From Helicobacter sp. 16-1353 (GTDB lineage: Bacteria; Campylobacterota; Campylobacteria; Campylobacterales; Helicobacteraceae), in assembly GCF_003288815.1 (NCBI RefSeq), contig NZ_NHYM01000001.1:62001-126000 (forward strand): a stretch of DNA of 64,000 nucleotides, in the 5' to 3' direction. The first letter of the stretch is position 1. Each line of letters begins with the position of its first letter. The position numbers and the translations under genes were made by a program. Below are positions 1 to 64,000 of this stretch, piece by piece. A model generated the notes under the pieces. That model worked only from the letters and a program-made list of their open reading frames with translations, was not told where the DNA came from and ran no database searches.

Positions 1-1
1 A

Positions 2-1032
<1,031 letters not shown>

Positions 1033-1034
1033 AA

Positions 1035-1718
1035 ATGGAAGATTATTTAGTAACAATAACAAATGATTTAAAAGATAATAATAAAAAACTACAATATGAA
1101 AATGAAGCCCTAAAACAAGAGATTTTAAAGCTAAAAGAGCATATAAAAGTGCTTGAAAATAGTGATTATATAAATGAGCTAGAATCTAATGTAGATTCCC
1201 TAAAAACTATGCTAAAAAATGAGCGAGATTCTCAAAAAAAACTAAGAGATGATGTGAATATGCTAAGCCAAAGATTAGATGAGTTTTTGGCACTTTTTTC
1301 TACATATATCAATGATAATGAAGACAATGATATTTATGATATTAACGACGATAAAAGCCTACTATTTGGGATAAATATAGATTCTGGGTTTATCCAAAAT
1401 GCAACTATTAAATCTATCAAAAATTATCTCTCAATTCTAAAATGTAACAATATCCAAACCTTTACAATCAATGATTTTTCGACTAATAAAAAAAGTGATA
1501 TTATCTTGATTGGCGAAGTTTTTGCGGATTATATACGATTATCCAATCTCGCAAATGATATAAATATCTATGGATTAGTTGAGATGTCAATGCCTAATAT
1601 TTTTGAGCAAAACGCCATATCTATAAAATTTTATGGCAATAAAAATATTGAAGAAGATTTTATAAAGTTTAAAAAAATATACTCAAGGGAATTAAATCTA
1701 AAAGATAGTATTTTATAA
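1035..1718 (+). CDS. Hypothetical coiled-coil protein downstream of pdxA
   Basis: 227 residues that I do not recognise. Residues about 10-90 are a charged heptad-like coiled coil rich in Leu, Glu and Lys (NDLKDNNKKLQYENEALKQE and following). An acidic Asn/Asp linker around 95-105 leads into a compact C-terminal domain of about 120 residues with alternating short strands and helices. There is no signal peptide or membrane segment, so it is probably cytoplasmic. It starts 2 bp after the pdxA stop and is almost certainly cotranscribed with pdxJ-pdxA. No catalytic motif is evident, and a B6-related function cannot be inferred from position alone. Confidence 0.8.
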   Translation: MEDYLVTITNDLKDNNKKLQYENEALKQEILKLKEHIKVLENSDYINELESNVDSLKTMLKNERDSQKKLRDDVNMLSQRLDEFLALFSTYINDNEDNDIYDINDDKSLLFGINIDSGFIQNATIKSIKNYLSILKCNNIQTFTINDFSTNKKSDIILIGEVFADYIRLSNLANDINIYGLVEMSMPNIFEQNAISIKFYGNKNIEEDFIKFKKIYSRELNLKDSIL

Positions 1719-1730
1719 ATTCAATTTTTA

Positions 1731-1820
1731 AAGCCAAACTTTTTTATTTAGAATCTTAAAAATCCCAAAGCAATGGATTTAAAGACTATCATTTATTGAA
1801 ATTATTAAAAAATTTGGCTT
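1731..1820. repeat. Long-loop inverted repeat between convergent genes
   Basis: Arms of 17 nt at 1731-1747 (AAGCCAAACTTTTTTAT) and 1804-1820 (ATTAAAAAATTTGGCTT) are complementary with two mismatches. They lie between the coiled-coil gene on + and the LpoB-like gene on -. The loop of more than 50 nt makes a classical terminator unlikely; it could be a processing or bidirectional termination structure. Confidence 0.35.
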
Positions 1821-1873
1821 ATGGATAATCCTAGCATTTCTAATAAAGCTATTACATCGCCTAAATCTTGGAT

Positions 1874-1911
1874 TAAAAATTAGCTAGAAAATCCTTAAGA
1901 TTCTAGGCTAA
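1874..1911 (-). terminator. Putative terminator of the LpoB-like gene
   Basis: Read on the minus strand, just beyond the TGA of the LpoB-like gene, the sequence forms an imperfect stem (TTAGCCTAGAATC against GATTTTCTAGCTAA, loop TTAAG) followed by TTTTTAAT. The stem has bulges, so this is a tentative intrinsic terminator. Confidence 0.45.
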
Positions 1912-2526
1912 TCACCAAGCCACACTTTTATTACTCCCTATTTTTATAATATTCACCTCATCGTCCCACAGCACAAGCCCACTTTTAAGGTCAACTAAGG
2001 TTAGTAAAAAATAATAATCAATTCGCTGTTGTGATGATGATAATTTTGTATTTTTTTGGATTATTTTGCCTGATAGCGATAATTCCGGAGCGATTAATTC
2101 ACCTTTCTCTATTGTTGTGTATTGATTAAATTCATCATCATTTCTTGCATCTCGTGCAGAATCTATCATAGCATCTTTACTTCCACCACTACCACTAATA
2201 GCTAGGGTTAAGATATATTTTCCGCTATTTCGCATATCCCTTGTAACTTTTCTAGTAAGTTGCTCTGTATCAATCATCTGCATTGTGTCATTTACCACAT
2301 CAGAAATAGCCAAAACCTTTGGACGCGTATCACTAATCTTTTTAGTATAGTTACTTGAAAGCAGCGATTTAACACTTTGCTCCGCGGCATTTGCAATATC
2401 GTGATAGTCAAGTCCAGTTGTTGTATATTCCTTAGAATCTTCTAGTGCGACATATTCCGTTTTTGACGAGCAAGCTACAAATATCATTCCTATAAATATT
2501 AAAACAACAAGCCATATATTTTTCAT
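1912..2526 (-). CDS. LpoB-like penicillin-binding-protein activator lipoprotein
   Basis: 204 residues. The N-terminus MKNIWLVVLIFIGMIFVACS is a lipoprotein signal with lipobox FVAC and lipidated Cys about residue 19. The rest resembles the LpoB / COG3417 family: ANAAEQSVKSLLSS, PKVLAISDVVNDTMQMIDTE and a C-terminal YYFLLTLVDLKSGLVLWDDE, which is the typical ending. In Enterobacteria LpoB is an outer-membrane lipoprotein that stimulates PBP1b; here the role is inferred from the family. Its start overlaps the stop of the upstream lipoprotein gene by 4 bp, so the two are translationally coupled. Confidence 0.8.
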   Translation of the reverse strand: MKNIWLVVLIFIGMIFVACSSKTEYVALEDSKEYTTTGLDYHDIANAAEQSVKSLLSSNYTKKISDTRPKVLAISDVVNDTMQMIDTEQLTRKVTRDMRNSGKYILTLAISGSGGSKDAMIDSARDARNDDEFNQYTTIEKGELIAPELSLSGKIIQKNTKLSSSQQRIDYYFLLTLVDLKSGLVLWDDEVNIIKIGSNKSVAW

Positions 2527-3917
2527 TTATTTTCTCCTATGCTATGAGTTAAACTGCTTATTATACCATTTTGCAATACCCTAAGATAAATTATATTGTC
2601 TTTGTTTAGACATAATGTTGTGCATTTCTCATCAATGGTAAAATGATATAACATTTTTTTATCACCAAATATATAAAAAACATCATTTGCATTCTTAATC
2701 CTTATAGCTATAAATCTTAGTGGCAGAATCCTAGCATTTCTAATATCAGCATTAGTGCTTGTAGCACTAAATATAGCTCCAGCAAATCCACCAAGAAAGC
2801 CAAATTGCTCACTTAGAAAATATTGCAAATATGCCTTATAAGATGCTGAAATAATGGATTTTGCAATAATATAAGGTAATTCAATATTAAATTCATTTGC
2901 AACTAACGCTTCCATATTTGCCAACTCAAATCCATTAAATACAGATTCTACATTATTAATACTCGTGCTTATGGAATATCTATTATTATAGGATTTACCA
3001 GAATCTAGATTCGGCAAAGCAATACCAAAATAAAAGACATTTGAATTAAGCAAATACAAAGGAACATCAAATCTTATCTCATATTTTTTAGGACTTCGCC
3101 CATCTTCAATGATAATCCAAGTATAAAAATCCTTATTTCTTTTTGACTTTCTTTTCTCTAAAATATCCAAATCAAGCAGAATCTCATCTTTTGTGCTAAT
3201 GGCGTAAGATTCCTTTAATAAATCATTTGCCTTATTAAAATCATTTTGTGTTAAAAAAAAGATTCCAGAAAGATAGCTTACAATAGGATTCACAAAACCA
3301 TCATAAGCTCTAAATTTATCAAGATTCCTATATTTTTGGGCGTATATAGAATTCATTGAATTATATGCTTGTTCTCTATTTGCTTCCCTCATTTCTTGGC
3401 TATAAGTAGTAGTGCTATCCTCTATGGCATTTTTTACTTGATTTATTCGCTCAGCAAAAAAATCTTTTGAACGCCTTTGTCTGTCGTTTGCACGATTAAA
3501 TTCGACCCTAGAAGTCGCATAATCTCCGCTCATCATTGCATTTAACGCTTTGTAATAATTTATAAAAACAGCCTCATATAGATTTCCATAATATTCAAAC
3601 ATTGCTTCACTAACTAAAATAGAAGCAATGGTTTTAAATCCACTTGTAAGAAAAATTTCCTCTCTATGTGCTTCAAAAAAAGTTTCTGAAATATTAAAAT
3701 ACTCCATACTTGCTTTAAAATCGCCTATTTGATAAGCTAGGATTCCACTTTGAAAAGCCCAAAGAAAATCATCTTTAGCGTATTTTTTTACATAATTATA
3801 AGAATCTTTTAGATTTTCATTTTTATAATACAAATCATCTAACCTCTCCACATCTCCCATCGATGAACAAGCATTAAAAAAAATAAGCATAAAAAGTAAC
3901 AAGCTAGTTTTATACAA
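2523..3917 (-). CDS. TPR-like lipoprotein, COG3014-type partner of LpoB-like protein
   Basis: 464 residues with a lipoprotein signal (MYKTSLLLFMLIFFNACSS, lipobox FNAC). The first 250 residues are helical, with repeat-like segments such as WAFQSGILAYQIGDFKASME and YYKALNAMMSGDYATSRVE, typical of TPR-like solenoids. The C-terminal part is strand-rich with a hydrophobic Gly/Ala stretch (GFLGGFAGAIFSATS). In other Gram-negative bacteria COG3014 proteins sit beside LpoB-like COG3417 proteins, as here. Function is probably cell-envelope or peptidoglycan related, based on context only. The gene is divergent from rplI. Confidence 0.75.
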   Translation of the reverse strand: MYKTSLLLFMLIFFNACSSMGDVERLDDLYYKNENLKDSYNYVKKYAKDDFLWAFQSGILAYQIGDFKASMEYFNISETFFEAHREEIFLTSGFKTIASILVSEAMFEYYGNLYEAVFINYYKALNAMMSGDYATSRVEFNRANDRQRRSKDFFAERINQVKNAIEDSTTTYSQEMREANREQAYNSMNSIYAQKYRNLDKFRAYDGFVNPIVSYLSGIFFLTQNDFNKANDLLKESYAISTKDEILLDLDILEKRKSKRNKDFYTWIIIEDGRSPKKYEIRFDVPLYLLNSNVFYFGIALPNLDSGKSYNNRYSISTSINNVESVFNGFELANMEALVANEFNIELPYIIAKSIISASYKAYLQYFLSEQFGFLGGFAGAIFSATSTNADIRNARILPLRFIAIRIKNANDVFYIFGDKKMLYHFTIDEKCTTLCLNKDNIIYLRVLQNGIISSLTHSIGENK

Positions 3918-3976
3918 AGTTTCTGCCTTTATAGTGTAACCTTTAGATAAATTCGCAATATTTATATTATTTTTGA

Positions 3977-3982
3977 TAAAAT
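3977..3982 (+). promoter_or_regulatory. Candidate -10 box for rplI operon
   Basis: TAAAAT, in the context TTTGATAAAATCC, fits the epsilonproteobacterial TANAAT -10 element and lies 48 nt upstream of the rplI ATG, in the divergent spacer with the lipoprotein pair. No clear -35 is expected in this group. Confidence 0.45.
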
Positions 3983-4029
3983 CCTACACAATTATAATAT
4001 CAATATTTAGACAAAAATCAAGGAAAAAT

Positions 4030-4476
4030 ATGAAAGTTTTATTATTAAAAGAAGTAAAATCTGTAGGTAAGGCTGGAGAAATTTGTGAGGTAAAAGATGG
4101 ATATGGTAGGAATTTTTTAATAGCAAAAGGTTTTGCTCAAATTGCCACAAATGAAACAATAAATAGATACAAAAGCCAAGAGAAAAAGCGTAAAGAGGAA
4201 GAAGCAAAGCTAGTAGAGGAATTAAATAGCTTGGCTGAGAAATTGCAAAATATTACACTAAAAATCACCAAAAAAGTCGGTGCAAACGGCTCATTATACG
4301 GAGCAATAACAAAAGAGGAAATCGCACAAGCCTTTAAAGATTCACATAATATTGACATAGACAAAAAAGCACTAGATTTAAAAAATCCAATTAAAAGCAC
4401 AGGTGTTTATGAGATTGATTTAAAATTAGGCTTTGGAATCCACGCAAAATGCAAAGTGGATATAGAAGCACAATAA
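4030..4476 (+). CDS. rplI: 50S ribosomal protein L9
   Basis: L9 binds 23S rRNA in the large subunit. The N-terminal signature is complete: [20 protein letters not shown] then [12 protein letters not shown], followed by a long helix (about 45-75) and the C-terminal domain. Although the frame is open from 3973, ATG 4030 is chosen because it gives the canonical N-terminus [10 protein letters not shown], the usual length of 148 residues, and a purine-rich AAGGAAAA just upstream. It is followed 30 bp later by hslV, a linkage also seen in other Helicobacter and Campylobacter relatives. Confidence 0.96.
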
Positions 4477-4506
4477 ATTAATTTTAAGGAATGCAAAAGG
4501 AATTAG

Positions 4507-5052
4507 ATGTTTGAAGCGACGACCATACTTGCCTATAAGGGCGAGAATAAATCAGTGATTGGCGGAGATGGGCAAGTAACCTTTGGAAACTGCATTTTAA
4601 AGGGCAATGCCACGAAGATTCGCCTACTTTATAATGGCAAGATTTTAAGCGGATTTGCTGGAAGCACGGCGGACGCCTTTAGTCTCTTTGATATGTTTGA
4701 GAAAATCTTGGAGAATAAAAAGGGCGACTTGGAGCGAAGCGTAGTTGATTTCAGCAAGGAATGGCGGAGAGATAAATATCTACGGAAGCTAGAGGCGATG
4801 ATGATAGTTTTAGATAGAAATAAAATCTATATTCTAAGTGGCTCAGGCGATGTGGTAGAGCCAGAAGATGGGAAAATCGCTGCAATTGGCAGTGGTGGGA
4901 ACTACGCACTATCTGCTGCTAGGGCATTAGATAGATTTAGCGAAAAACTTGGCAAAATCGATGAATCTAGCTTGGTTGAAGAATCCCTAAAAATCGCAGG
5001 TGAAATCTGCATTTACACAAACACAAATATAAAATTATTGGAGCTTAAATAG
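4507..5052 (+). CDS. hslV: ATP-dependent protease subunit HslV
   Basis: HslV (ClpQ) is the proteolytic dodecamer of the HslUV protease. The sequence shows the N-terminal threonine pair in [43 protein letters not shown] and [18 protein letters not shown]. As in other epsilonproteobacteria, the catalytic Thr is preceded by MFEA rather than directly by Met, so a short propeptide must be removed. 181 residues is normal. AAAAGG lies 6 nt before the ATG. The stop overlaps the hslU GTG by one base. Confidence 0.96.
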
Positions 5053-6356
5053 TGAGTGATAATAAAACACCAAAGGAAATTGTAGAGTATTTGGACGAAT
5101 ATATAATCGGGCAGGAAAAGGCAAAAAAGGCGATTGCAATCGCACTTCGTAACCGCCACAGGCGAATGCAACTCCCAAAAGAAATCCAAGAGGAAATCGT
5201 GCCGAAAAATATCCTAATGATTGGAAATACCGGTGTGGGGAAAACAGAGATTTCACGGCGAATGGCAAAGATTCTAGGGCTACCATTTATCAAAGTTGAG
5301 GCGTCGAAATACACAGAGGTTGGATTCGTGGGGCGAGATGTGGAATCTATGGTTAGAGATTTAGTAAATGCTTCGATGAATCTTGTAAAAACCGAATATA
5401 GGGAAAAAAACGCCGATAAAATAGAATCCTACATCATTGATAAAATCACAAAAAGCCTAATCCCACCCCTCCCAAATACCGCAAATGAAACAAAAAAAGA
5501 GGAATATAAAATCTCCGCTGATAAGATGAAGCAAAAAGTCAAAGATGGCTTAGTGGATAATCTAGAAATTGAGATAGAAATCACAGAAGCCCCAATAAAT
5601 CCACTTCCAATACCAAATATCGGGATAATAGAATTATTACCAAAACAACAAAAAATGAAAAAAATAAAAACAAGCGTCAAAGAGGCAAAAGAGCTACTAA
5701 AAAATGAAGCGATAGAAAATATAACCAATATTGATGAAATCAAAACAGAAGCACTAAAAAAAGCCGAAGAAAGCGGGATTATTTTTATAGATGAGATTGA
5801 TAAAACAGCCACAGACCAAAGCACAAGCAAACAAAATCCAAATAAAGAGGGAGTGCAAAGGGATTTACTGCCGATTGTCGAGGGAAGTATCGTAGATACC
5901 AAATATGGCTCTATAAAAACAGATTATATTTTATTTATCGCAGCAGGGGCATTTGCCACGAGTAAACCAAGTGATTTAATCCCAGAGTTACAAGGTAGAT
6001 TCCCTATTAGAGTGGAATTGGATAGTTTAAGCGAAGATGATTTATATAAGATTCTAACCCAAACAAAAAATTCAATAATAAAACAATACACATTATTACT
6101 TGAAACCGAGGAAATAAAATTGGAATTCAGCGAAGAAGCACTTAGGGCAATTGCAAAATTTGCATTTATCGCCAATGAAAAAACCGAAGATATTGGAGCT
6201 AGACGACTTCACACGATTGTAGAAAAAGTGCTAGAGGATATTAGCTTTGAAGCACCGAATCTAAAAGGCAAAAATATATCTATCACTCAAAAAGAAATAG
6301 AAGAAAAATTAGATTCTATCGTTCAAAACGCTGATGTAACTAGATATATCCTATAA
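5052..6356 (+). CDS. hslU: HslUV protease ATPase subunit HslU
   Basis: HslU (ClpY) is the AAA+ unfoldase that feeds HslV. Walker A is GNTGVGKTEISRR near residue 57, followed by YTEVGFVGRDVESMVRDLV. The variable I-domain runs from about 110 to 235, Walker B is IIFIDEIDK, and sensor and C-terminal regions include IPELQGRFPIRVEL, EDIGARRLHTIVEKVLEDI and the C-terminal DVTRYIL needed to activate HslV. The start is GTG at 5052, overlapping the last base of the hslV stop. GC content and synonymous codon choice appear higher in the first 300 nt than in the I-domain part. Confidence 0.96.
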   Translation: MSDNKTPKEIVEYLDEYIIGQEKAKKAIAIALRNRHRRMQLPKEIQEEIVPKNILMIGNTGVGKTEISRRMAKILGLPFIKVEASKYTEVGFVGRDVESMVRDLVNASMNLVKTEYREKNADKIESYIIDKITKSLIPPLPNTANETKKEEYKISADKMKQKVKDGLVDNLEIEIEITEAPINPLPIPNIGIIELLPKQQKMKKIKTSVKEAKELLKNEAIENITNIDEIKTEALKKAEESGIIFIDEIDKTATDQSTSKQNPNKEGVQRDLLPIVEGSIVDTKYGSIKTDYILFIAAGAFATSKPSDLIPELQGRFPIRVELDSLSEDDLYKILTQTKNSIIKQYTLLLETEEIKLEFSEEALRAIAKFAFIANEKTEDIGARRLHTIVEKVLEDISFEAPNLKGKNISITQKEIEEKLDSIVQNADVTRYIL

Positions 6357-6364
6357 GACTAGAT

Positions 6365-7255
6365 ATGAGTAAAGCCGGATTTGTAGCAATCATAGGTCGC
6401 CCAAATGCTGGGAAAAGCACACTTCTAAACGCCCTAATAAATGAACAAATCGCCCTTGTCTCGCACAAGATAAACGCCACACGAAAGCGAATGAATATTA
6501 TCCTTATGCATAAAAATTCTCAAATTATTTTCATCGACACGCCCGGAATCCACAATAAAGAAAAAATGCTAAATCAATTTATGCTCCAAGAATCGCTCAA
6601 AGCAATTGATGATTGCGATTTGGTCGTATTTCTCTCCCCAATCACGGATAATTTAAGGTATTATGAGGAATTTTTGGAGCTAAATAAAAAATCCAAAAAT
6701 CCAAAAAAACATATTTTATTGCTAACCAAAATAGATTCCCTAAAAAATGATGAGATTCTAGAATCTATCGCAAAATACGAGGTTTTTAAGGACTTTTACC
6801 ACGCCCTAATCCCCATTTCTAGCACGAAAAATATTAATCTTGCGAATCTGCTTGATGAAGTTGTGAAATATCTCCCAAATTCGCCATATTTATACGATAC
6901 GGAGATTATTAGCGACCAAAATTTACGCGAGATTTATAAGGAAAAAATCAGGGAGAGCGTGTTTGAAAACATCAATAAGGAAATCCCCTACCAAAGCGAT
7001 GTGATTATTAATAAAATCGAGGAGAGCGAGGAGATTGATAGAATCTACGCCCAAATCATCGTGGAAAAAGAGAGCCAAAAGATAATAATTATTGGCAAAA
7101 ATGGCAATTCGATTAAAAATATCGGCATAAATGCAAGGAAAAAAATCGAGGATTTTAGCGGAAAAAGGGCGTTTCTAAAGCTAGAGGTAATCGTCAAAAA
7201 AGGCTGGAGTAAAAATAAAAAACTACTAAAAGAAATCGGCTATAATATAAATTAA
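6365..7255 (+). CDS. era: GTPase Era
   Basis: Era is a ribosome-assembly GTPase that binds the 3' end of 16S rRNA. G1 is GRPNAGKSTLLNAL, G3 DTPGIH and G4 LTKID; the C-terminal KH domain has IIIIGKNGNSIKNIGINARK and ends KGWSKNKKLLKEIGY. 296 residues is a normal length. It begins 9 bp after hslU and likely belongs to the rplI-hslVU-era transcription unit, an order known in Helicobacter and Campylobacter. Confidence 0.96.
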   Translation: MSKAGFVAIIGRPNAGKSTLLNALINEQIALVSHKINATRKRMNIILMHKNSQIIFIDTPGIHNKEKMLNQFMLQESLKAIDDCDLVVFLSPITDNLRYYEEFLELNKKSKNPKKHILLLTKIDSLKNDEILESIAKYEVFKDFYHALIPISSTKNINLANLLDEVVKYLPNSPYLYDTEIISDQNLREIYKEKIRESVFENINKEIPYQSDVIINKIEESEEIDRIYAQIIVEKESQKIIIIGKNGNSIKNIGINARKKIEDFSGKRAFLKLEVIVKKGWSKNKKLLKEIGYNIN

Positions 7256-7357
7256 AAAGTGAAGTTCTTTTTAGATTAAATCAATTAAACTAATCGTATA
7301 ATCTACTAGTAGATATTGTAAAAATGTCTATTTAAAACTACAAATACAAGGACAAGA

Positions 7358-8779
7358 ATGAAAAAAATCAAGATTAGCAATGTAAACACACTAGACACAA
7401 GAGTAGATGAAGGACGAAGAAAATCCCTGATTGGATTAAGTGCACTTGGAATCTTAGGAGCTAGTGCTACATTAAACGCACATTGGGGAATGGGAGCAGT
7501 AGAGCTAACCTCAAATGATACCAAAGATAGCACTATTTTAATTAAAAATGCCGTTGTTTTTGATGGATATAATCAAATGAAAGGCAATAATGATGTTTTA
7601 ATCAAAAACAATAAAATAGCCAAAATAGGACAGAATCTAGATTCTTCAAATGAAAAAAATGTAAAAGTAATCAATGCTAATGGCAAATTCCTAATGCCCG
7701 GACTTATAGACGCCCACTGGCATACGATGTTAGCTGCTGCTGGACTTGATGATTATAATCAACCAGATAATGGATTAGTAGTAACCAAAGCAGTCGCAGA
7801 GGCAGAAAATACAGTTCTTAGAGGTTTTACAACTGTTAGAGATATGGCGGGTGGCGTTTTTGGTATGAAAAAAGCATTTGATGATAAAGTTATACCCGGA
7901 CCTAGAATCTTCCCAAGTGGAGCGTTTGTATCACAAACTTCCGGACATGGCGATATGAGAGCGATTAATAATCCACCTTCCAAATTTGGTGGTGTTCCAT
8001 CAGTTTTTGAGCAAAATGGTGATTTTGTCCTTGCCGATGGTATAGATGATGTAACAACTGCTGTTAGATGGCAGTTAAAAAAAGGTGCTAGTCAAATAAA
8101 AATCGGCGGAGGCGGTGGAGTTATAAGTAAGTTTGACCCATTAGATTCGCTTCAATATACTACTGCTGAAATGAAAGCAGCTGTTAGTGCGGCATCGGAT
8201 TATGGCACTTATGTATGTGCACATTTATATTATGATAATGGCATAAATAGAGCCGTTGATGCAGGGATAATGTCTATTGAGCACGGACAATTTGCAAAAG
8301 TGGATACATTGAAAAAAATGGCAGACAAAGGCGTGTGGCTAAGCACTCAAGCATTTGAAACAAATAAATATTTTCCAAAGCCAGATAGCCCAAAGGGACT
8401 TGCACTTGATGGAGCGTGGAGAAAAACGGTTGAGAACGCACTAAAAGTAAAATGCAATATCGCATTTGGAACAGATATGCTATTTTCACCTTTTCAAGCT
8501 AGTGGGCAGAACTATATGCTTTATTTATTTTCGCAAATCTTGGGGAATCTTGATGCATTAAGATTGGCAACTTCCACAAATGCAAAATTACTTGAATTAT
8601 GCGGAGAGCGGAATCCTTACTATGGCTCAAATTTGGGCGTTATAAAAGAGGGAGCTTGGGCGGATTTAATCCTAGTAGATGGGAATCCAATCAATGATTT
8701 TAAGATTATTTATGATTATGATAATAGATTTGATGTAATTATAAAAGATGGTGCGATTATAAAAAACAAACTTGCTTAA
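7358..8779 (+). CDS. Tat-exported metal-dependent amidohydrolase
   Basis: 473 residues of the imidazolonepropionase/prolidase-like amidohydrolase superfamily. Metal ligands are recognisable: HxH in GLIDAHWHTM, a candidate carbamylated Lys in QIKIGGGGG, His in VCAHLYYD, His in SIEHGQF and Asp in FGTDMLF. The N-terminus EGRRKSLIGLSALGILGAS is a twin-arginine signal followed by a hydrophobic segment, so the folded enzyme is probably exported to the periplasm. Possible substrates are cyclic amides or X-Pro dipeptides; none can be assigned. AAGGAC lies 5 nt before the ATG. A stand-alone transcription unit is likely. Confidence 0.85.
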   Translation: MKKIKISNVNTLDTRVDEGRRKSLIGLSALGILGASATLNAHWGMGAVELTSNDTKDSTILIKNAVVFDGYNQMKGNNDVLIKNNKIAKIGQNLDSSNEKNVKVINANGKFLMPGLIDAHWHTMLAAAGLDDYNQPDNGLVVTKAVAEAENTVLRGFTTVRDMAGGVFGMKKAFDDKVIPGPRIFPSGAFVSQTSGHGDMRAINNPPSKFGGVPSVFEQNGDFVLADGIDDVTTAVRWQLKKGASQIKIGGGGGVISKFDPLDSLQYTTAEMKAAVSAASDYGTYVCAHLYYDNGINRAVDAGIMSIEHGQFAKVDTLKKMADKGVWLSTQAFETNKYFPKPDSPKGLALDGAWRKTVENALKVKCNIAFGTDMLFSPFQASGQNYMLYLFSQILGNLDALRLATSTNAKLLELCGERNPYYGSNLGVIKEGAWADLILVDGNPINDFKIIYDYDNRFDVIIKDGAIIKNKLA

Positions 8780-8839
8780 AATGAAAATGTTAAAAAATTA
8801 GTATAATACGAAATATTTAATAACGACGAAGGAAATATT

Positions 8840-9823
8840 TTGAAGTATTTTATTGGTTTTTTGTTGGTTATTGGGGTGAGTCTTAATGCAAGTAATGATA
8901 AATTGTATGAGATTGTAAGTGAATATAGAGAAAATGGGCTGGAATCTATAAAAAGCACTTTGGAAAAATCTCTGCTTGATAGGGAATATTGGGAAAGTGT
9001 GGTCGCCAAAAAAGATACGAAATTTGGCTATTATGAGAGTGTGAAATATATCTTTATCGCCTCAAAAAAGAATGCTTCCTTGCAACTTTTCGAGGTGGAT
9101 TCCAATAAATTATCCCAATTAAGCAAGGCAAATGCGATATTTGGGGAAAATCAAGGCGATAAAAAGATTCAAGGTGATTTGGCTACTCCAATTGGCGTTT
9201 ATGACCTAAATAAGCGTCTTAGTGGGCTAGACCAATATTATGGACCACTTGCTTTTAGCACCTCATATCCCAATCTCTATGATAGATTAAATAACAAAAC
9301 AGGCTATGGAATCTGGATTCACGGGCTTCCGCTAAATGGCGATAGGAGCGAGAAAAGCACGAGAGGTTGCATCGTCGTTGAGAATAATATCTTAGAGCAG
9401 TATGATAAAACTATAAATTTCAAGGATTCTATCCTTATCACAAGTATTGATAATCTAGCCGAAGTGCCAAAGAGTGCGATTGTGGATATATTGCAATCAT
9501 TGTTTATCTGGCGTGATGCGTGGATAAATAATGATTTGGATTTATATCTATCTTTTTATGATGATAGTTTTACACGATTTGATAGAATGAAAATTGATGC
9601 ATTTAAAGACTACAAAAGACGAATCTTTGGCAAAGAAGAGCGAAAAACTATCGAATTTAGCGAGATTAATATCGCTCCATATCCAAATATGGAAAATCAA
9701 AATATGTTTAGAATTACCTTTTTTGAGGATTATAAAGCAGATGGTGGATATAAGTTTAAGGGCATAAAAGAGCTATATGTGCTACTAAAAAATAATAAGA
9801 TGAGTATAATCGTGGAGCGATAA
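8840..9823 (+). CDS. YkuD-family peptidoglycan peptidase, Csd6-like
   Basis: 327 residues with a signal peptide (MKYFIGFLLVIGVSLNA). The YkuD catalytic motif is complete: HGLPLNGDR, then STRGCIVV, giving the His and Cys of L,D-transpeptidase/carboxypeptidase enzymes. Overall length, N-terminal helical region and C-terminal NTF2-like domain (WRDAWINNDLDLYLSFYDDSF) match H. pylori Csd6, an L,D-carboxypeptidase that trims tetrapeptides and affects helical shape and flagellin glycosylation. The same role here is inferred. The start is TTG at 8840, with AAGGAA about 6 nt upstream. Confidence 0.85.
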   Translation: MKYFIGFLLVIGVSLNASNDKLYEIVSEYRENGLESIKSTLEKSLLDREYWESVVAKKDTKFGYYESVKYIFIASKKNASLQLFEVDSNKLSQLSKANAIFGENQGDKKIQGDLATPIGVYDLNKRLSGLDQYYGPLAFSTSYPNLYDRLNNKTGYGIWIHGLPLNGDRSEKSTRGCIVVENNILEQYDKTINFKDSILITSIDNLAEVPKSAIVDILQSLFIWRDAWINNDLDLYLSFYDDSFTRFDRMKIDAFKDYKRRIFGKEERKTIEFSEINIAPYPNMENQNMFRITFFEDYKADGGYKFKGIKELYVLLKNNKMSIIVER

Positions 9824-9852
9824 TCTATAAAAATAGATAATCGCTTTATTTT
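9817..9852 (+). terminator. Intrinsic terminator after the Csd6-like gene
   Basis: GCGATAATCTAT pairs with ATAGATAATCGC (one mismatch) around an AAAA loop and is followed by TTTATTTTAT. The stem begins inside the last codons and the stop codon. It sits between convergent genes. Confidence 0.7.
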
Positions 9853-9909
9853 ATAAAATCCATTATTATAATAGATTTTATTAGATTCCAATCAAAACTA
9901 TATTAGATA

Positions 9910-11904
9910 TTATCTAACTAATTTTGCCTCTTTTAAAAATATTGATGGTGTGTAGTTTGTATTTTTAGCCCAATCTTTGTAAGCAAAAGTAAAATAAACA
10001 TTATGTCTAGCCCTTGTTGTAGCGACATAAAACAAGCGTCTTTCTTCCTCTAAACTACCTGTTTTAGACATCAATTTCGTATTTGGAAATCGCCCATCCA
10101 TCAAATCTATAATATATACATCATCAAATTCTAAACCTTTCGAAGCGTGAATGGTGAGCAAATTCACACCATCGCCACTACTAGATTCCGCACTATTTAA
10201 TGTAATAGAATTCAAAAATCGTCCCAAATCATTATAGGATTTTGATAGATTGTAGAGTATGGAGACTTTCTTATCAATATTATCTTTTTCTTCCCTTATT
10301 TTTATATCATTGATACTTTTATATTTATTTTTTACACGACTTATGCTTAAGCTATTTTTTATCTCAGCAAAAAAATCACTATTTATAATCTCTTTAAAAA
10401 GATTATCTAAATTATCTCGTTTAATCAAAAAAAGCTTATAAAATTTATTGATAAAAACTGCACTTTTGGAGGTTAATTTTGGGTGTGATAATAGCAAATG
10501 TGAAGCAAAATCACTGCTTAAATATCTATCAAATCTAGCTCTATCTTCTTGTATAAAAATATCATCAAAAAGCCCAAGTTGTGCATTTCTAAGCTTATTT
10601 TTATATGGTTTATTGCTATCTTTGGGATTTAATAGCCCATCTTTAATATTTCCATTCCCAAGAAATATCAAACAATCATAAATATCTTTTGCAATACTCT
10701 CGCCAATGCCACTCCCAATGGATAAAACATTTATAAAAGCCATCATATCTAGTTTATTAAAAAATAGATTAAGAATATCTATTAAAAGGCTAATTTCCTT
10801 GCTCTCAAAAAAACTTCTGCCACCTTTTTTTCTAACACTAATTCCTAGCTCCCTAAGACTAGCTTCCATATAATCGGAACTTATATTATTTCTAAATATT
10901 ATTGCCGTTTGTAAAAGCGATGTAGCAGAAGTAGAGATATGCCTTGCAATGTATTGATACTGCTCTTTTGTATCACTAAATGAAAAAACCTCCACCTTAG
11001 AATCTTCCCTCTTGCAAATAACTTCAAGTGATTTTGGATAGATTCTGGGATTATGTGCTATAACATTATTTGCGACTTCTAGAATCTTGCCACTTGAACG
11101 ATAATTTTTAGTAAGGCTAAAGATTCTAGCATCGCTAAATCTATCTTTAAAAGAAGCGATGATTCCAATATCCGAGCCATTAAAAGCATAAATACTTTGG
11201 TCGTAATCACCCACACAAAAAAGAGATTCTGCTTTGATGTTTAAGATAATGCTATTTTGTAGATGATTTGTATCTTGATATTCATCAACTAGAATCTCTT
11301 TTAAGCTAAGATTATTTTCTATTATTTTATCACGATACAAAATCAGTAAATCATCATAGGATACATAATTGTATTGTCTTTTTAAATCCATAAATTCATT
11401 AAAAATATCATCATAAATATCTGCATAAATGCTATGCTCTTCATTTCTTTGAGCGATAAAATCTACAAATTTTCCATCAAATGAATTTATATAAAGTGAA
11501 AATAAATCATATAAATAATCAGCCTTATATGGCGGAGTAGAAGCTATTTCATTAAAGATTCTATTATTATAAATACTTCTTAGTAAAATCTTTAATTCTC
11601 TTGGTTGTTTTAATAAAATCTTATAATGCTCTTTTAAATATCTATATGCGATAGCATGAAAAGTGCCTGCTTGAATATCTTTTAAAATATCTTTTGAAAA
11701 ATGAGATTCTAATCGTTTAATCATCTCACTAGAAGCTTTATTTGTAAAAGTTAGAAGCATAATTTTATCCGCACTAATGCCACTTTGTAGGAGATGAACT
11801 ATGCGACCAACTATTGTCGAGGTTTTGCCCGTCCCTGCTGATGCTATTATTAGATTATGTCCTAGTGGTGCACTAGCAGCATCAAGCTGCTCTTTATTTA
11901 ACAA
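9910..11904 (-). CDS. UvrD/Rep-family DNA helicase
   Basis: 664 residues, a superfamily 1A 3'-5' DNA helicase. Motifs in order: Q-motif LNKEQLDAA, Walker A SAGTGKTSTIVGR, Ia TFTNKASSEM, Walker B VDEYQDTN, III VGDYDQSIYAF, IV NYRSS, V TIHASKGLEFDDVYIID and VI ATTRARHNVYF. It could act in nucleotide-excision repair, mismatch-independent recombination control or replication restart; motifs do not separate UvrD, Rep and PcrA. It lies 5 bp downstream of fliW on the same strand and probably shares its transcript. Confidence 0.9.
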   Translation of the reverse strand: MLNKEQLDAASAPLGHNLIIASAGTGKTSTIVGRIVHLLQSGISADKIMLLTFTNKASSEMIKRLESHFSKDILKDIQAGTFHAIAYRYLKEHYKILLKQPRELKILLRSIYNNRIFNEIASTPPYKADYLYDLFSLYINSFDGKFVDFIAQRNEEHSIYADIYDDIFNEFMDLKRQYNYVSYDDLLILYRDKIIENNLSLKEILVDEYQDTNHLQNSIILNIKAESLFCVGDYDQSIYAFNGSDIGIIASFKDRFSDARIFSLTKNYRSSGKILEVANNVIAHNPRIYPKSLEVICKREDSKVEVFSFSDTKEQYQYIARHISTSATSLLQTAIIFRNNISSDYMEASLRELGISVRKKGGRSFFESKEISLLIDILNLFFNKLDMMAFINVLSIGSGIGESIAKDIYDCLIFLGNGNIKDGLLNPKDSNKPYKNKLRNAQLGLFDDIFIQEDRARFDRYLSSDFASHLLLSHPKLTSKSAVFINKFYKLFLIKRDNLDNLFKEIINSDFFAEIKNSLSISRVKNKYKSINDIKIREEKDNIDKKVSILYNLSKSYNDLGRFLNSITLNSAESSSGDGVNLLTIHASKGLEFDDVYIIDLMDGRFPNTKLMSKTGSLEEERRLFYVATTRARHNVYFTFAYKDWAKNTNYTPSIFLKEAKLVR

Positions 11905-11909
11905 AGCAG

Positions 11910-12287
11910 TTATTTTACAAATTCCTTTAAAGGTTGAAACTTCGCAAATTCAGGATAATCCAATGATGAAAAAACCACCTGTATAGCCTTTTTATTATAC
12001 ATATTAAAAATTAAAGGTGCTAGGAAATTCACCTTAGAATCTTCAAGTGGATTCTGCAAAACAACCATACAATAGACTTCTATACTAGAATCTTTTTGCA
12101 TATCTAATAAAATTTGTGCATACAATGGAATATCAAATGAGTATTTTCGTAAAACAAATGGATTCACTAATGTCCAAGAAAGTCCATTATTTGTAGTAAT
12201 ATTTACAAAAAAATCATCTATTTTTTTCAACTCAAGCACTTTTATATCTTCAAAGCCCAAAATAGGCGACACTATTTCAAAAATCAC
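11910..12287 (-). CDS. fliW: Flagellar assembly factor FliW
   Basis: 125 residues matching FliW: the start IFEIVSPILGFEDIKVLELKKID, then LVNPFVLRKYSFDIP, YCMVVLQNPLEDSKVNFLAPLIFN and QVVFSSLDYPEF. FliW binds flagellin and antagonises CsrA, coupling flagellin translation to assembly in the cytoplasm. In H. pylori a fliW paralogue lies next to valS, and here the two are divergent neighbours, which supports the call. The fliW-helicase pair is transcribed from the 143 bp spacer shared with valS. Confidence 0.88.
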   Translation of the reverse strand: MIFEIVSPILGFEDIKVLELKKIDDFFVNITTNNGLSWTLVNPFVLRKYSFDIPLYAQILLDMQKDSSIEVYCMVVLQNPLEDSKVNFLAPLIFNMYNKKAIQVVFSSLDYPEFAKFQPLKEFVK

Positions 12288-12400
12288 TTGCCATTCCTAA
12301 TAATTTAATTTGTTTTTGGATAGAATTATAAATCCAAATTAACACAAAAACATAAAGCAACAAGCAATTTTCGTGCCAAATATTAAAAATGGGATTAAGG

Positions 12401-12406
12401 TAAAAT
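12401..12406 (+). promoter_or_regulatory. Candidate -10 box for valS
   Basis: TAAAAT lies 25 nt upstream of the valS ATG, after an A/T-rich stretch in the fliW-valS divergent spacer. AAAGG at 12416-12420 is the likely ribosome-binding site. Confidence 0.45.
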
Positions 12407-12430
12407 TAAGATTCTAAAGGTTTTAAACAA

Positions 12431-15400
12431 ATGAATGATAAAGATTTGCAAAATGCACCACAAGGGAAAACTCCACAAAGCCACAATAATTATAATCCAA
12501 GTGAATTTGAGCCGAGATATTACGCGATATGGGAGGAGCGAGGCTATTTCAAGCTAGATTCTAATAAGGCGATACAAAATGGCAAGAATTTCTGCATTAT
12601 GATGCCTCCGCCAAATATCACCGGAGCCCTTCATATGGGACACGCGCTCACCTACACTTTGCAAGATATTATCACGCGATATAAGCGAATGGACGGCTTT
12701 CGTGTGCTTTGGCAGCCCGGAATCGACCACGCTGGGATTGCCACGCAAAATATCGTAGAAAAACAGCTCCTAGCAAAGGGTATAAAAAAAGAGGATATTG
12801 GCAGAGAGGCATTTTTAGATGCGGTATGGAAGTGGAAAGAGGAAAGCGGGGGAATGATACTCTCGCAGCTAAGGCGACTTGGGGCGTCGCCAAACTGGGA
12901 ACGACTTCGCTTCACTATGGATAAGGGGTTGCAAAATGCCGTCAAAAAGGCATTTGTAGAGTGGTATAACCGCGGACTGATTTTCCAAGATAATTATATG
13001 GTGAATTGGTGCACCCACGATGGAGCTTTAAGCGACATTGAGGTCGAGTATGAGGAAAACGCTGGGAAATTGTATTATATTAGATATTTTCTCGCAGATT
13101 CTATTGATTCCACTTCGCGGACGAACGAAGTCCGTCCTTGCGACGAAGGGCGTTGCCCTTTCGAAACCCCTGAAGCTTCGGAGACTTCGCTCCGAGAAGG
13201 CGAAGCTAAAAGCTTCGCTGTTAGTGGTGGCTCTTTAGTAGATTCACCACGAGATTCCAAGAATCTAGATTCCGCGGATTCCGCCCAATTTACACAAGAT
13301 TCCGCGAATCTAGATTCCACAGATTCCCCACGAGATTCCACAAACCCCAAAGACTACATCATCGTCGCCACAACGCGCCCGGAGACTTATTTTGGCGATA
13401 CTGCCGTTATGGTTAATCCAGAAGATTCTCGCTTTAAGCACCTAGTGGGGCGAAAAGTGCGTTTGCCATTGGTGAATAAGGAGATTAGCATTATTGCGGA
13501 TTCCTATGTGGATATGGAGTTTGGCACGGGCTGCGTGAAGGTAACTCCAGCACATGATATTAACGACTATGAGGTCGGCAAACGCCATAATTTGGACTTT
13601 ATCACCATATTTGATAAAAATGGGATTTTGAATGATTATTGCGGAGAGTTCGCTGGATTGGAGCGATTGGAGGCGAGGGACAAAATCGTAGAGGCACTCC
13701 AAAACGCCGGCTACATCGAAAAAATAGAAGATTATAACAACAAAATTGGCAAGTGCTATCGTTGTGGAAATGTGGTGGAGCCATATATCTCCACGCAGTG
13801 GTTCGTGGATAAGAAAATCGCCCAAGAAGCGATAGAAAAGGTAAATAACGGCGAAGCGAAGTTTTTCCCAACGCAATGGCTAAATAACTATAATGCGTGG
13901 ATGAGGGAGCTTCGCCACTGGTGCATTAGCCGTCAGCTTTGGTGGGGGCATAGAATCCCAGTGTTTTACTGCGATAAATGTGGCGTGAAAGTGGCAAGTG
14001 AGAGCGCGGAGGTCGTTTGCAAATGTGGGGCGAAAATGAGGCAGGATAGCGATGTCTTGGATACTTGGTTTAGCTCGGGGCTGTGGGCGTTTAGCACGCT
14101 TGGCTGGGGAAATGTGCCGGAGAATCTTTCTCAAAATGTGGGCGAAAATCCGGCTGGGAATCTTCTTGGGAATCCGCGTGAAACTTTAAGCGAAAATTCA
14201 GCACAGAATCCAGCACAGAATCCGCACGAAATTAAAGCCCAGAGTGCCGAGATTGAAGCCATAAAATCGCTCTATAATCCAAATGATTTGAATGACTTTT
14301 ACCCGAATTCGTTGCTTATTACTAGCTTTGATATTTTGTTTTTTTGGGTGGCTAGAATGCTTTTTAGCGGGGAAAGTATGCTTGGAAAGCTCCCATTTAG
14401 GGATATATATCTACACGCCCTAGTTTGCGATGAAAATGGTAATAAGATGAGCAAATCGCGTGGCAATGTGATAAATCCGCTTGAGTTGATTGAGTCCCAC
14501 AGCAGCGATGTTTTGCGATTTACCCTTGCTTATCACTGCATTCAAGGGCGAGACATTAGGATAAGCCAAAAGAGCCTAAATATCGGCAATGCGCTATTTC
14601 TAAAGGTGCTAAATGCACTAAATTTCTTATTAATGTATAAGGAGCAGCAAAAAGGCGAGTTTGTCCCGCTGGAGGGCATTAAATCGCCACTTGGGATTTA
14701 TATGAAAACTTGCTTTGAAAAAAGCGTGAGAGATATGCGAAATGCCCTAGATTCCTATCGATTTAACGATGCTGCGGGGGTTATCTATAAATTTTTATTT
14801 AATGATTTTTGCGACTGGGGGATTGAGCTAATCAAGGCGGAGAAACACGCTGTATTCGAGCTTGGGAGTATTTTTAGGGAATCTATGAAGTTACTCCACC
14901 CATTTATGCCTTTTGTTAGCGAGTTTGCCTATCAGGCGATAAATGGGACTATTTTGGAAGATTCTAGCTCGATTATGATTGAGAAATTTCCACAATGTAG
15001 GGAAAATGCAGAATCCGGTAAAATCGCAGAATCTGCGGAATCCGCTAAAGTTCCGGAATCTAGCCAAGCCCCGTATGTTGCGGAATTTGAGATAGTAAAA
15101 GACATCGTTACTTCCATAAGGAGGGCGAAAATCGCCATTGACTTTGCAAATAAAACTATTCCACTTAGCTACATCAAGCTTAATAAAACTGCGGATTTAG
15201 CCTTGCTTAGGGCGTTTATCCCCAAACTTGCAAAATGCGAAAAAATCGAGTTCGTAGAAGAGAAGCCAAAAAATTCGATTTTTGATATTTGTGATAGTGC
15301 CGAGATTTATATCCCAACGGAGGCGATTGACTTGGATTCCTTGCTACAAAAATTAGCAAAGAAAAAGGAGAAAATCTTGGGCGAAAAAGCGAAGCTAGAA

Positions 15401-15532
15401 TCTATGCTAAAAAATGAGAAATTCCTAGCAAATGCCCCAAAAAGCTTGATTTTGGATAATCAAAATGCGCTTGCAGGCGTAAATGAGAGGCTTGAGAAAA
15501 TCGAGGGCGAGATAAAAGCGCTAGAAATCTAG
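12431..15532 (+). CDS. valS: Valyl-tRNA synthetase with three low-complexity insertions
   Basis: ValS charges tRNA-Val. HIGH appears as HMGH in NITGALHMGHALTYTL and KMSKS is intact in GNKMSKSRGNVINPLE. The CP1 editing domain has VATTRPETYFGDTAVMV. The C-terminal coiled coil is present (KLAKKKEKILGEKAKLESML). At 1033 residues it is about 150 longer than usual because of three insertions: about residues 220-310, directly before the TTRPET editing motif; about 565-610, before FYPNSLLITSFDILFFW; and about 858-880, before the anticodon-binding tail. The insertions are rich in Asp-Ser, Asn-Pro or Glu-Ser and lie in surface-loop positions, so the enzyme should still work. Confidence 0.96.
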   Translation: MNDKDLQNAPQGKTPQSHNNYNPSEFEPRYYAIWEERGYFKLDSNKAIQNGKNFCIMMPPPNITGALHMGHALTYTLQDIITRYKRMDGFRVLWQPGIDHAGIATQNIVEKQLLAKGIKKEDIGREAFLDAVWKWKEESGGMILSQLRRLGASPNWERLRFTMDKGLQNAVKKAFVEWYNRGLIFQDNYMVNWCTHDGALSDIEVEYEENAGKLYYIRYFLADSIDSTSRTNEVRPCDEGRCPFETPEASETSLREGEAKSFAVSGGSLVDSPRDSKNLDSADSAQFTQDSANLDSTDSPRDSTNPKDYIIVATTRPETYFGDTAVMVNPEDSRFKHLVGRKVRLPLVNKEISIIADSYVDMEFGTGCVKVTPAHDINDYEVGKRHNLDFITIFDKNGILNDYCGEFAGLERLEARDKIVEALQNAGYIEKIEDYNNKIGKCYRCGNVVEPYISTQWFVDKKIAQEAIEKVNNGEAKFFPTQWLNNYNAWMRELRHWCISRQLWWGHRIPVFYCDKCGVKVASESAEVVCKCGAKMRQDSDVLDTWFSSGLWAFSTLGWGNVPENLSQNVGENPAGNLLGNPRETLSENSAQNPAQNPHEIKAQSAEIEAIKSLYNPNDLNDFYPNSLLITSFDILFFWVARMLFSGESMLGKLPFRDIYLHALVCDENGNKMSKSRGNVINPLELIESHSSDVLRFTLAYHCIQGRDIRISQKSLNIGNALFLKVLNALNFLLMYKEQQKGEFVPLEGIKSPLGIYMKTCFEKSVRDMRNALDSYRFNDAAGVIYKFLFNDFCDWGIELIKAEKHAVFELGSIFRESMKLLHPFMPFVSEFAYQAINGTILEDSSSIMIEKFPQCRENAESGKIAESAESAKVPESSQAPYVAEFEIVKDIVTSIRRAKIAIDFANKTIPLSYIKLNKTADLALLRAFIPKLAKCEKIEFVEEKPKNSIFDICDSAEIYIPTEAIDLDSLLQKLAKKKEKILGEKAKLESMLKNEKFLANAPKSLILDNQNALAGVNERLEKIEGEIKALEI
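13098..13345 (+). repeat. GATTC array with GC-rich palindromic block inside valS (insertion 1)
   Basis: About 12 GATTC/GAATC motifs by eye, read mostly as Asp-Ser. They flank a GC-rich block at 13112-13217 holding several short perfect hairpins: AAGGGC-GTT-GCCCTT, CGGAG-ACTTCG-CTCCG and CGAAGCT-AAA-AGCTTCG, plus CGGAC/GTCCG. The whole insertion keeps frame. Confidence 0.75.
14122..14225 (+). repeat. GAATC array inside valS (insertion 2)
   Basis: Five GAATC motifs in about 100 nt. They are read in the frame G-AAT-C, giving Asn-Leu and Asn-Pro, unlike the Asp-Ser/Glu-Ser reading elsewhere. Confidence 0.65.
15012..15065 (+). repeat. GAATC array inside valS (insertion 3)
   Basis: Four GAATC motifs read as Glu-Ser (AESGKIAESAESAKVPESS) between the catalytic body and the C-terminal region. 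Confidence 0.65.
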
Positions 15533-15553
15533 GTAATTTAAAAAGGGGATTTG

Positions 15554-16285
15554 GTGAAAAAAATATTATTGGTAGTTTTTTTTGGGCTTATTTTTTTGGG
15601 CTGTGGGGGAGAAAAAGAAAAAATATCTTATGCGACAATTGAAAAAAATCTTTTTAATGAGAATCTTGAGGGTGTTTTAAACCCGCTAGAATCGCAGATT
15701 GCTAAAAATCTAATCGTAGATTCTACTAAGAATAATTATAAATTAATTACAAGTGTGGAGTTGGAAAAAGTGCTTTATGGCGGGGGCTTTGGCGAATCTA
15801 AAACTCTAGGCGACTCGCAAGATTCTAAAAATGCTATAGATTCCGCGAATTCCGGCGAATCTAAAAAGGTGGCAGAATCTAAATCGCCCGGGGATTCTAA
15901 GGATTCCGCCAAATCTAGCGGAGATTCCGCGGATTCCACAAGTGCCACAGATTCTAGCAATTTGCAGATTATTACCACCATTCCGCGTGGAATCTATATT
16001 TTAGGATTTATTAAAGGGGCGAAAAACTTCGAGTTTAACGCTGATTTTAGCGGAGTTTGGGAGAGCGATACGAAAAACGAACAAGCAAAGTTTTTTGAAT
16101 TTTTGGGCGATAAAAATAACAAAATAATATTCTATGACAATGGCGAGAATAGTGCTAAGACTGGGGCTTTGTGGGCTAAGAAGCTGGGCTATAAAAATGT
16201 ATATTTACTTGCTGGGAATTTCCAAAGTTGGAGGGAAAATAATTTTGAAATTAGCTTTGATATGCCGGAATGTTGCCAAATGTAG
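15554..16285 (+). CDS. Rhodanese-like lipoprotein with degenerate active site
   Basis: 243 residues. The N-terminus is a lipoprotein signal (VKKILLVVFFGLIFLGCGG, lipobox FLGC). Residues about 170-240 look like a rhodanese fold: IIFYDNGENSAKTGALWAKKLG, then YKNVYLLAGNFQSWREN. The position of the catalytic Cys (normally C-x-x-G at the end of that strand) is Asp in FYDNGEN, so sulfurtransferase activity is unlikely. Residues about 78-138 are a GATTC-derived Ser/Asp-rich insertion. GTG 15554 is preferred over TTG 15551 because AAGGGGA then has proper spacing. It follows valS by 21 bp. Confidence 0.75.
   Translation: MKKILLVVFFGLIFLGCGGEKEKISYATIEKNLFNENLEGVLNPLESQIAKNLIVDSTKNNYKLITSVELEKVLYGGGFGESKTLGDSQDSKNAIDSANSGESKKVAESKSPGDSKDSAKSSGDSADSTSATDSSNLQIITTIPRGIYILGFIKGAKNFEFNADFSGVWESDTKNEQAKFFEFLGDKNNKIIFYDNGENSAKTGALWAKKLGYKNVYLLAGNFQSWRENNFEISFDMPECCQM
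15795..15960 (+). repeat. GATTC/GAATC array inside the rhodanese-like gene
   Basis: GAATCT and GATTCY units in tandem, read as ESK and DSK/DSA, between the lipoprotein N-terminus and the rhodanese domain. Confidence 0.7.
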
Positions 16286-16336
16286 GGCGTTTCAAGCGAT
16301 TTAAAGAATCTAAAAATAGGGAAAATGGGGGAGAGA

Positions 16337-17458
16337 ATGAAAAAGCTAGATTTGAGCCTTAGTATCATCGTGCCGTGCTTTAATGAGGAGGCAAATGTCA
16401 ATTTGTTTTACACCACACTTCTAAAAGTGCTAGGCGAATCTCCCAAAGATTCGGCAGATTCCGCTAAATCTAGCAGTTTAAAAAGCCAAGATTCTACAGA
16501 TTCCAAAAGAGCGGATTCCGCAGATTCTATAAGCCAAGATTCCATAGAATCCGCCCTTTTAGCAAAAATCGCAACAGATTCTCAAAAAGCCAAAAAGCCC
16601 AAACGCCCCAAATTAAATCTCCTAAAAAACTACGAAATTATCTTTGTAGACGACGGCAGCACGGACAAAACGATAGATAAAATTAGGGCTTTGCAGAAAA
16701 AGGATAAAAATATCCGCCTAATTAAATTTAGCCGTAATTTTGGCAAGGAAGCCGCAATGCTTGCTGGATTGAAAGCGGCAAAAAATACGCTTAGTTTTAT
16801 TATGGATTGCGACTTGCAAGACCCGCCGGAGCTACTTTGCACGATGATTGAAAAGTATATAAATAGCAATGGAGCCTTAAAAATAATCACAGCAAAGAGG
16901 AAGGATAGAAGTGGGGATTCTAAGCTTAGGGCGGTTTTTACAGAGATGTTTTACAAGGTGAATAATCTAATTTCGCCAATTAAGTTGCAATCAGGCGTGA
17001 GGGACTTTCGGCTGCTCCATAGGGACGCTCTCCAATCGATTTTATCGATGAATGAATATCATCGCTTTTCAAAGGCTATTTTTGAGTTTGTGGGCTTTCC
17101 AAAAGAGGTCGTTGAGTATGATTATATCGAGCGGAATGAGGGCGAATCCAAGTGGAATTTTTGGAAGCTTTTTGTTTATGCTATTGGTGGCATTGTGAGC
17201 TTTTCGACGGTGCCGCTTAAGATTATCACTTATGTTGGGATTGTGATATTTGCTCTAAGCTCGTTGTATGGGGCTTGGACGATAATAAATACGCTTATTT
17301 TTGGTAATCCTGTGAAAGGGTATCCAAGTATCGTTACGCTCATTGCCTTTTTTGGGGGTTTGCAGATAATTTTGCTAGGCGTAATTGGCGAGTATATCGC
17401 TAGAATCTACGAGCAGAGCAAGGGGCGACCGCATTATTTTATCGAGTATGAGGATTGA
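16337..17458 (+). CDS. GtrB-like membrane glycosyltransferase (GT2) with Asp-Ser insertion
   Basis: 373 residues of the DPM1/GtrB type, which transfers a sugar from a nucleotide donor to polyprenyl phosphate. The GT2 domain shows SIIVPCFNEEANV, YEIIFVDDGSTDKTID, KFSRNFGKEAAMLAGL and FIMDCDLQDPPELL; two C-terminal membrane segments lie around 285-350 (ALSSLYGAWTIINTLIF and GLQIILLGVIGEYIARIYEQ). An insertion of about 60 residues rich in DS follows the first helix at about 34-95. ATG 16337 is chosen over 16325 because a GGGGGAG ribosome-binding site lies before it. The following GtrII-like gene starts 2 bp after its stop and is the probable partner. Confidence 0.88.
   Translation: MKKLDLSLSIIVPCFNEEANVNLFYTTLLKVLGESPKDSADSAKSSSLKSQDSTDSKRADSADSISQDSIESALLAKIATDSQKAKKPKRPKLNLLKNYEIIFVDDGSTDKTIDKIRALQKKDKNIRLIKFSRNFGKEAAMLAGLKAAKNTLSFIMDCDLQDPPELLCTMIEKYINSNGALKIITAKRKDRSGDSKLRAVFTEMFYKVNNLISPIKLQSGVRDFRLLHRDALQSILSMNEYHRFSKAIFEFVGFPKEVVEYDYIERNEGESKWNFWKLFVYAIGGIVSFSTVPLKIITYVGIVIFALSSLYGAWTIINTLIFGNPVKGYPSIVTLIAFFGGLQIILLGVIGEYIARIYEQSKGRPHYFIEYED
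16435..16575 (+). repeat. GATTC/GAATC array inside the GtrB-like gene
   Basis: Tandem GAATCY and GATTCY units read as ES, DSADS and DSIES, splitting the N-terminal beta-alpha unit of the GT2 domain. Confidence 0.7.
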
Positions 17459-17460
17459 CA

Positions 17461-19428
17461 ATGAATGAAAATGTGAGGAAAAAATCGGCGGATTTGGGGG
17501 ATTCTGCAGATTTTACAGATTCCGTAGATTCTCTAAGAGGGCTAGATACGGCAGATTCTACAAACCGGCAAGATTCCACAAATCAGCTGGATTCCAAGCA
17601 AGATTCCATAAATTGTCCGGATTCTACAGATTCTAAAACCTCACATAATTCTACAGATTCGCACACAGATTCCAAGCGAGATTCCACAAATTCACACACA
17701 ACCCACAAGAATCTAGCAAAAACCTCCGCTCCAGATTTGCTATTTCTAGCGATTTTAAGGCGATTTTATAAGGAAAATAAATTTGGTGTTCTTTTTGCAT
17801 TTATAATCTATCTACTTGGCACTTTCTCCCTAATATTGGCAAATTTCAATTATATCGATGATATTGATAGAAGCATTTTTGGGACTTTTGGTTTTAATGT
17901 GTGGGATAGATATACTGCGAGTTTATTAAGCGGAATCTTGCGTTTGAATGCGGATTTTTTGCTAAATATTTTCCCATATAGCCTATTTATTAGCATTTTT
18001 CTCTTGAGTTTTGCTTCGATTGTTTTATTAAATGTAGTTGATTGGCGACTTAGAAAGTCTAAAATCGCTATTTTAGCTTCGACTGGATTGGGGCTTAGCC
18101 CATATTATTTGGAATGTTTATCTTATAAATTCGATTCCCCATTTATGGCGTTGGGTGTGCTAGCCAGCATATTTCCATTCCTTTTTATTCGCCATAAAAA
18201 GATATTTTTCATTATTTCTGTTTTTTGTATTTTAATTATGCTAACAAGCTATCAATCAAGTAGCGGAATCTACCTTATGCTCGTGCTATTCTTGAGTTTT
18301 AGAAGCCTTATTGGGGGGGGGCAGATTGGAAAAGCAAAAAATATATTTATTTATGGCTTTTTGTCCTATTTTGTGGCTGGGCTTATTTTCCTACTTGCCA
18401 TTTATACGCCCATTCAAACATACGCAAATAACGAAATGCTTCCGCTTAAATATCTTTTTATTGGATTCTATAAGCATATAAATCAATATATAAATGTAAT
18501 CTATGGTGATTTTAATGCGACTTATTTATCGCTTGTAGTAGGACTTGGAGTGATTTTTGTGGCAAAAAGCGTGTGGGAATCTAAGATAGTTTCGCCACAT
18601 TTTAAGAATCTAGATTCTAAGATTCCAGCGAATCTAAATCCAGCGAGTTCCATAGCCAAAAGATTCTCCCAAAAAATCCCTATTTTATTTTTAAGCATTA
18701 TTATTTTATTTGCCTTATTTATCGCTTCATTTGGGCTATATTTATTACTTGTATTGCCACATTACTATCCTCGCTCACTCATTGGATTTGGGGCATTTGT
18801 AAGCATTTTAGCGATTTATTCTATTAGCTTTAAAACAAAGATTTTAAAGATTTGCTCGATTATTATAATTCTAGGTTTCACACAATACAATCTCACCTTT
18901 GCAAATGCCTACGGAGAAGTTCTAAACGACCATAATGCTTATCAAAGATTCCGCTTTACCTTGCTATTTAATGATTTAGGGAAATTTTTAGATAATTCGC
19001 AATTGAACGATTTCAAATATTTTAATATTCGCATAAGTGGCAATGCTGGGGATTCCTCTAGTGTAGCTCTCCTAAAAGAACATTATCCATTGATGGAGCG
19101 ATTAGTCCCTGTGGTGCAGAATAGTTGGAGCTGGAGCTATACTGCTTTGCTTCAATATGGCGTTTATGCACTAGAAGATAGGGATTGTGTTGTATATGAA
19201 AATAGTGCAAGAGCAGCAAATAAGATAGAATTGCTATCCAATACATATTTTCATAAAATAGAGCGATTTAAGATAGATAGGGAATTTAAGAATGGGGAAA
19301 TGCGAAATGAGAAAACTTGCTATGTAACTACCTATAAAGACCTAAGCCTCCGCCCTATTCTTTTTAAGGAAAATTATCTCGCGATAACTAGAAAGATTAG
19401 AATTATTAAAGCTTTGGTGGTTATATGA
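17461..19428 (+). CDS. GtrII-like multi-pass glycosyltransferase, candidate phase-variable
   Basis: About 655 residues. The first 85 form an Asp-Ser/Thr-Asp-Ser rich extension; the remainder is a polytopic membrane protein with about ten or more hydrophobic segments resembling the glucosyltransferase GtrII family, which moves sugar from a polyprenyl carrier onto LPS or another periplasmic acceptor. The first loop ANFNYIDDIDRSIFGTFGFNVWDRYTASLL fits that family. ATG 17461 is preferred over TTG 17455, with AGGA 6 nt upstream. A G9 run at 18313-18321 encodes Gly-Gly-Gly in frame; loss or gain of one G would truncate the protein. The donor-lipid enzyme is probably the upstream GtrB-like protein. 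Confidence 0.78.
   Translation: MNENVRKKSADLGDSADFTDSVDSLRGLDTADSTNRQDSTNQLDSKQDSINCPDSTDSKTSHNSTDSHTDSKRDSTNSHTTHKNLAKTSAPDLLFLAILRRFYKENKFGVLFAFIIYLLGTFSLILANFNYIDDIDRSIFGTFGFNVWDRYTASLLSGILRLNADFLLNIFPYSLFISIFLLSFASIVLLNVVDWRLRKSKIAILASTGLGLSPYYLECLSYKFDSPFMALGVLASIFPFLFIRHKKIFFIISVFCILIMLTSYQSSSGIYLMLVLFLSFRSLIGGGQIGKAKNIFIYGFLSYFVAGLIFLLAIYTPIQTYANNEMLPLKYLFIGFYKHINQYINVIYGDFNATYLSLVVGLGVIFVAKSVWESKIVSPHFKNLDSKIPANLNPASSIAKRFSQKIPILFLSIIILFALFIASFGLYLLLVLPHYYPRSLIGFGAFVSILAIYSISFKTKILKICSIIIILGFTQYNLTFANAYGEVLNDHNAYQRFRFTLLFNDLGKFLDNSQLNDFKYFNIRISGNAGDSSSVALLKEHYPLMERLVPVVQNSWSWSYTALLQYGVYALEDRDCVVYENSARAANKIELLSNTYFHKIERFKIDREFKNGEMRNEKTCYVTTYKDLSLRPILFKENYLAITRKIRIIKALVVI
17495..17705 (+). 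repeat. GATTC array at the 5' end of the GtrII-like gene
   Basis: About 12 GATTC motifs in 210 nt, nearly all in one orientation, read as DS with A, T, K or R between, forming a disordered N-terminal tail before the first membrane segment. Confidence 0.75.
18313..18321 (+). repeat. Poly-G tract (G9) in GtrII-like gene
   Basis: Nine consecutive G within SLI-GGG-Q codons. Homopolymeric G tracts of this length are classic slipped-strand phase-variation sites in Helicobacter and Campylobacter. The present length is in frame (ON). Confidence 0.8.
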
Positions 19429-19490
19429 TGAGTTTTTATCCCTAATATTTTATTTTCTAATCCAAGAGATTCTACTAGTTTCCATTGGAT

Positions 19491-20618
19491 TTAATCTATT
19501 GTATTTTTAAAATCCCTTAATACATCATTATACATTTCTATCATTTTATCAACACAAGATGAAAGGTCGTATGTTTGAGATATATTCTCATATTTTGCAC
19601 TTAATTCCTGTAGATAAGATTGATTTTCTATAAAATAATCAATCTTTTTTGCCAAATCCCTCGCATCACCAGCTTCAAACAAACAATCATCATTTAGTGC
19701 AAATTGCTTTGTGGCAGACATTTTACTATTAGAGATAATAGGCACAATCCCATTTGAGATAGCCTCTAATGCAGCGATAGATTCTCCATCTACATCAGAA
19801 GTATGCACATATAAATCTGCATAAGAATATAATTTTGCCAACTCCAAATCACTTACAAATCCCAAATCAGCACCATGTGTAAGCTTTGCGGATAGTCGTT
19901 TATATTCTTCTTCTCTTGGACCTAATCCTTTTATATGAAGTTTTATATTTTTCTCATATTTACTTAGAAAAACTGCTTCTATTAAAATATCCTGCCTTTT
20001 TTCTTGCGTATATCGCCCAGTCATTATAATATGGAAAAAATTATCAATCTTTTGTTTTTTGAGCTTTTGTAGTTGCGGAGTAAATCCATTTGAAATGACA
20101 TATAATTTTGCGTTGTAGCGATGTTTTATCAATTCATCTTTTATTAGTTTTGATGGGCAGTGAATATGCTTTACATACTTATATATACGATAGTGAAATA
20201 ACCAAAATATAAATTGATGTATAAATGGGATTTTTGTCAAATGTGCGTTGTAGGTTATATTTTCAGGTTGTAAATGGAATCCCGACATATATGGAATCTT
20301 CATTTCCCTAGCAATTTTAACGCCTACAATCTCTAGTTTAAAAGGTAGGAAAAAATGCACCAAATCCGCCCCCTTAAACGCCTCTCTTAATGTTTTTTCA
20401 TCTGCTTCCCCAAAATGCATATGTTGCTTGTGTGAGATATAAGTTACAAGCGGAATCCACCGCTCTTTTACCTCATAGAATCCATCACCTTTAACATAAG
20501 GTGCTACCACACGAACATTATGTCCTTTTATTTTAAGCATCTTTGCTAGATTATTAGCACTCACCGCCGTTCCATTACTTTTATCGATAAAACAATCCAC
20601 AACTATAACTATTGTCAA
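19491..20618 (-). CDS. Cholesterol alpha-glucosyltransferase-like GT4
   Basis: 375 residues, GT4/GT-B fold. The sequence follows H. pylori HP0421 (Cgt/CapJ) closely from recall: MTIVIVVDCFIDKSNGTAVS, RWIPLVTYISHKQHMHF, EKTLREAFKGADLVHFFLPF, SGFHLQPENITYN, HCPSKLI and ESIAALEAISNGIVPIISNS followed by SATKQFALND. HP0421 transfers glucose from UDP-glucose to membrane cholesterol, which aids immune evasion. The same acceptor is inferred, not shown; a diacylglycerol glucosyltransferase is the main alternative. No signal peptide, so it is a peripheral inner-membrane enzyme. It is convergent with the GtrII-like gene. Confidence 0.85.
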   Translation of the reverse strand: MTIVIVVDCFIDKSNGTAVSANNLAKMLKIKGHNVRVVAPYVKGDGFYEVKERWIPLVTYISHKQHMHFGEADEKTLREAFKGADLVHFFLPFKLEIVGVKIAREMKIPYMSGFHLQPENITYNAHLTKIPFIHQFIFWLFHYRIYKYVKHIHCPSKLIKDELIKHRYNAKLYVISNGFTPQLQKLKKQKIDNFFHIIMTGRYTQEKRQDILIEAVFLSKYEKNIKLHIKGLGPREEEYKRLSAKLTHGADLGFVSDLELAKLYSYADLYVHTSDVDGESIAALEAISNGIVPIISNSKMSATKQFALNDDCLFEAGDARDLAKKIDYFIENQSYLQELSAKYENISQTYDLSSCVDKMIEMYNDVLRDFKNTID

Positions 20619-20697
20619 ATTAGACCCTTGAATTTTTTTGCTAATTCTACAATAATTTAATTTCTATATCATAGACAATCAACAACAATAATATAAA

Positions 20698-21699
20698 ATG
20701 ATGAACGAAATATTCACTAAAAACCTTATCTTTAGCACTATTGATGATTCGAAAAATAATGTAAAAATAATAGATAGGATAAGAATCTATCTTGATATTG
20801 GTGTTAATGTCATTGTGTGTGATAATCTAGATTCCATAAAAGCTATAAAGAAAATATTTCAACATATTATTATATTGCCAAGTAAGCATATCACTAATAA
20901 AAATGAATTAGAATTTTATTGCTCCAATGGTATTAAAATGGTATTTGTGGAAAAAAATACAAATGAATTGAAAGAGATTCTAAACCTTTGCAAAAAATTT
21001 AATATCGTGCCAATCTTGAGTATTTCGAATAATAGCGATATTGCCTTTATCACAACGCAAGTGCATTTACAAAATGCCATTATTGCGATTGATGGTAAAA
21101 ATATACACGATAGCTTTATATTAAAAATGCAAATTCCGCCACAGATTAAAACTATTTTAAAAAATGATATACATTCACTAAATGATGCTTATATAGCTAC
21201 AAGTCTTGGATTTAGCGGAATCTTTTGCGATAATATCCTAGATATTGGAGCAGGAAAGTTTATAAATTTATTATATCTTGCATTTAAAAGTGCGAAAAAT
21301 GATACTTTCTACTATAAACTTTATAGTAGATTGGCTAAAGATTCTAAGATTATAAATGTATATTTGGGTGAAAAAAATATCAGTATTGATGAGATTATTA
21401 GATTATGTGAAATAGATATTGACATTATCTCTTTTGATTTTAATAATACGAATATAAAATATCTTAAAAATATATTAAAAACTATAAATATTATAAATAA
21501 AAATATACTAAAAATTGGCATCGTTCAAGATGACAAAAAACTTTTTCATATACAAAGAAATTTCCAAAATAATGGGCTTTTAGATGCTCTAGAGATTGCA
21601 GATTTAAAGATGTTTCAAAGAATCAAAAAAGTAACTTTTGCTTTTTACCTAAAAGGCAGTATTCCTGTGATGATTACACAAAAAGAAAAATTATTATAA
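20698..21699 (+). CDS. Hypothetical protein upstream of gatA, possible TIM-barrel fold
   Basis: 333 residues without a motif I recognise. The pattern alternates short hydrophobic strands with amphipathic helices (NVIVCDNLDSIKAIKKIF, HIIILPSKHI, IKMVFVEKNTNELKEIL, IVPILSISN, GFSGIFCDNILD, IDIISFDFNNTNIKYL), compatible with a beta/alpha barrel, but this is inference. No signal peptide or membrane segment. ATG 20698 and ATG 20701 are adjacent, with no strong ribosome-binding site. Divergent from the cholesterol glucosyltransferase-like gene and 80 bp upstream of gatA, which seems to have its own promoter. Confidence 0.75.
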   Translation: MMNEIFTKNLIFSTIDDSKNNVKIIDRIRIYLDIGVNVIVCDNLDSIKAIKKIFQHIIILPSKHITNKNELEFYCSNGIKMVFVEKNTNELKEILNLCKKFNIVPILSISNNSDIAFITTQVHLQNAIIAIDGKNIHDSFILKMQIPPQIKTILKNDIHSLNDAYIATSLGFSGIFCDNILDIGAGKFINLLYLAFKSAKNDTFYYKLYSRLAKDSKIINVYLGEKNISIDEIIRLCEIDIDIISFDFNNTNIKYLKNILKTINIINKNILKIGIVQDDKKLFHIQRNFQNNGLLDALEIADLKMFQRIKKVTFAFYLKGSIPVMITQKEKLL

Positions 21700-21747
21700 A
21701 AATAATTATTGTTAAAAAAATTAAGTAGCTTAAGAGATTCTAAAAGA

Positions 21748-21753
21748 TATAAT
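21748..21753 (+). promoter_or_regulatory. Candidate -10 box for gatA operon
   Basis: TATAAT in the context AAAGATATAATC, 27 nt before the gatA ATG; GGAG at 21771-21774 is the ribosome-binding site. Confidence 0.5.
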
Positions 21754-21779
21754 CTTAAAATATTTTTTATGGAGTTTAG

Positions 21780-23126
21780 ATGATAAAACTAAGAGATGCA
21801 TTAAATCTAGATGAAGACACATTAAAACAAATAAAAACTGAATTAATAACAAAAATCAAAGATTCCAATCTAAATGCCTATATAATAGACGAAGTATCAC
21901 TTGATATAAATAAGAGCGGAATCCCAATCCTAATCAAAGATAATATCAATGTCAAAGGCTGGGAAATAACCGCCGGAAGTGCTATTTTACAAGGCTACAA
22001 ATCCCCATATAACGCAACCGCGATAAATAATCTAATTAAAAATAATCTAGCCCCCTTCGGTAGGGCAAATATGGACGAGTTTGCGATGGGAAGCACGACT
22101 GAGAGCAGTTTCTATGGGGCTACGCTAAATCCGCGAGACACTTCAAGGGTGCCCGGTGGGAGCAGTGGCGGAAGTGCCGCGGCAGTCGCAGGGGGAATCG
22201 CACTCGCTGCACTTGGAAGCGACACAGGTGGCTCGATAAGGCAGCCGGCTGGATATTGCGGCTGCGTGGGATTGAAGCCCACTTATGGGAGCGTAAGTCG
22301 ATATGGGCTAATCGCCTATAGCTCAAGCCTAGACCAAATCGGTCCAATCACGCAAGATGTGCGAGATTCCGCCCTATTGTTTGACTTTATTAAAGGCTTT
22401 GATAAGCTAGATTCTACGAGTAGAAATATCGATTTGGGCGAGACATTTAAGAGCCTAAATCCAAAGCGAAAATTTAGGGTGGGAATCCTAAAAGATTCCC
22501 TAAAAGAGGCAAATAGCGAGATTGCCGATGCGTATTTTGCCCTCTCTCAAAAGCTAGAAAATCTAGGGCATAGCATAAAAGAAATTAGTATGCTTGATAC
22601 GAATTACCACATTTCAGCGTATTATATAACTTCGATGGCGGAGGCAAGCTCGAATCTAGCCAGATTCGATGGCATTCGCTATGGGAATCGAGCGGAGAAT
22701 CCAAAGAACTTGAAAGATTTATATATCCAAACTCGCACAAAGGGCTTTAGAGAGGAGGTGAAGCGGAGGATTTTAATTGGGAATTTTGTGTTATCCAGCG
22801 GATATTATGATGCGTATTACTTGAAAGCCCAGCGTGTGCGGGACTTCATCGCATTCCAATATAGCGAGATGTTTAAAAATGTAGATATCATCTTAAGCCC
22901 AATAGCCCCAAATATCGCCCCCAAAATCGGGGAGAATCTAAGCCCATTAGAGATGTATCTAAGCGATATTTACACCATTGGAGTAAATCTCGCTGGGCTT
23001 CCGGGGATTTGCATTCCAGTGGCACAAAGCAGGGAAAATCTCCCAATTGGAATGCAATTTATTGGGAATCATTTTAGGGAGCAAGATGTGCTAGATATCG
23101 CACTAAATGTAGAATCTAATATTTAA
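21780..23126 (+). CDS. gatA: Glutamyl-tRNA(Gln)/aspartyl-tRNA(Asn) amidotransferase subunit A
   Basis: GatA is the amidase subunit of GatCAB, which converts Glu-tRNA(Gln) and Asp-tRNA(Asn) to the amidated forms; Helicobacter lacks a canonical GlnRS and relies on it. The amidase signature is intact: catalytic Lys in [45 protein letters not shown] and the Ser-cisSer region [17 protein letters not shown]. 448 residues is normal. The first 230 nt are AT-rich with A-ending codons, and the rest uses more G/C. It is 18 bp before guaB, the same neighbour as in H. pylori. Confidence 0.96.
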
Positions 23127-23144
23127 TATTTAAGGAGAAATGAA

Positions 23145-24590
23145 ATGCAAAAAATTAGAAAAGCTTTAACTTTCGAAGATATTTTACTAATCCCCGCATA
23201 TTCCGAAGTTTTACCAAAAGAAGTCAATGTAAATAGCAAACTTACCAAAAATATTTCTCTTAATTCCCCATTTGTAAGTGCAGCGATGGATACAGTAACA
23301 GAGCATAGAACAGCAATATCTATGGCGAGAATGGGGGGAATTGGCATAATCCATAAAAATATGGACACAGCCTCGCAAATCAAAGAGGTCAAAAAGGTCA
23401 AAAAAAGCGAAAGTGGCGTTATAAACGACCCCATTTATATACAAGCAGATAGAACATTAGCAGATGCAAAATTAATCACTGATAATTATAAAATTAGCGG
23501 TGTGCCTGTGGTCGATAACTATGGGAAACTCATTGGAATCCTAACAAATAGGGATACAAGATTTGAAAATGACCTAAGTAAGCTAGTTGGTGATGTTATG
23601 ACAAAAGTGCCATTAATAACCGCAAAGGAAAATACAAGCCTAGAAGAGGCAAAAAATATTATGCACTTACACAAGATAGAAAAACTTCCCATTGTGAATG
23701 ATGATAATATATTAAAAGGTTTAATCACCATAAAAGACATACAAAAAAGAATAGAATATCCAAACTCAAATAAAGATGATTTTGGAAGACTTAGAGTGGG
23801 GGCTGCTATCGGAGTTTTAGAGATAGATAGAGCAAGGGCATTAGTAGAAGCTGGGGTTGATGTAATTGTGCTAGATTCCGCACACGGACACTCAAAGAAT
23901 ATCCTAAAAACTATCGAGCTAATAAAACAGCAATTAAGTATTGATATAATCGTTGGCAATGTCGTTACAAAACAAGCCACAAAGGATTTGATAAATGCAG
24001 GAGCAGACGCAGTAAAAGTGGGAATTGGTCCGGGTAGCATTTGCACTACTAGGATTGTTGCGGGTGTAGGAATGCCACAAATATCGGCGATTATGGAATG
24101 TGCGGCAGAAGCAAAAAAACATAATATTCCTATTATCGCTGATGGTGGAATAAAATACTCTGGCGATGTGGCGAAAGCAATCGCACTTGGGGCAAGCTCG
24201 GTTATGATAGGAAGCTTACTTGCTGGTTGTGAAGAATCTCCGGGCGATTTAGTGATATTTCAAGGCAGACAATATAAAAGCTATCGTGGAATGGGAAGTA
24301 TCGCAGCAATGACTGCTGGAAGTAGTGATAGGTATTTCCAAGATGGAATAGCACAAGATAAACTAGTCCCTGAGGGCATTGAGGGGAGAGTTCCTTATCG
24401 TGGCAAAATAGGTGATATTATATTTCAACTTGAAGGTGGTCTTAGAAGCTCTATGGGATATTTAGGGGCAGAAGATATTCCAAATCTTTGGGAAAAAGTA
24501 GAATTTGTAGAAATTACAAGTGCTGGTTTAAGAGAATCTCATGTCCACGATGTGGATATTACTAAAGAAGCTCCAAATTATCACGGATGA
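23145..24590 (+). CDS. guaB: Inosine-5'-monophosphate dehydrogenase
   Basis: IMPDH oxidises IMP to XMP, the committed step of GMP synthesis. The barrel has [15 protein letters not shown] at the N-terminus, two CBS domains at about 90-205 ([21 protein letters not shown]), the catalytic-Cys loop [17 protein letters not shown], and the flap [14 protein letters not shown] with the C-terminal [15 protein letters not shown]. 481 residues is normal. AAGGAG precedes the ATG. Its TGA overlaps the metX ATG (ATGA at 24587-24590). Confidence 0.97.
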
Positions 24591-25675
24591 AAATAGAATC
24601 CCACATAGCTCATTTTACAAATCCACTATATCTACAAAGTGGGAGGATTCTAGAGCCTTATGATATTGCCTATGCTACTTATGGTGAATTAAATGAAGAT
24701 AAAAGTAATTGCATATTAGTATGCCACGCATTAAGTGGCTCTCAATATTGTGCTGGAGAAGTGAATGATAAAAGGGGTTGGTGGGATAATCTAATAGGAG
24801 AAAATAAAGCAATTGATACAAATAAATACTATGTAATTTGCACTAATTCACTTGGAAGTGCATTTGGCTCAACTTCTCCAATAAGCCAAATGTATCCCAC
24901 AACAAAACATTATCGCTTAAAATTTCCTGTAATTACCATATTTGATATGATAAAAGCACAAAGGATTCTGCTAAATTCACTAAATATTACTAAGCTTCAC
25001 GCAATTATTGGTGGCTCTATGGGTGGAATGCAAACGCTTAGCTTTGCTATTATGTATCCTAATATTGCAAATAGATTTATAGCATTAAGCACAACACACG
25101 CAACAAGCCCTTTTGTAATAGCATTTAATAAGATTATGAGTGAAGCTATAAGGAACGACCCAAATTTTGATAATGGAAATTATGATTTGACCTATAAACC
25201 AATCTTAAATGGCTTAAAAGTGGCTAGAATGACGGGATTCTTACAATATATAACAAAAAATACAATGCAGAAAAAATTCGGTAGAAACTATGTTAATCAC
25301 GATGGACTTTTTGAGCTTTTTGGAAGATTCGAGATTGAGCGATATTTGGAATATAATGGAGATAATTTTGCTAATACATTTGACCCGATGTGCTTATTGT
25401 ATTTATTAAAAGCAATTAGCATTTATGATTTATCATATGGATTTATCGACCTTTGCGATGCATTAAAACATATAAAAAATAAACTTTATTTGATTAGCTT
25501 TAGTGGCGATAATATGTTTTTCACAGAAGAAATGCAAGAAATAAAAAACACTATGGATAAAGCAGGAAATGGAAGCTTATGCTCTCATTATATTGTAGAG
25601 AGCGATTATGGGCACGATAGCTTTCTTGTAGAATGTAATAAATATGCCGATTATTTACAACATATATTAAAGTAA
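24587..25675 (+). CDS. metX: Homoserine O-acetyltransferase (MetX-like)
   Basis: Alpha/beta hydrolase of 362 residues that acylates homoserine for methionine synthesis. The nucleophile elbow is [12 protein letters not shown], the oxyanion segment is [10 protein letters not shown], and the catalytic Asp and His are likely those in [10 protein letters not shown] and DYGHDSFL near the C-terminus. The [22 protein letters not shown] segment is characteristic. Substrate preference (acetyl or succinyl) cannot be read safely from sequence. Translationally coupled to guaB by a 4 bp overlap. Confidence 0.92.
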
Positions 25676-25690
25676 AATCAAGGAATTATA

Positions 25691-25918
25691 ATGGATTTTG
25701 AAGATAGAATAAAAAGGATAAAGGAAATACTAGATTCCCTAAATAACGCAGATTTAAGCCTAAAAGATGGAATGGAATTATACAAAGAGGGGATAAAAGA
25801 GATAAGCGAAGCACAGAAAATGCTTGAAGAAGCCAAGATTCTCTATAATGAGATAAAAGATTCCACAAAAGAAACTAATATAAAATCAGTAGATAAATCG
25901 CATCAAGAAGGTAATTAA
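25691..25918 (+). CDS. xseB: Exodeoxyribonuclease VII small subunit
   Basis: 75 residues with the typical XseB pattern: FEDRIKRIKEILDSLNNADLSLKDGMELYKEGIKEI, a helical hairpin with the conserved DLSLKDGMELYKEG core. XseB binds XseA to form the single-strand exonuclease VII. It starts 16 bp after metX and ends 3 bp before the nitrilase-fold gene, so it is within the same operon. The large subunit gene is not in the window. Confidence 0.9.
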   Translation: MDFEDRIKRIKEILDSLNNADLSLKDGMELYKEGIKEISEAQKMLEEAKILYNEIKDSTKETNIKSVDKSHQEGN

Positions 25919-25920
25919 TT

Positions 25921-26688
25921 ATGAAAATCATCATTTCACAATTTGAAAATATAAAACCAAATAGCAAGATTTTTAGCAAATATATAACAAACTCTATTAA
26001 AAAACACAAAATAGATATGGTAGTTATTGGCGAGTATGTAAGCAATCTATTTTTTAAACAATATAACTCAAAAAAAGATAGCCTAAAAGATGAGTTTAAA
26101 GCACAGGAAGCATATTTCAAACATCTTGCAACGACAAACAATACAACGATAGTCGTGCCAATAATCGAATGTAAAAATAATAAATTCTTTAAAAGTATAA
26201 TGATTGCGAATCCTAAAAAAACTACATTTTATCAATCGCAAAAACTAATGAATATGGAGCATTGGAATGAAAGGGATTTTTTTGATAATGATTTAAAAAG
26301 CAAAGAGCCTATAGTATTTAAAATAGCTGGATTTAATGTTAGTGTATTATTTGGATTTGAGGCACATTTTGATGAATTTTGGATTAAGCTAAAAAATAAA
26401 AATGTTGATGTTGTTATCGTGCCTACCGCAAGCACTTTTAATTCAAATGCAAGATGGGCTAGATTATTACAAACAAGAAGTTTTTTAAATAATTGTTTTG
26501 TAGTTAGGGTAAATAAAATAGGAAAATATATAGAAAATAATGTTATTTGGGAATTTTATGGGAACTCTTTTATTGCTTTACCTAATGGAAATATTGGCGA
26601 TATGCTAGGAGATAAAGAAGGGATTTTAGTAAGTGAGCTTAAAAAAAATATGCTCGATGATGCTAGAAATGATTGGGGATTTAGGTGA
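25921..26688 (+). CDS. Carbon-nitrogen hydrolase (nitrilase) fold protein lacking the nucleophile
   Basis: 255 residues of the nitrilase superfamily, with the expected order of strands: VVIGEYVSNLF (general-base Glu region), YQSQKLMNMEHW (Lys region) and VSVLFGFEAHFDEFW (nucleophile region), then VIVPTASTFNSNARW. The catalytic Cys usually found in the motif I-C-Y-E is Gly in L-F-G-F-E, so normal amidase or nitrilase chemistry is doubtful. It may be a pseudoenzyme or use another residue. Resembles the H. pylori gene often called a beta-alanine synthetase homologue. Last gene of the gatA/guaB/metX/xseB run. Confidence 0.8.
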   Translation: MKIIISQFENIKPNSKIFSKYITNSIKKHKIDMVVIGEYVSNLFFKQYNSKKDSLKDEFKAQEAYFKHLATTNNTTIVVPIIECKNNKFFKSIMIANPKKTTFYQSQKLMNMEHWNERDFFDNDLKSKEPIVFKIAGFNVSVLFGFEAHFDEFWIKLKNKNVDVVIVPTASTFNSNARWARLLQTRSFLNNCFVVRVNKIGKYIENNVIWEFYGNSFIALPNGNIGDMLGDKEGILVSELKKNMLDDARNDWGFR

Positions 26689-26801
26689 TTTAACTTTTTT
26701 TAAAAAGAAGTATGATAGAATCCCCAACTTAAAAAATATTTAATTAAAATTTGATTTACTAAAACTTTTATAACCTAATAATCTTTCACAAGGAAACCAC
26801 G

Positions 26802-28652
26802 ATGCCTAAATCTAATGAAACAAAAGTAAAATCTACAATGGAGCAATTAGAAAGCTTATTTAAAGAACAAAGTGATTTTGTAGCTTATGAAGAAATAGCT
26901 TCTATTCTTAAAAAACCTGCAACTGCAACCCAAATTAAAAAGATTAAAGAATTTGCCAAAAAATATAAAAAAACATTTGTTAGCTCTTCTGAATTAGCCA
27001 AAAAATTAAATTATGAGGAAAAAATACTAGCAAAAGAAAATAAACAAAAACAGATTAATGAGAATCTCGAAGATGAATTTGATTTTGCCAAAGAAAGGGA
27101 GACTTTAGAATGGAGTAGAAGTGATAGTCCTGTTAGAATGTATTTGCGTGAGATGGGGCAGATTCAACTCCTTACTAAAGAGGAAGAAAAAGAGCTTGGA
27201 AAAAACATAGAGGATGGAGAAAATATAATAATTGATGCCATTTGCTCCGTTCCATACCTAATGGATTTCATTTATAATTATAGAGATGCATTGATAAATA
27301 GGGAAAGACGAGTTAAAGAATTATTTAAAAATTTTGAAGATAAAGATGATAAAGATTCCTTTGATGAAGAAAATGAGGACGGAGAGGATGGAGAGGAACA
27401 AGAAAAAAAATCTTCAAAAGATAGCGAAAGGGTAAAAGCTGTAATAGCCGCATTTAAGGAATTAGACAAAGCCAAAAAAGAACGATTAAAAGTGCTTGAA
27501 ATCGTGCCAGAAGACCCAAATGATTTGGGATATATTTTACTTTTAGCACATAAAAAAGAGGTTTTAAAAGAGAAATTAATCGCATTAGGACCAACTAGCA
27601 AACTTATTACAGAGATTGTAAAAATTATGGAAAATGTCCTAAAGGGTGATGAAAGCTTTGATAAAGAAATGAAGCGATTGGAATATAAACTTCCGCTATT
27701 TAATGAAGCATTGATTGAAAATCATAAAAAAATTCTATCGAATATACTAAATATGTCTAAAGCAGATATTGCAGCATCAGTCCCAGAAACAACGATGGTA
27801 AGCACTTATGTGGAGATTAAAAAACTACTCCAAACAAAAGAAGCATCAAAAGAGAGTTTTAATCTTGACCCAGAAAAATTAAAAGAAATCTTGGAGCAGA
27901 TAAAACGAGGAAAGTTAATTGTAGATAAAGCAAAAAATAAAATGGCAAAAAGCAACCTAAGGCTTGTTGTATCAAATGCTAAAAAATACACAAATAGGGG
28001 ACTCCCATTTTTGGATTTAATCCAAGAAGGCAATATTGGGTTAATGAAAGCGGTAGATAAATTTGAATATAAAAGAGATTATAAATTTTCAACTTATGCT
28101 ACTTGGTGGATAAAACAAGCTATAAGTAGAGCGATAGCAGACCAAGCAAGAACTATTAGAATCCCTATTCATATGATTGATACAGTAAATAAAATCAATA
28201 AAACACAAAGAGATTATATTCAAAAGCATGGGAAAGAGCCTGATATAGAATATATCGCAAAAGAGGTTTCATTACCAACAGATAAGATTAAAAATGTTAT
28301 AAAAATGACAAAAGAACCTATAAGCCTTGATGCACCTATAGGAAATGATGAAGATGGAAAATATGGGGATTTTGTAGAGGATAAAAATACCATTGGACCA
28401 ATGGAGCAGGTTTTAAAAGAGGATTTGAGGGGACAAATTGATGATGTTTTATTGCAGTTAAATGAACGCGAAAGAGCTGTGATTAAGATGAGATTCGGAC
28501 TCTTAGATGATGAAAGCGATAGAACACTAGAGGAAATAGGCAAGGAATTAAATGTTACACGAGAGCGAGTTAGACAGATAGAATCTAGTGCTATAAAAAA
28601 ATTAAAACACCCTAGAGTAGGAAAAAATCTTAAAAAATATATAGAAGATTGA
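26802..28652 (+). CDS. rpoD: RNA polymerase primary sigma factor (sigma-80 type)
   Basis: 616-residue housekeeping sigma. Region 1.1 is near the start, region 1.2 is [26 protein letters not shown], an acidic non-conserved region follows at about 180-215 ([19 protein letters not shown]), region 2 contains [28 protein letters not shown] and [15 protein letters not shown], and region 4 ends [23 protein letters not shown]. This is the sigma factor that would read the TANAAT -10 elements listed here. AAGGA lies before the ATG. Confidence 0.97.
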
Positions 28653-28685
28653 CTTTATACCTTAAAAATTTAAGTAAAGCAAAGA

Positions 28686-30073
<1,388 letters not shown>

Positions 30074-30085
30074 AAAAATTGTAAG

Positions 30086-30117
30086 ATATTAATCTTTGGA
30101 ATTCCAAAGATTAATAT
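30086..30117. terminator. Perfect 32-bp palindrome downstream of gdhA
   Basis: ATATTAATCTTTGGAA is followed directly by its exact reverse complement. It starts 12 nt after the gdhA stop. There is no T-run after it on the + strand, so it may be a weak terminator, an mRNA-stabilising hairpin or an operator for the next gene. Confidence 0.5.
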
Positions 30118-30137
30118 TGCTTCATAAAGGTTTAAGT

Positions 30138-30929
30138 TTGAAGTATGTTTTTATTTTTTTAATAGCTATTGTATTTAGTGCTTGTATAAAGAATCCAAGT
30201 GTAGAAGAGACAAATCTATCGCCAACACTTAAGATAAATAGTATTCAAATAAGCGGAATAGGATTGGATTCCATAGATTTAGATATAAGCATAAATATAA
30301 AAAATCCATATCCTATTGATATTAATTTAAAAGATATAATGGTAAATGTTTATTATCAAGATAGGATTATAAACTCCAATAATATAACAGGAGATATAAA
30401 ACTAAAATCATTTGTTTCAAGTGATATTAAGTTAGATTCTGCATTAAGCACGATAGATTTAGCAAAGATTATAAAAGACTACACAAGCGTAGAATATCTA
30501 CCTTTTAAGATTGAAGTTGCTTTTACACTGCCTTTACCAAAAAATATACTAGGTAATTATCAACTAAAAGATTCTATAGTATTAAATATCCCTACAATAA
30601 ATCCTCAATTTACCTTAAAAAGTATGGAGTTTCAACCACCATTGAATATAAAAAGTGTATTTAATATAAAAAACAATACAGAGAAAAATTTTACGATTGA
30701 TGATATATACTACAATATAAATCTAAATGATAAAAGTTTTAATGGAATAGCAGCAAGCGTAAAAAATGATGATGGTAGTTTTGATATTATATTAGATGAC
30801 TTGAATTTATTCTCTATTGGAGTAAATGCACTAAAAGATATAACAAACATTGAATTAGAAATTAAAACTAATATCCAATTAGATGGGATTCCATATAAAA
30901 TACCATTAGATTTTAAAAAGAAATTTTAA
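30138..30929 (+). CDS. LEA-type (LEA_2/WHy-like) lipoprotein
   Basis: About 264 residues. TTG 30138 is chosen because it gives a lipoprotein signal (MKYVFIFLIAIVFSACIKN, lipobox FSAC) and lies 7 nt after AAAGG; the frame is open from 30096, but that stretch is part of the palindrome. Two related beta-sandwich repeats follow, each with the pattern seen in LEA_2 proteins: LKINSIQISGIGLDSIDLDISINIKNPYPIDI early and FTLKSMEFQPPLNIKSVFNIKNNTEKNFTIDDI later. Probably an outer- or inner-membrane-anchored periplasmic protein of unknown role, possibly in stress or envelope maintenance. Confidence 0.8.
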   Translation: MKYVFIFLIAIVFSACIKNPSVEETNLSPTLKINSIQISGIGLDSIDLDISINIKNPYPIDINLKDIMVNVYYQDRIINSNNITGDIKLKSFVSSDIKLDSALSTIDLAKIIKDYTSVEYLPFKIEVAFTLPLPKNILGNYQLKDSIVLNIPTINPQFTLKSMEFQPPLNIKSVFNIKNNTEKNFTIDDIYYNINLNDKSFNGIAASVKNDDGSFDIILDDLNLFSIGVNALKDITNIELEIKTNIQLDGIPYKIPLDFKKKF

Positions 30930-31016
30930 AAATAACTTTCTAATTATTAAGATAATATTTAAAATATACTAAAATTTGCTTATCTTTTAAGGATATTTAA
31001 TATTTTAGGAGTTGAA

Positions 31017-31802
31017 ATGAAAACTACACTAACCACTTTGCAAAAGAAAAAAGGCAAGGAGAAAATCGCCGTTATCACCGCATATGACGCACTTTTCGCT
31101 TCGATTTTTGATGGCGAGGTGGATATGATTTTAGTGGGCGATAGCCTATCTATGAGCTTTGGGGGGCATAAAGATACGATTCCACTGAGCTTTGACGATA
31201 TGCTATATCATACAAAAGCCGTTCGGCGGGGCGTTAAGGAATCTTTTCTAATCGCTGATATGCCTTTTGGCTCGTATAACACGACTGATGAGGCACTCAA
31301 AAACGCCACGAGGTTATATAAAGAGGGCGGTGCGGACGCCATAAAAATCGAGGTGGGAGAAAGCAAGATTGAGATGGTAGAAAAGCTCGTGGATAACGGC
31401 ATTGCAGTTATGCCACACATTGGGCTTAAGCCGCAGTTTTACCGCTTCGAGGGCGGATATAAGATTAAGGGGAAAAGCCAAAATGAGGCAGAGGAAATGC
31501 TCTCCTTAGCTTTGGAGCTGGAGAAAAGCGGGGCATTTGGATTCCTAATTGAAGGGACTAAAAAGGAAGTGGCGGAGAATCTAACCAATAAATTATCCGC
31601 CTTTACGATTGGCATTGGAAGTGGCGTAGGGTGCGACGGGCAGGTCTTAGTGTGGAGCGATGCATTTGGATTCTTCGATGAATTCACGCCAAAGTTTGTC
31701 CGTAAATATCTAAATGGCAAGGAGCTATTAAAAGACGCCATTCGTGCGTATGCGAGGGACATAAAAGAGGGTAAATTCCCAAATGACAATGAAAGCTATT
31801 AG
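31017..31802 (+). CDS. panB: Ketopantoate hydroxymethyltransferase
   Basis: PanB adds a hydroxymethyl group to 2-oxoisovalerate in pantothenate synthesis. Signature segments: ITAYDALFASIFDGEVDMILVGDSLSMS, DTIPLSFDDMLYHTKAV, ADMPFGSY, GADAIKIEVGE, VMPHIGLKPQ, and GFLIEGTKKEVAENL at the catalytic Glu region. 261 residues is normal. TTTAGGAG lies before the ATG. GC content is clearly higher than in the lipoprotein gene upstream. It is 12 bp ahead of ruvB. Confidence 0.95.
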   Translation: MKTTLTTLQKKKGKEKIAVITAYDALFASIFDGEVDMILVGDSLSMSFGGHKDTIPLSFDDMLYHTKAVRRGVKESFLIADMPFGSYNTTDEALKNATRLYKEGGADAIKIEVGESKIEMVEKLVDNGIAVMPHIGLKPQFYRFEGGYKIKGKSQNEAEEMLSLALELEKSGAFGFLIEGTKKEVAENLTNKLSAFTIGIGSGVGCDGQVLVWSDAFGFFDEFTPKFVRKYLNGKELLKDAIRAYARDIKEGKFPNDNESY

Positions 31803-31814
31803 AGAAAGTGGAAA

Positions 31815-32813
31815 ATGGAGCGATTAGTAGAGATTGAAAAAATCGAGTTCGAGGAAAAGGAGGAAAGCTCCCTTCGCCCCGCAAGATTTAGCGATTACAT
31901 CGGGCAGGAGAGCATTAAGAAAAATCTCCATATCTCCATAAATGCCGCCAAAAAAAGGGCTGAGTCGCTAGACCATATCTTGCTTTTTGGTCCGCCGGGG
32001 CTTGGGAAAACCACTCTGGCGTATATTATCGCAAATGAAATGGAGAGCAATATCAAGGTTACTTCCGCCCCGATGATTGAGAAAAGTGGCGATTTAGCGG
32101 CGATTTTGACTAATCTTAGCAAGGGCGATATTCTATTTATCGATGAGATTCACCGCCTTTCAAGCCATATCGAGGAGATTTTATACTCGGCGATGGAGGA
32201 TTTTAGGCTTGATATAATTATTGGCTCTGGACCCGCGGCACAAACTATAAAGATAAATATCGAGGAATTCACGCTAATTGGGGCGACTACACGCGCTGGA
32301 ATGCTATCAAATCCTTTGCGGGATAGATTTGGCATAATCTTTCGAATGCAGTTTTATAGCATTGATGAGCTGTCCCACATCATCGCACTTGCTTCAAAAA
32401 AGCTAAATAAAATCTGTTCGCTAGAATCCACACAAGAAATCGCCAAAAGGTCGCGTGGGACGCCACGCGTGGCTTTAAGATTGCTAAAGCGAATTAGGGA
32501 TTTTGCGGAGTTTCATAATGAAAGTGAAATATCGCTAGAGCGGACTATTGAGGCGCTAAATGAGCTTGGGGTCGATGAGCGGGGCTTTGATGAGCTGGAC
32601 TTGGCGTTTTTAAAGCTTTTAGTGGAGTATTCCCCAAAGGCGATTGGGCTAAATACCATTGCTGCGGCATTAAGCGAAGATGAACGCACGATAGAGGACA
32701 TAATCGAGCCGTATTTATTGTCAAATGGCTACATCGAGCGAACCGCAAAAGGGCGAATTGCCACTAGAAAATCCCACGAATTACTTGGGATTCCACTTAA
32801 TAGCCTATTTTGA
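31815..32813 (+). CDS. ruvB: Holliday junction branch-migration helicase RuvB
   Basis: 332-residue AAA+ motor that with RuvA moves Holliday junctions. [21 protein letters not shown], Walker [19 protein letters not shown], Walker [13 protein letters not shown], sensor 1 with arginine finger [19 protein letters not shown], and the C-terminal winged helix [21 protein letters not shown] are all present. Cotranscribed with panB, a linkage also seen in H. pylori. Confidence 0.97.
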
Positions 32814-32869
32814 TATTTTGCTAAAGATTTTAGATTTATGCTTAAAATTCGCTTAAATTACTACTTTAA

Positions 32870-33205
32870 GAATCGTAAATTTTGTAGAATCTAAAAAGCC
32901 TAAAATCCAAATTTATACATTAAAGAATCTAAAATATAAAGATTCCCAAGATTCAGCGAATCTATAATACCCGCAGAATCCAAGCTATAACGAGAATCTA
33001 GTTTTATAAATCGCCAAAGATTTAGTAGATTCAAAGAATCTAAATGGGAATCTAAATCGCCAAATATTCCCAAGATTCCGCGACTTCGTGGAATCTAGAT
33101 TCGCAAACTACCAAAAATCCATATAAAGATTCATAAACGCCTAAGATTTAGTAGATTCTAAGAATCTAAATAAAAACCCAAACTCTAAGGAATTCTTAAG
33201 ATTCT
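32870..33205. repeat. Intergenic GATTC/GAATC array after ruvB
   Basis: The 390 bp between ruvB and the NosL-like gene hold no gene but about 18 GATTC/GAATC motifs by eye, in both orientations, many as small palindromes (TAGATTC-TAA-GAATCTA, GAATCTAGATTC). A 34-nt direct repeat at 33012-33045 and 33138-33171 has two mismatches and 126 nt spacing. Confidence 0.75.
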
Positions 33206-33839
33206 ATCGCTTATCCCAAAAATATATACTTACAGCGTGAAGTCCCTTGCCATCGATATTTTTGCAATGCCCTTTTGCTTTGGTTTTAAAAATCGCTACA
33301 TTGCTGGAATCTTTTGCTAGTTTTTCTAATGCTTCTACTTCGCAATATTCTTCGGCGATTTTCTTGCCAGTTAGTGCCATTTTTGCCCTATTTTGCTTTA
33401 TCATTTTAGAATCTGCGTCAAATTTTTTACTTTCATATTCTAATATTTCTTTTCCCTCGATTATTCTACCACCATTTTCTTTGGCAAATTTCTCTGCCTC
33501 TGCCCTCGTGCTAAAGGCAAATTCGCTCTCACTAGTCATTGCACTTTTTTTGGAGCTACCAATTACATAGAATAAATCTGTAATACTTCTAAACTCGCCA
33601 CTTACATTATCAAAGCCCTTATATTTGCTTATATCCATTGATTTCCCACTTTTTTCAAACGCACAATGAAGTGAGCAGGTGTGAGATTCATCGCCGTGAT
33701 TTGCTTCGCCATCTATTAGCTCATGAGAGCTTTTTTTGTGATGTTCTAGGTTCATACCGCATATCTCGCAAAACTCCGCCCCAAAGGCAAAGCTAAAGCC
33801 AAAAATCGCCGCAAATACCATAAATACCAACTTTTTCAT
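33204..33839 (-). CDS. NosL-like periplasmic protein
   Basis: 211 residues with a signal peptide (MKKLVFMVFAAIFGFSFAFGA). The mature start FCEICGMNLEHHKKSSHEL carries the CxxCGM motif typical of NosL, a copper(I)-binding protein, followed by a Cys/His pair in CSLHCAFEKSG and a region around FYVIGSSKKSAMTSESEFAFS that matches NosL (test of the membrane-dimethyl context, then FSTRAEAEKFAKENGG). The C-terminal 70 residues add three further Cys (EEYCEVEAL, GHCKN). No nos genes lie nearby, so a general copper-handling role is more likely than N2O reductase assembly. Confidence 0.75.
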   Translation of the reverse strand: MKKLVFMVFAAIFGFSFAFGAEFCEICGMNLEHHKKSSHELIDGEANHGDESHTCSLHCAFEKSGKSMDISKYKGFDNVSGEFRSITDLFYVIGSSKKSAMTSESEFAFSTRAEAEKFAKENGGRIIEGKEILEYESKKFDADSKMIKQNRAKMALTGKKIAEEYCEVEALEKLAKDSSNVAIFKTKAKGHCKNIDGKGLHAVSIYFWDKR

Positions 33840-34504
33840 AATTCTCCTTAATTTTTGTTTTTTGCTAGATTAGATTCTAGCATTTTAAAAAGAAATCTTG
33901 GGATTTGATTTAAAAAAATAGATTCGCTTAAAATAAAGATTCTTTTAATAATTAAAAATTTTAAATTATAATTTTTATATCTACCCCTTTGTGCTGTGTG
34001 GCTCTATTATTTATAATTTTTGGCATAGGAAATGAGAGGAGCTAAAGCCTTTTTACAGAAAGTTACGCCCCGCTTGTTTTATGGGAAACTTTACTAAAGC
34101 TCGTTTTATGGGAAGCTAACACTTTGTGAATCTTAAAGAAAAGATTCTTAGCCTAAATTAAAAAAATAGATTCGCTTAAGAAATCTTTACCAAAAATTTT
34201 ATCTTTTCTTTTCTATTTCCACCCACTGCATATTTTGCCAATTTTACATTTAAGAGTCCTAAACCACTAAAATCTAACTTAAGCGACTAGAAATTCAGCA
34301 CAAATAAACCAAAAAGCGATAAATACAAAATTGCAATATTCGCTATATAGTATTTTTTAAAGTTGTTTTGTGTAATATAAAGTTCTTAAAATTTAGCACA
34401 ATATTTCAAAGGATATTTATAAAAATAAAATCAAACAAAAACTATATGATTTACTTGGAATCTCAAATGAAAATCTATTTTAATAAAAAGCAAGGAAGTG
34501 GTAT
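33840..34504. other. 665-bp gene-free region with short direct repeats
   Basis: I see no credible gene. The region is very AT-rich with scattered GATTC motifs, and a more GC-balanced block at about 33980-34140. Inside it, GCTTGTTTTATGGGAAACT (34072-34090) and GCTCGTTTTATGGGAAGCT (34099-34117) form a near-identical 19-nt direct repeat with a 27-nt period. The 60-nt segment from ATG 34032 is open (MRGAKAFLQKV and so on) but stops after about 21 codons. Could be a decayed gene or an uncharacterised RNA. Confidence 0.4.
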
Positions 34505-35542
34505 TTGAAACCAAAATATTTCTTTTGGATTATATTTCTAATAACTTTTTATTGGATTTTGCAATTATATAAACCATTTTTGATGAATTTTGTAATAGCC
34601 TTATTGCTTTGTGTTGCTACATTTGGGCTTAAAAAAATAATCGATAGATATATAAAATACAATCTCATTTCATCTTTCTTAACATTAGTTATATTTTTAG
34701 GTGTGTTTATCGTCCCGCTTATATTAGTCGGTAATGAAATGGTAAAAGAGATTGCAAATATTGATATTTTAAAACTATCAAATTTTATCAATGAATTAAA
34801 AGCTAAATCCATAGTAATATTAGAACAGTTTCCCTCCACAATCCAAGAAAGACTAGTAAATGCACTAAAATCTATAAATATAAACACCCTAATAAGCCAC
34901 GCTATGAATTTTAGCGGTATCGTAGGTAAGGCTGGAGTTAGATTTATCACTGATTTAGTGTTTATCTTAATCTTTTTATATCTATTTTATTATTATGGTA
35001 TATTTTTGAAAAATTACATTGTTGATATTATCCCATTTGACAAACAAAATAGCAATGAAATCCTAAGTGAAGTTAGCGGAGTGCTTAGGGTTGTATTTTT
35101 CACCACAATAATATCAATGATACTTCAAGGTTTAAGCTTTGGAATTGTTGCATATATTTTTGGATTCAGCGGAATCTTATTTGGTGTGTTATATGGATTA
35201 GCATCTATTATTCCAGTTGTTGGCGGAGCTTTGGTTTGGGTGCCTGTGGGATTATACATATATTGGACGGGGGATTTAAAGGGTGCTATTTTCATATCGA
35301 TTTATTCCCTAGTTTTTATTGGTATGGTAATTGATAATGTAATAAAACCAATAATAATAAGCGTTGTAAATAGAATCCTACTAAAAAATCCTGTTGATAT
35401 TAATGAGATGATAATATTTATAGCGATTTTAGCAGGACTTGCAAGCTTTGGATTCTGGGGGATTATCATTGGACCTACGATGAGTGCGTTTTTTATAGCA
35501 TTACTTAGAATGTATAAAGATAAATTTAAAAATGGAGAATAA
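34505..35542 (+). CDS. AI-2E family (PerM-like) transporter
   Basis: 345 residues with about eight membrane segments: IIFLITFYWILQLYKPFLMNF and FVIALLLCVATFGL near the N-terminus, a soluble helical portion at about 75-130, then five or more C-terminal segments including the Gly-rich YGLASIIPVVGGALVWVPVG typical of the AI-2E/UPF0118 family. Substrate is not predictable; members include putative autoinducer-2 exporters and Na+/H+ antiporters. Start is TTG 34505, with AAGGAAG upstream. The stop precedes the next start by one base. Confidence 0.9.
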   Translation: MKPKYFFWIIFLITFYWILQLYKPFLMNFVIALLLCVATFGLKKIIDRYIKYNLISSFLTLVIFLGVFIVPLILVGNEMVKEIANIDILKLSNFINELKAKSIVILEQFPSTIQERLVNALKSININTLISHAMNFSGIVGKAGVRFITDLVFILIFLYLFYYYGIFLKNYIVDIIPFDKQNSNEILSEVSGVLRVVFFTTIISMILQGLSFGIVAYIFGFSGILFGVLYGLASIIPVVGGALVWVPVGLYIYWTGDLKGAIFISIYSLVFIGMVIDNVIKPIIISVVNRILLKNPVDINEMIIFIAILAGLASFGFWGIIIGPTMSAFFIALLRMYKDKFKNGE

Positions 35543-35543
35543 A

Positions 35544-36098
35544 ATGCTAAATTTCATAGAGGTTAAAAACCCTAGATTGCTAAAGATTGTAAGTGAACTT
35601 GCAAATAAGATTTGGAATGAGTATTATAAACCGATGCTTGGGGATTTTCAAGTGCGATATATGCTGGAATCTATCCATAATATTGAAAGCATAAATAAAG
35701 AGATAAATGATGGCTATAAATACTTTCTATTACAAAAAAATGACCAAAATATTGGCTATCTAAGCTTTGTAAAACGAAGTGAAACAAAATGCACAAATAA
35801 TAGAATCTGCGATATTAAAGAAATGGGCGAAAATGATATATTTTTGCATAAATTATATATTTTAAAGCAATTTCGTGGACTTGGCATAGGAAAGGCAGTA
35901 TTGGAATATATCATAAAGCACTCTAAAGATTCCGCCCAAATATGGCTAATGGTAAATAAACATAATAAAAGTGCCATAGATGCGTATGAAAGGCTTGGAT
36001 TCTACCGCAAAGATAATATGCAAATCGACATTGGCAAGGGTTATATAATCAATGAAGTTGTAATGGCAAGGGAACTACAACAATATCAAGTATCATAA
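35544..36098 (+). CDS. GNAT-family N-acetyltransferase
   Basis: About 184 residues. The acetyl-CoA binding motif A is LHKLYILKQFRGLGIGKAVLEYI and motif B is IWLMVNKHNKSAIDAYERLGFYR. Substrate unknown. ATG 35544 is favoured over the in-frame ATG 35532 because GGAG then sits 6 nt ahead; it is essentially adjacent to the transporter stop, suggesting coupling. Confidence 0.88.
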   Translation: MLNFIEVKNPRLLKIVSELANKIWNEYYKPMLGDFQVRYMLESIHNIESINKEINDGYKYFLLQKNDQNIGYLSFVKRSETKCTNNRICDIKEMGENDIFLHKLYILKQFRGLGIGKAVLEYIIKHSKDSAQIWLMVNKHNKSAIDAYERLGFYRKDNMQIDIGKGYIINEVVMARELQQYQVS

Positions 36099-36180
36099 AA
36101 TTTATTTTAGCGAGGGTGGCATCAAAAAAATACTTTTATTATTTTTTGTTAATTTCTGTTTTATAAATGCTTTAGATTTA

Positions 36181-36939
36181 ATGTTACTTAGTGAATATGA
36201 TAAAAATTTTATTAAGCAAGAGGGTTTGGAAAATTTCCTTATTAGTGAAAAGCTAGATGGCATTAGAGCATTTTGGGATGGGAAAAATCTATATTCAAGG
36301 AATGGCAACAAGCTAAATCCACCACAATGGTTTATAAAAGATTTTCCGCCATTTAGTATTGATGGTGAATTGTGGCATAAAAGGGATAGTTTCTCATATG
36401 CTGTTAAGATTATCAATACCGATGAAAATAAGATTCTATGGAATGATTTAAGATTCTACATCTTTGATGTGCCAAGTGAATTATATGGGTTATTAAATCG
36501 CTTGAAGATTCTAGAATCTTATTTGCAAAATCACCCAAATAAATATATAAAGATTATTCCACAAATGGATATTAATAGCTTTGATGAGCTAGATTCTAGG
36601 CTTGATTTAATCACAAATGCTAAAGGCGAGGGATTAGTATTAAGACATAAGAACAAGCCATATATCAAAGGACGAAGTAAATATGATTTGAAACTCAAAA
36701 AATTCCTAAGTGCTGATTGCAAGGTTGTAGGATATACGCAAGGCAAGGGGAAATTTATAAATAAGGTTGGGAGTATTATTTGCAAAGATAAGATAATGGA
36801 ATTTAAGATTGGTAGCGGTTTAAGTGATGATTTTAGGGAGAATCCTCCTCCCATTGGAAGCATTGTTGAATATAAATATAGTGGCAAAACCACAAATAAT
36901 ATTCCTAGATTTCCGATATTCCTACGAATTAAAGAATAG
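36181..36939 (+). CDS. ATP-dependent DNA ligase, probably periplasmic
   Basis: 252 residues from the first ATG. The adenylation motif is SEKLDGIRAFWDG with catalytic Lys, followed by YSRNGNKLNPP, FSIDGELWH, GEGLVLRHK and YDLKLKKFLSADCKVVGY, then the OB domain. This is the small ATP-dependent (Lig E-like) ligase found in naturally competent bacteria, normally carrying a signal peptide. In-frame upstream sequence from 36121 encodes IKKILLLFFVNFCFINALD, an excellent signal peptide, but its only start candidates are ATC 36121 or ATT 36100, so the true start is uncertain and may be earlier than listed. A GAGG lies 5 nt before ATC 36121. Confidence 0.85.
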   Translation: MLLSEYDKNFIKQEGLENFLISEKLDGIRAFWDGKNLYSRNGNKLNPPQWFIKDFPPFSIDGELWHKRDSFSYAVKIINTDENKILWNDLRFYIFDVPSELYGLLNRLKILESYLQNHPNKYIKIIPQMDINSFDELDSRLDLITNAKGEGLVLRHKNKPYIKGRSKYDLKLKKFLSADCKVVGYTQGKGKFINKVGSIICKDKIMEFKIGSGLSDDFRENPPPIGSIVEYKYSGKTTNNIPRFPIFLRIKE

Positions 36940-36996
36940 CTTGTAAAATGATAGTTAAATAATTTTGATAGAATCTAAAATAAAGCGGAGTTTAAA

Positions 36997-38436
36997 ATGA
37001 AAGAAAATATAGTTTTGCAGATTGGAGCTGGTGGCGTAGGTGGCGTGGTGGCACATAAAATGGCGATGAATAGAGATGTGTTCTCTCGCATTATCCTAGC
37101 TTCTCGCACATTAAAAAAATGCCAAGAAATCGCCGAATCTATCGCCCAAAAAGGCTTTGGCGAAATCGAATGCGACAAAGTCAATGCCGATAATGTCGAT
37201 GAAATCGTGGCTCTAATAGAAAAATACAAGCCAAAAGTCGTGGTAAATGTCGCCCTGCCCTACCAAGATTTAGCTATTATGGAGGCGTGTTTAAGGACAA
37301 AAACGCATTATTTGGATACCGCAAACTACGAGCATCCAGATTCCGCACACTTTGAGTATAAGGAGCAGTGGGCGTATGATGACCGTTTCAAAAAGGCTGG
37401 AATCTTCGCTCTTTTGGGAAGTGGCTTTGACCCGGGCGTTACGAATGTATTCTGTGCCTACGCCTTAAAGCATTATTTTGATAGCATAGAATCTATTGAT
37501 ATTTTAGATTGTAATGCAGGCGACCACGGCTACGCATTTGCGACGAATTTCAACCCAGAGATAAATTTGCGCGAGGTTAGCTCTAAGGCTAGATTTTGGG
37601 TGAAGGATTCTTCGAGCCACTGGGTGTTTAACTTCGATTTATCAAGGGATAAATTCTATAATAAATTTGATAGAAAGGATAAGCATTTCGCACTAAATGC
37701 CAACACACAAGAACTTAAAAATGAGCCTTATTTTGGCGGTGAGTGGCGAGATGTAGCCCCACTGGCGTTGATGAAAGATTGGGAATACCCTGAGGTTGGG
37801 AGTAAAAGTAGCTATTTGCTTTATCACGAGGAGCTAGAATCGCTGGTTAGAAATATTAAAGGATTGAAACGAATCCGCTTTTTTATGACCTTTGGAGAAT
37901 CTTACTTGACGCATATGAAATGCCTTGAGAATGTGGGGCTTTTGAGGGTCGATGAAGTCGAGCATAATGGAGCTAAAATTATCCCAATCCAAGTGCTAAA
38001 GACGCTTCTACCAGACCCAGCGAGCCTTGCTTCTCGCACTAAGGGGAAAACAAATATCGGCTGCTTTATAAAAGGTCGCAAAGGTGGAGCTGAGCGGATA
38101 ATCTATATTTACAATGTCTGTAACCACGAGGATTGCTATAAGGAAGTGGGAGCGCAAGCCGTGAGCTACACGACTGGCGTGCCTGCGATGATTGGTGCGA
38201 AGCTAATCTGCGAGGGGAAATGGGGCGTTGGGAATGCGAAGATTCCAAATAATGCTGATAATAGCGATATGCCACAAGGCGGGGAAAATCAAGGGGTAGA
38301 TTCCGCGAATGGGGCTGGTGTGTGGAATATGGAGCAGAATGACCCAGATTATTTTATGGAGGAGCTAAATAAGCAAGGCTTAAGCTGGAATGTCCTTGAG
38401 ATAAATGACAAAGGTGAAATTTGTGAAAATAACTAA
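36997..38436 (+). CDS. Saccharopine-dehydrogenase-like carboxynorspermidine synthase
   Basis: 479 residues of the Lys9/carboxynorspermidine synthase family. The Rossmann motif is LQIGAGGVGGVVAHKMA; further family segments are VVVNVALPYQDLAIMEACL, YLDTANYEH, GSGFDPGVTNVFCAYALKH and DCNAGDHGYAFATNFNPEINLREV. The likely reaction joins aspartate semialdehyde to a diamine, the step before NspC in alternative spermidine synthesis. Near the C-terminus, before YFMEELNKQGL, there is an extra stretch of about 30 residues with a GATTC-derived VDSANG, which explains the extra length. Confidence 0.85.
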   Translation: MKENIVLQIGAGGVGGVVAHKMAMNRDVFSRIILASRTLKKCQEIAESIAQKGFGEIECDKVNADNVDEIVALIEKYKPKVVVNVALPYQDLAIMEACLRTKTHYLDTANYEHPDSAHFEYKEQWAYDDRFKKAGIFALLGSGFDPGVTNVFCAYALKHYFDSIESIDILDCNAGDHGYAFATNFNPEINLREVSSKARFWVKDSSSHWVFNFDLSRDKFYNKFDRKDKHFALNANTQELKNEPYFGGEWRDVAPLALMKDWEYPEVGSKSSYLLYHEELESLVRNIKGLKRIRFFMTFGESYLTHMKCLENVGLLRVDEVEHNGAKIIPIQVLKTLLPDPASLASRTKGKTNIGCFIKGRKGGAERIIYIYNVCNHEDCYKEVGAQAVSYTTGVPAMIGAKLICEGKWGVGNAKIPNNADNSDMPQGGENQGVDSANGAGVWNMEQNDPDYFMEELNKQGLSWNVLEINDKGEICENN

Positions 38437-38481
38437 TGTGAATAAAAAATAAATAGAAAGTTAATAAAATATATATTACAA

Positions 38482-38487
38482 TATAAT
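38482..38487 (+). promoter_or_regulatory. Candidate -10 box for the prepilin-like gene
   Basis: TATAAT in CAATATAATCC, 30 nt before the ATG, with AAAGGAG as ribosome-binding site. Confidence 0.5.
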
Positions 38488-38516
38488 CCAAAGTAGAACT
38501 TCTAAAGGAGTTATCA

Positions 38517-39239
38517 ATGAGAAAAGCTTTTAGTATGATGGAGCTTGTATTTATTATCGTTATGCTAGGTGTAATGGCGGCAGTTGCTATTATGTATATC
38601 CCACAAACAGGCTTACAACAAGCAACAGACTATATGATACAAAATATAAAATATGCAAAATTATTAGCACAAACAGATGATAGATATTATGCTATGGGAG
38701 ATAATAGCCTAACATCTTCTGTCAATCAAAGCACCCAAACACGATATTGGCAAGCTGGAATGTGGCAAGTGCAATTTCATATGTCTGGAGATAATATAGG
38801 ATATAGCATATATGCCGATACCGGTAGAAGTGCAAGCACTACTAACTTTGATGGTCGCCCTATGGCTGGAGACTTAATAGCTAAAAGTCCACAAAATAAA
38901 GCTTGTTTAAGTGCATATTCAATGAGCAACCTACCAACCGAATGTGAAAATAATATAGCAAAAGAAGTTAGATTATATGAAACATACAATGTCTATTATG
39001 ATAGTATTACTATACAAGAAGATTGTAAAGAAACTAATACAGCTAGAGTCTACTTTGATAATGAAGGGCTTCCTTATTGCGGTCCAGTTAATATATCCGG
39101 AACAACTGCAACACTTCCAAAAAGATTAACCACTGATGTAATAATAAAACTAAAGCGAAGAAATCAAACTGCTACGATTTGTATATCACCCGGTGGATTG
39201 ATTTATGGCTCAAGCAATGGTTTGTGTGATAAGGATTAA
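38517..39239 (+). CDS. Type IV prepilin-like (pseudopilin) protein
   Basis: 240 residues. The N-terminus MRKAFSMMELVFIIVMLGVM is a class III prepilin signal: short basic leader, cleavage before a Met/Phe-like residue, Glu at position +5 and a long hydrophobic helix. The remainder has strand-rich segments and six or so Cys, several near the C-terminus (CKETNTARVYF, PYCGPV, ATICISPGG, NGLCDKD). No other type II/IV machinery is in the window, so it depends on a remote prepilin peptidase. It could serve DNA uptake or secretion; this is inference. Confidence 0.8.
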   Translation: MRKAFSMMELVFIIVMLGVMAAVAIMYIPQTGLQQATDYMIQNIKYAKLLAQTDDRYYAMGDNSLTSSVNQSTQTRYWQAGMWQVQFHMSGDNIGYSIYADTGRSASTTNFDGRPMAGDLIAKSPQNKACLSAYSMSNLPTECENNIAKEVRLYETYNVYYDSITIQEDCKETNTARVYFDNEGLPYCGPVNISGTTATLPKRLTTDVIIKLKRRNQTATICISPGGLIYGSSNGLCDKD

Positions 39240-39262
39240 TTTTAATAAGATTCTAGATTATA

Positions 39263-40003
39263 ATGATAAATATAAGCAAAATTAAAAATTTCGTATTTTT
39301 ACTTATAGCTCTTATGTGTATTGCTGATTTGGCTTTTGCTCGTGATAATTATTATAGATTAGATGATTATGATAGCTCTTATGATAAGCTAGAAGATTCT
39401 CCACTGCCTCCAAGTAAAGATAAAGAGCTACACCCATCTTCCATCTACAAGCAAGAAAGACCTCCTAGAGTAGAGAAAACCCCCGATTACTCAAGGATAG
39501 AAATACAAAATAGCACACAAACATCAAATCGATTAGAAAATAGGAGAATATCATCTAAAAAAGGGTATTTGCTTTTAGGAATAAATGGTGGTTTAGATTT
39601 ATATGCATATGATGCTAAAAGACAATTATCCTTAGAATTTATGGGGAAAATAGGCTATTTACACTATCTCAATCTAAATGCTTTTAGATTCTACTTTCAG
39701 GTTGGAGGAAGATTCCCACTAAATAATAACAACCCAAATGCACTAGCATTAAACTTTAATACGGATTTTTTACTCAATCTTAAGGTTTTTCATTTTTATA
39801 TTGGCGGTGGATATGGTGGGGAATATTATTTTTCACAAAAATATTTTTCACACGGATTTAATGTCAATCTAGGAATTAGCAAATCACTAGGAAATCATTT
39901 TATAGAATTTGGACTTGTGATACCATTCTATACGATGTATATTGACAATGTAATACTAAAAAATAATATTATATTTGTATTAGGATACAATTACAAAATT
40001 TAA
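39263..40003 (+). CDS. Probable small outer-membrane beta-barrel protein
   Basis: 246 residues. The signal peptide runs to about LMCIADLAFA. Residues 30-95 are a charged, Pro-rich linker (SPLPPSKDKELHPSS). From about 98 onward there are alternating amphipathic strands (KKGYLLLGINGGLDLYAYD, RFYFQVGGRFPL, KVFHFYIGGGYGGEYYFS, HFIEFGLVIPFYTMYI and a C-terminal IIFVLGYNYKI), typical of an eight-stranded barrel. No family recognised. Starts 24 bp after the prepilin-like gene, possibly cotranscribed. Confidence 0.7.
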   Translation: MINISKIKNFVFLLIALMCIADLAFARDNYYRLDDYDSSYDKLEDSPLPPSKDKELHPSSIYKQERPPRVEKTPDYSRIEIQNSTQTSNRLENRRISSKKGYLLLGINGGLDLYAYDAKRQLSLEFMGKIGYLHYLNLNAFRFYFQVGGRFPLNNNNPNALALNFNTDFLLNLKVFHFYIGGGYGGEYYFSQKYFSHGFNVNLGISKSLGNHFIEFGLVIPFYTMYIDNVILKNNIIFVLGYNYKI

Positions 40004-40022
40004 TAATTTTTAAACAAAACAT

Positions 40023-40028
40023 TATAAT
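40023..40028 (+). promoter_or_regulatory. Candidate -10 box for copA
   Basis: TATAAT 14 nt before the copA TTG start, in ACATTATAATTTATAGG; transcription would start very close to the coding region, so the leader would be short. I see no clear CueR-type dyad. Confidence 0.4.
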
Positions 40029-40041
40029 TTATAGGATTCTC

Positions 40042-42201
40042 TTGAAACAATTAAGATTAAAAATCACAGGAATGACCTGTGCTGCTTGCTCCGGCTCTAT
40101 CGAGCGTTCATTTAGACGCAAAAGCTATATTGATAAAATTGAAGTTGATTTGATTAATGGTAGTGCGTTTATTATCTATGATGAAAAAACTGCAAATATT
40201 GATGACATTATTAAGCATATCCAAAAGCTAGGCTATGGTGCTGAGATTCTAAAAAATTCCCAAAAAAAAGATTCTAGTTATAATAATGACTATTTAATCG
40301 CCATAATCTTTGCTATCCCATTATTTTTAATATCAATGGGAAGTATGTTTTTACACTTGCATAATGAGATTCTAATATGTTTGATTGAGATAATACTACT
40401 TTTACCAATATTATATGCTGGACGAAATATCTACAAAAAAGGTTTTTTATCGTTATTGAATCTTGTGCCAAATATGGATTCGCTTGTTATGCTAGGAAGT
40501 GGTTCGGCTATTTTATATAGTTTATATATGATTATTTTATATATTTTAAATATAAATCAAGAGCTTTTACATAGTATATATTTCGAGAGTGCTGGGGTTA
40601 TAATAGCTGTTATTATGCTTGGCAAGAGATTAGAGCATAAAGCCACAGATAACGCAAAAACGGGCTTGAAAGATTTAATAAATCTACTACCTAAAACGAC
40701 ATTAGTATTACAAAATAATAATATTGTAGAAAAAAATATTAAAGATATTTGCATAAATGATATTATCGTCATTCCAAAAGGTGCGATGGTTAGCCTTGAT
40801 GGAATTTTAATAAATAATGAATGCAAGGTTGATGAAAGCCTAATAACAGGAGAAAGTAAGCATAAAAGAAAACAAAAAGGCGATATTATCCTTAGCGGAA
40901 GTATCAATCAAAATGAACAATTTATGCTAAAAGTGGTTGCTTTAGAAGAAGATTCTATGATTGGTAAAATTATAAATCTAATGCAAGGCATCAAAAAAGC
41001 CCCAATTGCTAGGATTGCGGATATTGTTTCTGCGTATTTTGTGCCGATAGTGATTTTTATATCAATTATTGGGGCTTTGGCTTGGTTTATTTATAGGGGC
41101 GATTTTCATTTTTCTTTTATTGTTTTAACCTCTACACTTTTGATTTCTTGTCCTTGTGCACTTGGATTGGCTACACCACTTAGTATTTTAGTTGCCACAA
41201 ATAAAGCCTCACAAAATGCCATTTATTTCAAAAGTGGTGAAAGCTTAGAAAAAACCTCAAAGATTAATATAGTTGTGTTTGATAAAACAGGGACACTTAC
41301 AAAAGGTGAGTTAGAGGTTATTGATTTTGTATTAAAAGAAAACAACTCTTTCTCAAAAGAACAAATCCTATCGCTAAGTAATGCATTAGAAAAAGCAAGC
41401 GAGCATTTAATTGCAAAAGCAATTATAAAATATATATCTAAGATTCCTAATATAAACAATGAATTAAAATCGAATGATGTAAAAACTAGTGTTGGACTTG
41501 GGATTAGCGGTATGGTAGAAAATCATCTAATAAAAATTGGAAATGCCGAATTTATAGGTTTAGATAAAGATTCTCTTATAGTCTCCAAACACACATTAGC
41601 ATATATATCTATTGATGGTATATATTGTGGTGCATTTATCATAGCTGATAGCTTAAGAGAAAATGCAAAAATATTAATATCTAATCTTAAAAGCTTAGGC
41701 ATTAAAAGTATCATTTTAAGTGGCGATAGCAAGGATTCTGTATCTAGTGTAGCGTCTTTATGTGGAATAGATGAATTTTATTACTCACAACTCCCTAATG
41801 ATAAATTAAACTATATTACAAATCTACAAAAGGAAAATAATAAGGTTGCATTTATTGGCGATGGCATAAATGATGCATTGGCTATAAGCAAAGCAGATAT
41901 TGGAATCTCCCTATCTCTTGCTAATGATATTGCCATCAAACAAGCTGATATTATACTCTTAAGCACTGACTTAAACAGCCTTTATAGGGCGATTGTATTA
42001 TCAAAGAAAACATTAAAAAATATCAAAGAGAATCTTGCATTTGCATTTATTTATAATATTTGTGCTATTCCCATAGCACTTGGAATCCCATATTTATTTA
42101 ATATTAATTTAGCGTTAAATCCTATGATTGCAGGAATCGCTATGGGACTTAGCTCTATTAGTGTTGTTTTAAATTCCTTGCGATTAAATAGGGCGATTTA
42201 G
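40042..42201 (+). CDS. copA: Copper-exporting P1B-type ATPase
   Basis: 719 residues. One N-terminal metal-binding domain with GMTCAACSGSIERSF, eight membrane segments including the transport motif ISCPCALGLATP, the phosphorylation site DKTGTLTKGE, and the hinge GDGINDALAISKADIG. The P1B histidine motif reads SEHLIAKAI instead of SEHP; H. pylori CopA, from memory, also departs from SEHP, so this looks lineage specific. It pumps Cu(I) to the periplasm. Start is TTG 40042 with AGGA 5 nt before. The NosL-like gene at 33.2 kb is another copper-related protein. Confidence 0.93.
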   Translation: MKQLRLKITGMTCAACSGSIERSFRRKSYIDKIEVDLINGSAFIIYDEKTANIDDIIKHIQKLGYGAEILKNSQKKDSSYNNDYLIAIIFAIPLFLISMGSMFLHLHNEILICLIEIILLLPILYAGRNIYKKGFLSLLNLVPNMDSLVMLGSGSAILYSLYMIILYILNINQELLHSIYFESAGVIIAVIMLGKRLEHKATDNAKTGLKDLINLLPKTTLVLQNNNIVEKNIKDICINDIIVIPKGAMVSLDGILINNECKVDESLITGESKHKRKQKGDIILSGSINQNEQFMLKVVALEEDSMIGKIINLMQGIKKAPIARIADIVSAYFVPIVIFISIIGALAWFIYRGDFHFSFIVLTSTLLISCPCALGLATPLSILVATNKASQNAIYFKSGESLEKTSKINIVVFDKTGTLTKGELEVIDFVLKENNSFSKEQILSLSNALEKASEHLIAKAIIKYISKIPNINNELKSNDVKTSVGLGISGMVENHLIKIGNAEFIGLDKDSLIVSKHTLAYISIDGIYCGAFIIADSLRENAKILISNLKSLGIKSIILSGDSKDSVSSVASLCGIDEFYYSQLPNDKLNYITNLQKENNKVAFIGDGINDALAISKADIGISLSLANDIAIKQADIILLSTDLNSLYRAIVLSKKTLKNIKENLAFAFIYNICAIPIALGIPYLFNINLALNPMIAGIAMGLSSISVVLNSLRLNRAI

Positions 42202-42244
42202 ATAGATTCTGTATTATCTTAACACAAAAATAATAAAGTCATAG

Positions 42245-42250
42245 TATAAT
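42245..42250 (+). promoter_or_regulatory. Candidate -10 box for the Bax inhibitor-1 gene
   Basis: TATAAT in CATAGTATAATAAT, 44 nt ahead of the ATG; AAAGGAG at about 42279-42285. Confidence 0.5.
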
Positions 42251-42293
42251 AATACTTCCAAAAAATTATTTTGGTTTAAAAGGAGATAAATAA

Positions 42294-42983
42294 ATGTCTT
42301 TATATGATAGAAATTATACGAGAGATACTGCTATTGAGACAGAATATAGCGAAAATACATTAGTAAATTTTGTAAAACAAACTTATAAGTTTTTTGGTGC
42401 TTCATTGCTTTTTGCAACAATAGGAGCATATATTGGTATGGGATTCGCCCAATATATCACAAAAGGCGTATTTATAGGAATCTTTGTCTTAGAAATAGCT
42501 TTATTATTTGGTCTTATTTTTTTAAAAGATAAACCAATTGTAAATGTAATAATGTTGTTTTCATTTACTTTTGTAACAGGTGTAGCATTAGTGCCATTAT
42601 TAGCGGGTATCTTACAGCTTCCTAATGGTGCTGGTATTGTTAGCCAAGCATTGTTAATGACTACAATAATTTTTGGCGTTATGTCTTTCTTTGCGTTAAA
42701 AACTAAGAAAGATTTGGCAAGTATGGGGAAAATGTTATTTATCGCATTAATAGTTGTTGTTATAGCAAGTGTTGTTAATCTATTCTTAGGGAGTCCATTG
42801 CTTCAAGTTATTATTGCGGGAGTTGGGGCGATTTTATTTAGTATATATATAGCATATGATACGCAAAATATTATAAGAGGTCGCTATGATAGCCCAATAA
42901 TGGCTGCTATAAGCTTGTATTTAGATGTATATAATCTATTTATTTCATTACTACAAATACTTGGAATCTTTAGTAGAGAATAG
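42294..42983 (+). CDS. Bax inhibitor-1 / YccA family membrane protein
   Basis: 229 residues with seven membrane segments. The cytoplasmic N-terminus (MSLYDRNYTRDTAIETEYSE) and the C-terminal AYDTQNIIRGRYDSPIMAAISLYLDVYNLFISLLQIL match the BI-1/YbhL family; H. pylori HP0920 is a homologue. Members are pH-sensitive calcium leak channels or FtsH modulators; the role here is unknown. A strong ribosome-binding site, and the downstream ThiD2 gene begins 3 bp after the stop. Confidence 0.92.
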   Translation: MSLYDRNYTRDTAIETEYSENTLVNFVKQTYKFFGASLLFATIGAYIGMGFAQYITKGVFIGIFVLEIALLFGLIFLKDKPIVNVIMLFSFTFVTGVALVPLLAGILQLPNGAGIVSQALLMTTIIFGVMSFFALKTKKDLASMGKMLFIALIVVVIASVVNLFLGSPLLQVIIAGVGAILFSIYIAYDTQNIIRGRYDSPIMAAISLYLDVYNLFISLLQILGIFSRE

Positions 42984-42985
42984 AT

Positions 42986-43411
42986 TTGTTATGCAGAATC
43001 ATAGATGCTAATCTAAATCGATTAAGAGAGGGTGTTCGTGTAATAGAAGATATTGCACGATATGCCCTAAATGACAAAAATCTTTCAAAGAGATTAAAAC
43101 ACATTCGCCACATTACAAGAATCAATAATAAACATCTACTAGAATCAAGAGATATTAAAAATGATGTCTCAAAACAATCCATAGAAAGTGAAATAAAACG
43201 CAATAATCTAAAAGATGTAGCTATTGCAAACTTTAAACGAGCAGAAGAAAGTGCTAGGGTGCTAGAGGAATTATTAAAGATAGATTCTAGCGATTTGCAT
43301 TCTAATATCCAATTTATAGATTCTGTGGATTCTGCGGTATTTAAACATATTAGATATGAATTATATGATATAGAAATAGAATATTTTCGCCTTATGGATT
43401 CTATAAAATAA
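42986..43411 (+). CDS. Stand-alone ThiD2-domain protein
   Basis: 141 residues with the pattern of the ThiD2 domain: RIIDANLNRLREGVRVIEDIARYAL, KHIRHITRI and then DVAIANFKRAEESARVLEELLK. In Aquificae and cyanobacteria this domain is fused N-terminally to thiamine-phosphate synthase ThiE; here only the domain is present, which I also associate with other Campylobacterota. Proposed chemistry is phosphorylation of hydroxymethylpyrimidine phosphate, but that needs proof. Start is TTG 42986. Confidence 0.78.
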   Translation: MLCRIIDANLNRLREGVRVIEDIARYALNDKNLSKRLKHIRHITRINNKHLLESRDIKNDVSKQSIESEIKRNNLKDVAIANFKRAEESARVLEELLKIDSSDLHSNIQFIDSVDSAVFKHIRYELYDIEIEYFRLMDSIK

Positions 43412-43413
43412 TA

Positions 43414-44808
43414 CTACATATTTTCTTCAAACCATTGTGCTATATCACTTCTAATAGTATTTTTAAGCTGGATTCCACTCACAAAATCACTTTTTTGTGC
43501 CTTTTGTAAAAGTGTAACTGCACCATTTCTAAATTTACTTAAATATGGGTGGTCTATTTGCTTCCAATCACCTAAAAATACAATCCTACAATCTTGGGCA
43601 ATCCTCGTTCCTATAAGCTTGATAGTAGAATCTTGTGCATTTTGTGCTTCATCGAAAATAACAAATTTTTTCCCTATGCTCACACCTCTTGCGTGAGCTA
43701 TATCCATAACCTCAATATTATGTTTTTTAATAAAATACTCAGTTGCATCGCATTTCTGTATGGTATTTACATCACCGCTATATTCAATCTGCTTTGCGAT
43801 AGAACTTTCTTGAAGTTTATCAATGGTAAAATTAACCGCACTATACAAAGGATACATAAAATATCCTAATTTTTGACTCTCATCACCTTTGCGATAGCCA
43901 AGCTCCGCTTCCTTATCATTTGAAGTAATAGTATTTCTCATATATACGATACCATCGACTATGCCTTTTTTTACAAGGGTAATTCCAGCTTGTAAGGATA
44001 TTAATGTTTTTCCGCTACCTGTGCTTCCTGTTACAATGCTAACTTTATTCTTAGGGTGAATTAAAAGCGTATAAAGTAGCTTTTGCTCTAGATTTATCGG
44101 GCGAATATATGGGCTATTTTCTTCTATGATAACATCTAGATTCTGCTCTTCGAATCTACCATCAATCTTAAAACCAAATCGCTTTTTGCCTGTTAGATAA
44201 AGTGAGCTATCGGTATTATCTTCTTCTTGTAACTCAATAATACTCCAATCTTTTAATCCCTGAAATACTGCATTATTCTCTAGATTTACAACACTAGAAT
44301 CTTTATGCAAATTTAATGTAAATAAGAAATTAATATCACTTGGATTTTCCACTCTATTTCTAAAAATAGATTCTGCTTTTATCCCTTGAGAAATAGCCTT
44401 TATCCGCAAAGAAACATCATTTGTTAAAAGATGAAATCCATAATCCTTTGCAATCTCTAAGATTCTGCTATCATTTAGCCCATAATCTAGATTCTGGGTT
44501 TTATATTTTGGGCGATAGATAATAAAAATAGGAAATTCCAAAGCCCTTGTGTTGAAATTCATTTGATAGACCATATCATCAATTTTGCCGATATTCTTCT
44601 TTTTTACAACACAATGCGAATTTATAGCACGAAAAAATTCTCTACTAAAATATCCTAACTCATTTTGCAAATCTTTTTTCTTATCCAATTCTTGCAAAAC
44701 AACTTCTGATATAAAAATCTCATTTTCTCCATTTTGATATAAATATGTTAGGTTTTCAATATCATCTAATACTATAGATGTATCCAAAAGATATTTTTTC
44801 TTAGCCAA
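43414..44808 (-). CDS. PhoH family protein with PIN domain
   Basis: 464 residues. A PIN nuclease domain occupies residues 1-150 (KYLLDTSIVLDDIENL, EVVLQELDKKKDL, NDSRILEIAKDYG, LLTNDVSLRIKA). PhoH ATPase follows, with Walker A VTGSTGSGKTLISLQAG at about 255 and Walker B KFVIFDEAQNAQ. PIN-PhoH proteins unwind and cleave RNA in studied cases. The gene's start is divergent from tpx, and its 3' end is convergent with the ThiD2 gene, 2 bp apart. Confidence 0.92.
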   Translation of the reverse strand: MAKKKYLLDTSIVLDDIENLTYLYQNGENEIFISEVVLQELDKKKDLQNELGYFSREFFRAINSHCVVKKKNIGKIDDMVYQMNFNTRALEFPIFIIYRPKYKTQNLDYGLNDSRILEIAKDYGFHLLTNDVSLRIKAISQGIKAESIFRNRVENPSDINFLFTLNLHKDSSVVNLENNAVFQGLKDWSIIELQEEDNTDSSLYLTGKKRFGFKIDGRFEEQNLDVIIEENSPYIRPINLEQKLLYTLLIHPKNKVSIVTGSTGSGKTLISLQAGITLVKKGIVDGIVYMRNTITSNDKEAELGYRKGDESQKLGYFMYPLYSAVNFTIDKLQESSIAKQIEYSGDVNTIQKCDATEYFIKKHNIEVMDIAHARGVSIGKKFVIFDEAQNAQDSTIKLIGTRIAQDCRIVFLGDWKQIDHPYLSKFRNGAVTLLQKAQKSDFVSGIQLKNTIRSDIAQWFEENM

Positions 44809-44855
44809 ATATATTTCCTTGTATAAATTTTAATAACTTTATAGAACAATTTCAC

Positions 44856-44861
44856 TATAAT
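44856..44861 (+). promoter_or_regulatory. Candidate -10 box for tpx
   Basis: TATAAT in TTCACTATAATTTTAG, 33 nt before the tpx ATG. A second match, TAAAAT at 44869-44874, is closer. AAGGA precedes the ATG. Confidence 0.45.
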
Positions 44862-44893
44862 TTTAGTATAAAATAAATTATAAGGATAAAAAT

Positions 44894-45391
44894 ATGAATG
44901 TAAAATTTAAAGGAACCCCTGTAACTTTAAGTGGAAATAGTGTAAATGTAGGTGATAACGCTCCTTCTGTATGTCTAAAAACTAAGGATTTAGGAACATA
45001 TCAAGTAGGTGGCAAAAAAGATAAGATTCAAATAATAAATGTCGTTCCAAGTCTTGATACCCCTGTATGTGCTTTACAAGCAAAAACTTTTAATCAAAAA
45101 GCGGCGAATCTACCTGATGTAGAAATCAGTGTAGTATCTATGGATTTACCATTTGCACAAGATAAATTCTGCTCTACTCAAGGCATAAAAAATATAAACA
45201 CATTGAGTGATTTTAAAGATAAAGAATTTGGAAAACAATATGGTCTTTTAATAAATGATTCCCCACTTGCAGGACTTCTTGCAAGAGCAATAATAATAGT
45301 AAATAAAGAAGGTAAAGTAATCTATAAGGAAGTTTGTGATGAGATTACAAGTGAGCCAAATTATGATGCTGCATTAAATGCTTTAAAATAA
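44894..45391 (+). CDS. tpx: Thiol peroxidase (2-Cys peroxiredoxin Tpx)
   Basis: 165 residues. The peroxidatic Cys is in VPSLDTPVCALQAKTFNQ and the resolving Cys in QDKFCSTQGI, spaced as in Tpx enzymes. GDNAPSVCLKTKDL and GLLARAIIIVNKEGKV complete the fold. It removes peroxides in the cytoplasm or periplasm using thioredoxin, consistent with a microaerophile. Monocistronic, with its own promoter and a hairpin after the stop. Confidence 0.95.
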   Translation: MNVKFKGTPVTLSGNSVNVGDNAPSVCLKTKDLGTYQVGGKKDKIQIINVVPSLDTPVCALQAKTFNQKAANLPDVEISVVSMDLPFAQDKFCSTQGIKNINTLSDFKDKEFGKQYGLLINDSPLAGLLARAIIIVNKEGKVIYKEVCDEITSEPNYDAALNALK

Positions 45392-45401
45392 TTTTATATA
45401 A

Positions 45402-45427
45402 ATAGCTAGAGATTTTCTCTAGTTATA
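45402..45427 (+). terminator. Hairpin after tpx
   Basis: CTAGAGA-TTT-TCTCTAG, extended by three more A/T pairs and a wobble. No T-run follows, so termination efficiency is uncertain. Confidence 0.45.
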
Positions 45428-45520
45428 TAACCCACAAATATTTATAAATCCAAATAGCATAAGAATCTCTAGTAAAAATAAACTTTAGATATAATTTAGA
45501 ATTATTTTTAGGAGAATATT

Positions 45521-46558
45521 TTGGACTACCTTGTCTTGTATAAAGACCCATTATTTAGCATTATAATAATCATAGCAATAATCGTATTAGTAGCAATAGC
45601 CGACTACACAAGAAATAAATATAAGCAAAAAGTAAAAAGACAATCATTGGGTGATTTTGCTAAAAATTTTGAATATTATGGCATTGATGATAATATAAGC
45701 GGATTGATGGAAATATCAAAATATCCCACCTCAACACTAACTTTTATTGCAGATATTTATGTTACAAATGGCAATTTTAGCGAAGCCATTAAAATATATC
45801 TCACCATACTTGATAAAACGCAGAATCTTAAAGATAAAATGGAGGTTTTAGAGCTTTTGGGATTGGCTTATTATAAAGCTGGTTTTATGCAAAGGGCTAA
45901 AAATATATTTATTGAGATTCTAAAAAATAATCCAAGAAATGTAAAAGTTCTCTCACTCCTTATGCAAACCTATGAGATTCTAGGCGAATATAAAAATGCT
46001 TTTTCTGTAATATCCTGTCTTGAAGAATTGGACGAAAATATCGATGAAGTAAAAAAATATATGCAGATTTTAATTTTAATAAATGACAGCATAATGCCTC
46101 TAAAAGAGCGAGAAAGGGAGATTCTAAGGATAAATAAAGATAGTAAAATCACAAATAAAATTGTATTAAATTATCTCAAAACATATAATATTCAAGGATT
46201 CTGGGATTTGATAAGCAAAAGTGATAATATCTATAATTACATTGATATATTGTGGAATCTAAAAAATCCAAATCTAGATAAAATAAAAAATAACAAGCAA
46301 ATAAGCGATGTTTATCGTGCAAAGGGCATTATTTGTGATGATATAAAATGCGATATTTTTGAGCTAGAAACACTTAGGGTTTTACATAAATATTCTAGTA
46401 AAAAGGGCAATCTTGGTTTTAAATATCGATGTAGTTCTTGTCAGGGAATCTATCCATTTGAAACGACTAGATGTCCTACTTGTGGCGAATTAGGAAGTAT
46501 AAATCTAGTATTAGAGATTATGGAGGCAAAATTTGAAAAAAATTACTCTTTATTGTGA
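45521..46558 (+). CDS. LapB/YciM-like membrane-anchored TPR protein with zinc ribbon
   Basis: 345 residues. One N-terminal membrane segment ([18 protein letters not shown]) is followed by TPR repeats ([62 protein letters not shown]) and a C-terminal rubredoxin-like ribbon, [20 protein letters not shown]. This is the architecture of E. coli LapB, which controls LpxC degradation and LPS assembly; the same job here is inferred. Its end overlaps the RNase H frame by 26 bp. Same gene order as in H. pylori upstream of rnhA. Confidence 0.82.
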
Positions 46559-47702
46559 TGGCTCATCGTTGGGAAATCCCGGCTTTGGTGGATGGTGTGC
46601 GATATTACAATACAATAAAAATCGCAAGATATTAAAAGGTGGGGAGATAGACACAACAAATAATAGAATGGAACTAAAGGCTGTTATTGAGGGATTAAAA
46701 AATATCAAAGAACCTTGTAAAATAGAGATTATAAGCGATTCTGGATATGTTTGTAATGGCATTAATAAATGGCTGGAGAATTGGAAACTTAAGGATTTTA
46801 AAAAAGTAAAAAATCCAGATTTATGGCGGGAATTTGACGCCCTATCCCAAAATCACAGCATAAAAGCAACTTGGGTAAGAGGACATAACGGACATAAAGA
46901 AAACGAGGAATGCGACAGCATAGCAAGAGAAGAAGCAAGTAAAATAAAAAATGCTAGTTTAAAAGATGAGTATAAAAGCCTTACAAAACAAGATTCAAAT
47001 ACAGCAATATATACAAACAATATAGATGTATTAGAATCATTCCAAAAAAATATTAAATATTTTTTCAAAGATAAGAATCTACTAACTCTCGCTCTTACGC
47101 ATAAAAGTTATGATAAAAAAAATAATAATGAAAGATTAGAATTTCTAGGAGATGCTGTCCTTGACCTGCTCGTTGGGGAATATGTGTTTAAAAAACTTCC
47201 CAAAAGTGATGAGGGTGATTTAACGAAACTTCGTGCTTCAATGGTAAATGAATCTAGCTTCACCAAACTTGCATTAGCGATTAATCTAGGGGATTATTTA
47301 TTCATATCAAATGCAGAAATTAGAAATAATGGCAGAAATAAACCCTCTATTTTATCAAATGCTTTTGAAGCATTAATCGGCTCTATTTACCTTGATGGTG
47401 GTTTAGAAAAGGCTAGAATCTTAAGCTACAATCTACTTGAATATGTTTATACAACCATTGATTTAGATAGTTTATTTAAAGATTACAAAACCTTATTGCA
47501 AGAGCTTACACAAAGCATTTGTGGTGTTATTCCGGAATATATTTTAGTGGATTCAAGCGGTCCAGACCATAATAAAAGCTTTATAATGAAGATTATTATA
47601 AATGGTATAGAATATGCCAAAGAAAGCGGAAAAAGCAAGAAAGAAGCGGAGCAAAATTGTGCGAAAAGAGCCTATGAAAGTTTTAAGAGAGAGAAGTTAT
47701 GA
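46533..47702 (+). CDS. RNase HI - RNase III fusion protein
   Basis: 389 residues in one uninterrupted frame. Residues 1-143 are RNase HI with all four carboxylates: D9 in [13 protein letters not shown]47 in NNRMELKA, D69 in [11 protein letters not shown] and D128 in [11 protein letters not shown] linker (about 144-168) leads to RNase [21 protein letters not shown] (200-216), [15 protein letters not shown] and a C-terminal dsRBD with DYKTLLQEL and [19 protein letters not shown]. The usual Asp before FEALIG is Asn, as in C. jejuni from memory. In H. pylori rnhA and rnc are separate adjacent genes before aroC; here no stop separates them and the linker holds no ATG, GTG or TTG in frame, so RNase III cannot start on its own by a canonical codon. 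Start is TTG 46533. Confidence 0.9.
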
Positions 47703-48772
47703 ATACATTTGGAAAGCTATTTAGAATCACCACATTTGGAGAATCTCACGGAAGCGGTATTGGCTGTGTAATTGATGGAATGCCAGCTGGGATTTTTATT
47801 GACTTAGAATTTATACAAGAAGAGCTAAATAGACGCAAAGGCGGACAAAACACATATGCAACACAAAGAAAAGAAGAGGATAGAATCCAGATTCTAAGTG
47901 GCGTATTTGAGGGATATTCCACTGGAATGCCCATTGGAATCTTTATTGAAAATAACAACACAAAAAGCAAGGATTACGATGGCATAAAAGATTTATTTCG
48001 CCCGGGACATGGTGATTTTACATATTTTCATAAATATGGCATTAGGGATTATAGAGGTGGCGGGAGAAGTAGTGCTAGGGAAAGTGTAGCTAGGGTTGCA
48101 AGTGGAGCATTTGCAAAACTAATATTAAGAGAATTTAATATAGAAACAAAAAGTGGAATCTTACAAATAGGCGAGATTCAAGCACAAAAAATAGATTTCG
48201 CAAATGCCAGAAAAAGTGAGATTTTTAGCCTTGATAAAGATGTGGAGAATCTACAAAAAGAAATAATAATAAATACAAAAAAATCCCACGATAGTATAGG
48301 AGGAGTGGCACTTATAAGTGCATTTAATATTCCCATTGGGCTTGGAGAACCGCTATATTATAAGCTAGATTCTGCGATAGGTGAGCTAATGCTTGGATTA
48401 AATGGCGTAAAGGCAGTAGAAATAGGCGATGGCATAAATAGTGCTAAATCATTAGGAAGTAGCAATAATGACCAAATTAGAAAAAGCGGATTTACAAGCA
48501 ATCATAGTGGCGGAATCTTAGGCGGTATAAGCAACGGAGAACAAATTAATATAAAGGTGTATTTTAAACCCACTCCAAGTATTTTTAAACCACAAAAAAC
48601 AATTGATGAAAATAAAAATGAGGTAGATTTAATGCTAAAGGGCAGACACGACCCTTGCATTGCAATAAGGGGAAGTGTAGTAGCAGAATCTCTACTTGCG
48701 ATAATATTAGCAGATATGCTTTTATTAAATATGGTATCCAAAATAGAGCATTTAAAGAAAATATACAAATAA
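47699..48772 (+). CDS. aroC: Chorismate synthase
   Basis: 357 residues; converts EPSP to chorismate using reduced [88 protein letters not shown] and [12 protein letters not shown] are all present. Its ATG overlaps the stop of the RNase fusion by 4 bp (ATGA), so the LapB-like, RNase and aroC genes form one coupled operon. Confidence 0.97.
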
Positions 48773-48899
48773 GCAGAATCTAATCGCTAATCTTTTTTAG
48801 GAAATCTTACATCTAAGATAATAATTACCAAAAAGTAAAATAAAAATATATTTTTAATAGATACTAATAGCAATTTTTATACATATTAATATTTTTAAA

Positions 48900-48905
48900 T
48901 ATAAT
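48900..48905 (+). promoter_or_regulatory. Candidate -10 box for the dihaem cytochrome gene
   Basis: TATAAT in TAAATATAATATATTTG, 34 nt before the ATG; AAAGGAG precedes the start. Confidence 0.5.
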
Positions 48906-48938
48906 ATATTTGTAACATATATCACAAAAGGAGTTTAT

Positions 48939-49919
48939 ATGATTAGAAGTTTATTGGTTTTAACACTAATTTTCTCAAGTGGTTTTGCCTTTGATGGGAA
49001 TCTATCGAAGCAAAAAGCGACTACAGGCATTAAACTACCTATTTATGAATGGAAACTACCTAGTGAAATGCAAAGTAATGGATATATCGATGAAAGCAAA
49101 ATGCCAAAAGATTCTAAATATAGTGAAATGGTAATTTTAGGAAATAAAATCTTAAATGAAACGACAAAATACATAGGACCACAAGCCAAAGACAAAAAAA
49201 ATAGATATGCAGGTAATAATCTATCCTGCTCGAGTTGCCACGCTTTAGGTGGCACAGAGCAATATCAATCATCTTTTGTAGGGATTTGGGGCAGATTCCC
49301 GCAGTATAGAGCTAGAAGTGATAGCATTAACACACTAGAAGATAGGATTAATGGCTGTATGCAAAGAAGTATGAATGGCAAACCTCTTCCAATAGATTCT
49401 AAGGAAATGAAAGCTATCCTAACCTATATGCAGTGGCTTTCTCAAGGAGTTCCTGTTGGGGCAAATATAAAAGGTCAAGGATTAATAGAGATTCCATATT
49501 TAGACAGGGCAGCAGACCCAGTAAAAGGAAAAATTGTTTATGATAATAAATGCCTCGTTTGCCACCAAGAAAATGGTGAGGGAATGAAAAATCCTGATAT
49601 TGCAAATGGAGATTACTACATATATCCGCCACTTTGGGGAGATGATAGCTATAATACAGGAGCAGGAATGCATCGCCAACTTAAAGCCACAGCGTATATT
49701 AAGGCTAAAATGCCACAAGGAACTCCGGATTTAACCATTGATGAAGCTTATGATGTCGCTAGTTATATTAACTCACAGCCTCGCCCGATTAAAAAAAGTG
49801 GGGATAAAGATTTCCCTGATATTAGAGTAAAGCCTGTAGATGCGGTTAATGGACCATATCCGGATAATTTTCCAGAAAAACAACATCTATTTGGTCCATA
49901 TAAGGAAATGTTAAAATAA
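48939..49919 (+). CDS. TsdA-like dihaem cytochrome c (thiosulfate dehydrogenase/tetrathionate reductase)
   Basis: 326 residues with a signal peptide (MIRSLLVLTLIFSSGFAF). Two haem-binding motifs: CSSCH near residue 92 and CLVCH near 205. The stretch after the first haem, PQYRARSDSINTLEDRINGCMQRSMNGKPLP, is diagnostic of TsdA; its Cys in INGCMQ is the unusual axial haem ligand of the family. TsdA interconverts thiosulfate and tetrathionate in the periplasm; in C. jejuni it supports growth with tetrathionate as acceptor. Monocistronic, with a promoter and a good terminator. Confidence 0.9.
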   Translation: MIRSLLVLTLIFSSGFAFDGNLSKQKATTGIKLPIYEWKLPSEMQSNGYIDESKMPKDSKYSEMVILGNKILNETTKYIGPQAKDKKNRYAGNNLSCSSCHALGGTEQYQSSFVGIWGRFPQYRARSDSINTLEDRINGCMQRSMNGKPLPIDSKEMKAILTYMQWLSQGVPVGANIKGQGLIEIPYLDRAADPVKGKIVYDNKCLVCHQENGEGMKNPDIANGDYYIYPPLWGDDSYNTGAGMHRQLKATAYIKAKMPQGTPDLTIDEAYDVASYINSQPRPIKKSGDKDFPDIRVKPVDAVNGPYPDNFPEKQHLFGPYKEMLK

Positions 49920-49923
49920 AATT

Positions 49924-49946
49924 AATGGGGTATATCCCCATTTTTT
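49924..49946 (+). terminator. Intrinsic terminator after the TsdA-like gene
   Basis: AATGGGG-TATAT-CCCCATT followed by TTTT, immediately after the stop. A textbook rho-independent terminator. Confidence 0.88.
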
Positions 49947-50203
49947 AGTGGTTAAATCTAAAACTTTCTAAGCTTTTTAGCATTTTTTATTAAGATTATA
50001 AAATTTATAAAATAAATTATAAGAATTAACATCATTTTATAATCTCCTAATGCCCTGTAAATAATGTTTAGAATAGTTTCTATGTGGAATCTAGCAGTCT
50101 ATTATTTACTAAATAATTTTCTTAAATTTACTTTTTTTTGCTAATATAATTTAATTTATTTTTTGAATGATTCCTAAAAATTAATAAATATTAAGGATTT
50201 CCC

Positions 50204-51436
50204 GTGACTCTAAATTTTTATGCTACTTTAGTATGTATGGTTTTAATTCTCCTAATTGGTCGTTTCGTTATTAAAAAAGTTGGGTTTTTGTATAAATATA
50301 GCATACCTGAGCCTGTTGTAGGCGGAATCTTGGTTGCCATTTTACTCCTTATACTAAATGCTGGATTTGGCATAGAAATTAAATTTGATAATTCACTAAA
50401 AGACCCGCTAATGCTTGCATTTTTTACTTCAATTGGGTTAGGTGCGGACTTTTCATCACTAAAAAAAGGCGGAAAACTGCTTGTCGTTTTTTTGATATGT
50501 GCTGCTGTGCTACTTGTTTGCCAAAATATTATTGGTGTTTTACTCACACAAATACTCGGCACAAATCCACTTCTTGGGCTTCTTGGTGGCTCCATCACAC
50601 TAACGGGTGGACACGGCACGGGAGCGGCTTGGGGAGCTGTATTTTTAAAATCGCCTTATGATTTTTCACCTGCGGTAGAAGTAGCCCTAGCAGCAGCCAC
50701 ATTTGGGCTTATATCAGGTGGTATCATAGGCGGACCTGTAGCTAGGTATCTAATAAATAAAAATAATCTAAAGCCAAATGTTAAAGAATACGCAGATTAT
50801 GAGGCAAAAGATGAGGATTACAAAGATGAAAGTTTGCTTTTTGAAACACCAAAAAAAGAGAAATTAATAACAGCCCATACTTTCATAGTATCTTTAGCAT
50901 TAATCGCAATCCCAATGCTTATCGGCACACAAATAGCAGAAATGCTTAAAAACTCAAGTTTCACTTTACCTACCTTTGTATGGTGCTTGTTTATGGGTGT
51001 CGTTATAAGGAATGTAATACAAGGATTAAAGCTATACAAGGTTTTTGATAGAGAGGTGCAAGTTATCGGTGATGTGAGCTTATCTCTATTCCTTGCTTTT
51101 GCATTAATGACTATAAATCTACTAGAATTAGTAGGATTAGCAATCCCGATTCTAATCATACTTATGGCTCAAGTGGCATTTATGATTTTCTTTGCTATTT
51201 TTGTATCATTTAGATTCACAGGTAAAAATTACGATGCAGCAGTTTTAAGTGCTGGGTTATGTGGATTTGGACTTGGGGCAACATCAACTGCTATGGTAAA
51301 TATACAAACGATTACAAATCACTATGGACCAAGTCATATAGCATTTATAATCGTGCCACTTTGTGGAGCATTTTTTATTGATTTAATAAATGCGGTAGTT
51401 ATACAAGGTTTTTTACTTTTGCCATTTTTCCCTTAA
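50204..51436 (+). CDS. gltS: Sodium/glutamate symporter GltS
   Basis: 410 residues, about ten membrane segments in two repeats. Characteristic GltS segments: YSIPEPVVGGILVAILLL, FFTSIGLGADFSSLKKGG, LLGLLGGSITLTGGHGTGAAWG and the second-repeat GLCGFGLGATSTAMVNIQTI. The two Gly-rich re-entrant loops are both present. Imports L-glutamate with Na+ at the inner membrane, which fits a nearby gdhA. Start is GTG 50204. The 3' end overlaps the convergent murG by 24 bp. The 257 bp before it, after the cytochrome terminator, hold no gene. Confidence 0.93.
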   Translation: MTLNFYATLVCMVLILLIGRFVIKKVGFLYKYSIPEPVVGGILVAILLLILNAGFGIEIKFDNSLKDPLMLAFFTSIGLGADFSSLKKGGKLLVVFLICAAVLLVCQNIIGVLLTQILGTNPLLGLLGGSITLTGGHGTGAAWGAVFLKSPYDFSPAVEVALAAATFGLISGGIIGGPVARYLINKNNLKPNVKEYADYEAKDEDYKDESLLFETPKKEKLITAHTFIVSLALIAIPMLIGTQIAEMLKNSSFTLPTFVWCLFMGVVIRNVIQGLKLYKVFDREVQVIGDVSLSLFLAFALMTINLLELVGLAIPILIILMAQVAFMIFFAIFVSFRFTGKNYDAAVLSAGLCGFGLGATSTAMVNIQTITNHYGPSHIAFIIVPLCGAFFIDLINAVVIQGFLLLPFFP

Positions 51437-52594
51437 GATTTCAAGGATTTTATCAATGATTTCTTTTGTGCCATTTGGGGAGATTTGCTTTTTTAAATCT
51501 CCGCTCTGTGTGGCTAAATCAAGCTTATCAATATAGCTTAAAAAATCCGCTACATTCAAATCGCTTTGATTTATTAAACCGCATAAATTCCGCTTTTTTA
51601 AAGCTAGAGCGTTGAAATATTGATGATTTTTCGCGGCATATGGATAGGGGATAAAATAGGCTGGGAGATTATTAGCACACAGCTCCCATAAACTACTTGC
51701 ACCAGCACGAGAGACGCAAAAATCCGCTTTTTTGATTTTCTCAATTAGATTATTATCAAATGCAAATAAATCAACTTGTGGGGAATTTGGTGTGGAATCT
51801 AAAGCGGAATCAGTGTGTAAATCTGCGGATTTCATAGATTCTGTGGATTTAGATTCTACTTTAGATTCTATAGATTCTGTGGATTCTGCAAAATCTGTAT
51901 GATTTGCGACCCTAAAGCCTAATTTTTGATATTCAGTTTGCATTCGCTCTAGGTCGATTTTCCCGCATTGATGAATGATATTTATCCCTTTTTTTTGTAA
52001 AATTGGGGCGAGTTCTAGGGCGAATGAATTTAGTGCAACCGCCCCTTGTGAGCCACCTAGGAATAAAATCGTTTTGATTTCTCTCCTTATCCTTGCGGCT
52101 TTAAAAAACTCCGCATTTATGGGGTAGGAAGTCAAAATTTGATTTTTTAGTCCTAAGTCAAACGAGCTAAAAACCGCCTTTGCAAATGGAGAGAGAATCT
52201 TATTTAAAGTCCCAATGTAGGCATTCTGCTCGTGTATAAATAGCGGAATCCCTCTCAACACCGAAGCACACGCCGCACCACCAGCGCTAAATCCCCCTAC
52301 GCTAAGCACAAAATCGATTTTATGATTTTTTAAAATCTTTCCAGCTTTCAAAATCGCCCTAATTTGCAAGAAAATCGCCTTAAAAATCCTTAGCCCTCTT
52401 TTATTCACCACGCCAGTCGTATCTAAAAAATATTTCTCCCCAAAAATCTCGCTATTTTCAAACCAAGCTCTATCTTGCCCAGCATTCGAGCCGATGTAAA
52501 TGCACTCTATCCCCATTTTACGACATTCCAACGCTAAGGCTTTTGCGATACTTAGATGTCCGCCTGTGCCGCCTCCAGTTATTGCTACATTCAT
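51413..52594 (-). CDS. murG: MurG (lipid II synthase) with Glu-Ser/Asp-Ser insertion
   Basis: About 393 residues. MurG adds GlcNAc to lipid I at the inner-membrane cytoplasmic face. Glycine-rich N-terminus VAITGGGTGGHLSIAKALA, LSVGGFSAGGAACASVL, HEQNAYIGTLNKIL, FLGGSQGAVALNSFA and the UDP-binding CVSRAGASSLWELCANNLPAYFIPYPYAAKNHQYFNA are intact. An insertion of about 40 residues at about 228-268 (ESIESKVESKSTESMKSADL and onward) precedes the segment DLFAFDNNLIEKIKKADF, explaining the length above the usual 350-360. ATG 52594 is preferred to ATG 52606 because the GGGGG of the upstream ATG context then serves as ribosome-binding site. Confidence 0.94.
   Translation of the reverse strand: MNVAITGGGTGGHLSIAKALALECRKMGIECIYIGSNAGQDRAWFENSEIFGEKYFLDTTGVVNKRGLRIFKAIFLQIRAILKAGKILKNHKIDFVLSVGGFSAGGAACASVLRGIPLFIHEQNAYIGTLNKILSPFAKAVFSSFDLGLKNQILTSYPINAEFFKAARIRREIKTILFLGGSQGAVALNSFALELAPILQKKGINIIHQCGKIDLERMQTEYQKLGFRVANHTDFAESTESIESKVESKSTESMKSADLHTDSALDSTPNSPQVDLFAFDNNLIEKIKKADFCVSRAGASSLWELCANNLPAYFIPYPYAAKNHQYFNALALKKRNLCGLINQSDLNVADFLSYIDKLDLATQSGDLKKQISPNGTKEIIDKILEILREKWQK
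51790..51905. repeat. GATTC/GAATC array inside murG
   Basis: Tandem GATTC/GAATC units read on the minus strand as ES and DS within a loop of MurG. Confidence 0.7.
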
Positions 52595-52617
52595 TTTAGC
52601 CCCCATTTCACGGCATT

Positions 52618-53319
52618 TTAGCTATTAATTAGCTCGAAAATCCGCCAAAATAATAAAAGCGAAAAAATCAAAAATACCACTCCGCAGACCTTGTCAATGA
52701 TGTCAAATAGGTGATTTGTGATGAACTTCCTAGCAAATGAGCCGATGATGATTACTAACATAAAGGCACTCACTAGCCCCAAAAATAGTAAGACTAGGCT
52801 TGAAAGGAGATTTTTCCCCATAAATGGCGCATAAAGGACGCCGAAAAATAAAATCGCCTTTGGGTTGGAGAGATTGACAAAAAGTCCTTTTAGATAGCCA
52901 CCGCTTGGGTTTGTATCGCTTAAATTATCAGCTTCTTTTGACTTGGTGGATTTGCTAGATTCTGTGGATTCTAGGGGCTTAGCGGATTCGCTAGATTCTA
53001 CGCTAGATTCCATAGATTTGCCTAATTCGCTTGATTTATCGTCCAAATCTAGTTTATTGCCCGATTTTTTAAGCAAGAGAAATGCCAAATACCCCAGATA
53101 CACCGCCCCAAAGGCACTTAGAAGAATCTGTGCTAAATCCGTCCTAAAAAATTTTGTAAATCCAAAATATACAATTGTAAGGTAGAAAATCCACCCAGTG
53201 GCAATGCCTAGAAGCGTGATTATCGCTCGTTTAAAGCCACACCTTAAAGTCGTCTGCAACACCAATAAAATATCCGGTCCGGGCGTAATCGCCCCCAAAA
53301 ATGCGATTATAAAAATCAT
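52618..53319 (-). CDS. LysE/RhtB family transporter with Ser-rich loop insertion
   Basis: 233 residues. N-terminal IIAFLGAITPGPDILLVLQTTLRCGFKRAIITLLGIATGW is the LysE/RhtB signature; six membrane segments in total, with GLFVNLSNPKAILFFGVLYAPF later. The central cytoplasmic loop (about 90-140) is enlarged by an ES/DS-rich insertion from GATTC repeats. Probably exports amino acids or homoserine lactone-like compounds; substrate unknown. AAAGGAG about 11 nt before the ATG. It sits 24 nt or less ahead of murG. Confidence 0.88.
   Translation of the reverse strand: MIFIIAFLGAITPGPDILLVLQTTLRCGFKRAIITLLGIATGWIFYLTIVYFGFTKFFRTDLAQILLSAFGAVYLGYLAFLLLKKSGNKLDLDDKSSELGKSMESSVESSESAKPLESTESSKSTKSKEADNLSDTNPSGGYLKGLFVNLSNPKAILFFGVLYAPFMGKNLLSSLVLLFLGLVSAFMLVIIIGSFARKFITNHLFDIIDKVCGVVFLIFSLLLFWRIFELINS
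52935..53050. repeat. GATTC/GAATC array inside the LysE-family gene
   Basis: Repeated GATTCT/GAATCT units read on the minus strand as ESS, ES and MES in the cytosolic loop between membrane segments 3 and 4. Confidence 0.7.
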
Positions 53320-53343
53320 CTCTAAAAAAATCTCCTTTATTTC

Positions 53344-54426
53344 TTAAAATTTATTAAATCTAGCGTTTTTAAAGTATTTCTCTAGCACCAAAAGGGCGAT
53401 GATTTGCTCTCTATTTTTATCGAAAAACTGTTTGCAGTAGGCGTTTGCATTAAGCCTAATTTTATTTGCCAAGTCCGTATTTTTGGCATAAAATTCCAGC
53501 TTGTCAAACACATTTTCGTAATTTTCATCAATCTCAATGTAGTGAAAATCGCCCTTTAATTTCCCCTCCATAAACCAAGTTTCAAATTTGGGTTTTGGTG
53601 CTACTGCAAGGGAGTTTGAGCTCATAATCCACTTTAGATTACTCGCCACATCATTCCCCTCTAAAGATAATATAAATTTATGGCTCAAGTGCGTCTTTAT
53701 ACTCGCTTTTGGCTTTACAAATGCACGATTTTCTGCACTCACGCTTCCCGTATGCCCGATATCACAGCGTTTATCACTAAAATATTTCTTAAAAAACTCC
53801 ACTCTATGGCGTTGATACACGCCCCCACGAAAATACAATAAATTATCCTTATCCTCGAATTTATAGGGGTCATTTATGAAAAGAAAATGGCGGATTTTAT
53901 CCAAATTTAGCAAGATATTATTGGCGTTTTTTGCTTGAGATTCCAAGTTCCCATTTATCGGCACAATTGGACGGGATTTGCAAATGCTAGGTTTAGAAAT
54001 AGCGTAATTCACATCGCCTCCCTCTAAAATAAAGCTTAGATTATCTTCGAAATATCGTATAAATTCATGCGTGTCAAAAAAGTAATTTAGCCCTTTTTTT
54101 GGGAGCGTGAAATTTATGATTTTAATAGGCGTTGATTTAGGCGATTTGGGGGCGGAATCTTTGGATTTTTTAGAGTCTAAATTCGTGGAATCTTTAGAAT
54201 CTTTAAAATCTAGATTCGCCGAATCTAGCGAAGTTAATCTATTATAATAATTCACCCTATCTATTATATATCCATAATCCGCCCTATTTTTGGCGTTTTC
54301 CAAGAGCTTGTCCCTAGAATCTAAATAAAAATATTTATGCAAACTTGGCAAAAGCACTCTTAAAAATCTATCCCAAAAATACCGCCAAAGCCCCTTAATG
54401 TGGTAAAAAAATCGATTATTTTTCAT
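53344..54426 (-). CDS. GT90 (CAP10/LpsA-like) glycosyltransferase
   Basis: 360 residues. The C-terminal half matches the CAP10/GT90 family: FLFINDPYKFEDKDNLLYFRGGVYQRHRVEFF, HKFILSLEGNDVASNLKWIMSSNSLAVAPKPKFETWFMEGKLKGDFHYIEI. Bacterial members add sugars such as glucose or xylose to LPS core. The N-terminal region has an Asp-Ser/Lys-Ser insertion at about 68-98 (SLDSANLDFKDSKDSTNLDS). No membrane segment, so it is a peripheral cytoplasmic enzyme. Its start overlaps the tyrA stop (ATGA, 54423-54426). Confidence 0.85.
   Translation of the reverse strand: MKNNRFFYHIKGLWRYFWDRFLRVLLPSLHKYFYLDSRDKLLENAKNRADYGYIIDRVNYYNRLTSLDSANLDFKDSKDSTNLDSKKSKDSAPKSPKSTPIKIINFTLPKKGLNYFFDTHEFIRYFEDNLSFILEGGDVNYAISKPSICKSRPIVPINGNLESQAKNANNILLNLDKIRHFLFINDPYKFEDKDNLLYFRGGVYQRHRVEFFKKYFSDKRCDIGHTGSVSAENRAFVKPKASIKTHLSHKFILSLEGNDVASNLKWIMSSNSLAVAPKPKFETWFMEGKLKGDFHYIEIDENYENVFDKLEFYAKNTDLANKIRLNANAYCKQFFDKNREQIIALLVLEKYFKNARFNKF
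54150..54235. repeat. GATTC/GAATC array inside the GT90 gene
   Basis: Several GAATC/GATTC units, read on the minus strand as LDS and KDS. Confidence 0.65.
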
Positions 54427-55250
54427 ATAATATCACGGAGTTTATTTGCGTCACTCATCCACTCTTTTAGGCTCTCAAAATCATTGCTTTCTATCATCTC
54501 CACCGCATTTTTAAGCTCATTTTGAAAGGCATTTATGGAGTTTAGAATCTCATCTTTATTCTGCTTTGCTATCGCCGACCACATAACCCCACTTGATTTT
54601 GAAATCCTACTCATTCCGCGAAAGCCCCCTCCAGCAATCGCCACAATATCTTGGGGATTTTCCTGCTTTAAGACCGTATTTGCCAACGCATAGCTTAAAA
54701 TATGCGGCATATGACTGATAAACGCCGTGTGCCTATCGTGGGCGATTCTATCCATTTTTACGATATTCATTCCAAGATTTAGGCAAATCTCCCTTGCAAG
54801 TTCGACTTGATATTCCCCACTATCATTAATATCCACAAAAATCATAATTTGATTTTGATATAGCTCTTTGAAAGCTGCTTTTGGACCGAAATTCTCCGTG
54901 CCGCACATTGGGTGCAAACTCAAAAAATTCTTTCGTAAATGTGGCGGAATAGAAGCGATTATCTCTTTTTTTGTGCCACCAAAATCGATTATTAGCTGAT
55001 TTTCTCGCAAATTTTTAATATCTTTGATAATTTGCACGATAGAATCCACTGGCGTAGCGATAAAAACCACATCGCAATCCAAAATTTCCTCCATACTCAA
55101 GCACTCATCTACAAGCCCCAAATACACGGCTTGACGCCTATGAATCTTATTTATATCATCGCCTACAATCGTGCTAAAAAGCCCACTATCTTTCAACGCC
55201 AATCCAAGCGACCCACCCATAAGCCCAAGTCCAATTATCCCAGCTTTCAT
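54423..55250 (-). CDS. tyrA: Prephenate dehydrogenase
   Basis: 275 residues. The NAD-binding Rossmann motif is MKAGIIGLGLMGGSLGLAL, followed by VVFIATPVDSIVQII, IIDFGGTKKEII, the substrate region LSLHPMCGTENFGPKAAF and HDRHTAFISHMPHILSYALANT. It decarboxylates and oxidises prephenate to 4-hydroxyphenylpyruvate for tyrosine. First gene of the minus-strand unit tyrA-GT90-LysE-murG, divergent from bamA. Confidence 0.93.
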   Translation of the reverse strand: MKAGIIGLGLMGGSLGLALKDSGLFSTIVGDDINKIHRRQAVYLGLVDECLSMEEILDCDVVFIATPVDSIVQIIKDIKNLRENQLIIDFGGTKKEIIASIPPHLRKNFLSLHPMCGTENFGPKAAFKELYQNQIMIFVDINDSGEYQVELAREICLNLGMNIVKMDRIAHDRHTAFISHMPHILSYALANTVLKQENPQDIVAIAGGGFRGMSRISKSSGVMWSAIAKQNKDEILNSINAFQNELKNAVEMIESNDFESLKEWMSDANKLRDII

Positions 55251-55365
55251 TGAAAATCCTTTATATAAACATTCCTTAACAAATTTTAAGTAAAATTATA
55301 ACTTTAAATTTATATTATCATATAAGAAAAAGTGAAAGCTATAAAATATAAAGGCTTAATAGTTT

Positions 55366-57621
55366 ATGAAAGTTATTATTTTAATATGTATGTTGAGTGT
55401 GTTTGCAATTTCTAGTGAAATAAAATCCATACAATACGATGGATTAATTAGAATGTCAAACTTAATTGCAAATGAAATATCAGGTTTAAAGATAGGAGAG
55501 AATCTAGATTATAAAAAGGTAAATGACGCTATACTCGCATTTTATAAGCAAGATTATTTTGATGATATTTATGTGGATTTTAATGATGGGGTATTAACCT
55601 TTCACTTTACAGAAAAACCCAGTATAAGCAACATTGAGATAAAAGGCTATGGTAGCGAAACAGAAACACAAGAGATAGAAAAACTAATAGGCATTAAAAA
55701 AGGTGATACCTATGATGTTTATAAAGAAAAATATGCAAAACAAGTCATTATTAACGCATTAGAAGAAAAAGGATTATATGGCTCTATTGTTGAAATCGAT
55801 AGTGTAAGAATAGAAGATTCCGTAAGCCTTATTTTTAATGTCAATAAAGGTGAGAATATCATTATAAGAAAAGCTGTTTATGAGGGTGCTACGATTGATA
55901 AAGATGATTTAGAATCTTTAAGTGCAAATAAGGAGCGACATAGTTGGCTAGGCTGGCTTCCGTGGTGGAGTAGCGGAGAGCTTAAAGCAAAAGAATTAGA
56001 ATATGATAATCTAAGAATCCAAGATGTTTATATGCGTAAAGGTTATTTAGATGCCATTATATCAACCCCACTTGTGAGTGCGGATTTTACAAATTACAAT
56101 GCAATTCTAATGTATAAAATTATCGAAGGTAAGCGATACAAGGTAAGTGGAGTAGAAATAAGAAAAAATGATGATGTTGAAGATATATTTCCAATAGAAG
56201 ATTTGAATGATTTAGTAGATATTAAAGAAGATGAATATTTTAATATCGAGAGTGTTAGAAAAGATATTGAAGTGATAAAATCTCACATTATGGATAAAGG
56301 CTATGCATATGCGAGAATAGCACCTGATTTAGATAAAAATGAGGAAGAAGAAAAAGTCAAAGTAATATATAGCATTGATATTGGTAAGAAAGTTACAATT
56401 AATGATGTAGTTATCACAGGAAATACTGTGAGTGCCGATAGAATTATACGAAGAGAAATGCTAATCGCCCCCGGAGATACCTATAGCATTACAGATATAC
56501 GAAAGAGTGAAAATGCTCTTCGCCGAAGTGGATTCTTCGATAAGGTAACGATAAGTGAGATTCGAACGGGCGAAGATTCTATGAATCTGCTTGTCGAAGT
56601 GCAAGAGGGACGAACAGGCGAAGTAATGTTTGGGCTTGGATATGGAAGCTATGATAAGCTAATGATAAATGCCACTTTGCGAGAGCGGAATCTATTTGGA
56701 ACTGGTATCAATGTGCAATTATATGTAAATTGGAGTAAATATACACAACTTTATAATATCGGACTTACAAATCCTAGAATCTTAGATTCTGCATATAGTG
56801 CATCGATTAATCTATATAAAAGTTATTTTGATAATTATGATTATATTGAGAATACAACGGGATTCAATTTCTCTGTAGGACGAAATCTAACAGATACTCT
56901 AAGCGTTAATCTCACTTACGAATTAGCAAAAACACATATAAGTGATTTTACTGATATGTATAATGAGATATTCTATTCGCAATATTTTCCTAGACAAGGA
57001 ATACTAAAAAGTGCATTAACGCCCGGAATATATTTCGACAACACAGATGATTATTATTTCCCTAAAAATGGTGCGATTTTACAAGCTAGTTCTGAGTTCG
57101 CAGGACTTGGTGGAGATGCAGATTATATAAAATTATATGGGAAAGCAGGGTTTTATTATTATCTAAAAAATATTATTGATTTTGATTTGATTTTACGATA
57201 TAAGGCACAAGTCGGGGCAATATTTGGCGATACTATGGATATGAATAATGGCTACAAAGGCGTTCCAATAACAAATACATTCTATATGGGTGGAATTGGA
57301 ACGGTTAGAGGATATACGACATATTCATTAACACCAAGAGATAGAAATGGCTTAAGAATTGGTGGAAATTATATTTTTGCAAATTCTGTTGAAGTTAGCT
57401 ATGGTTTATTAGAGGCGATAAATATGCGTGTGTCGGCATTTTTTGATTATGGTATGATTGGTGTAAAAAGATTTGATGAAATAGCAAGAATGTCTTGGGG
57501 ACTCGCTTTAGAGTGGGTTTCTCCAATTGGTCCTCTAGTATTCGTATTCCCATTTGCGATAAATCCACAAGAGGGCGATGATATATCACGATTTGAATTT
57601 ACTATGGGAACGAGATTCTAG
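55366..57621 (+). CDS. bamA: Outer-membrane protein assembly factor BamA
   Basis: 751 residues. A signal peptide (MKVIILICMLSVFAISS) precedes five POTRA-like units to about residue 400 (each with a pattern such as VTINDVVITGNTVSADRIIRREMLIAPGD), then the C-terminal 16-stranded barrel. The barrel includes GGIGTVRGYTTYSLTPRD, the conserved VRGY motif of loop 6, and the last strand ends with an aromatic Phe (FEFTMGTRF), the beta-signal. It is the core of the BAM complex and essential. Followed after 21 bp by mqnC. Confidence 0.95.
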   Translation: MKVIILICMLSVFAISSEIKSIQYDGLIRMSNLIANEISGLKIGENLDYKKVNDAILAFYKQDYFDDIYVDFNDGVLTFHFTEKPSISNIEIKGYGSETETQEIEKLIGIKKGDTYDVYKEKYAKQVIINALEEKGLYGSIVEIDSVRIEDSVSLIFNVNKGENIIIRKAVYEGATIDKDDLESLSANKERHSWLGWLPWWSSGELKAKELEYDNLRIQDVYMRKGYLDAIISTPLVSADFTNYNAILMYKIIEGKRYKVSGVEIRKNDDVEDIFPIEDLNDLVDIKEDEYFNIESVRKDIEVIKSHIMDKGYAYARIAPDLDKNEEEEKVKVIYSIDIGKKVTINDVVITGNTVSADRIIRREMLIAPGDTYSITDIRKSENALRRSGFFDKVTISEIRTGEDSMNLLVEVQEGRTGEVMFGLGYGSYDKLMINATLRERNLFGTGINVQLYVNWSKYTQLYNIGLTNPRILDSAYSASINLYKSYFDNYDYIENTTGFNFSVGRNLTDTLSVNLTYELAKTHISDFTDMYNEIFYSQYFPRQGILKSALTPGIYFDNTDDYYFPKNGAILQASSEFAGLGGDADYIKLYGKAGFYYYLKNIIDFDLILRYKAQVGAIFGDTMDMNNGYKGVPITNTFYMGGIGTVRGYTTYSLTPRDRNGLRIGGNYIFANSVEVSYGLLEAINMRVSAFFDYGMIGVKRFDEIARMSWGLALEWVSPIGPLVFVFPFAINPQEGDDISRFEFTMGTRF

Positions 57622-57642
57622 GCAATATTTGTAAGGAAATAT

Positions 57643-58689
57643 ATGAAGCGAATAAATGATAATGAGATTTTAAAAGAGATTGAAAATACACCACTAAAAG
57701 AGCTAGGGCGTAAAGCCTATGAGGTGAAAAATGAGCTTCACAGCGATAAAATCGCCACTTTTGTAATTGATAGAAATATCAACTACACGAATATTTGCTG
57801 GGTGGATTGTAAATTTTGTGCTTTTAAGCGAAGAATAAATGAGGAAAATAGTTATATTTTAAGTTTTGAAGAAATAGATTCTAAGATTGATGAATTAATC
57901 GCAATTGGTGGCACACAGATACTTTTCCAAGGTGGCGTTCACCCAACTTTGAAGCTAGAGTGGTATGAAAAGCTAGTCTCTCACATTCACACCAAATATC
58001 CAAATATCACCATTCACGGCTTTTCGGCAATTGAAATTGATTATATCGCTAAAATCTCCAAGCTTAGCGTAAAAGAAACGCTTGAGGCGTTGAAAAATGC
58101 AGGGCTAAGCTCTATTCCGGGAGCTGGAGCGGAGATTTTAAGCGATAGGGTGCGAGATATAATCGCTCCAAAAAAGCTAGATTCTAGTGAATGGATTGAG
58201 ATTCACAGAACCGCACATTATTTGGATATGAAAACGACGGCTACGATGATGTTTGGTAGCATTGAAAATAATAGCGATATTGTCGAGCATTTTAAGCGAA
58301 TTAGAGACTTACAAGATGAAACAAATGGATTTAGAGCATTTATCTTGTGGAGTTTTCAGCCAGATAATACGCCCTTAAAAAGAGAGATTCCACATTTGCA
58401 AAAGGCTAGTTCAAATCGCTATTTAAGGCTTTTAAGTGCGAGTAGAATCTATTTAGATAATTTTAAAAATATCCAAAGTTCGTGGGTTACGCAAGGAAAA
58501 TTTATAGGACAATTGGCGTTAAATTTTGGTGCTAATGATTTAGGAAGCACAATGATGGAAGAAAATGTCGTGGCAAGTGCAGGTGCTACAAACTCGATGA
58601 ATACGCAAGAATTAATAAAAGTAATTCGTGATGCAGGGGAGATTCCAGCGATTCGCGACACGGCGTATAATATTTTAAAAATATGTTAG
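57643..58689 (+). CDS. mqnC: Dehypoxanthine futalosine cyclase MqnC
   Basis: 348 residues, radical SAM. Cluster ligands are in NICWVDCKFCAFKR (CxxxCxxC). ILFQGGVHPTLKLEWYEKL, HGFSAIEIDYIAK, GLSSIPGAGAEILSDRVR and the C-terminal GSTMMEENVVASAGATNS are characteristic of MqnC. It cyclises dehypoxanthine futalosine in the menaquinone pathway used by Campylobacterota instead of the Men pathway. In H. pylori it lies beside the same M16-like gene as here. Confidence 0.95.
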   Translation: MKRINDNEILKEIENTPLKELGRKAYEVKNELHSDKIATFVIDRNINYTNICWVDCKFCAFKRRINEENSYILSFEEIDSKIDELIAIGGTQILFQGGVHPTLKLEWYEKLVSHIHTKYPNITIHGFSAIEIDYIAKISKLSVKETLEALKNAGLSSIPGAGAEILSDRVRDIIAPKKLDSSEWIEIHRTAHYLDMKTTATMMFGSIENNSDIVEHFKRIRDLQDETNGFRAFILWSFQPDNTPLKREIPHLQKASSNRYLRLLSASRIYLDNFKNIQSSWVTQGKFIGQLALNFGANDLGSTMMEENVVASAGATNSMNTQELIKVIRDAGEIPAIRDTAYNILKIC

Positions 58690-58698
58690 GAGAAAAGT

Positions 58699-59997
58699 TT
58701 GCGACGATTGTTATTATTTATTTTTTTTAGTATTAGTTTAGTAAAAGGGGACGAAGTGGCACAAAATAGCTTAACATACTTACATATCAAAGATACTAGG
58801 ATTCCTGTGATTTTCGAGGATTCTAATATGCTTCCAATTGGTTTTATTAGGGTTATATTTAATGGCGGAGGAAGTATATTTGAACCAAAAGTTGGTTTAT
58901 CTTCATTTAGTGCAGATTTACTAGAGCGAGGAACTCATAAAAAAGGGGAATACAAATTCGCATATGAGTTAGAATCCAATGCTATAGGATTAAATGTAAA
59001 TAATGGAATGGAAAGTTTTGGTTTTAGCTTGGAGTTTATAAAACAAAAAGAAGATAAAGCGATAAAGCTTTTAGGTGAGCTTTTAAGCGACCCAAATTTT
59101 ACAAATGAGGCATTTAATCAAACTAAATTAAATATTACTAGCTATATTCTTAGCAAAGAAAATGATTTTGATTATATTGCGCAAAATAACCTAAATAAGC
59201 TTATTTTCAAAGGCACTCCATTGGAGAATCCACCATTAGGAGATATTAATAGTATAGATAAAATAACACTAAATGATGTTAAAGATTTCTTACAAAAAAT
59301 ACTCGTATTAGATAATATAGTAATACTAATCGGTGGAGATATAGAGCTAGAAAAAACAAAGCAAAAATTACAATCTATCTTGGAGTTTTTACCAAAAGGC
59401 GAGAAATATAAAAGTAAAAAATATTATCCTACAGAAAATATTGGCGAAATAACAGCAATCAAACCTACGCAACAAGCATATATTTATTTTGCTTCTCCAT
59501 TTTACTTTGATAATTATGAAAATAGTTTGCATAAAGCACAAGTTATGAGTTTTATTATGGGTAGTTCTGGATTTGGCTCAAGGATTATGGAAGAAATAAG
59601 AGTAAAAAGAGGACTTGCATATTCGGTATATTTTTACAATGTAATAAATAATGTAACTTCGCATACAATGGGATATTTGCAAACAAATCTTGAAAATAAA
59701 GATGAGGCAATCAATGCTATAAAAGAAACAATTGCTACATTTATCAAAGATAGTGTTACAAAAGAGGAATTAGATAGTGCAAAGGCATATATTCTTGGTT
59801 CAAGGGTATTAAGCGATGAGACATTAAGCCAGAGATTAAATAAAAAATATATAAATTTTCATCGTGGTTTGAGCCTTGATTACGACAAGGTGCTAACAAA
59901 GAAAATAGAAAACCTAAGCTTAGATGAATTAAATGATTATATAAAATCCCACAAAGAAGTGAATAATTTAAGTTTCAGCATAGTAGTAGATAAATGA
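58699..59997 (+). CDS. M16-family peptidase homologue without the zinc motif
   Basis: 432 residues with a signal peptide (MRRLLLFIFFSISLVKG). Two M16 repeats are recognisable (IFNGGGSIFEPKVGLSSFSADLLERGTHKKG in the first; SFIMGSSGFGSRIMEEIRVKRGLAYSVYFY in the second). The HxxEH zinc site expected after the Gly-Leu of the first repeat is replaced by SSFSADLLERG, so it is a non-catalytic M16 member, like H. pylori HP0657. Such proteins may pair with an active subunit elsewhere. Start is TTG 58699. Ends with a 4 bp overlap with recG. Confidence 0.85.
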   Translation: MRRLLLFIFFSISLVKGDEVAQNSLTYLHIKDTRIPVIFEDSNMLPIGFIRVIFNGGGSIFEPKVGLSSFSADLLERGTHKKGEYKFAYELESNAIGLNVNNGMESFGFSLEFIKQKEDKAIKLLGELLSDPNFTNEAFNQTKLNITSYILSKENDFDYIAQNNLNKLIFKGTPLENPPLGDINSIDKITLNDVKDFLQKILVLDNIVILIGGDIELEKTKQKLQSILEFLPKGEKYKSKKYYPTENIGEITAIKPTQQAYIYFASPFYFDNYENSLHKAQVMSFIMGSSGFGSRIMEEIRVKRGLAYSVYFYNVINNVTSHTMGYLQTNLENKDEAINAIKETIATFIKDSVTKEELDSAKAYILGSRVLSDETLSQRLNKKYINFHRGLSLDYDKVLTKKIENLSLDELNDYIKSHKEVNNLSFSIVVDK

Positions 59998-61796
59998 CAC
60001 GATTAGCGAAAATAGGCATTTCAAACCTATTTGAAGCTATATTATTTACACCAAAATCTTATACAAATACAACGATACTTCATAGTTTAGATAAGGATTC
60101 TATCAATGAAGGTGTGCTAAAAATAAAAATCTTACACAAAAAACAAATGGGTAGAATCCTAAAATATGAAGCCCTTATAATAGATTTTGATGAAATGTTA
60201 GAAATCACTATTTTTAACGCAAAGCCTTTTCATAACAAGATTTTCCCCATAGATAAAGAAATATACATTTTAGGTCGCTTTGAGTTTAATGCAATATGGC
60301 GTATAACACAACCAAAAATAGCTACAAATATTAATAAAATTGTTATGAATTTTCCAACTATAAAAATGCAAAATAATAATCTTAATGATATATTTCGTGA
60401 GATTATAAATAAAGATGATTTATCGAAGTTAGGATTCACAAATGAGATAATAGATAGCATTTATACTATATTCCACCCAGAATCTTCACAAGATTATTTA
60501 AAAGAATTTATAAAATACAAAGGGCTTTTTGGTAAATACCTAAATGCAGTAAAATTTGTAGAAATTTTTTATCATATGAAATTACTACGAAGCAAAAAAA
60601 CAATCTTTAATTCTCTAAATAAGCTTGATGGAAATTATGTGGATTTTATAAAATCTCTCCCTTTCGCTCTTACAAAAGGACAACAAAATTGCATCGATAC
60701 TTTGCACTCCAAGCTAAATTCACTACAAGCAACTCGCTGCGTGGTAATGGGAGATGTTGGCTGTGGCAAAACTATTGTAATTTTGGCTTGTGTGATGATG
60801 GCATATCCTAGAAAATCTATACTTTTAGCACCTACAACGATTTTAGCTCGCCAACTCTATAATGAAGCAAAAAAATTCCTGCCTAGCTTTGTCAATGTTG
60901 GAATTGTTATAAAAGATGATAAACTTCCAAATTGCGATTTTCTCATAGGAACACATTCGCTTTTATATAAGAATCTGGAATCTTTTAGTTTATTTATGAC
61001 TGATGAACAACATCGCTTTGGGACAAATCAAAGATTAAGATTAGAAAAAATGCTTGAAATTGATGGCAAAAAGCCGCATAATATTCAGTTCTCAGCTACA
61101 CCCATTCCACGCACAATGGCGATGATTGAATCGAATCTAGTTGATTTTTGCAATATTTATGATTTGCCATTTGAGAAAAATATCGATACTAAAATCATCT
61201 CAAAAGTTGATTTCCCCGCACTTTTAAACCATATCAAAAATGATATTTTAGAAAAAAAGCAAGTAGCCATTATCTACCCACTTGTTGAAAAAAGCGATTC
61301 CATTGGTTACCAATCTATTGAAGAGGGGCTTCCCTTTTGGCAGAAAAACTTTAAAAATGTTTATTCAACGCACGGAAAAGACAAGCAAAAAGAGGAGATT
61401 ATAGAGGAATTTAGGGAGAGCGGAGATATTTTAATCGCCACGACTTTATTTGAAGTGGGGATTTCACTTCCTAGATTATCAAGTATTATCATCGTTGGGG
61501 CGGAGCGATTGGGCTTTGCTACGCTTCATCAACTTCGAGGGCGAGTAAGTAGAAATGGACTTAAGGGATATTGCTTTTTATATACGAATAGGGCGGATTC
61601 TGCGAGATTAAAAGATTTTATAAATACCACAAATGGATTTGAGATTGCCGAGTTGGATTTAAAATATAGAAATAGTGGGGATTTATTGCGCGGGATTCGG
61701 CAAAGTGGGTATCAATTCAAATATTTTGATATTGTTGTTGATAAAGAAATAGTAAAAGACGCACAAATATTATTAGATAAATCTCTTAAAGAATAA
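59994..61796 (+). CDS. recG: ATP-dependent DNA helicase RecG
   Basis: 600 residues. Wedge/OB domain in the first 160 residues, then helicase domains: Walker A VVMGDVGCGKTIVIL, Ia LLAPTTILARQLYNE, GTHSLLYKNL, box II MTDEQHRFGTNQR, III QFSATPIPRTMAM, then SGDILIATTLFEVGISLPRLSSIIIVGAERLGFATLHQLRGRVSRNG. RecG remodels stalled forks and branch structures. The ATG overlaps the M16 stop by 4 bp. The last third has more G/C-ending codons than the first. Confidence 0.95.
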   Translation: MTRLAKIGISNLFEAILFTPKSYTNTTILHSLDKDSINEGVLKIKILHKKQMGRILKYEALIIDFDEMLEITIFNAKPFHNKIFPIDKEIYILGRFEFNAIWRITQPKIATNINKIVMNFPTIKMQNNNLNDIFREIINKDDLSKLGFTNEIIDSIYTIFHPESSQDYLKEFIKYKGLFGKYLNAVKFVEIFYHMKLLRSKKTIFNSLNKLDGNYVDFIKSLPFALTKGQQNCIDTLHSKLNSLQATRCVVMGDVGCGKTIVILACVMMAYPRKSILLAPTTILARQLYNEAKKFLPSFVNVGIVIKDDKLPNCDFLIGTHSLLYKNLESFSLFMTDEQHRFGTNQRLRLEKMLEIDGKKPHNIQFSATPIPRTMAMIESNLVDFCNIYDLPFEKNIDTKIISKVDFPALLNHIKNDILEKKQVAIIYPLVEKSDSIGYQSIEEGLPFWQKNFKNVYSTHGKDKQKEEIIEEFRESGDILIATTLFEVGISLPRLSSIIIVGAERLGFATLHQLRGRVSRNGLKGYCFLYTNRADSARLKDFINTTNGFEIAELDLKYRNSGDLLRGIRQSGYQFKYFDIVVDKEIVKDAQILLDKSLKE

Positions 61797-61799
61797 ATA

Positions 61800-62807
61800 A
61801 TGAAAATAGCCATTGAAGCGAGTGTCCTTACATATCCAAACACAGGCGTAGCTAAAAGTCTGCTAAATCTAATGCAACATATAGAATATGATGTAGAGTT
61901 TGTTTTATTTACCCAAGAATCTAGACCTTTGCAATGTCTGCCAAACTTCCCTTTTAAGCTCATTAGATATAGTGATTATGGGGGGGGGGAATTAGAATCT
62001 TGTGATTTTATCCACTATCATTGGAATGGTGGAATCTTGCCACAATTTAAACAAAATATCTTAATGATACACGATGTTTTGCCACTTATATTAAATAGAA
62101 ATCCATTTAGAAAATACAAATATCACAAATATATCAATACCCAAATTAAATTAGCCAAAATCATTCTAACGCCAAGCGAATATTCAAAATCGCAAATTAT
62201 GCGGTATTTTAAGCCCAAAAAGCCGATATTTGTCATTCCACACGGAGTAGATAATATCTCAAAACCAACACAAAAGCGTGAAAATTATTATATTTATGTT
62301 GGCGGATACGACCCAAGAAAGGGCTTAGTTTATCTATTGCGGACATTTCTAGAATCCAAAATAAAACGAAAATTAATATTTGTAGGAGAAATCAAATATT
62401 TTTCCAAAGAGTTTGAAAACCTAGCCAAAATAGCAGAATCTAAGCAGGTATTAAAACAAGTTGGGTATGTGAGTGATGAGGATTTAAGAGGATTGTTATC
62501 AAATGCAAAGGCGTTAATTTACCCATCGAAATTTGAGGGATTTGGACTGCCTACATTAGAGGCGATGGCACTTGGGACGCCCGTCTTAACCACAGCATTT
62601 TCAAGCATTAAGGAAGTATGTGGGGAAGCAGCAATGTATTTTAATCCTGATATAAAAAAGAGTTTGGAAATGGCATTATATGAGTTTGAATCCAATCCCA
62701 AAATATCACAGAATCTAATTAAATATGGTTATAAAAATATTGCTAGATTTAGTTGGAAAAATAGTGCAAAAAAATATATGGAGATTCTAAGAAATAATAT
62801 CACTTAA
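61800..62807 (+). CDS. GT4 glycosyltransferase, candidate phase-variable
   Basis: 335 residues, GT-B fold: NTGVAKSLLNLMQH, FIHYHWNGGILPQF, LTPSEYSKSQIMRYF, FVIPHGVDN, YYIYVGGYDPRKGLVYLL, LIYPSKFEGFGLPTLEAMALGTPVLT and CGEAAMYFNPD. Nucleotide-sugar donor and acceptor unknown; a mannosyl- or rhamnosyl-transferase for LPS is plausible. A G10 run at 61980-61989 codes for Gly-Gly-Gly-Glu; any one-base change would shift the frame about 60 residues into the protein. Starts 3 bp after recG. Confidence 0.85.
   Translation: MKIAIEASVLTYPNTGVAKSLLNLMQHIEYDVEFVLFTQESRPLQCLPNFPFKLIRYSDYGGGELESCDFIHYHWNGGILPQFKQNILMIHDVLPLILNRNPFRKYKYHKYINTQIKLAKIILTPSEYSKSQIMRYFKPKKPIFVIPHGVDNISKPTQKRENYYIYVGGYDPRKGLVYLLRTFLESKIKRKLIFVGEIKYFSKEFENLAKIAESKQVLKQVGYVSDEDLRGLLSNAKALIYPSKFEGFGLPTLEAMALGTPVLTTAFSSIKEVCGEAAMYFNPDIKKSLEMALYEFESNPKISQNLIKYGYKNIARFSWKNSAKKYMEILRNNIT
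61980..61989 (+). repeat. Poly-G tract (G10) in GT4 gene
   Basis: Ten consecutive G within codons for DY-GGG-E. The present length keeps the gene in frame. A likely slipped-strand phase-variation switch. Confidence 0.82.
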
Positions 62808-62864
62808 ACCACCTATTCAAATAATGATATAAACCTAAATATCTAATTAATCTATATTGCTTAA

Positions 62865-63055
62865 ATAGATTCTATTTAGATTCCGCATAAATTCCATAAA
62901 CTCCCCACACATAAGATTATGTAGATTCCATAAGATTCCAACGCAGATTTGCTAGATTTTATGCATGAATTCTAGATTCTGTCTAGATTCCACTTAGATT
63001 TTACGCACTAGATTCCCACGAATCCCACGCAGATTCCACACACTAGATTCGCTTA
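62865..63055. repeat. Intergenic GATTC array after the GT4 gene
   Basis: In the gap between the GT4 gene and the right-end membrane genes, about ten GATTC/GAATC motifs occur in 190 nt, almost all as GATTC on the + strand (AGATTCY) and often preceded by CTAGATTC. No gene is evident here. Confidence 0.7.
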
Positions 63056-63105
63056 TATTCCCCCATATTTTCCCCAAATCCCAAAAATCCAGCATATAAT
63101 CAAAT

Positions 63106-63179
63106 ATTAAGCAAGGGGGTAGAATTGATTTTTTAAAACAAGTTTTAAGCGACGCGATAAATTTTAAGAGAATGGGAAA
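63106..63179 (+). repeat. Duplicated leader, copy 1 (G5)
   Basis: TTAAGCAAGGGGG followed by TAGAATTGATTTTTTAAA and AGTTTTAAGCGACGCGATAA. The same order of sequence recurs at 63557. Read in frame with the next gene, it encodes IDFLKQVLSDAINFKRM. Confidence 0.75.
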
Positions 63180-63195
63180 TGAAAGGGGTGCAAAA

Positions 63196-63474
63196 ATGTC
63201 TGCAAAATTATTAAAAGCCATATTTATACTTATTATAGGTGCTGTGGGGACAATGCTACTTTGGGGAATCTACTTGGGTGTGATAAAACTAGGTCCATCG
63301 GCTGTAGCCACATCAGGCTCATCGGCTGGATTAGGTGCAATTATGCTTACCATAATGATATTAGGTTTGGCTTATGGAGTGTTTATCGCAATAAGAGCGA
63401 CATTCAGAGGAGTAAAGAATACATTCAAGGAAAAGCCCGACGATGAAGTGCAAACCGCCTCGCAAAATGGGTAA
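63196..63474 (+). CDS. Small two-segment membrane protein of unknown function
   Basis: 92 residues from ATG 63196. AAAGGGG lies 7-8 nt upstream, so this start is preferred to ATG 63172. Two hydrophobic segments: LLKAIFILIIGAVGTMLLWGI near the start and LGAIMLTIMILGLAYGVFIAI in the middle, then a basic to acidic cytosolic tail (FRGVKNTFKEKPDDEVQTASQ). No family recognised. The same frame is open upstream through the duplicated leader (see findings), so a longer protein starting at a non-AUG codon is possible. Confidence 0.65.
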   Translation: MSAKLLKAIFILIIGAVGTMLLWGIYLGVIKLGPSAVATSGSSAGLGAIMLTIMILGLAYGVFIAIRATFRGVKNTFKEKPDDEVQTASQNG

Positions 63475-63556
63475 GAAATCTAATATTTAGATAAGAATCT
63501 TAAGAATCCGCCAAGATTCTAAACTTCCACATTTTTAAGAATAGATTCAGCAAAAT

Positions 63557-63636
63557 ATAAGCAAGGGGGGGGGTAGAATTGATTTTTTTAAGCAAGTTTT
63601 AAGCGACGCGATAAGTTCTAAAAGAATGAGAAAATA
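63557..63636 (+). repeat. Duplicated leader, copy 2 (G9)
   Basis: Second copy of the 63106 element, with nine G (63565-63573) instead of five and a handful of substitutions. In the frame matching copy 1 it encodes IDFFKQVLSDAISSKRM before a stop, and is followed by AAAAGGAG and the DUF805 ATG. Confidence 0.75.
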
Positions 63637-63649
63637 AAAGGAGAAAAAA

Positions 63650-64000
63650 ATGTTTCTTATTATCGCAATATTTTATGGACTAAATGTGCTATCTACGGAA
63701 GGATTTGCGACTTTTAAGAGTGAAATGGGTAAATCTTGGAGTGAGTTTTGGGGGCAGGGGTTTGACTTTACGGGTAGAACGACAAGGAGAGAGTTTTTAC
63801 TAGCTTGTCTTTCAGTGCTGGTAAGGCTTCTTGTGATTGGCTGTGGTGTGATTATTCTACTCGCACTTATGGCTAATGGTGATGGCGGTGGCTTTTTGGG
63901 AGCAATTGGTGGCATTTTAGGAATAATTGGTAGTATGTTATTCATTGCTCTTATTGTGCCTACTCTTGCTATATTTGTCCGCAGATATAGAGATGTTGGG
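63650..64000 (+). CDS. DUF805-like membrane protein (partial, runs off the window)
   Basis: At least 117 residues, open to the last base. The start is ATG 63650 with AAAAGGAG about 6 nt upstream. After a hydrophobic N-terminus, the FDFTGRTTRREFLLACLSVL stretch matches the DUF805 opening (F-x-GR-x-xR-x-EF/Y), followed by two Gly-rich membrane segments and IFVRRYRDVG, a common DUF805 end of segment three (xRRLHDxG-like). Function of the family is unknown. It is 175 bp downstream of the small membrane gene and shares its leader sequence. Confidence 0.78.
   Translation, partial: MFLIIAIFYGLNVLSTEGFATFKSEMGKSWSEFWGQGFDFTGRTTRREFLLACLSVLVRLLVIGCGVIILLALMANGDGGGFLGAIGGILGIIGSMLFIALIVPTLAIFVRRYRDVG

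Follow-up and report, generated by a model that had tools for sequence, protein, structure and literature searches.

RNase HI cleaves the RNA strand of RNA-DNA hybrids, and RNase III, which works as a homodimer, cuts double-stranded RNA. The usual form of RNase HI (rnhA; E. coli 1rch/2rn2) is a stand-alone protein some 150 residues long, whereas the protein described here shares its full domain, catalytic D/E/D/D residues, and conserved His, and carries an RNase III at the C-terminus. With class I RNase III (rnc; C. jejuni 3n3w/3o2r) it shares the catalytic domain, the signature motif, and the C-terminal dsRNA-binding domain (dsRBD), but in this version an RNase HI precedes them and RNase III lacks a separate start. 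The same bacterial family offers a known in-frame fusion of neighbouring operon genes, namely rpoB-rpoC of Helicobacter. No described fusion of RNase HI with RNase III was found in the open-access literature, and within the literature searched the initial annotation, which knew of no described precedent, stands. We analyzed a stretch of 64,000 nucleotides from Helicobacter sp. 16-1353 (the window, whose coordinates are used throughout), in which both enzymes were encoded by one frame. With high confidence, we read this gene as a genuine fusion of overlapping operon genes, with a single-chain product containing both domains.

The fused rnhA-rnc frame

A single open frame of 389 codons on the plus strand encoded RNase HI, a linker, and RNase III with a dsRBD. 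The features of the locus were as follows.

45521..46558, + strand: gene of a TPR-repeat protein, the upstream neighbour; its end extends over the first codons of the fused gene, and the same neighbour is found in other fused genomes
46522..46526, + strand: GGAGG ribosome-binding site, 6 nt 5' of the TTG start (from the sequence)
46533..47702, + strand: fused rnhA-rnc gene, 389 aa, TTG start, TGA stop
46533..46952, + strand: RNase HI part, residues 1-140, with D9, E47, D69, D128, and H118 present (PF00075, NCBIfam PRK00203.1, alignment)
46953..47027, + strand: linker, residues 141-165, without in-frame start or ribosome-binding site; model confidence low at about 151-160
47028..47699, + strand: RNase III part, residues 166-389, with the RNase III signature motif and E279 (TIGR02191, PF14622, PF00636, alignment)
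47484..47678, + strand: dsRBD of the RNase III part, residues 318-382 (PF00035)
47699..48772, + strand: aroC (chorismate synthase), the downstream neighbour, whose start and the fused gene's stop overlap as ATGA

The open frame and the Pfam and NCBIfam domains agreed with the initial annotation, which had proposed one protein of 389 residues with a 25-residue linker, all four catalytic carboxylates of RNase HI, and the gene order rnhA, rnc before aroC. Pfam placed RNase_H at residues 2-135 (E 1.5e-41), Ribonucleas_3_3 at 180-295 (1.8e-36), Ribonuclease_3 at 200-290 (3e-24), and dsrm at 318-382 (2.5e-18). The first half matched the RNase H fold with 142 bits to PF00075 and 195 bits to PRK00203.1 (equivalog cut-off 160), and the second half had the domain, signature motif, and dsRBD of class I RNase III, with 232 bits to TIGR02191 (cut-off 166). 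The solved structures closest to the first half were E. coli-type RNase HI, and the closest to the second was C. jejuni RNase III 3n3w (E 8.9e-68); among the 60 best PDB matches listed, no structure spanned both domains.

It had also been claimed that RNase III has no start of its own in the linker, and this was confirmed: no in-frame ATG, GTG, or TTG was present at codons 136-200 of the fused gene, and no GGAG, AGGA, GAGG, or AAGG within 46930-47060. The 40-codon span around the linker contained no in-frame stop, which had a chance of 1.5% by base shuffling, with the two intact domains not yet counted. In the source genome (1.9 Mb, 32 contigs, 99.9% complete, the one genome representing this species), the fused gene was the only RNase III match and the only RNase HI match found, and rnhB (RNase HII) was located elsewhere. 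As the sole rnc and RNase HI found, the fused gene has to account for both functions, provided that both exist.

The junction in same-genus relatives

In all four same-genus relatives (G001-G004), rnhA and rnc were separate. The two genes were in the same frame in G001, with stops and a 9-nt gap between them; they overlapped via ATGA in different frames in G002 and G004, and overlapped in G003 as well. A nucleotide alignment of the junction revealed extra bases in the window, the AAAGG...ATGA of G004 aligning to AAAAGATGAG. In that segment the ATG has dropped out of frame with RNase III, and the purine-rich ribosome-binding site has become weaker, with AAAAG in place of the AAAGG of G004. Simple loss of the rnhA stop, by which the initial annotation had explained the fusion, is thus not enough: because the genes of G002 and G004 overlap in different frames, the transition involved net shifts of frame and an insertion, and rnc lost its ribosome-binding site and start. 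If the ATGA of G004 is homologous, at least two frame-changing events lie between the separate and fused states. In Campylobacterota, rnhA and rnc usually adjoin within a single operon, and the two often share a few bases. A likely course from that state is that small indels at the overlap took out the rnhA stop and joined the reading frames, after which rnc would have lost its ribosome-binding site and its start codon.

A different explanation is a sequencing or assembly error, in which a missed base makes two separate genes look fused. The separate genes of all four relatives point in this direction, as does the A/T-rich region with its short A runs, and one base inserted in any of several stretches of 46954-47034 would split the frame into two overlapping genes, the second starting at an ATG. 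We enumerated these single-base alternatives and judged a single missing base unlikely as the whole explanation. In none of them was the rnc ATG preceded by a ribosome-binding site, which the rnc of the relatives has, and several created an overlap of 32-92 nt. The quality of the contig was assessed over 280 kb by comparison with G004, where both genomes had 137 of 145 conserved ORFs at full length. The remaining 8, the fused gene included, were always longer in the window genome, so that none of its 145 looked frameshift-truncated. Moreover, the same architecture was present in four species of the genus g66, three of them assembled in 1-3 contigs. An assembly error here is unlikely, since the ancestral ribosome-binding site and start of rnc are gone and no frameshifted gene was seen over 280 kb; with all the evidence weighed, we consider such an error very improbable.

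Another difference from G004 lay elsewhere in the window. At 12410-17455, three consecutive conserved genes (a valyl/leucyl-type tRNA synthetase, a rhodanese-like protein, and a glycosyltransferase 2) had low-complexity Asp-Ser-rich inserts, for example DSADSAQFTQDSANLDSTDSPRDST, which were absent from G004. At least four DS dipeptides in 30 residues occurred in 12 of 238 ORFs (280 kb of the window contig) versus 3 of 362 (400 kb of G004).

Recurrence across Campylobacterota

We searched a sample of about 590 Campylobacterota genomes, in nearly all of which rnhA and rnc were separate and usually adjacent. Both domains were in one frame in at least seven genomes: that of the window, four species of g66, and G439 and G438 of the genus g46. 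Seven is a minimum, as the searches give matches below set E-values. The first 119 relatives had suggested that the fusion was unique, a view overturned by the g66 and g46 fusions. The initial annotation had treated the fusion as a singular oddity and had called for a search across Helicobacter. This description holds within the Helicobacteraceae sample, where only the window genome had the fusion, but not beyond it, as the fusion recurs in Campylobacter; the search itself recovered it in g66 and g46.

All four species of g66 had the fused gene between the TPR and aroC genes, and the same two neighbours flanked it in G439, as in the window. One of the g66 genomes, G394, was identified as Campylobacter sp. 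RM12651 by 100% identity of two plasmid contigs; this strain came from a Canada goose and is closest to C. canadensis (PMC10975922). In g46, four other species had separate genes with a TAG between them. G439 and G438 are draft genomes, and the contig of G438 ends inside the fused gene, with the TPR neighbour seen upstream. The uninterrupted two-domain frame was complete in the window, in the four g66 loci (L112-L115), and in L122, while L126 ran off its contig. D9, E47, D69, D128, and the conserved His were invariant in an alignment of the six full-length fused proteins.

Several other candidates were rejected. The long RNase III frames of G161, G052, G095, G011, and G156 were not fusions, RNase HI being a separate ORF in each. 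That of G047 had no RNase HI in the stretch taken, and its RNase HI was elsewhere on the chromosome. G047 belongs to the genus g13, in which (G065, G027, G047, G057, G016, and G037) the RNase HI and RNase III matches lay either on separate contigs or far from each other. From these positions, rnhA and rnc seem to have lost their adjacency in this genus.

We built an unrooted tree from 121 RNase III sequences; many of its branches were weak, and the well-supported ones were starred. The window gene lay among the separate genes of its own genus, the g66 genes formed one clade with full support, and the fused g46 pair grouped with separate g46 relatives. On this tree the fused state needs four changes, at least three of them forced by starred branches, and descent of all the fused genes from one common ancestor was accordingly rejected. 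Changes on an unrooted tree cannot alone distinguish gains from losses; gains are simpler, as separate genes are almost universal in the sample. The fusion therefore probably arose at least three times independently.

The four g66 species allowed us to follow the fused gene after its formation. Synonymous sites were saturated (pS about 0.5-0.67), while both domains were conserved, with a pN of 0.10-0.26 in RNase HI and 0.08-0.17 in RNase III. The linker diverged almost freely, with indels that were all multiples of three and with no stop, although it would be stop-free by chance in only 3-5% of cases per species at its A/T content. Read from these substitution patterns, the g66 genes show a fusion tolerated over long evolution. 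One could argue that one domain of the fused protein is degenerate and the other alone is active, as the GHxGH stretch of RNase HI is AHNGD in all four g66 proteins, the first His being kept and the second replaced. The invariant carboxylates and conserved His speak against such decay, as does the purifying selection on RNase HI in g66, where its pN stayed well below a pS of 0.51-0.67, and we find this explanation hardly credible.

Predicted product and comparison with known systems

An AlphaFold2 monomer model of the fused protein had a mean pLDDT of 94, falling to about 50 at residues 151-160, and a pTM of 0.59. The model suggests two well-folded units on either side of an ill-defined stretch, with a mutual orientation that the prediction does not fix. 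Translation from the one TTG start would give one chain of about 44 kDa, with RNase HI tethered to RNase III. We infer that one full-length protein would be made and that both activities would persist; double enzymatic activity of the fused protein is plausible. Since RNase III is active as a homodimer, the fused protein would be expected to dimerize through RNase III, each subunit adding an RNase HI domain tethered by a short flexible linker.

It is also conceivable, if unlikely, that the gene is fused and the protein separated, either because the linker is cleaved or because RNase III is translated alone, through internal initiation or from a non-standard ATT/ATA start. The linker would be exposed, given its short length, low model confidence, and nearly free divergence in g66, and L114, L115, L122, and L126 have some ATG, GTG, or TTG near the RNase HI end or in the linker. 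Against separation, the window linker offers neither a standard start nor a ribosome-binding motif, and L112 and L113 likewise have no standard start between the domains. We continue to favour a single chain.

Whether such a chain brings an advantage through tethering or is a nearly neutral outcome of overlapping operon genes bears on its recurrence. The neutral route fits well, since the adjacency of rnhA and rnc makes neutral fusion easy, and this would explain why it recurs. We give little credence to a more elaborate proposal, in which RNase III dimerization presents paired RNase HI domains, one particle processes hybrids and dsRNA at the same sites, and selection has built it repeatedly in Campylobacterota; R-loops with antisense transcripts would be examples of such sites. 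A two-activity chain that formed more than once and was kept in a Campylobacter clade would be a natural test of whether tethering benefits the two activities. The fusion would also fix the stoichiometry of RNase HI and RNase III, and the case illustrates a route from overlapping operon genes to fused proteins. An annotation that names the fused protein after one half would hide the other.

Two further known systems resemble this arrangement. The bifunctional RNase H/acid phosphatase (PRK07238) likewise joins a bacterial RNase HI to a second catalytic domain at the C-terminus; the partner domain differs, and the window protein was rejected as a member, since the cut-off is 326 bits and it scored 30.7, all within the RNase H part. 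The rpoB-rpoC fusion of Helicobacter joins two subunits of one complex, whereas rnhA-rnc joins two enzymes of different substrates, and the window protein is a new architecture made of two known enzymes.
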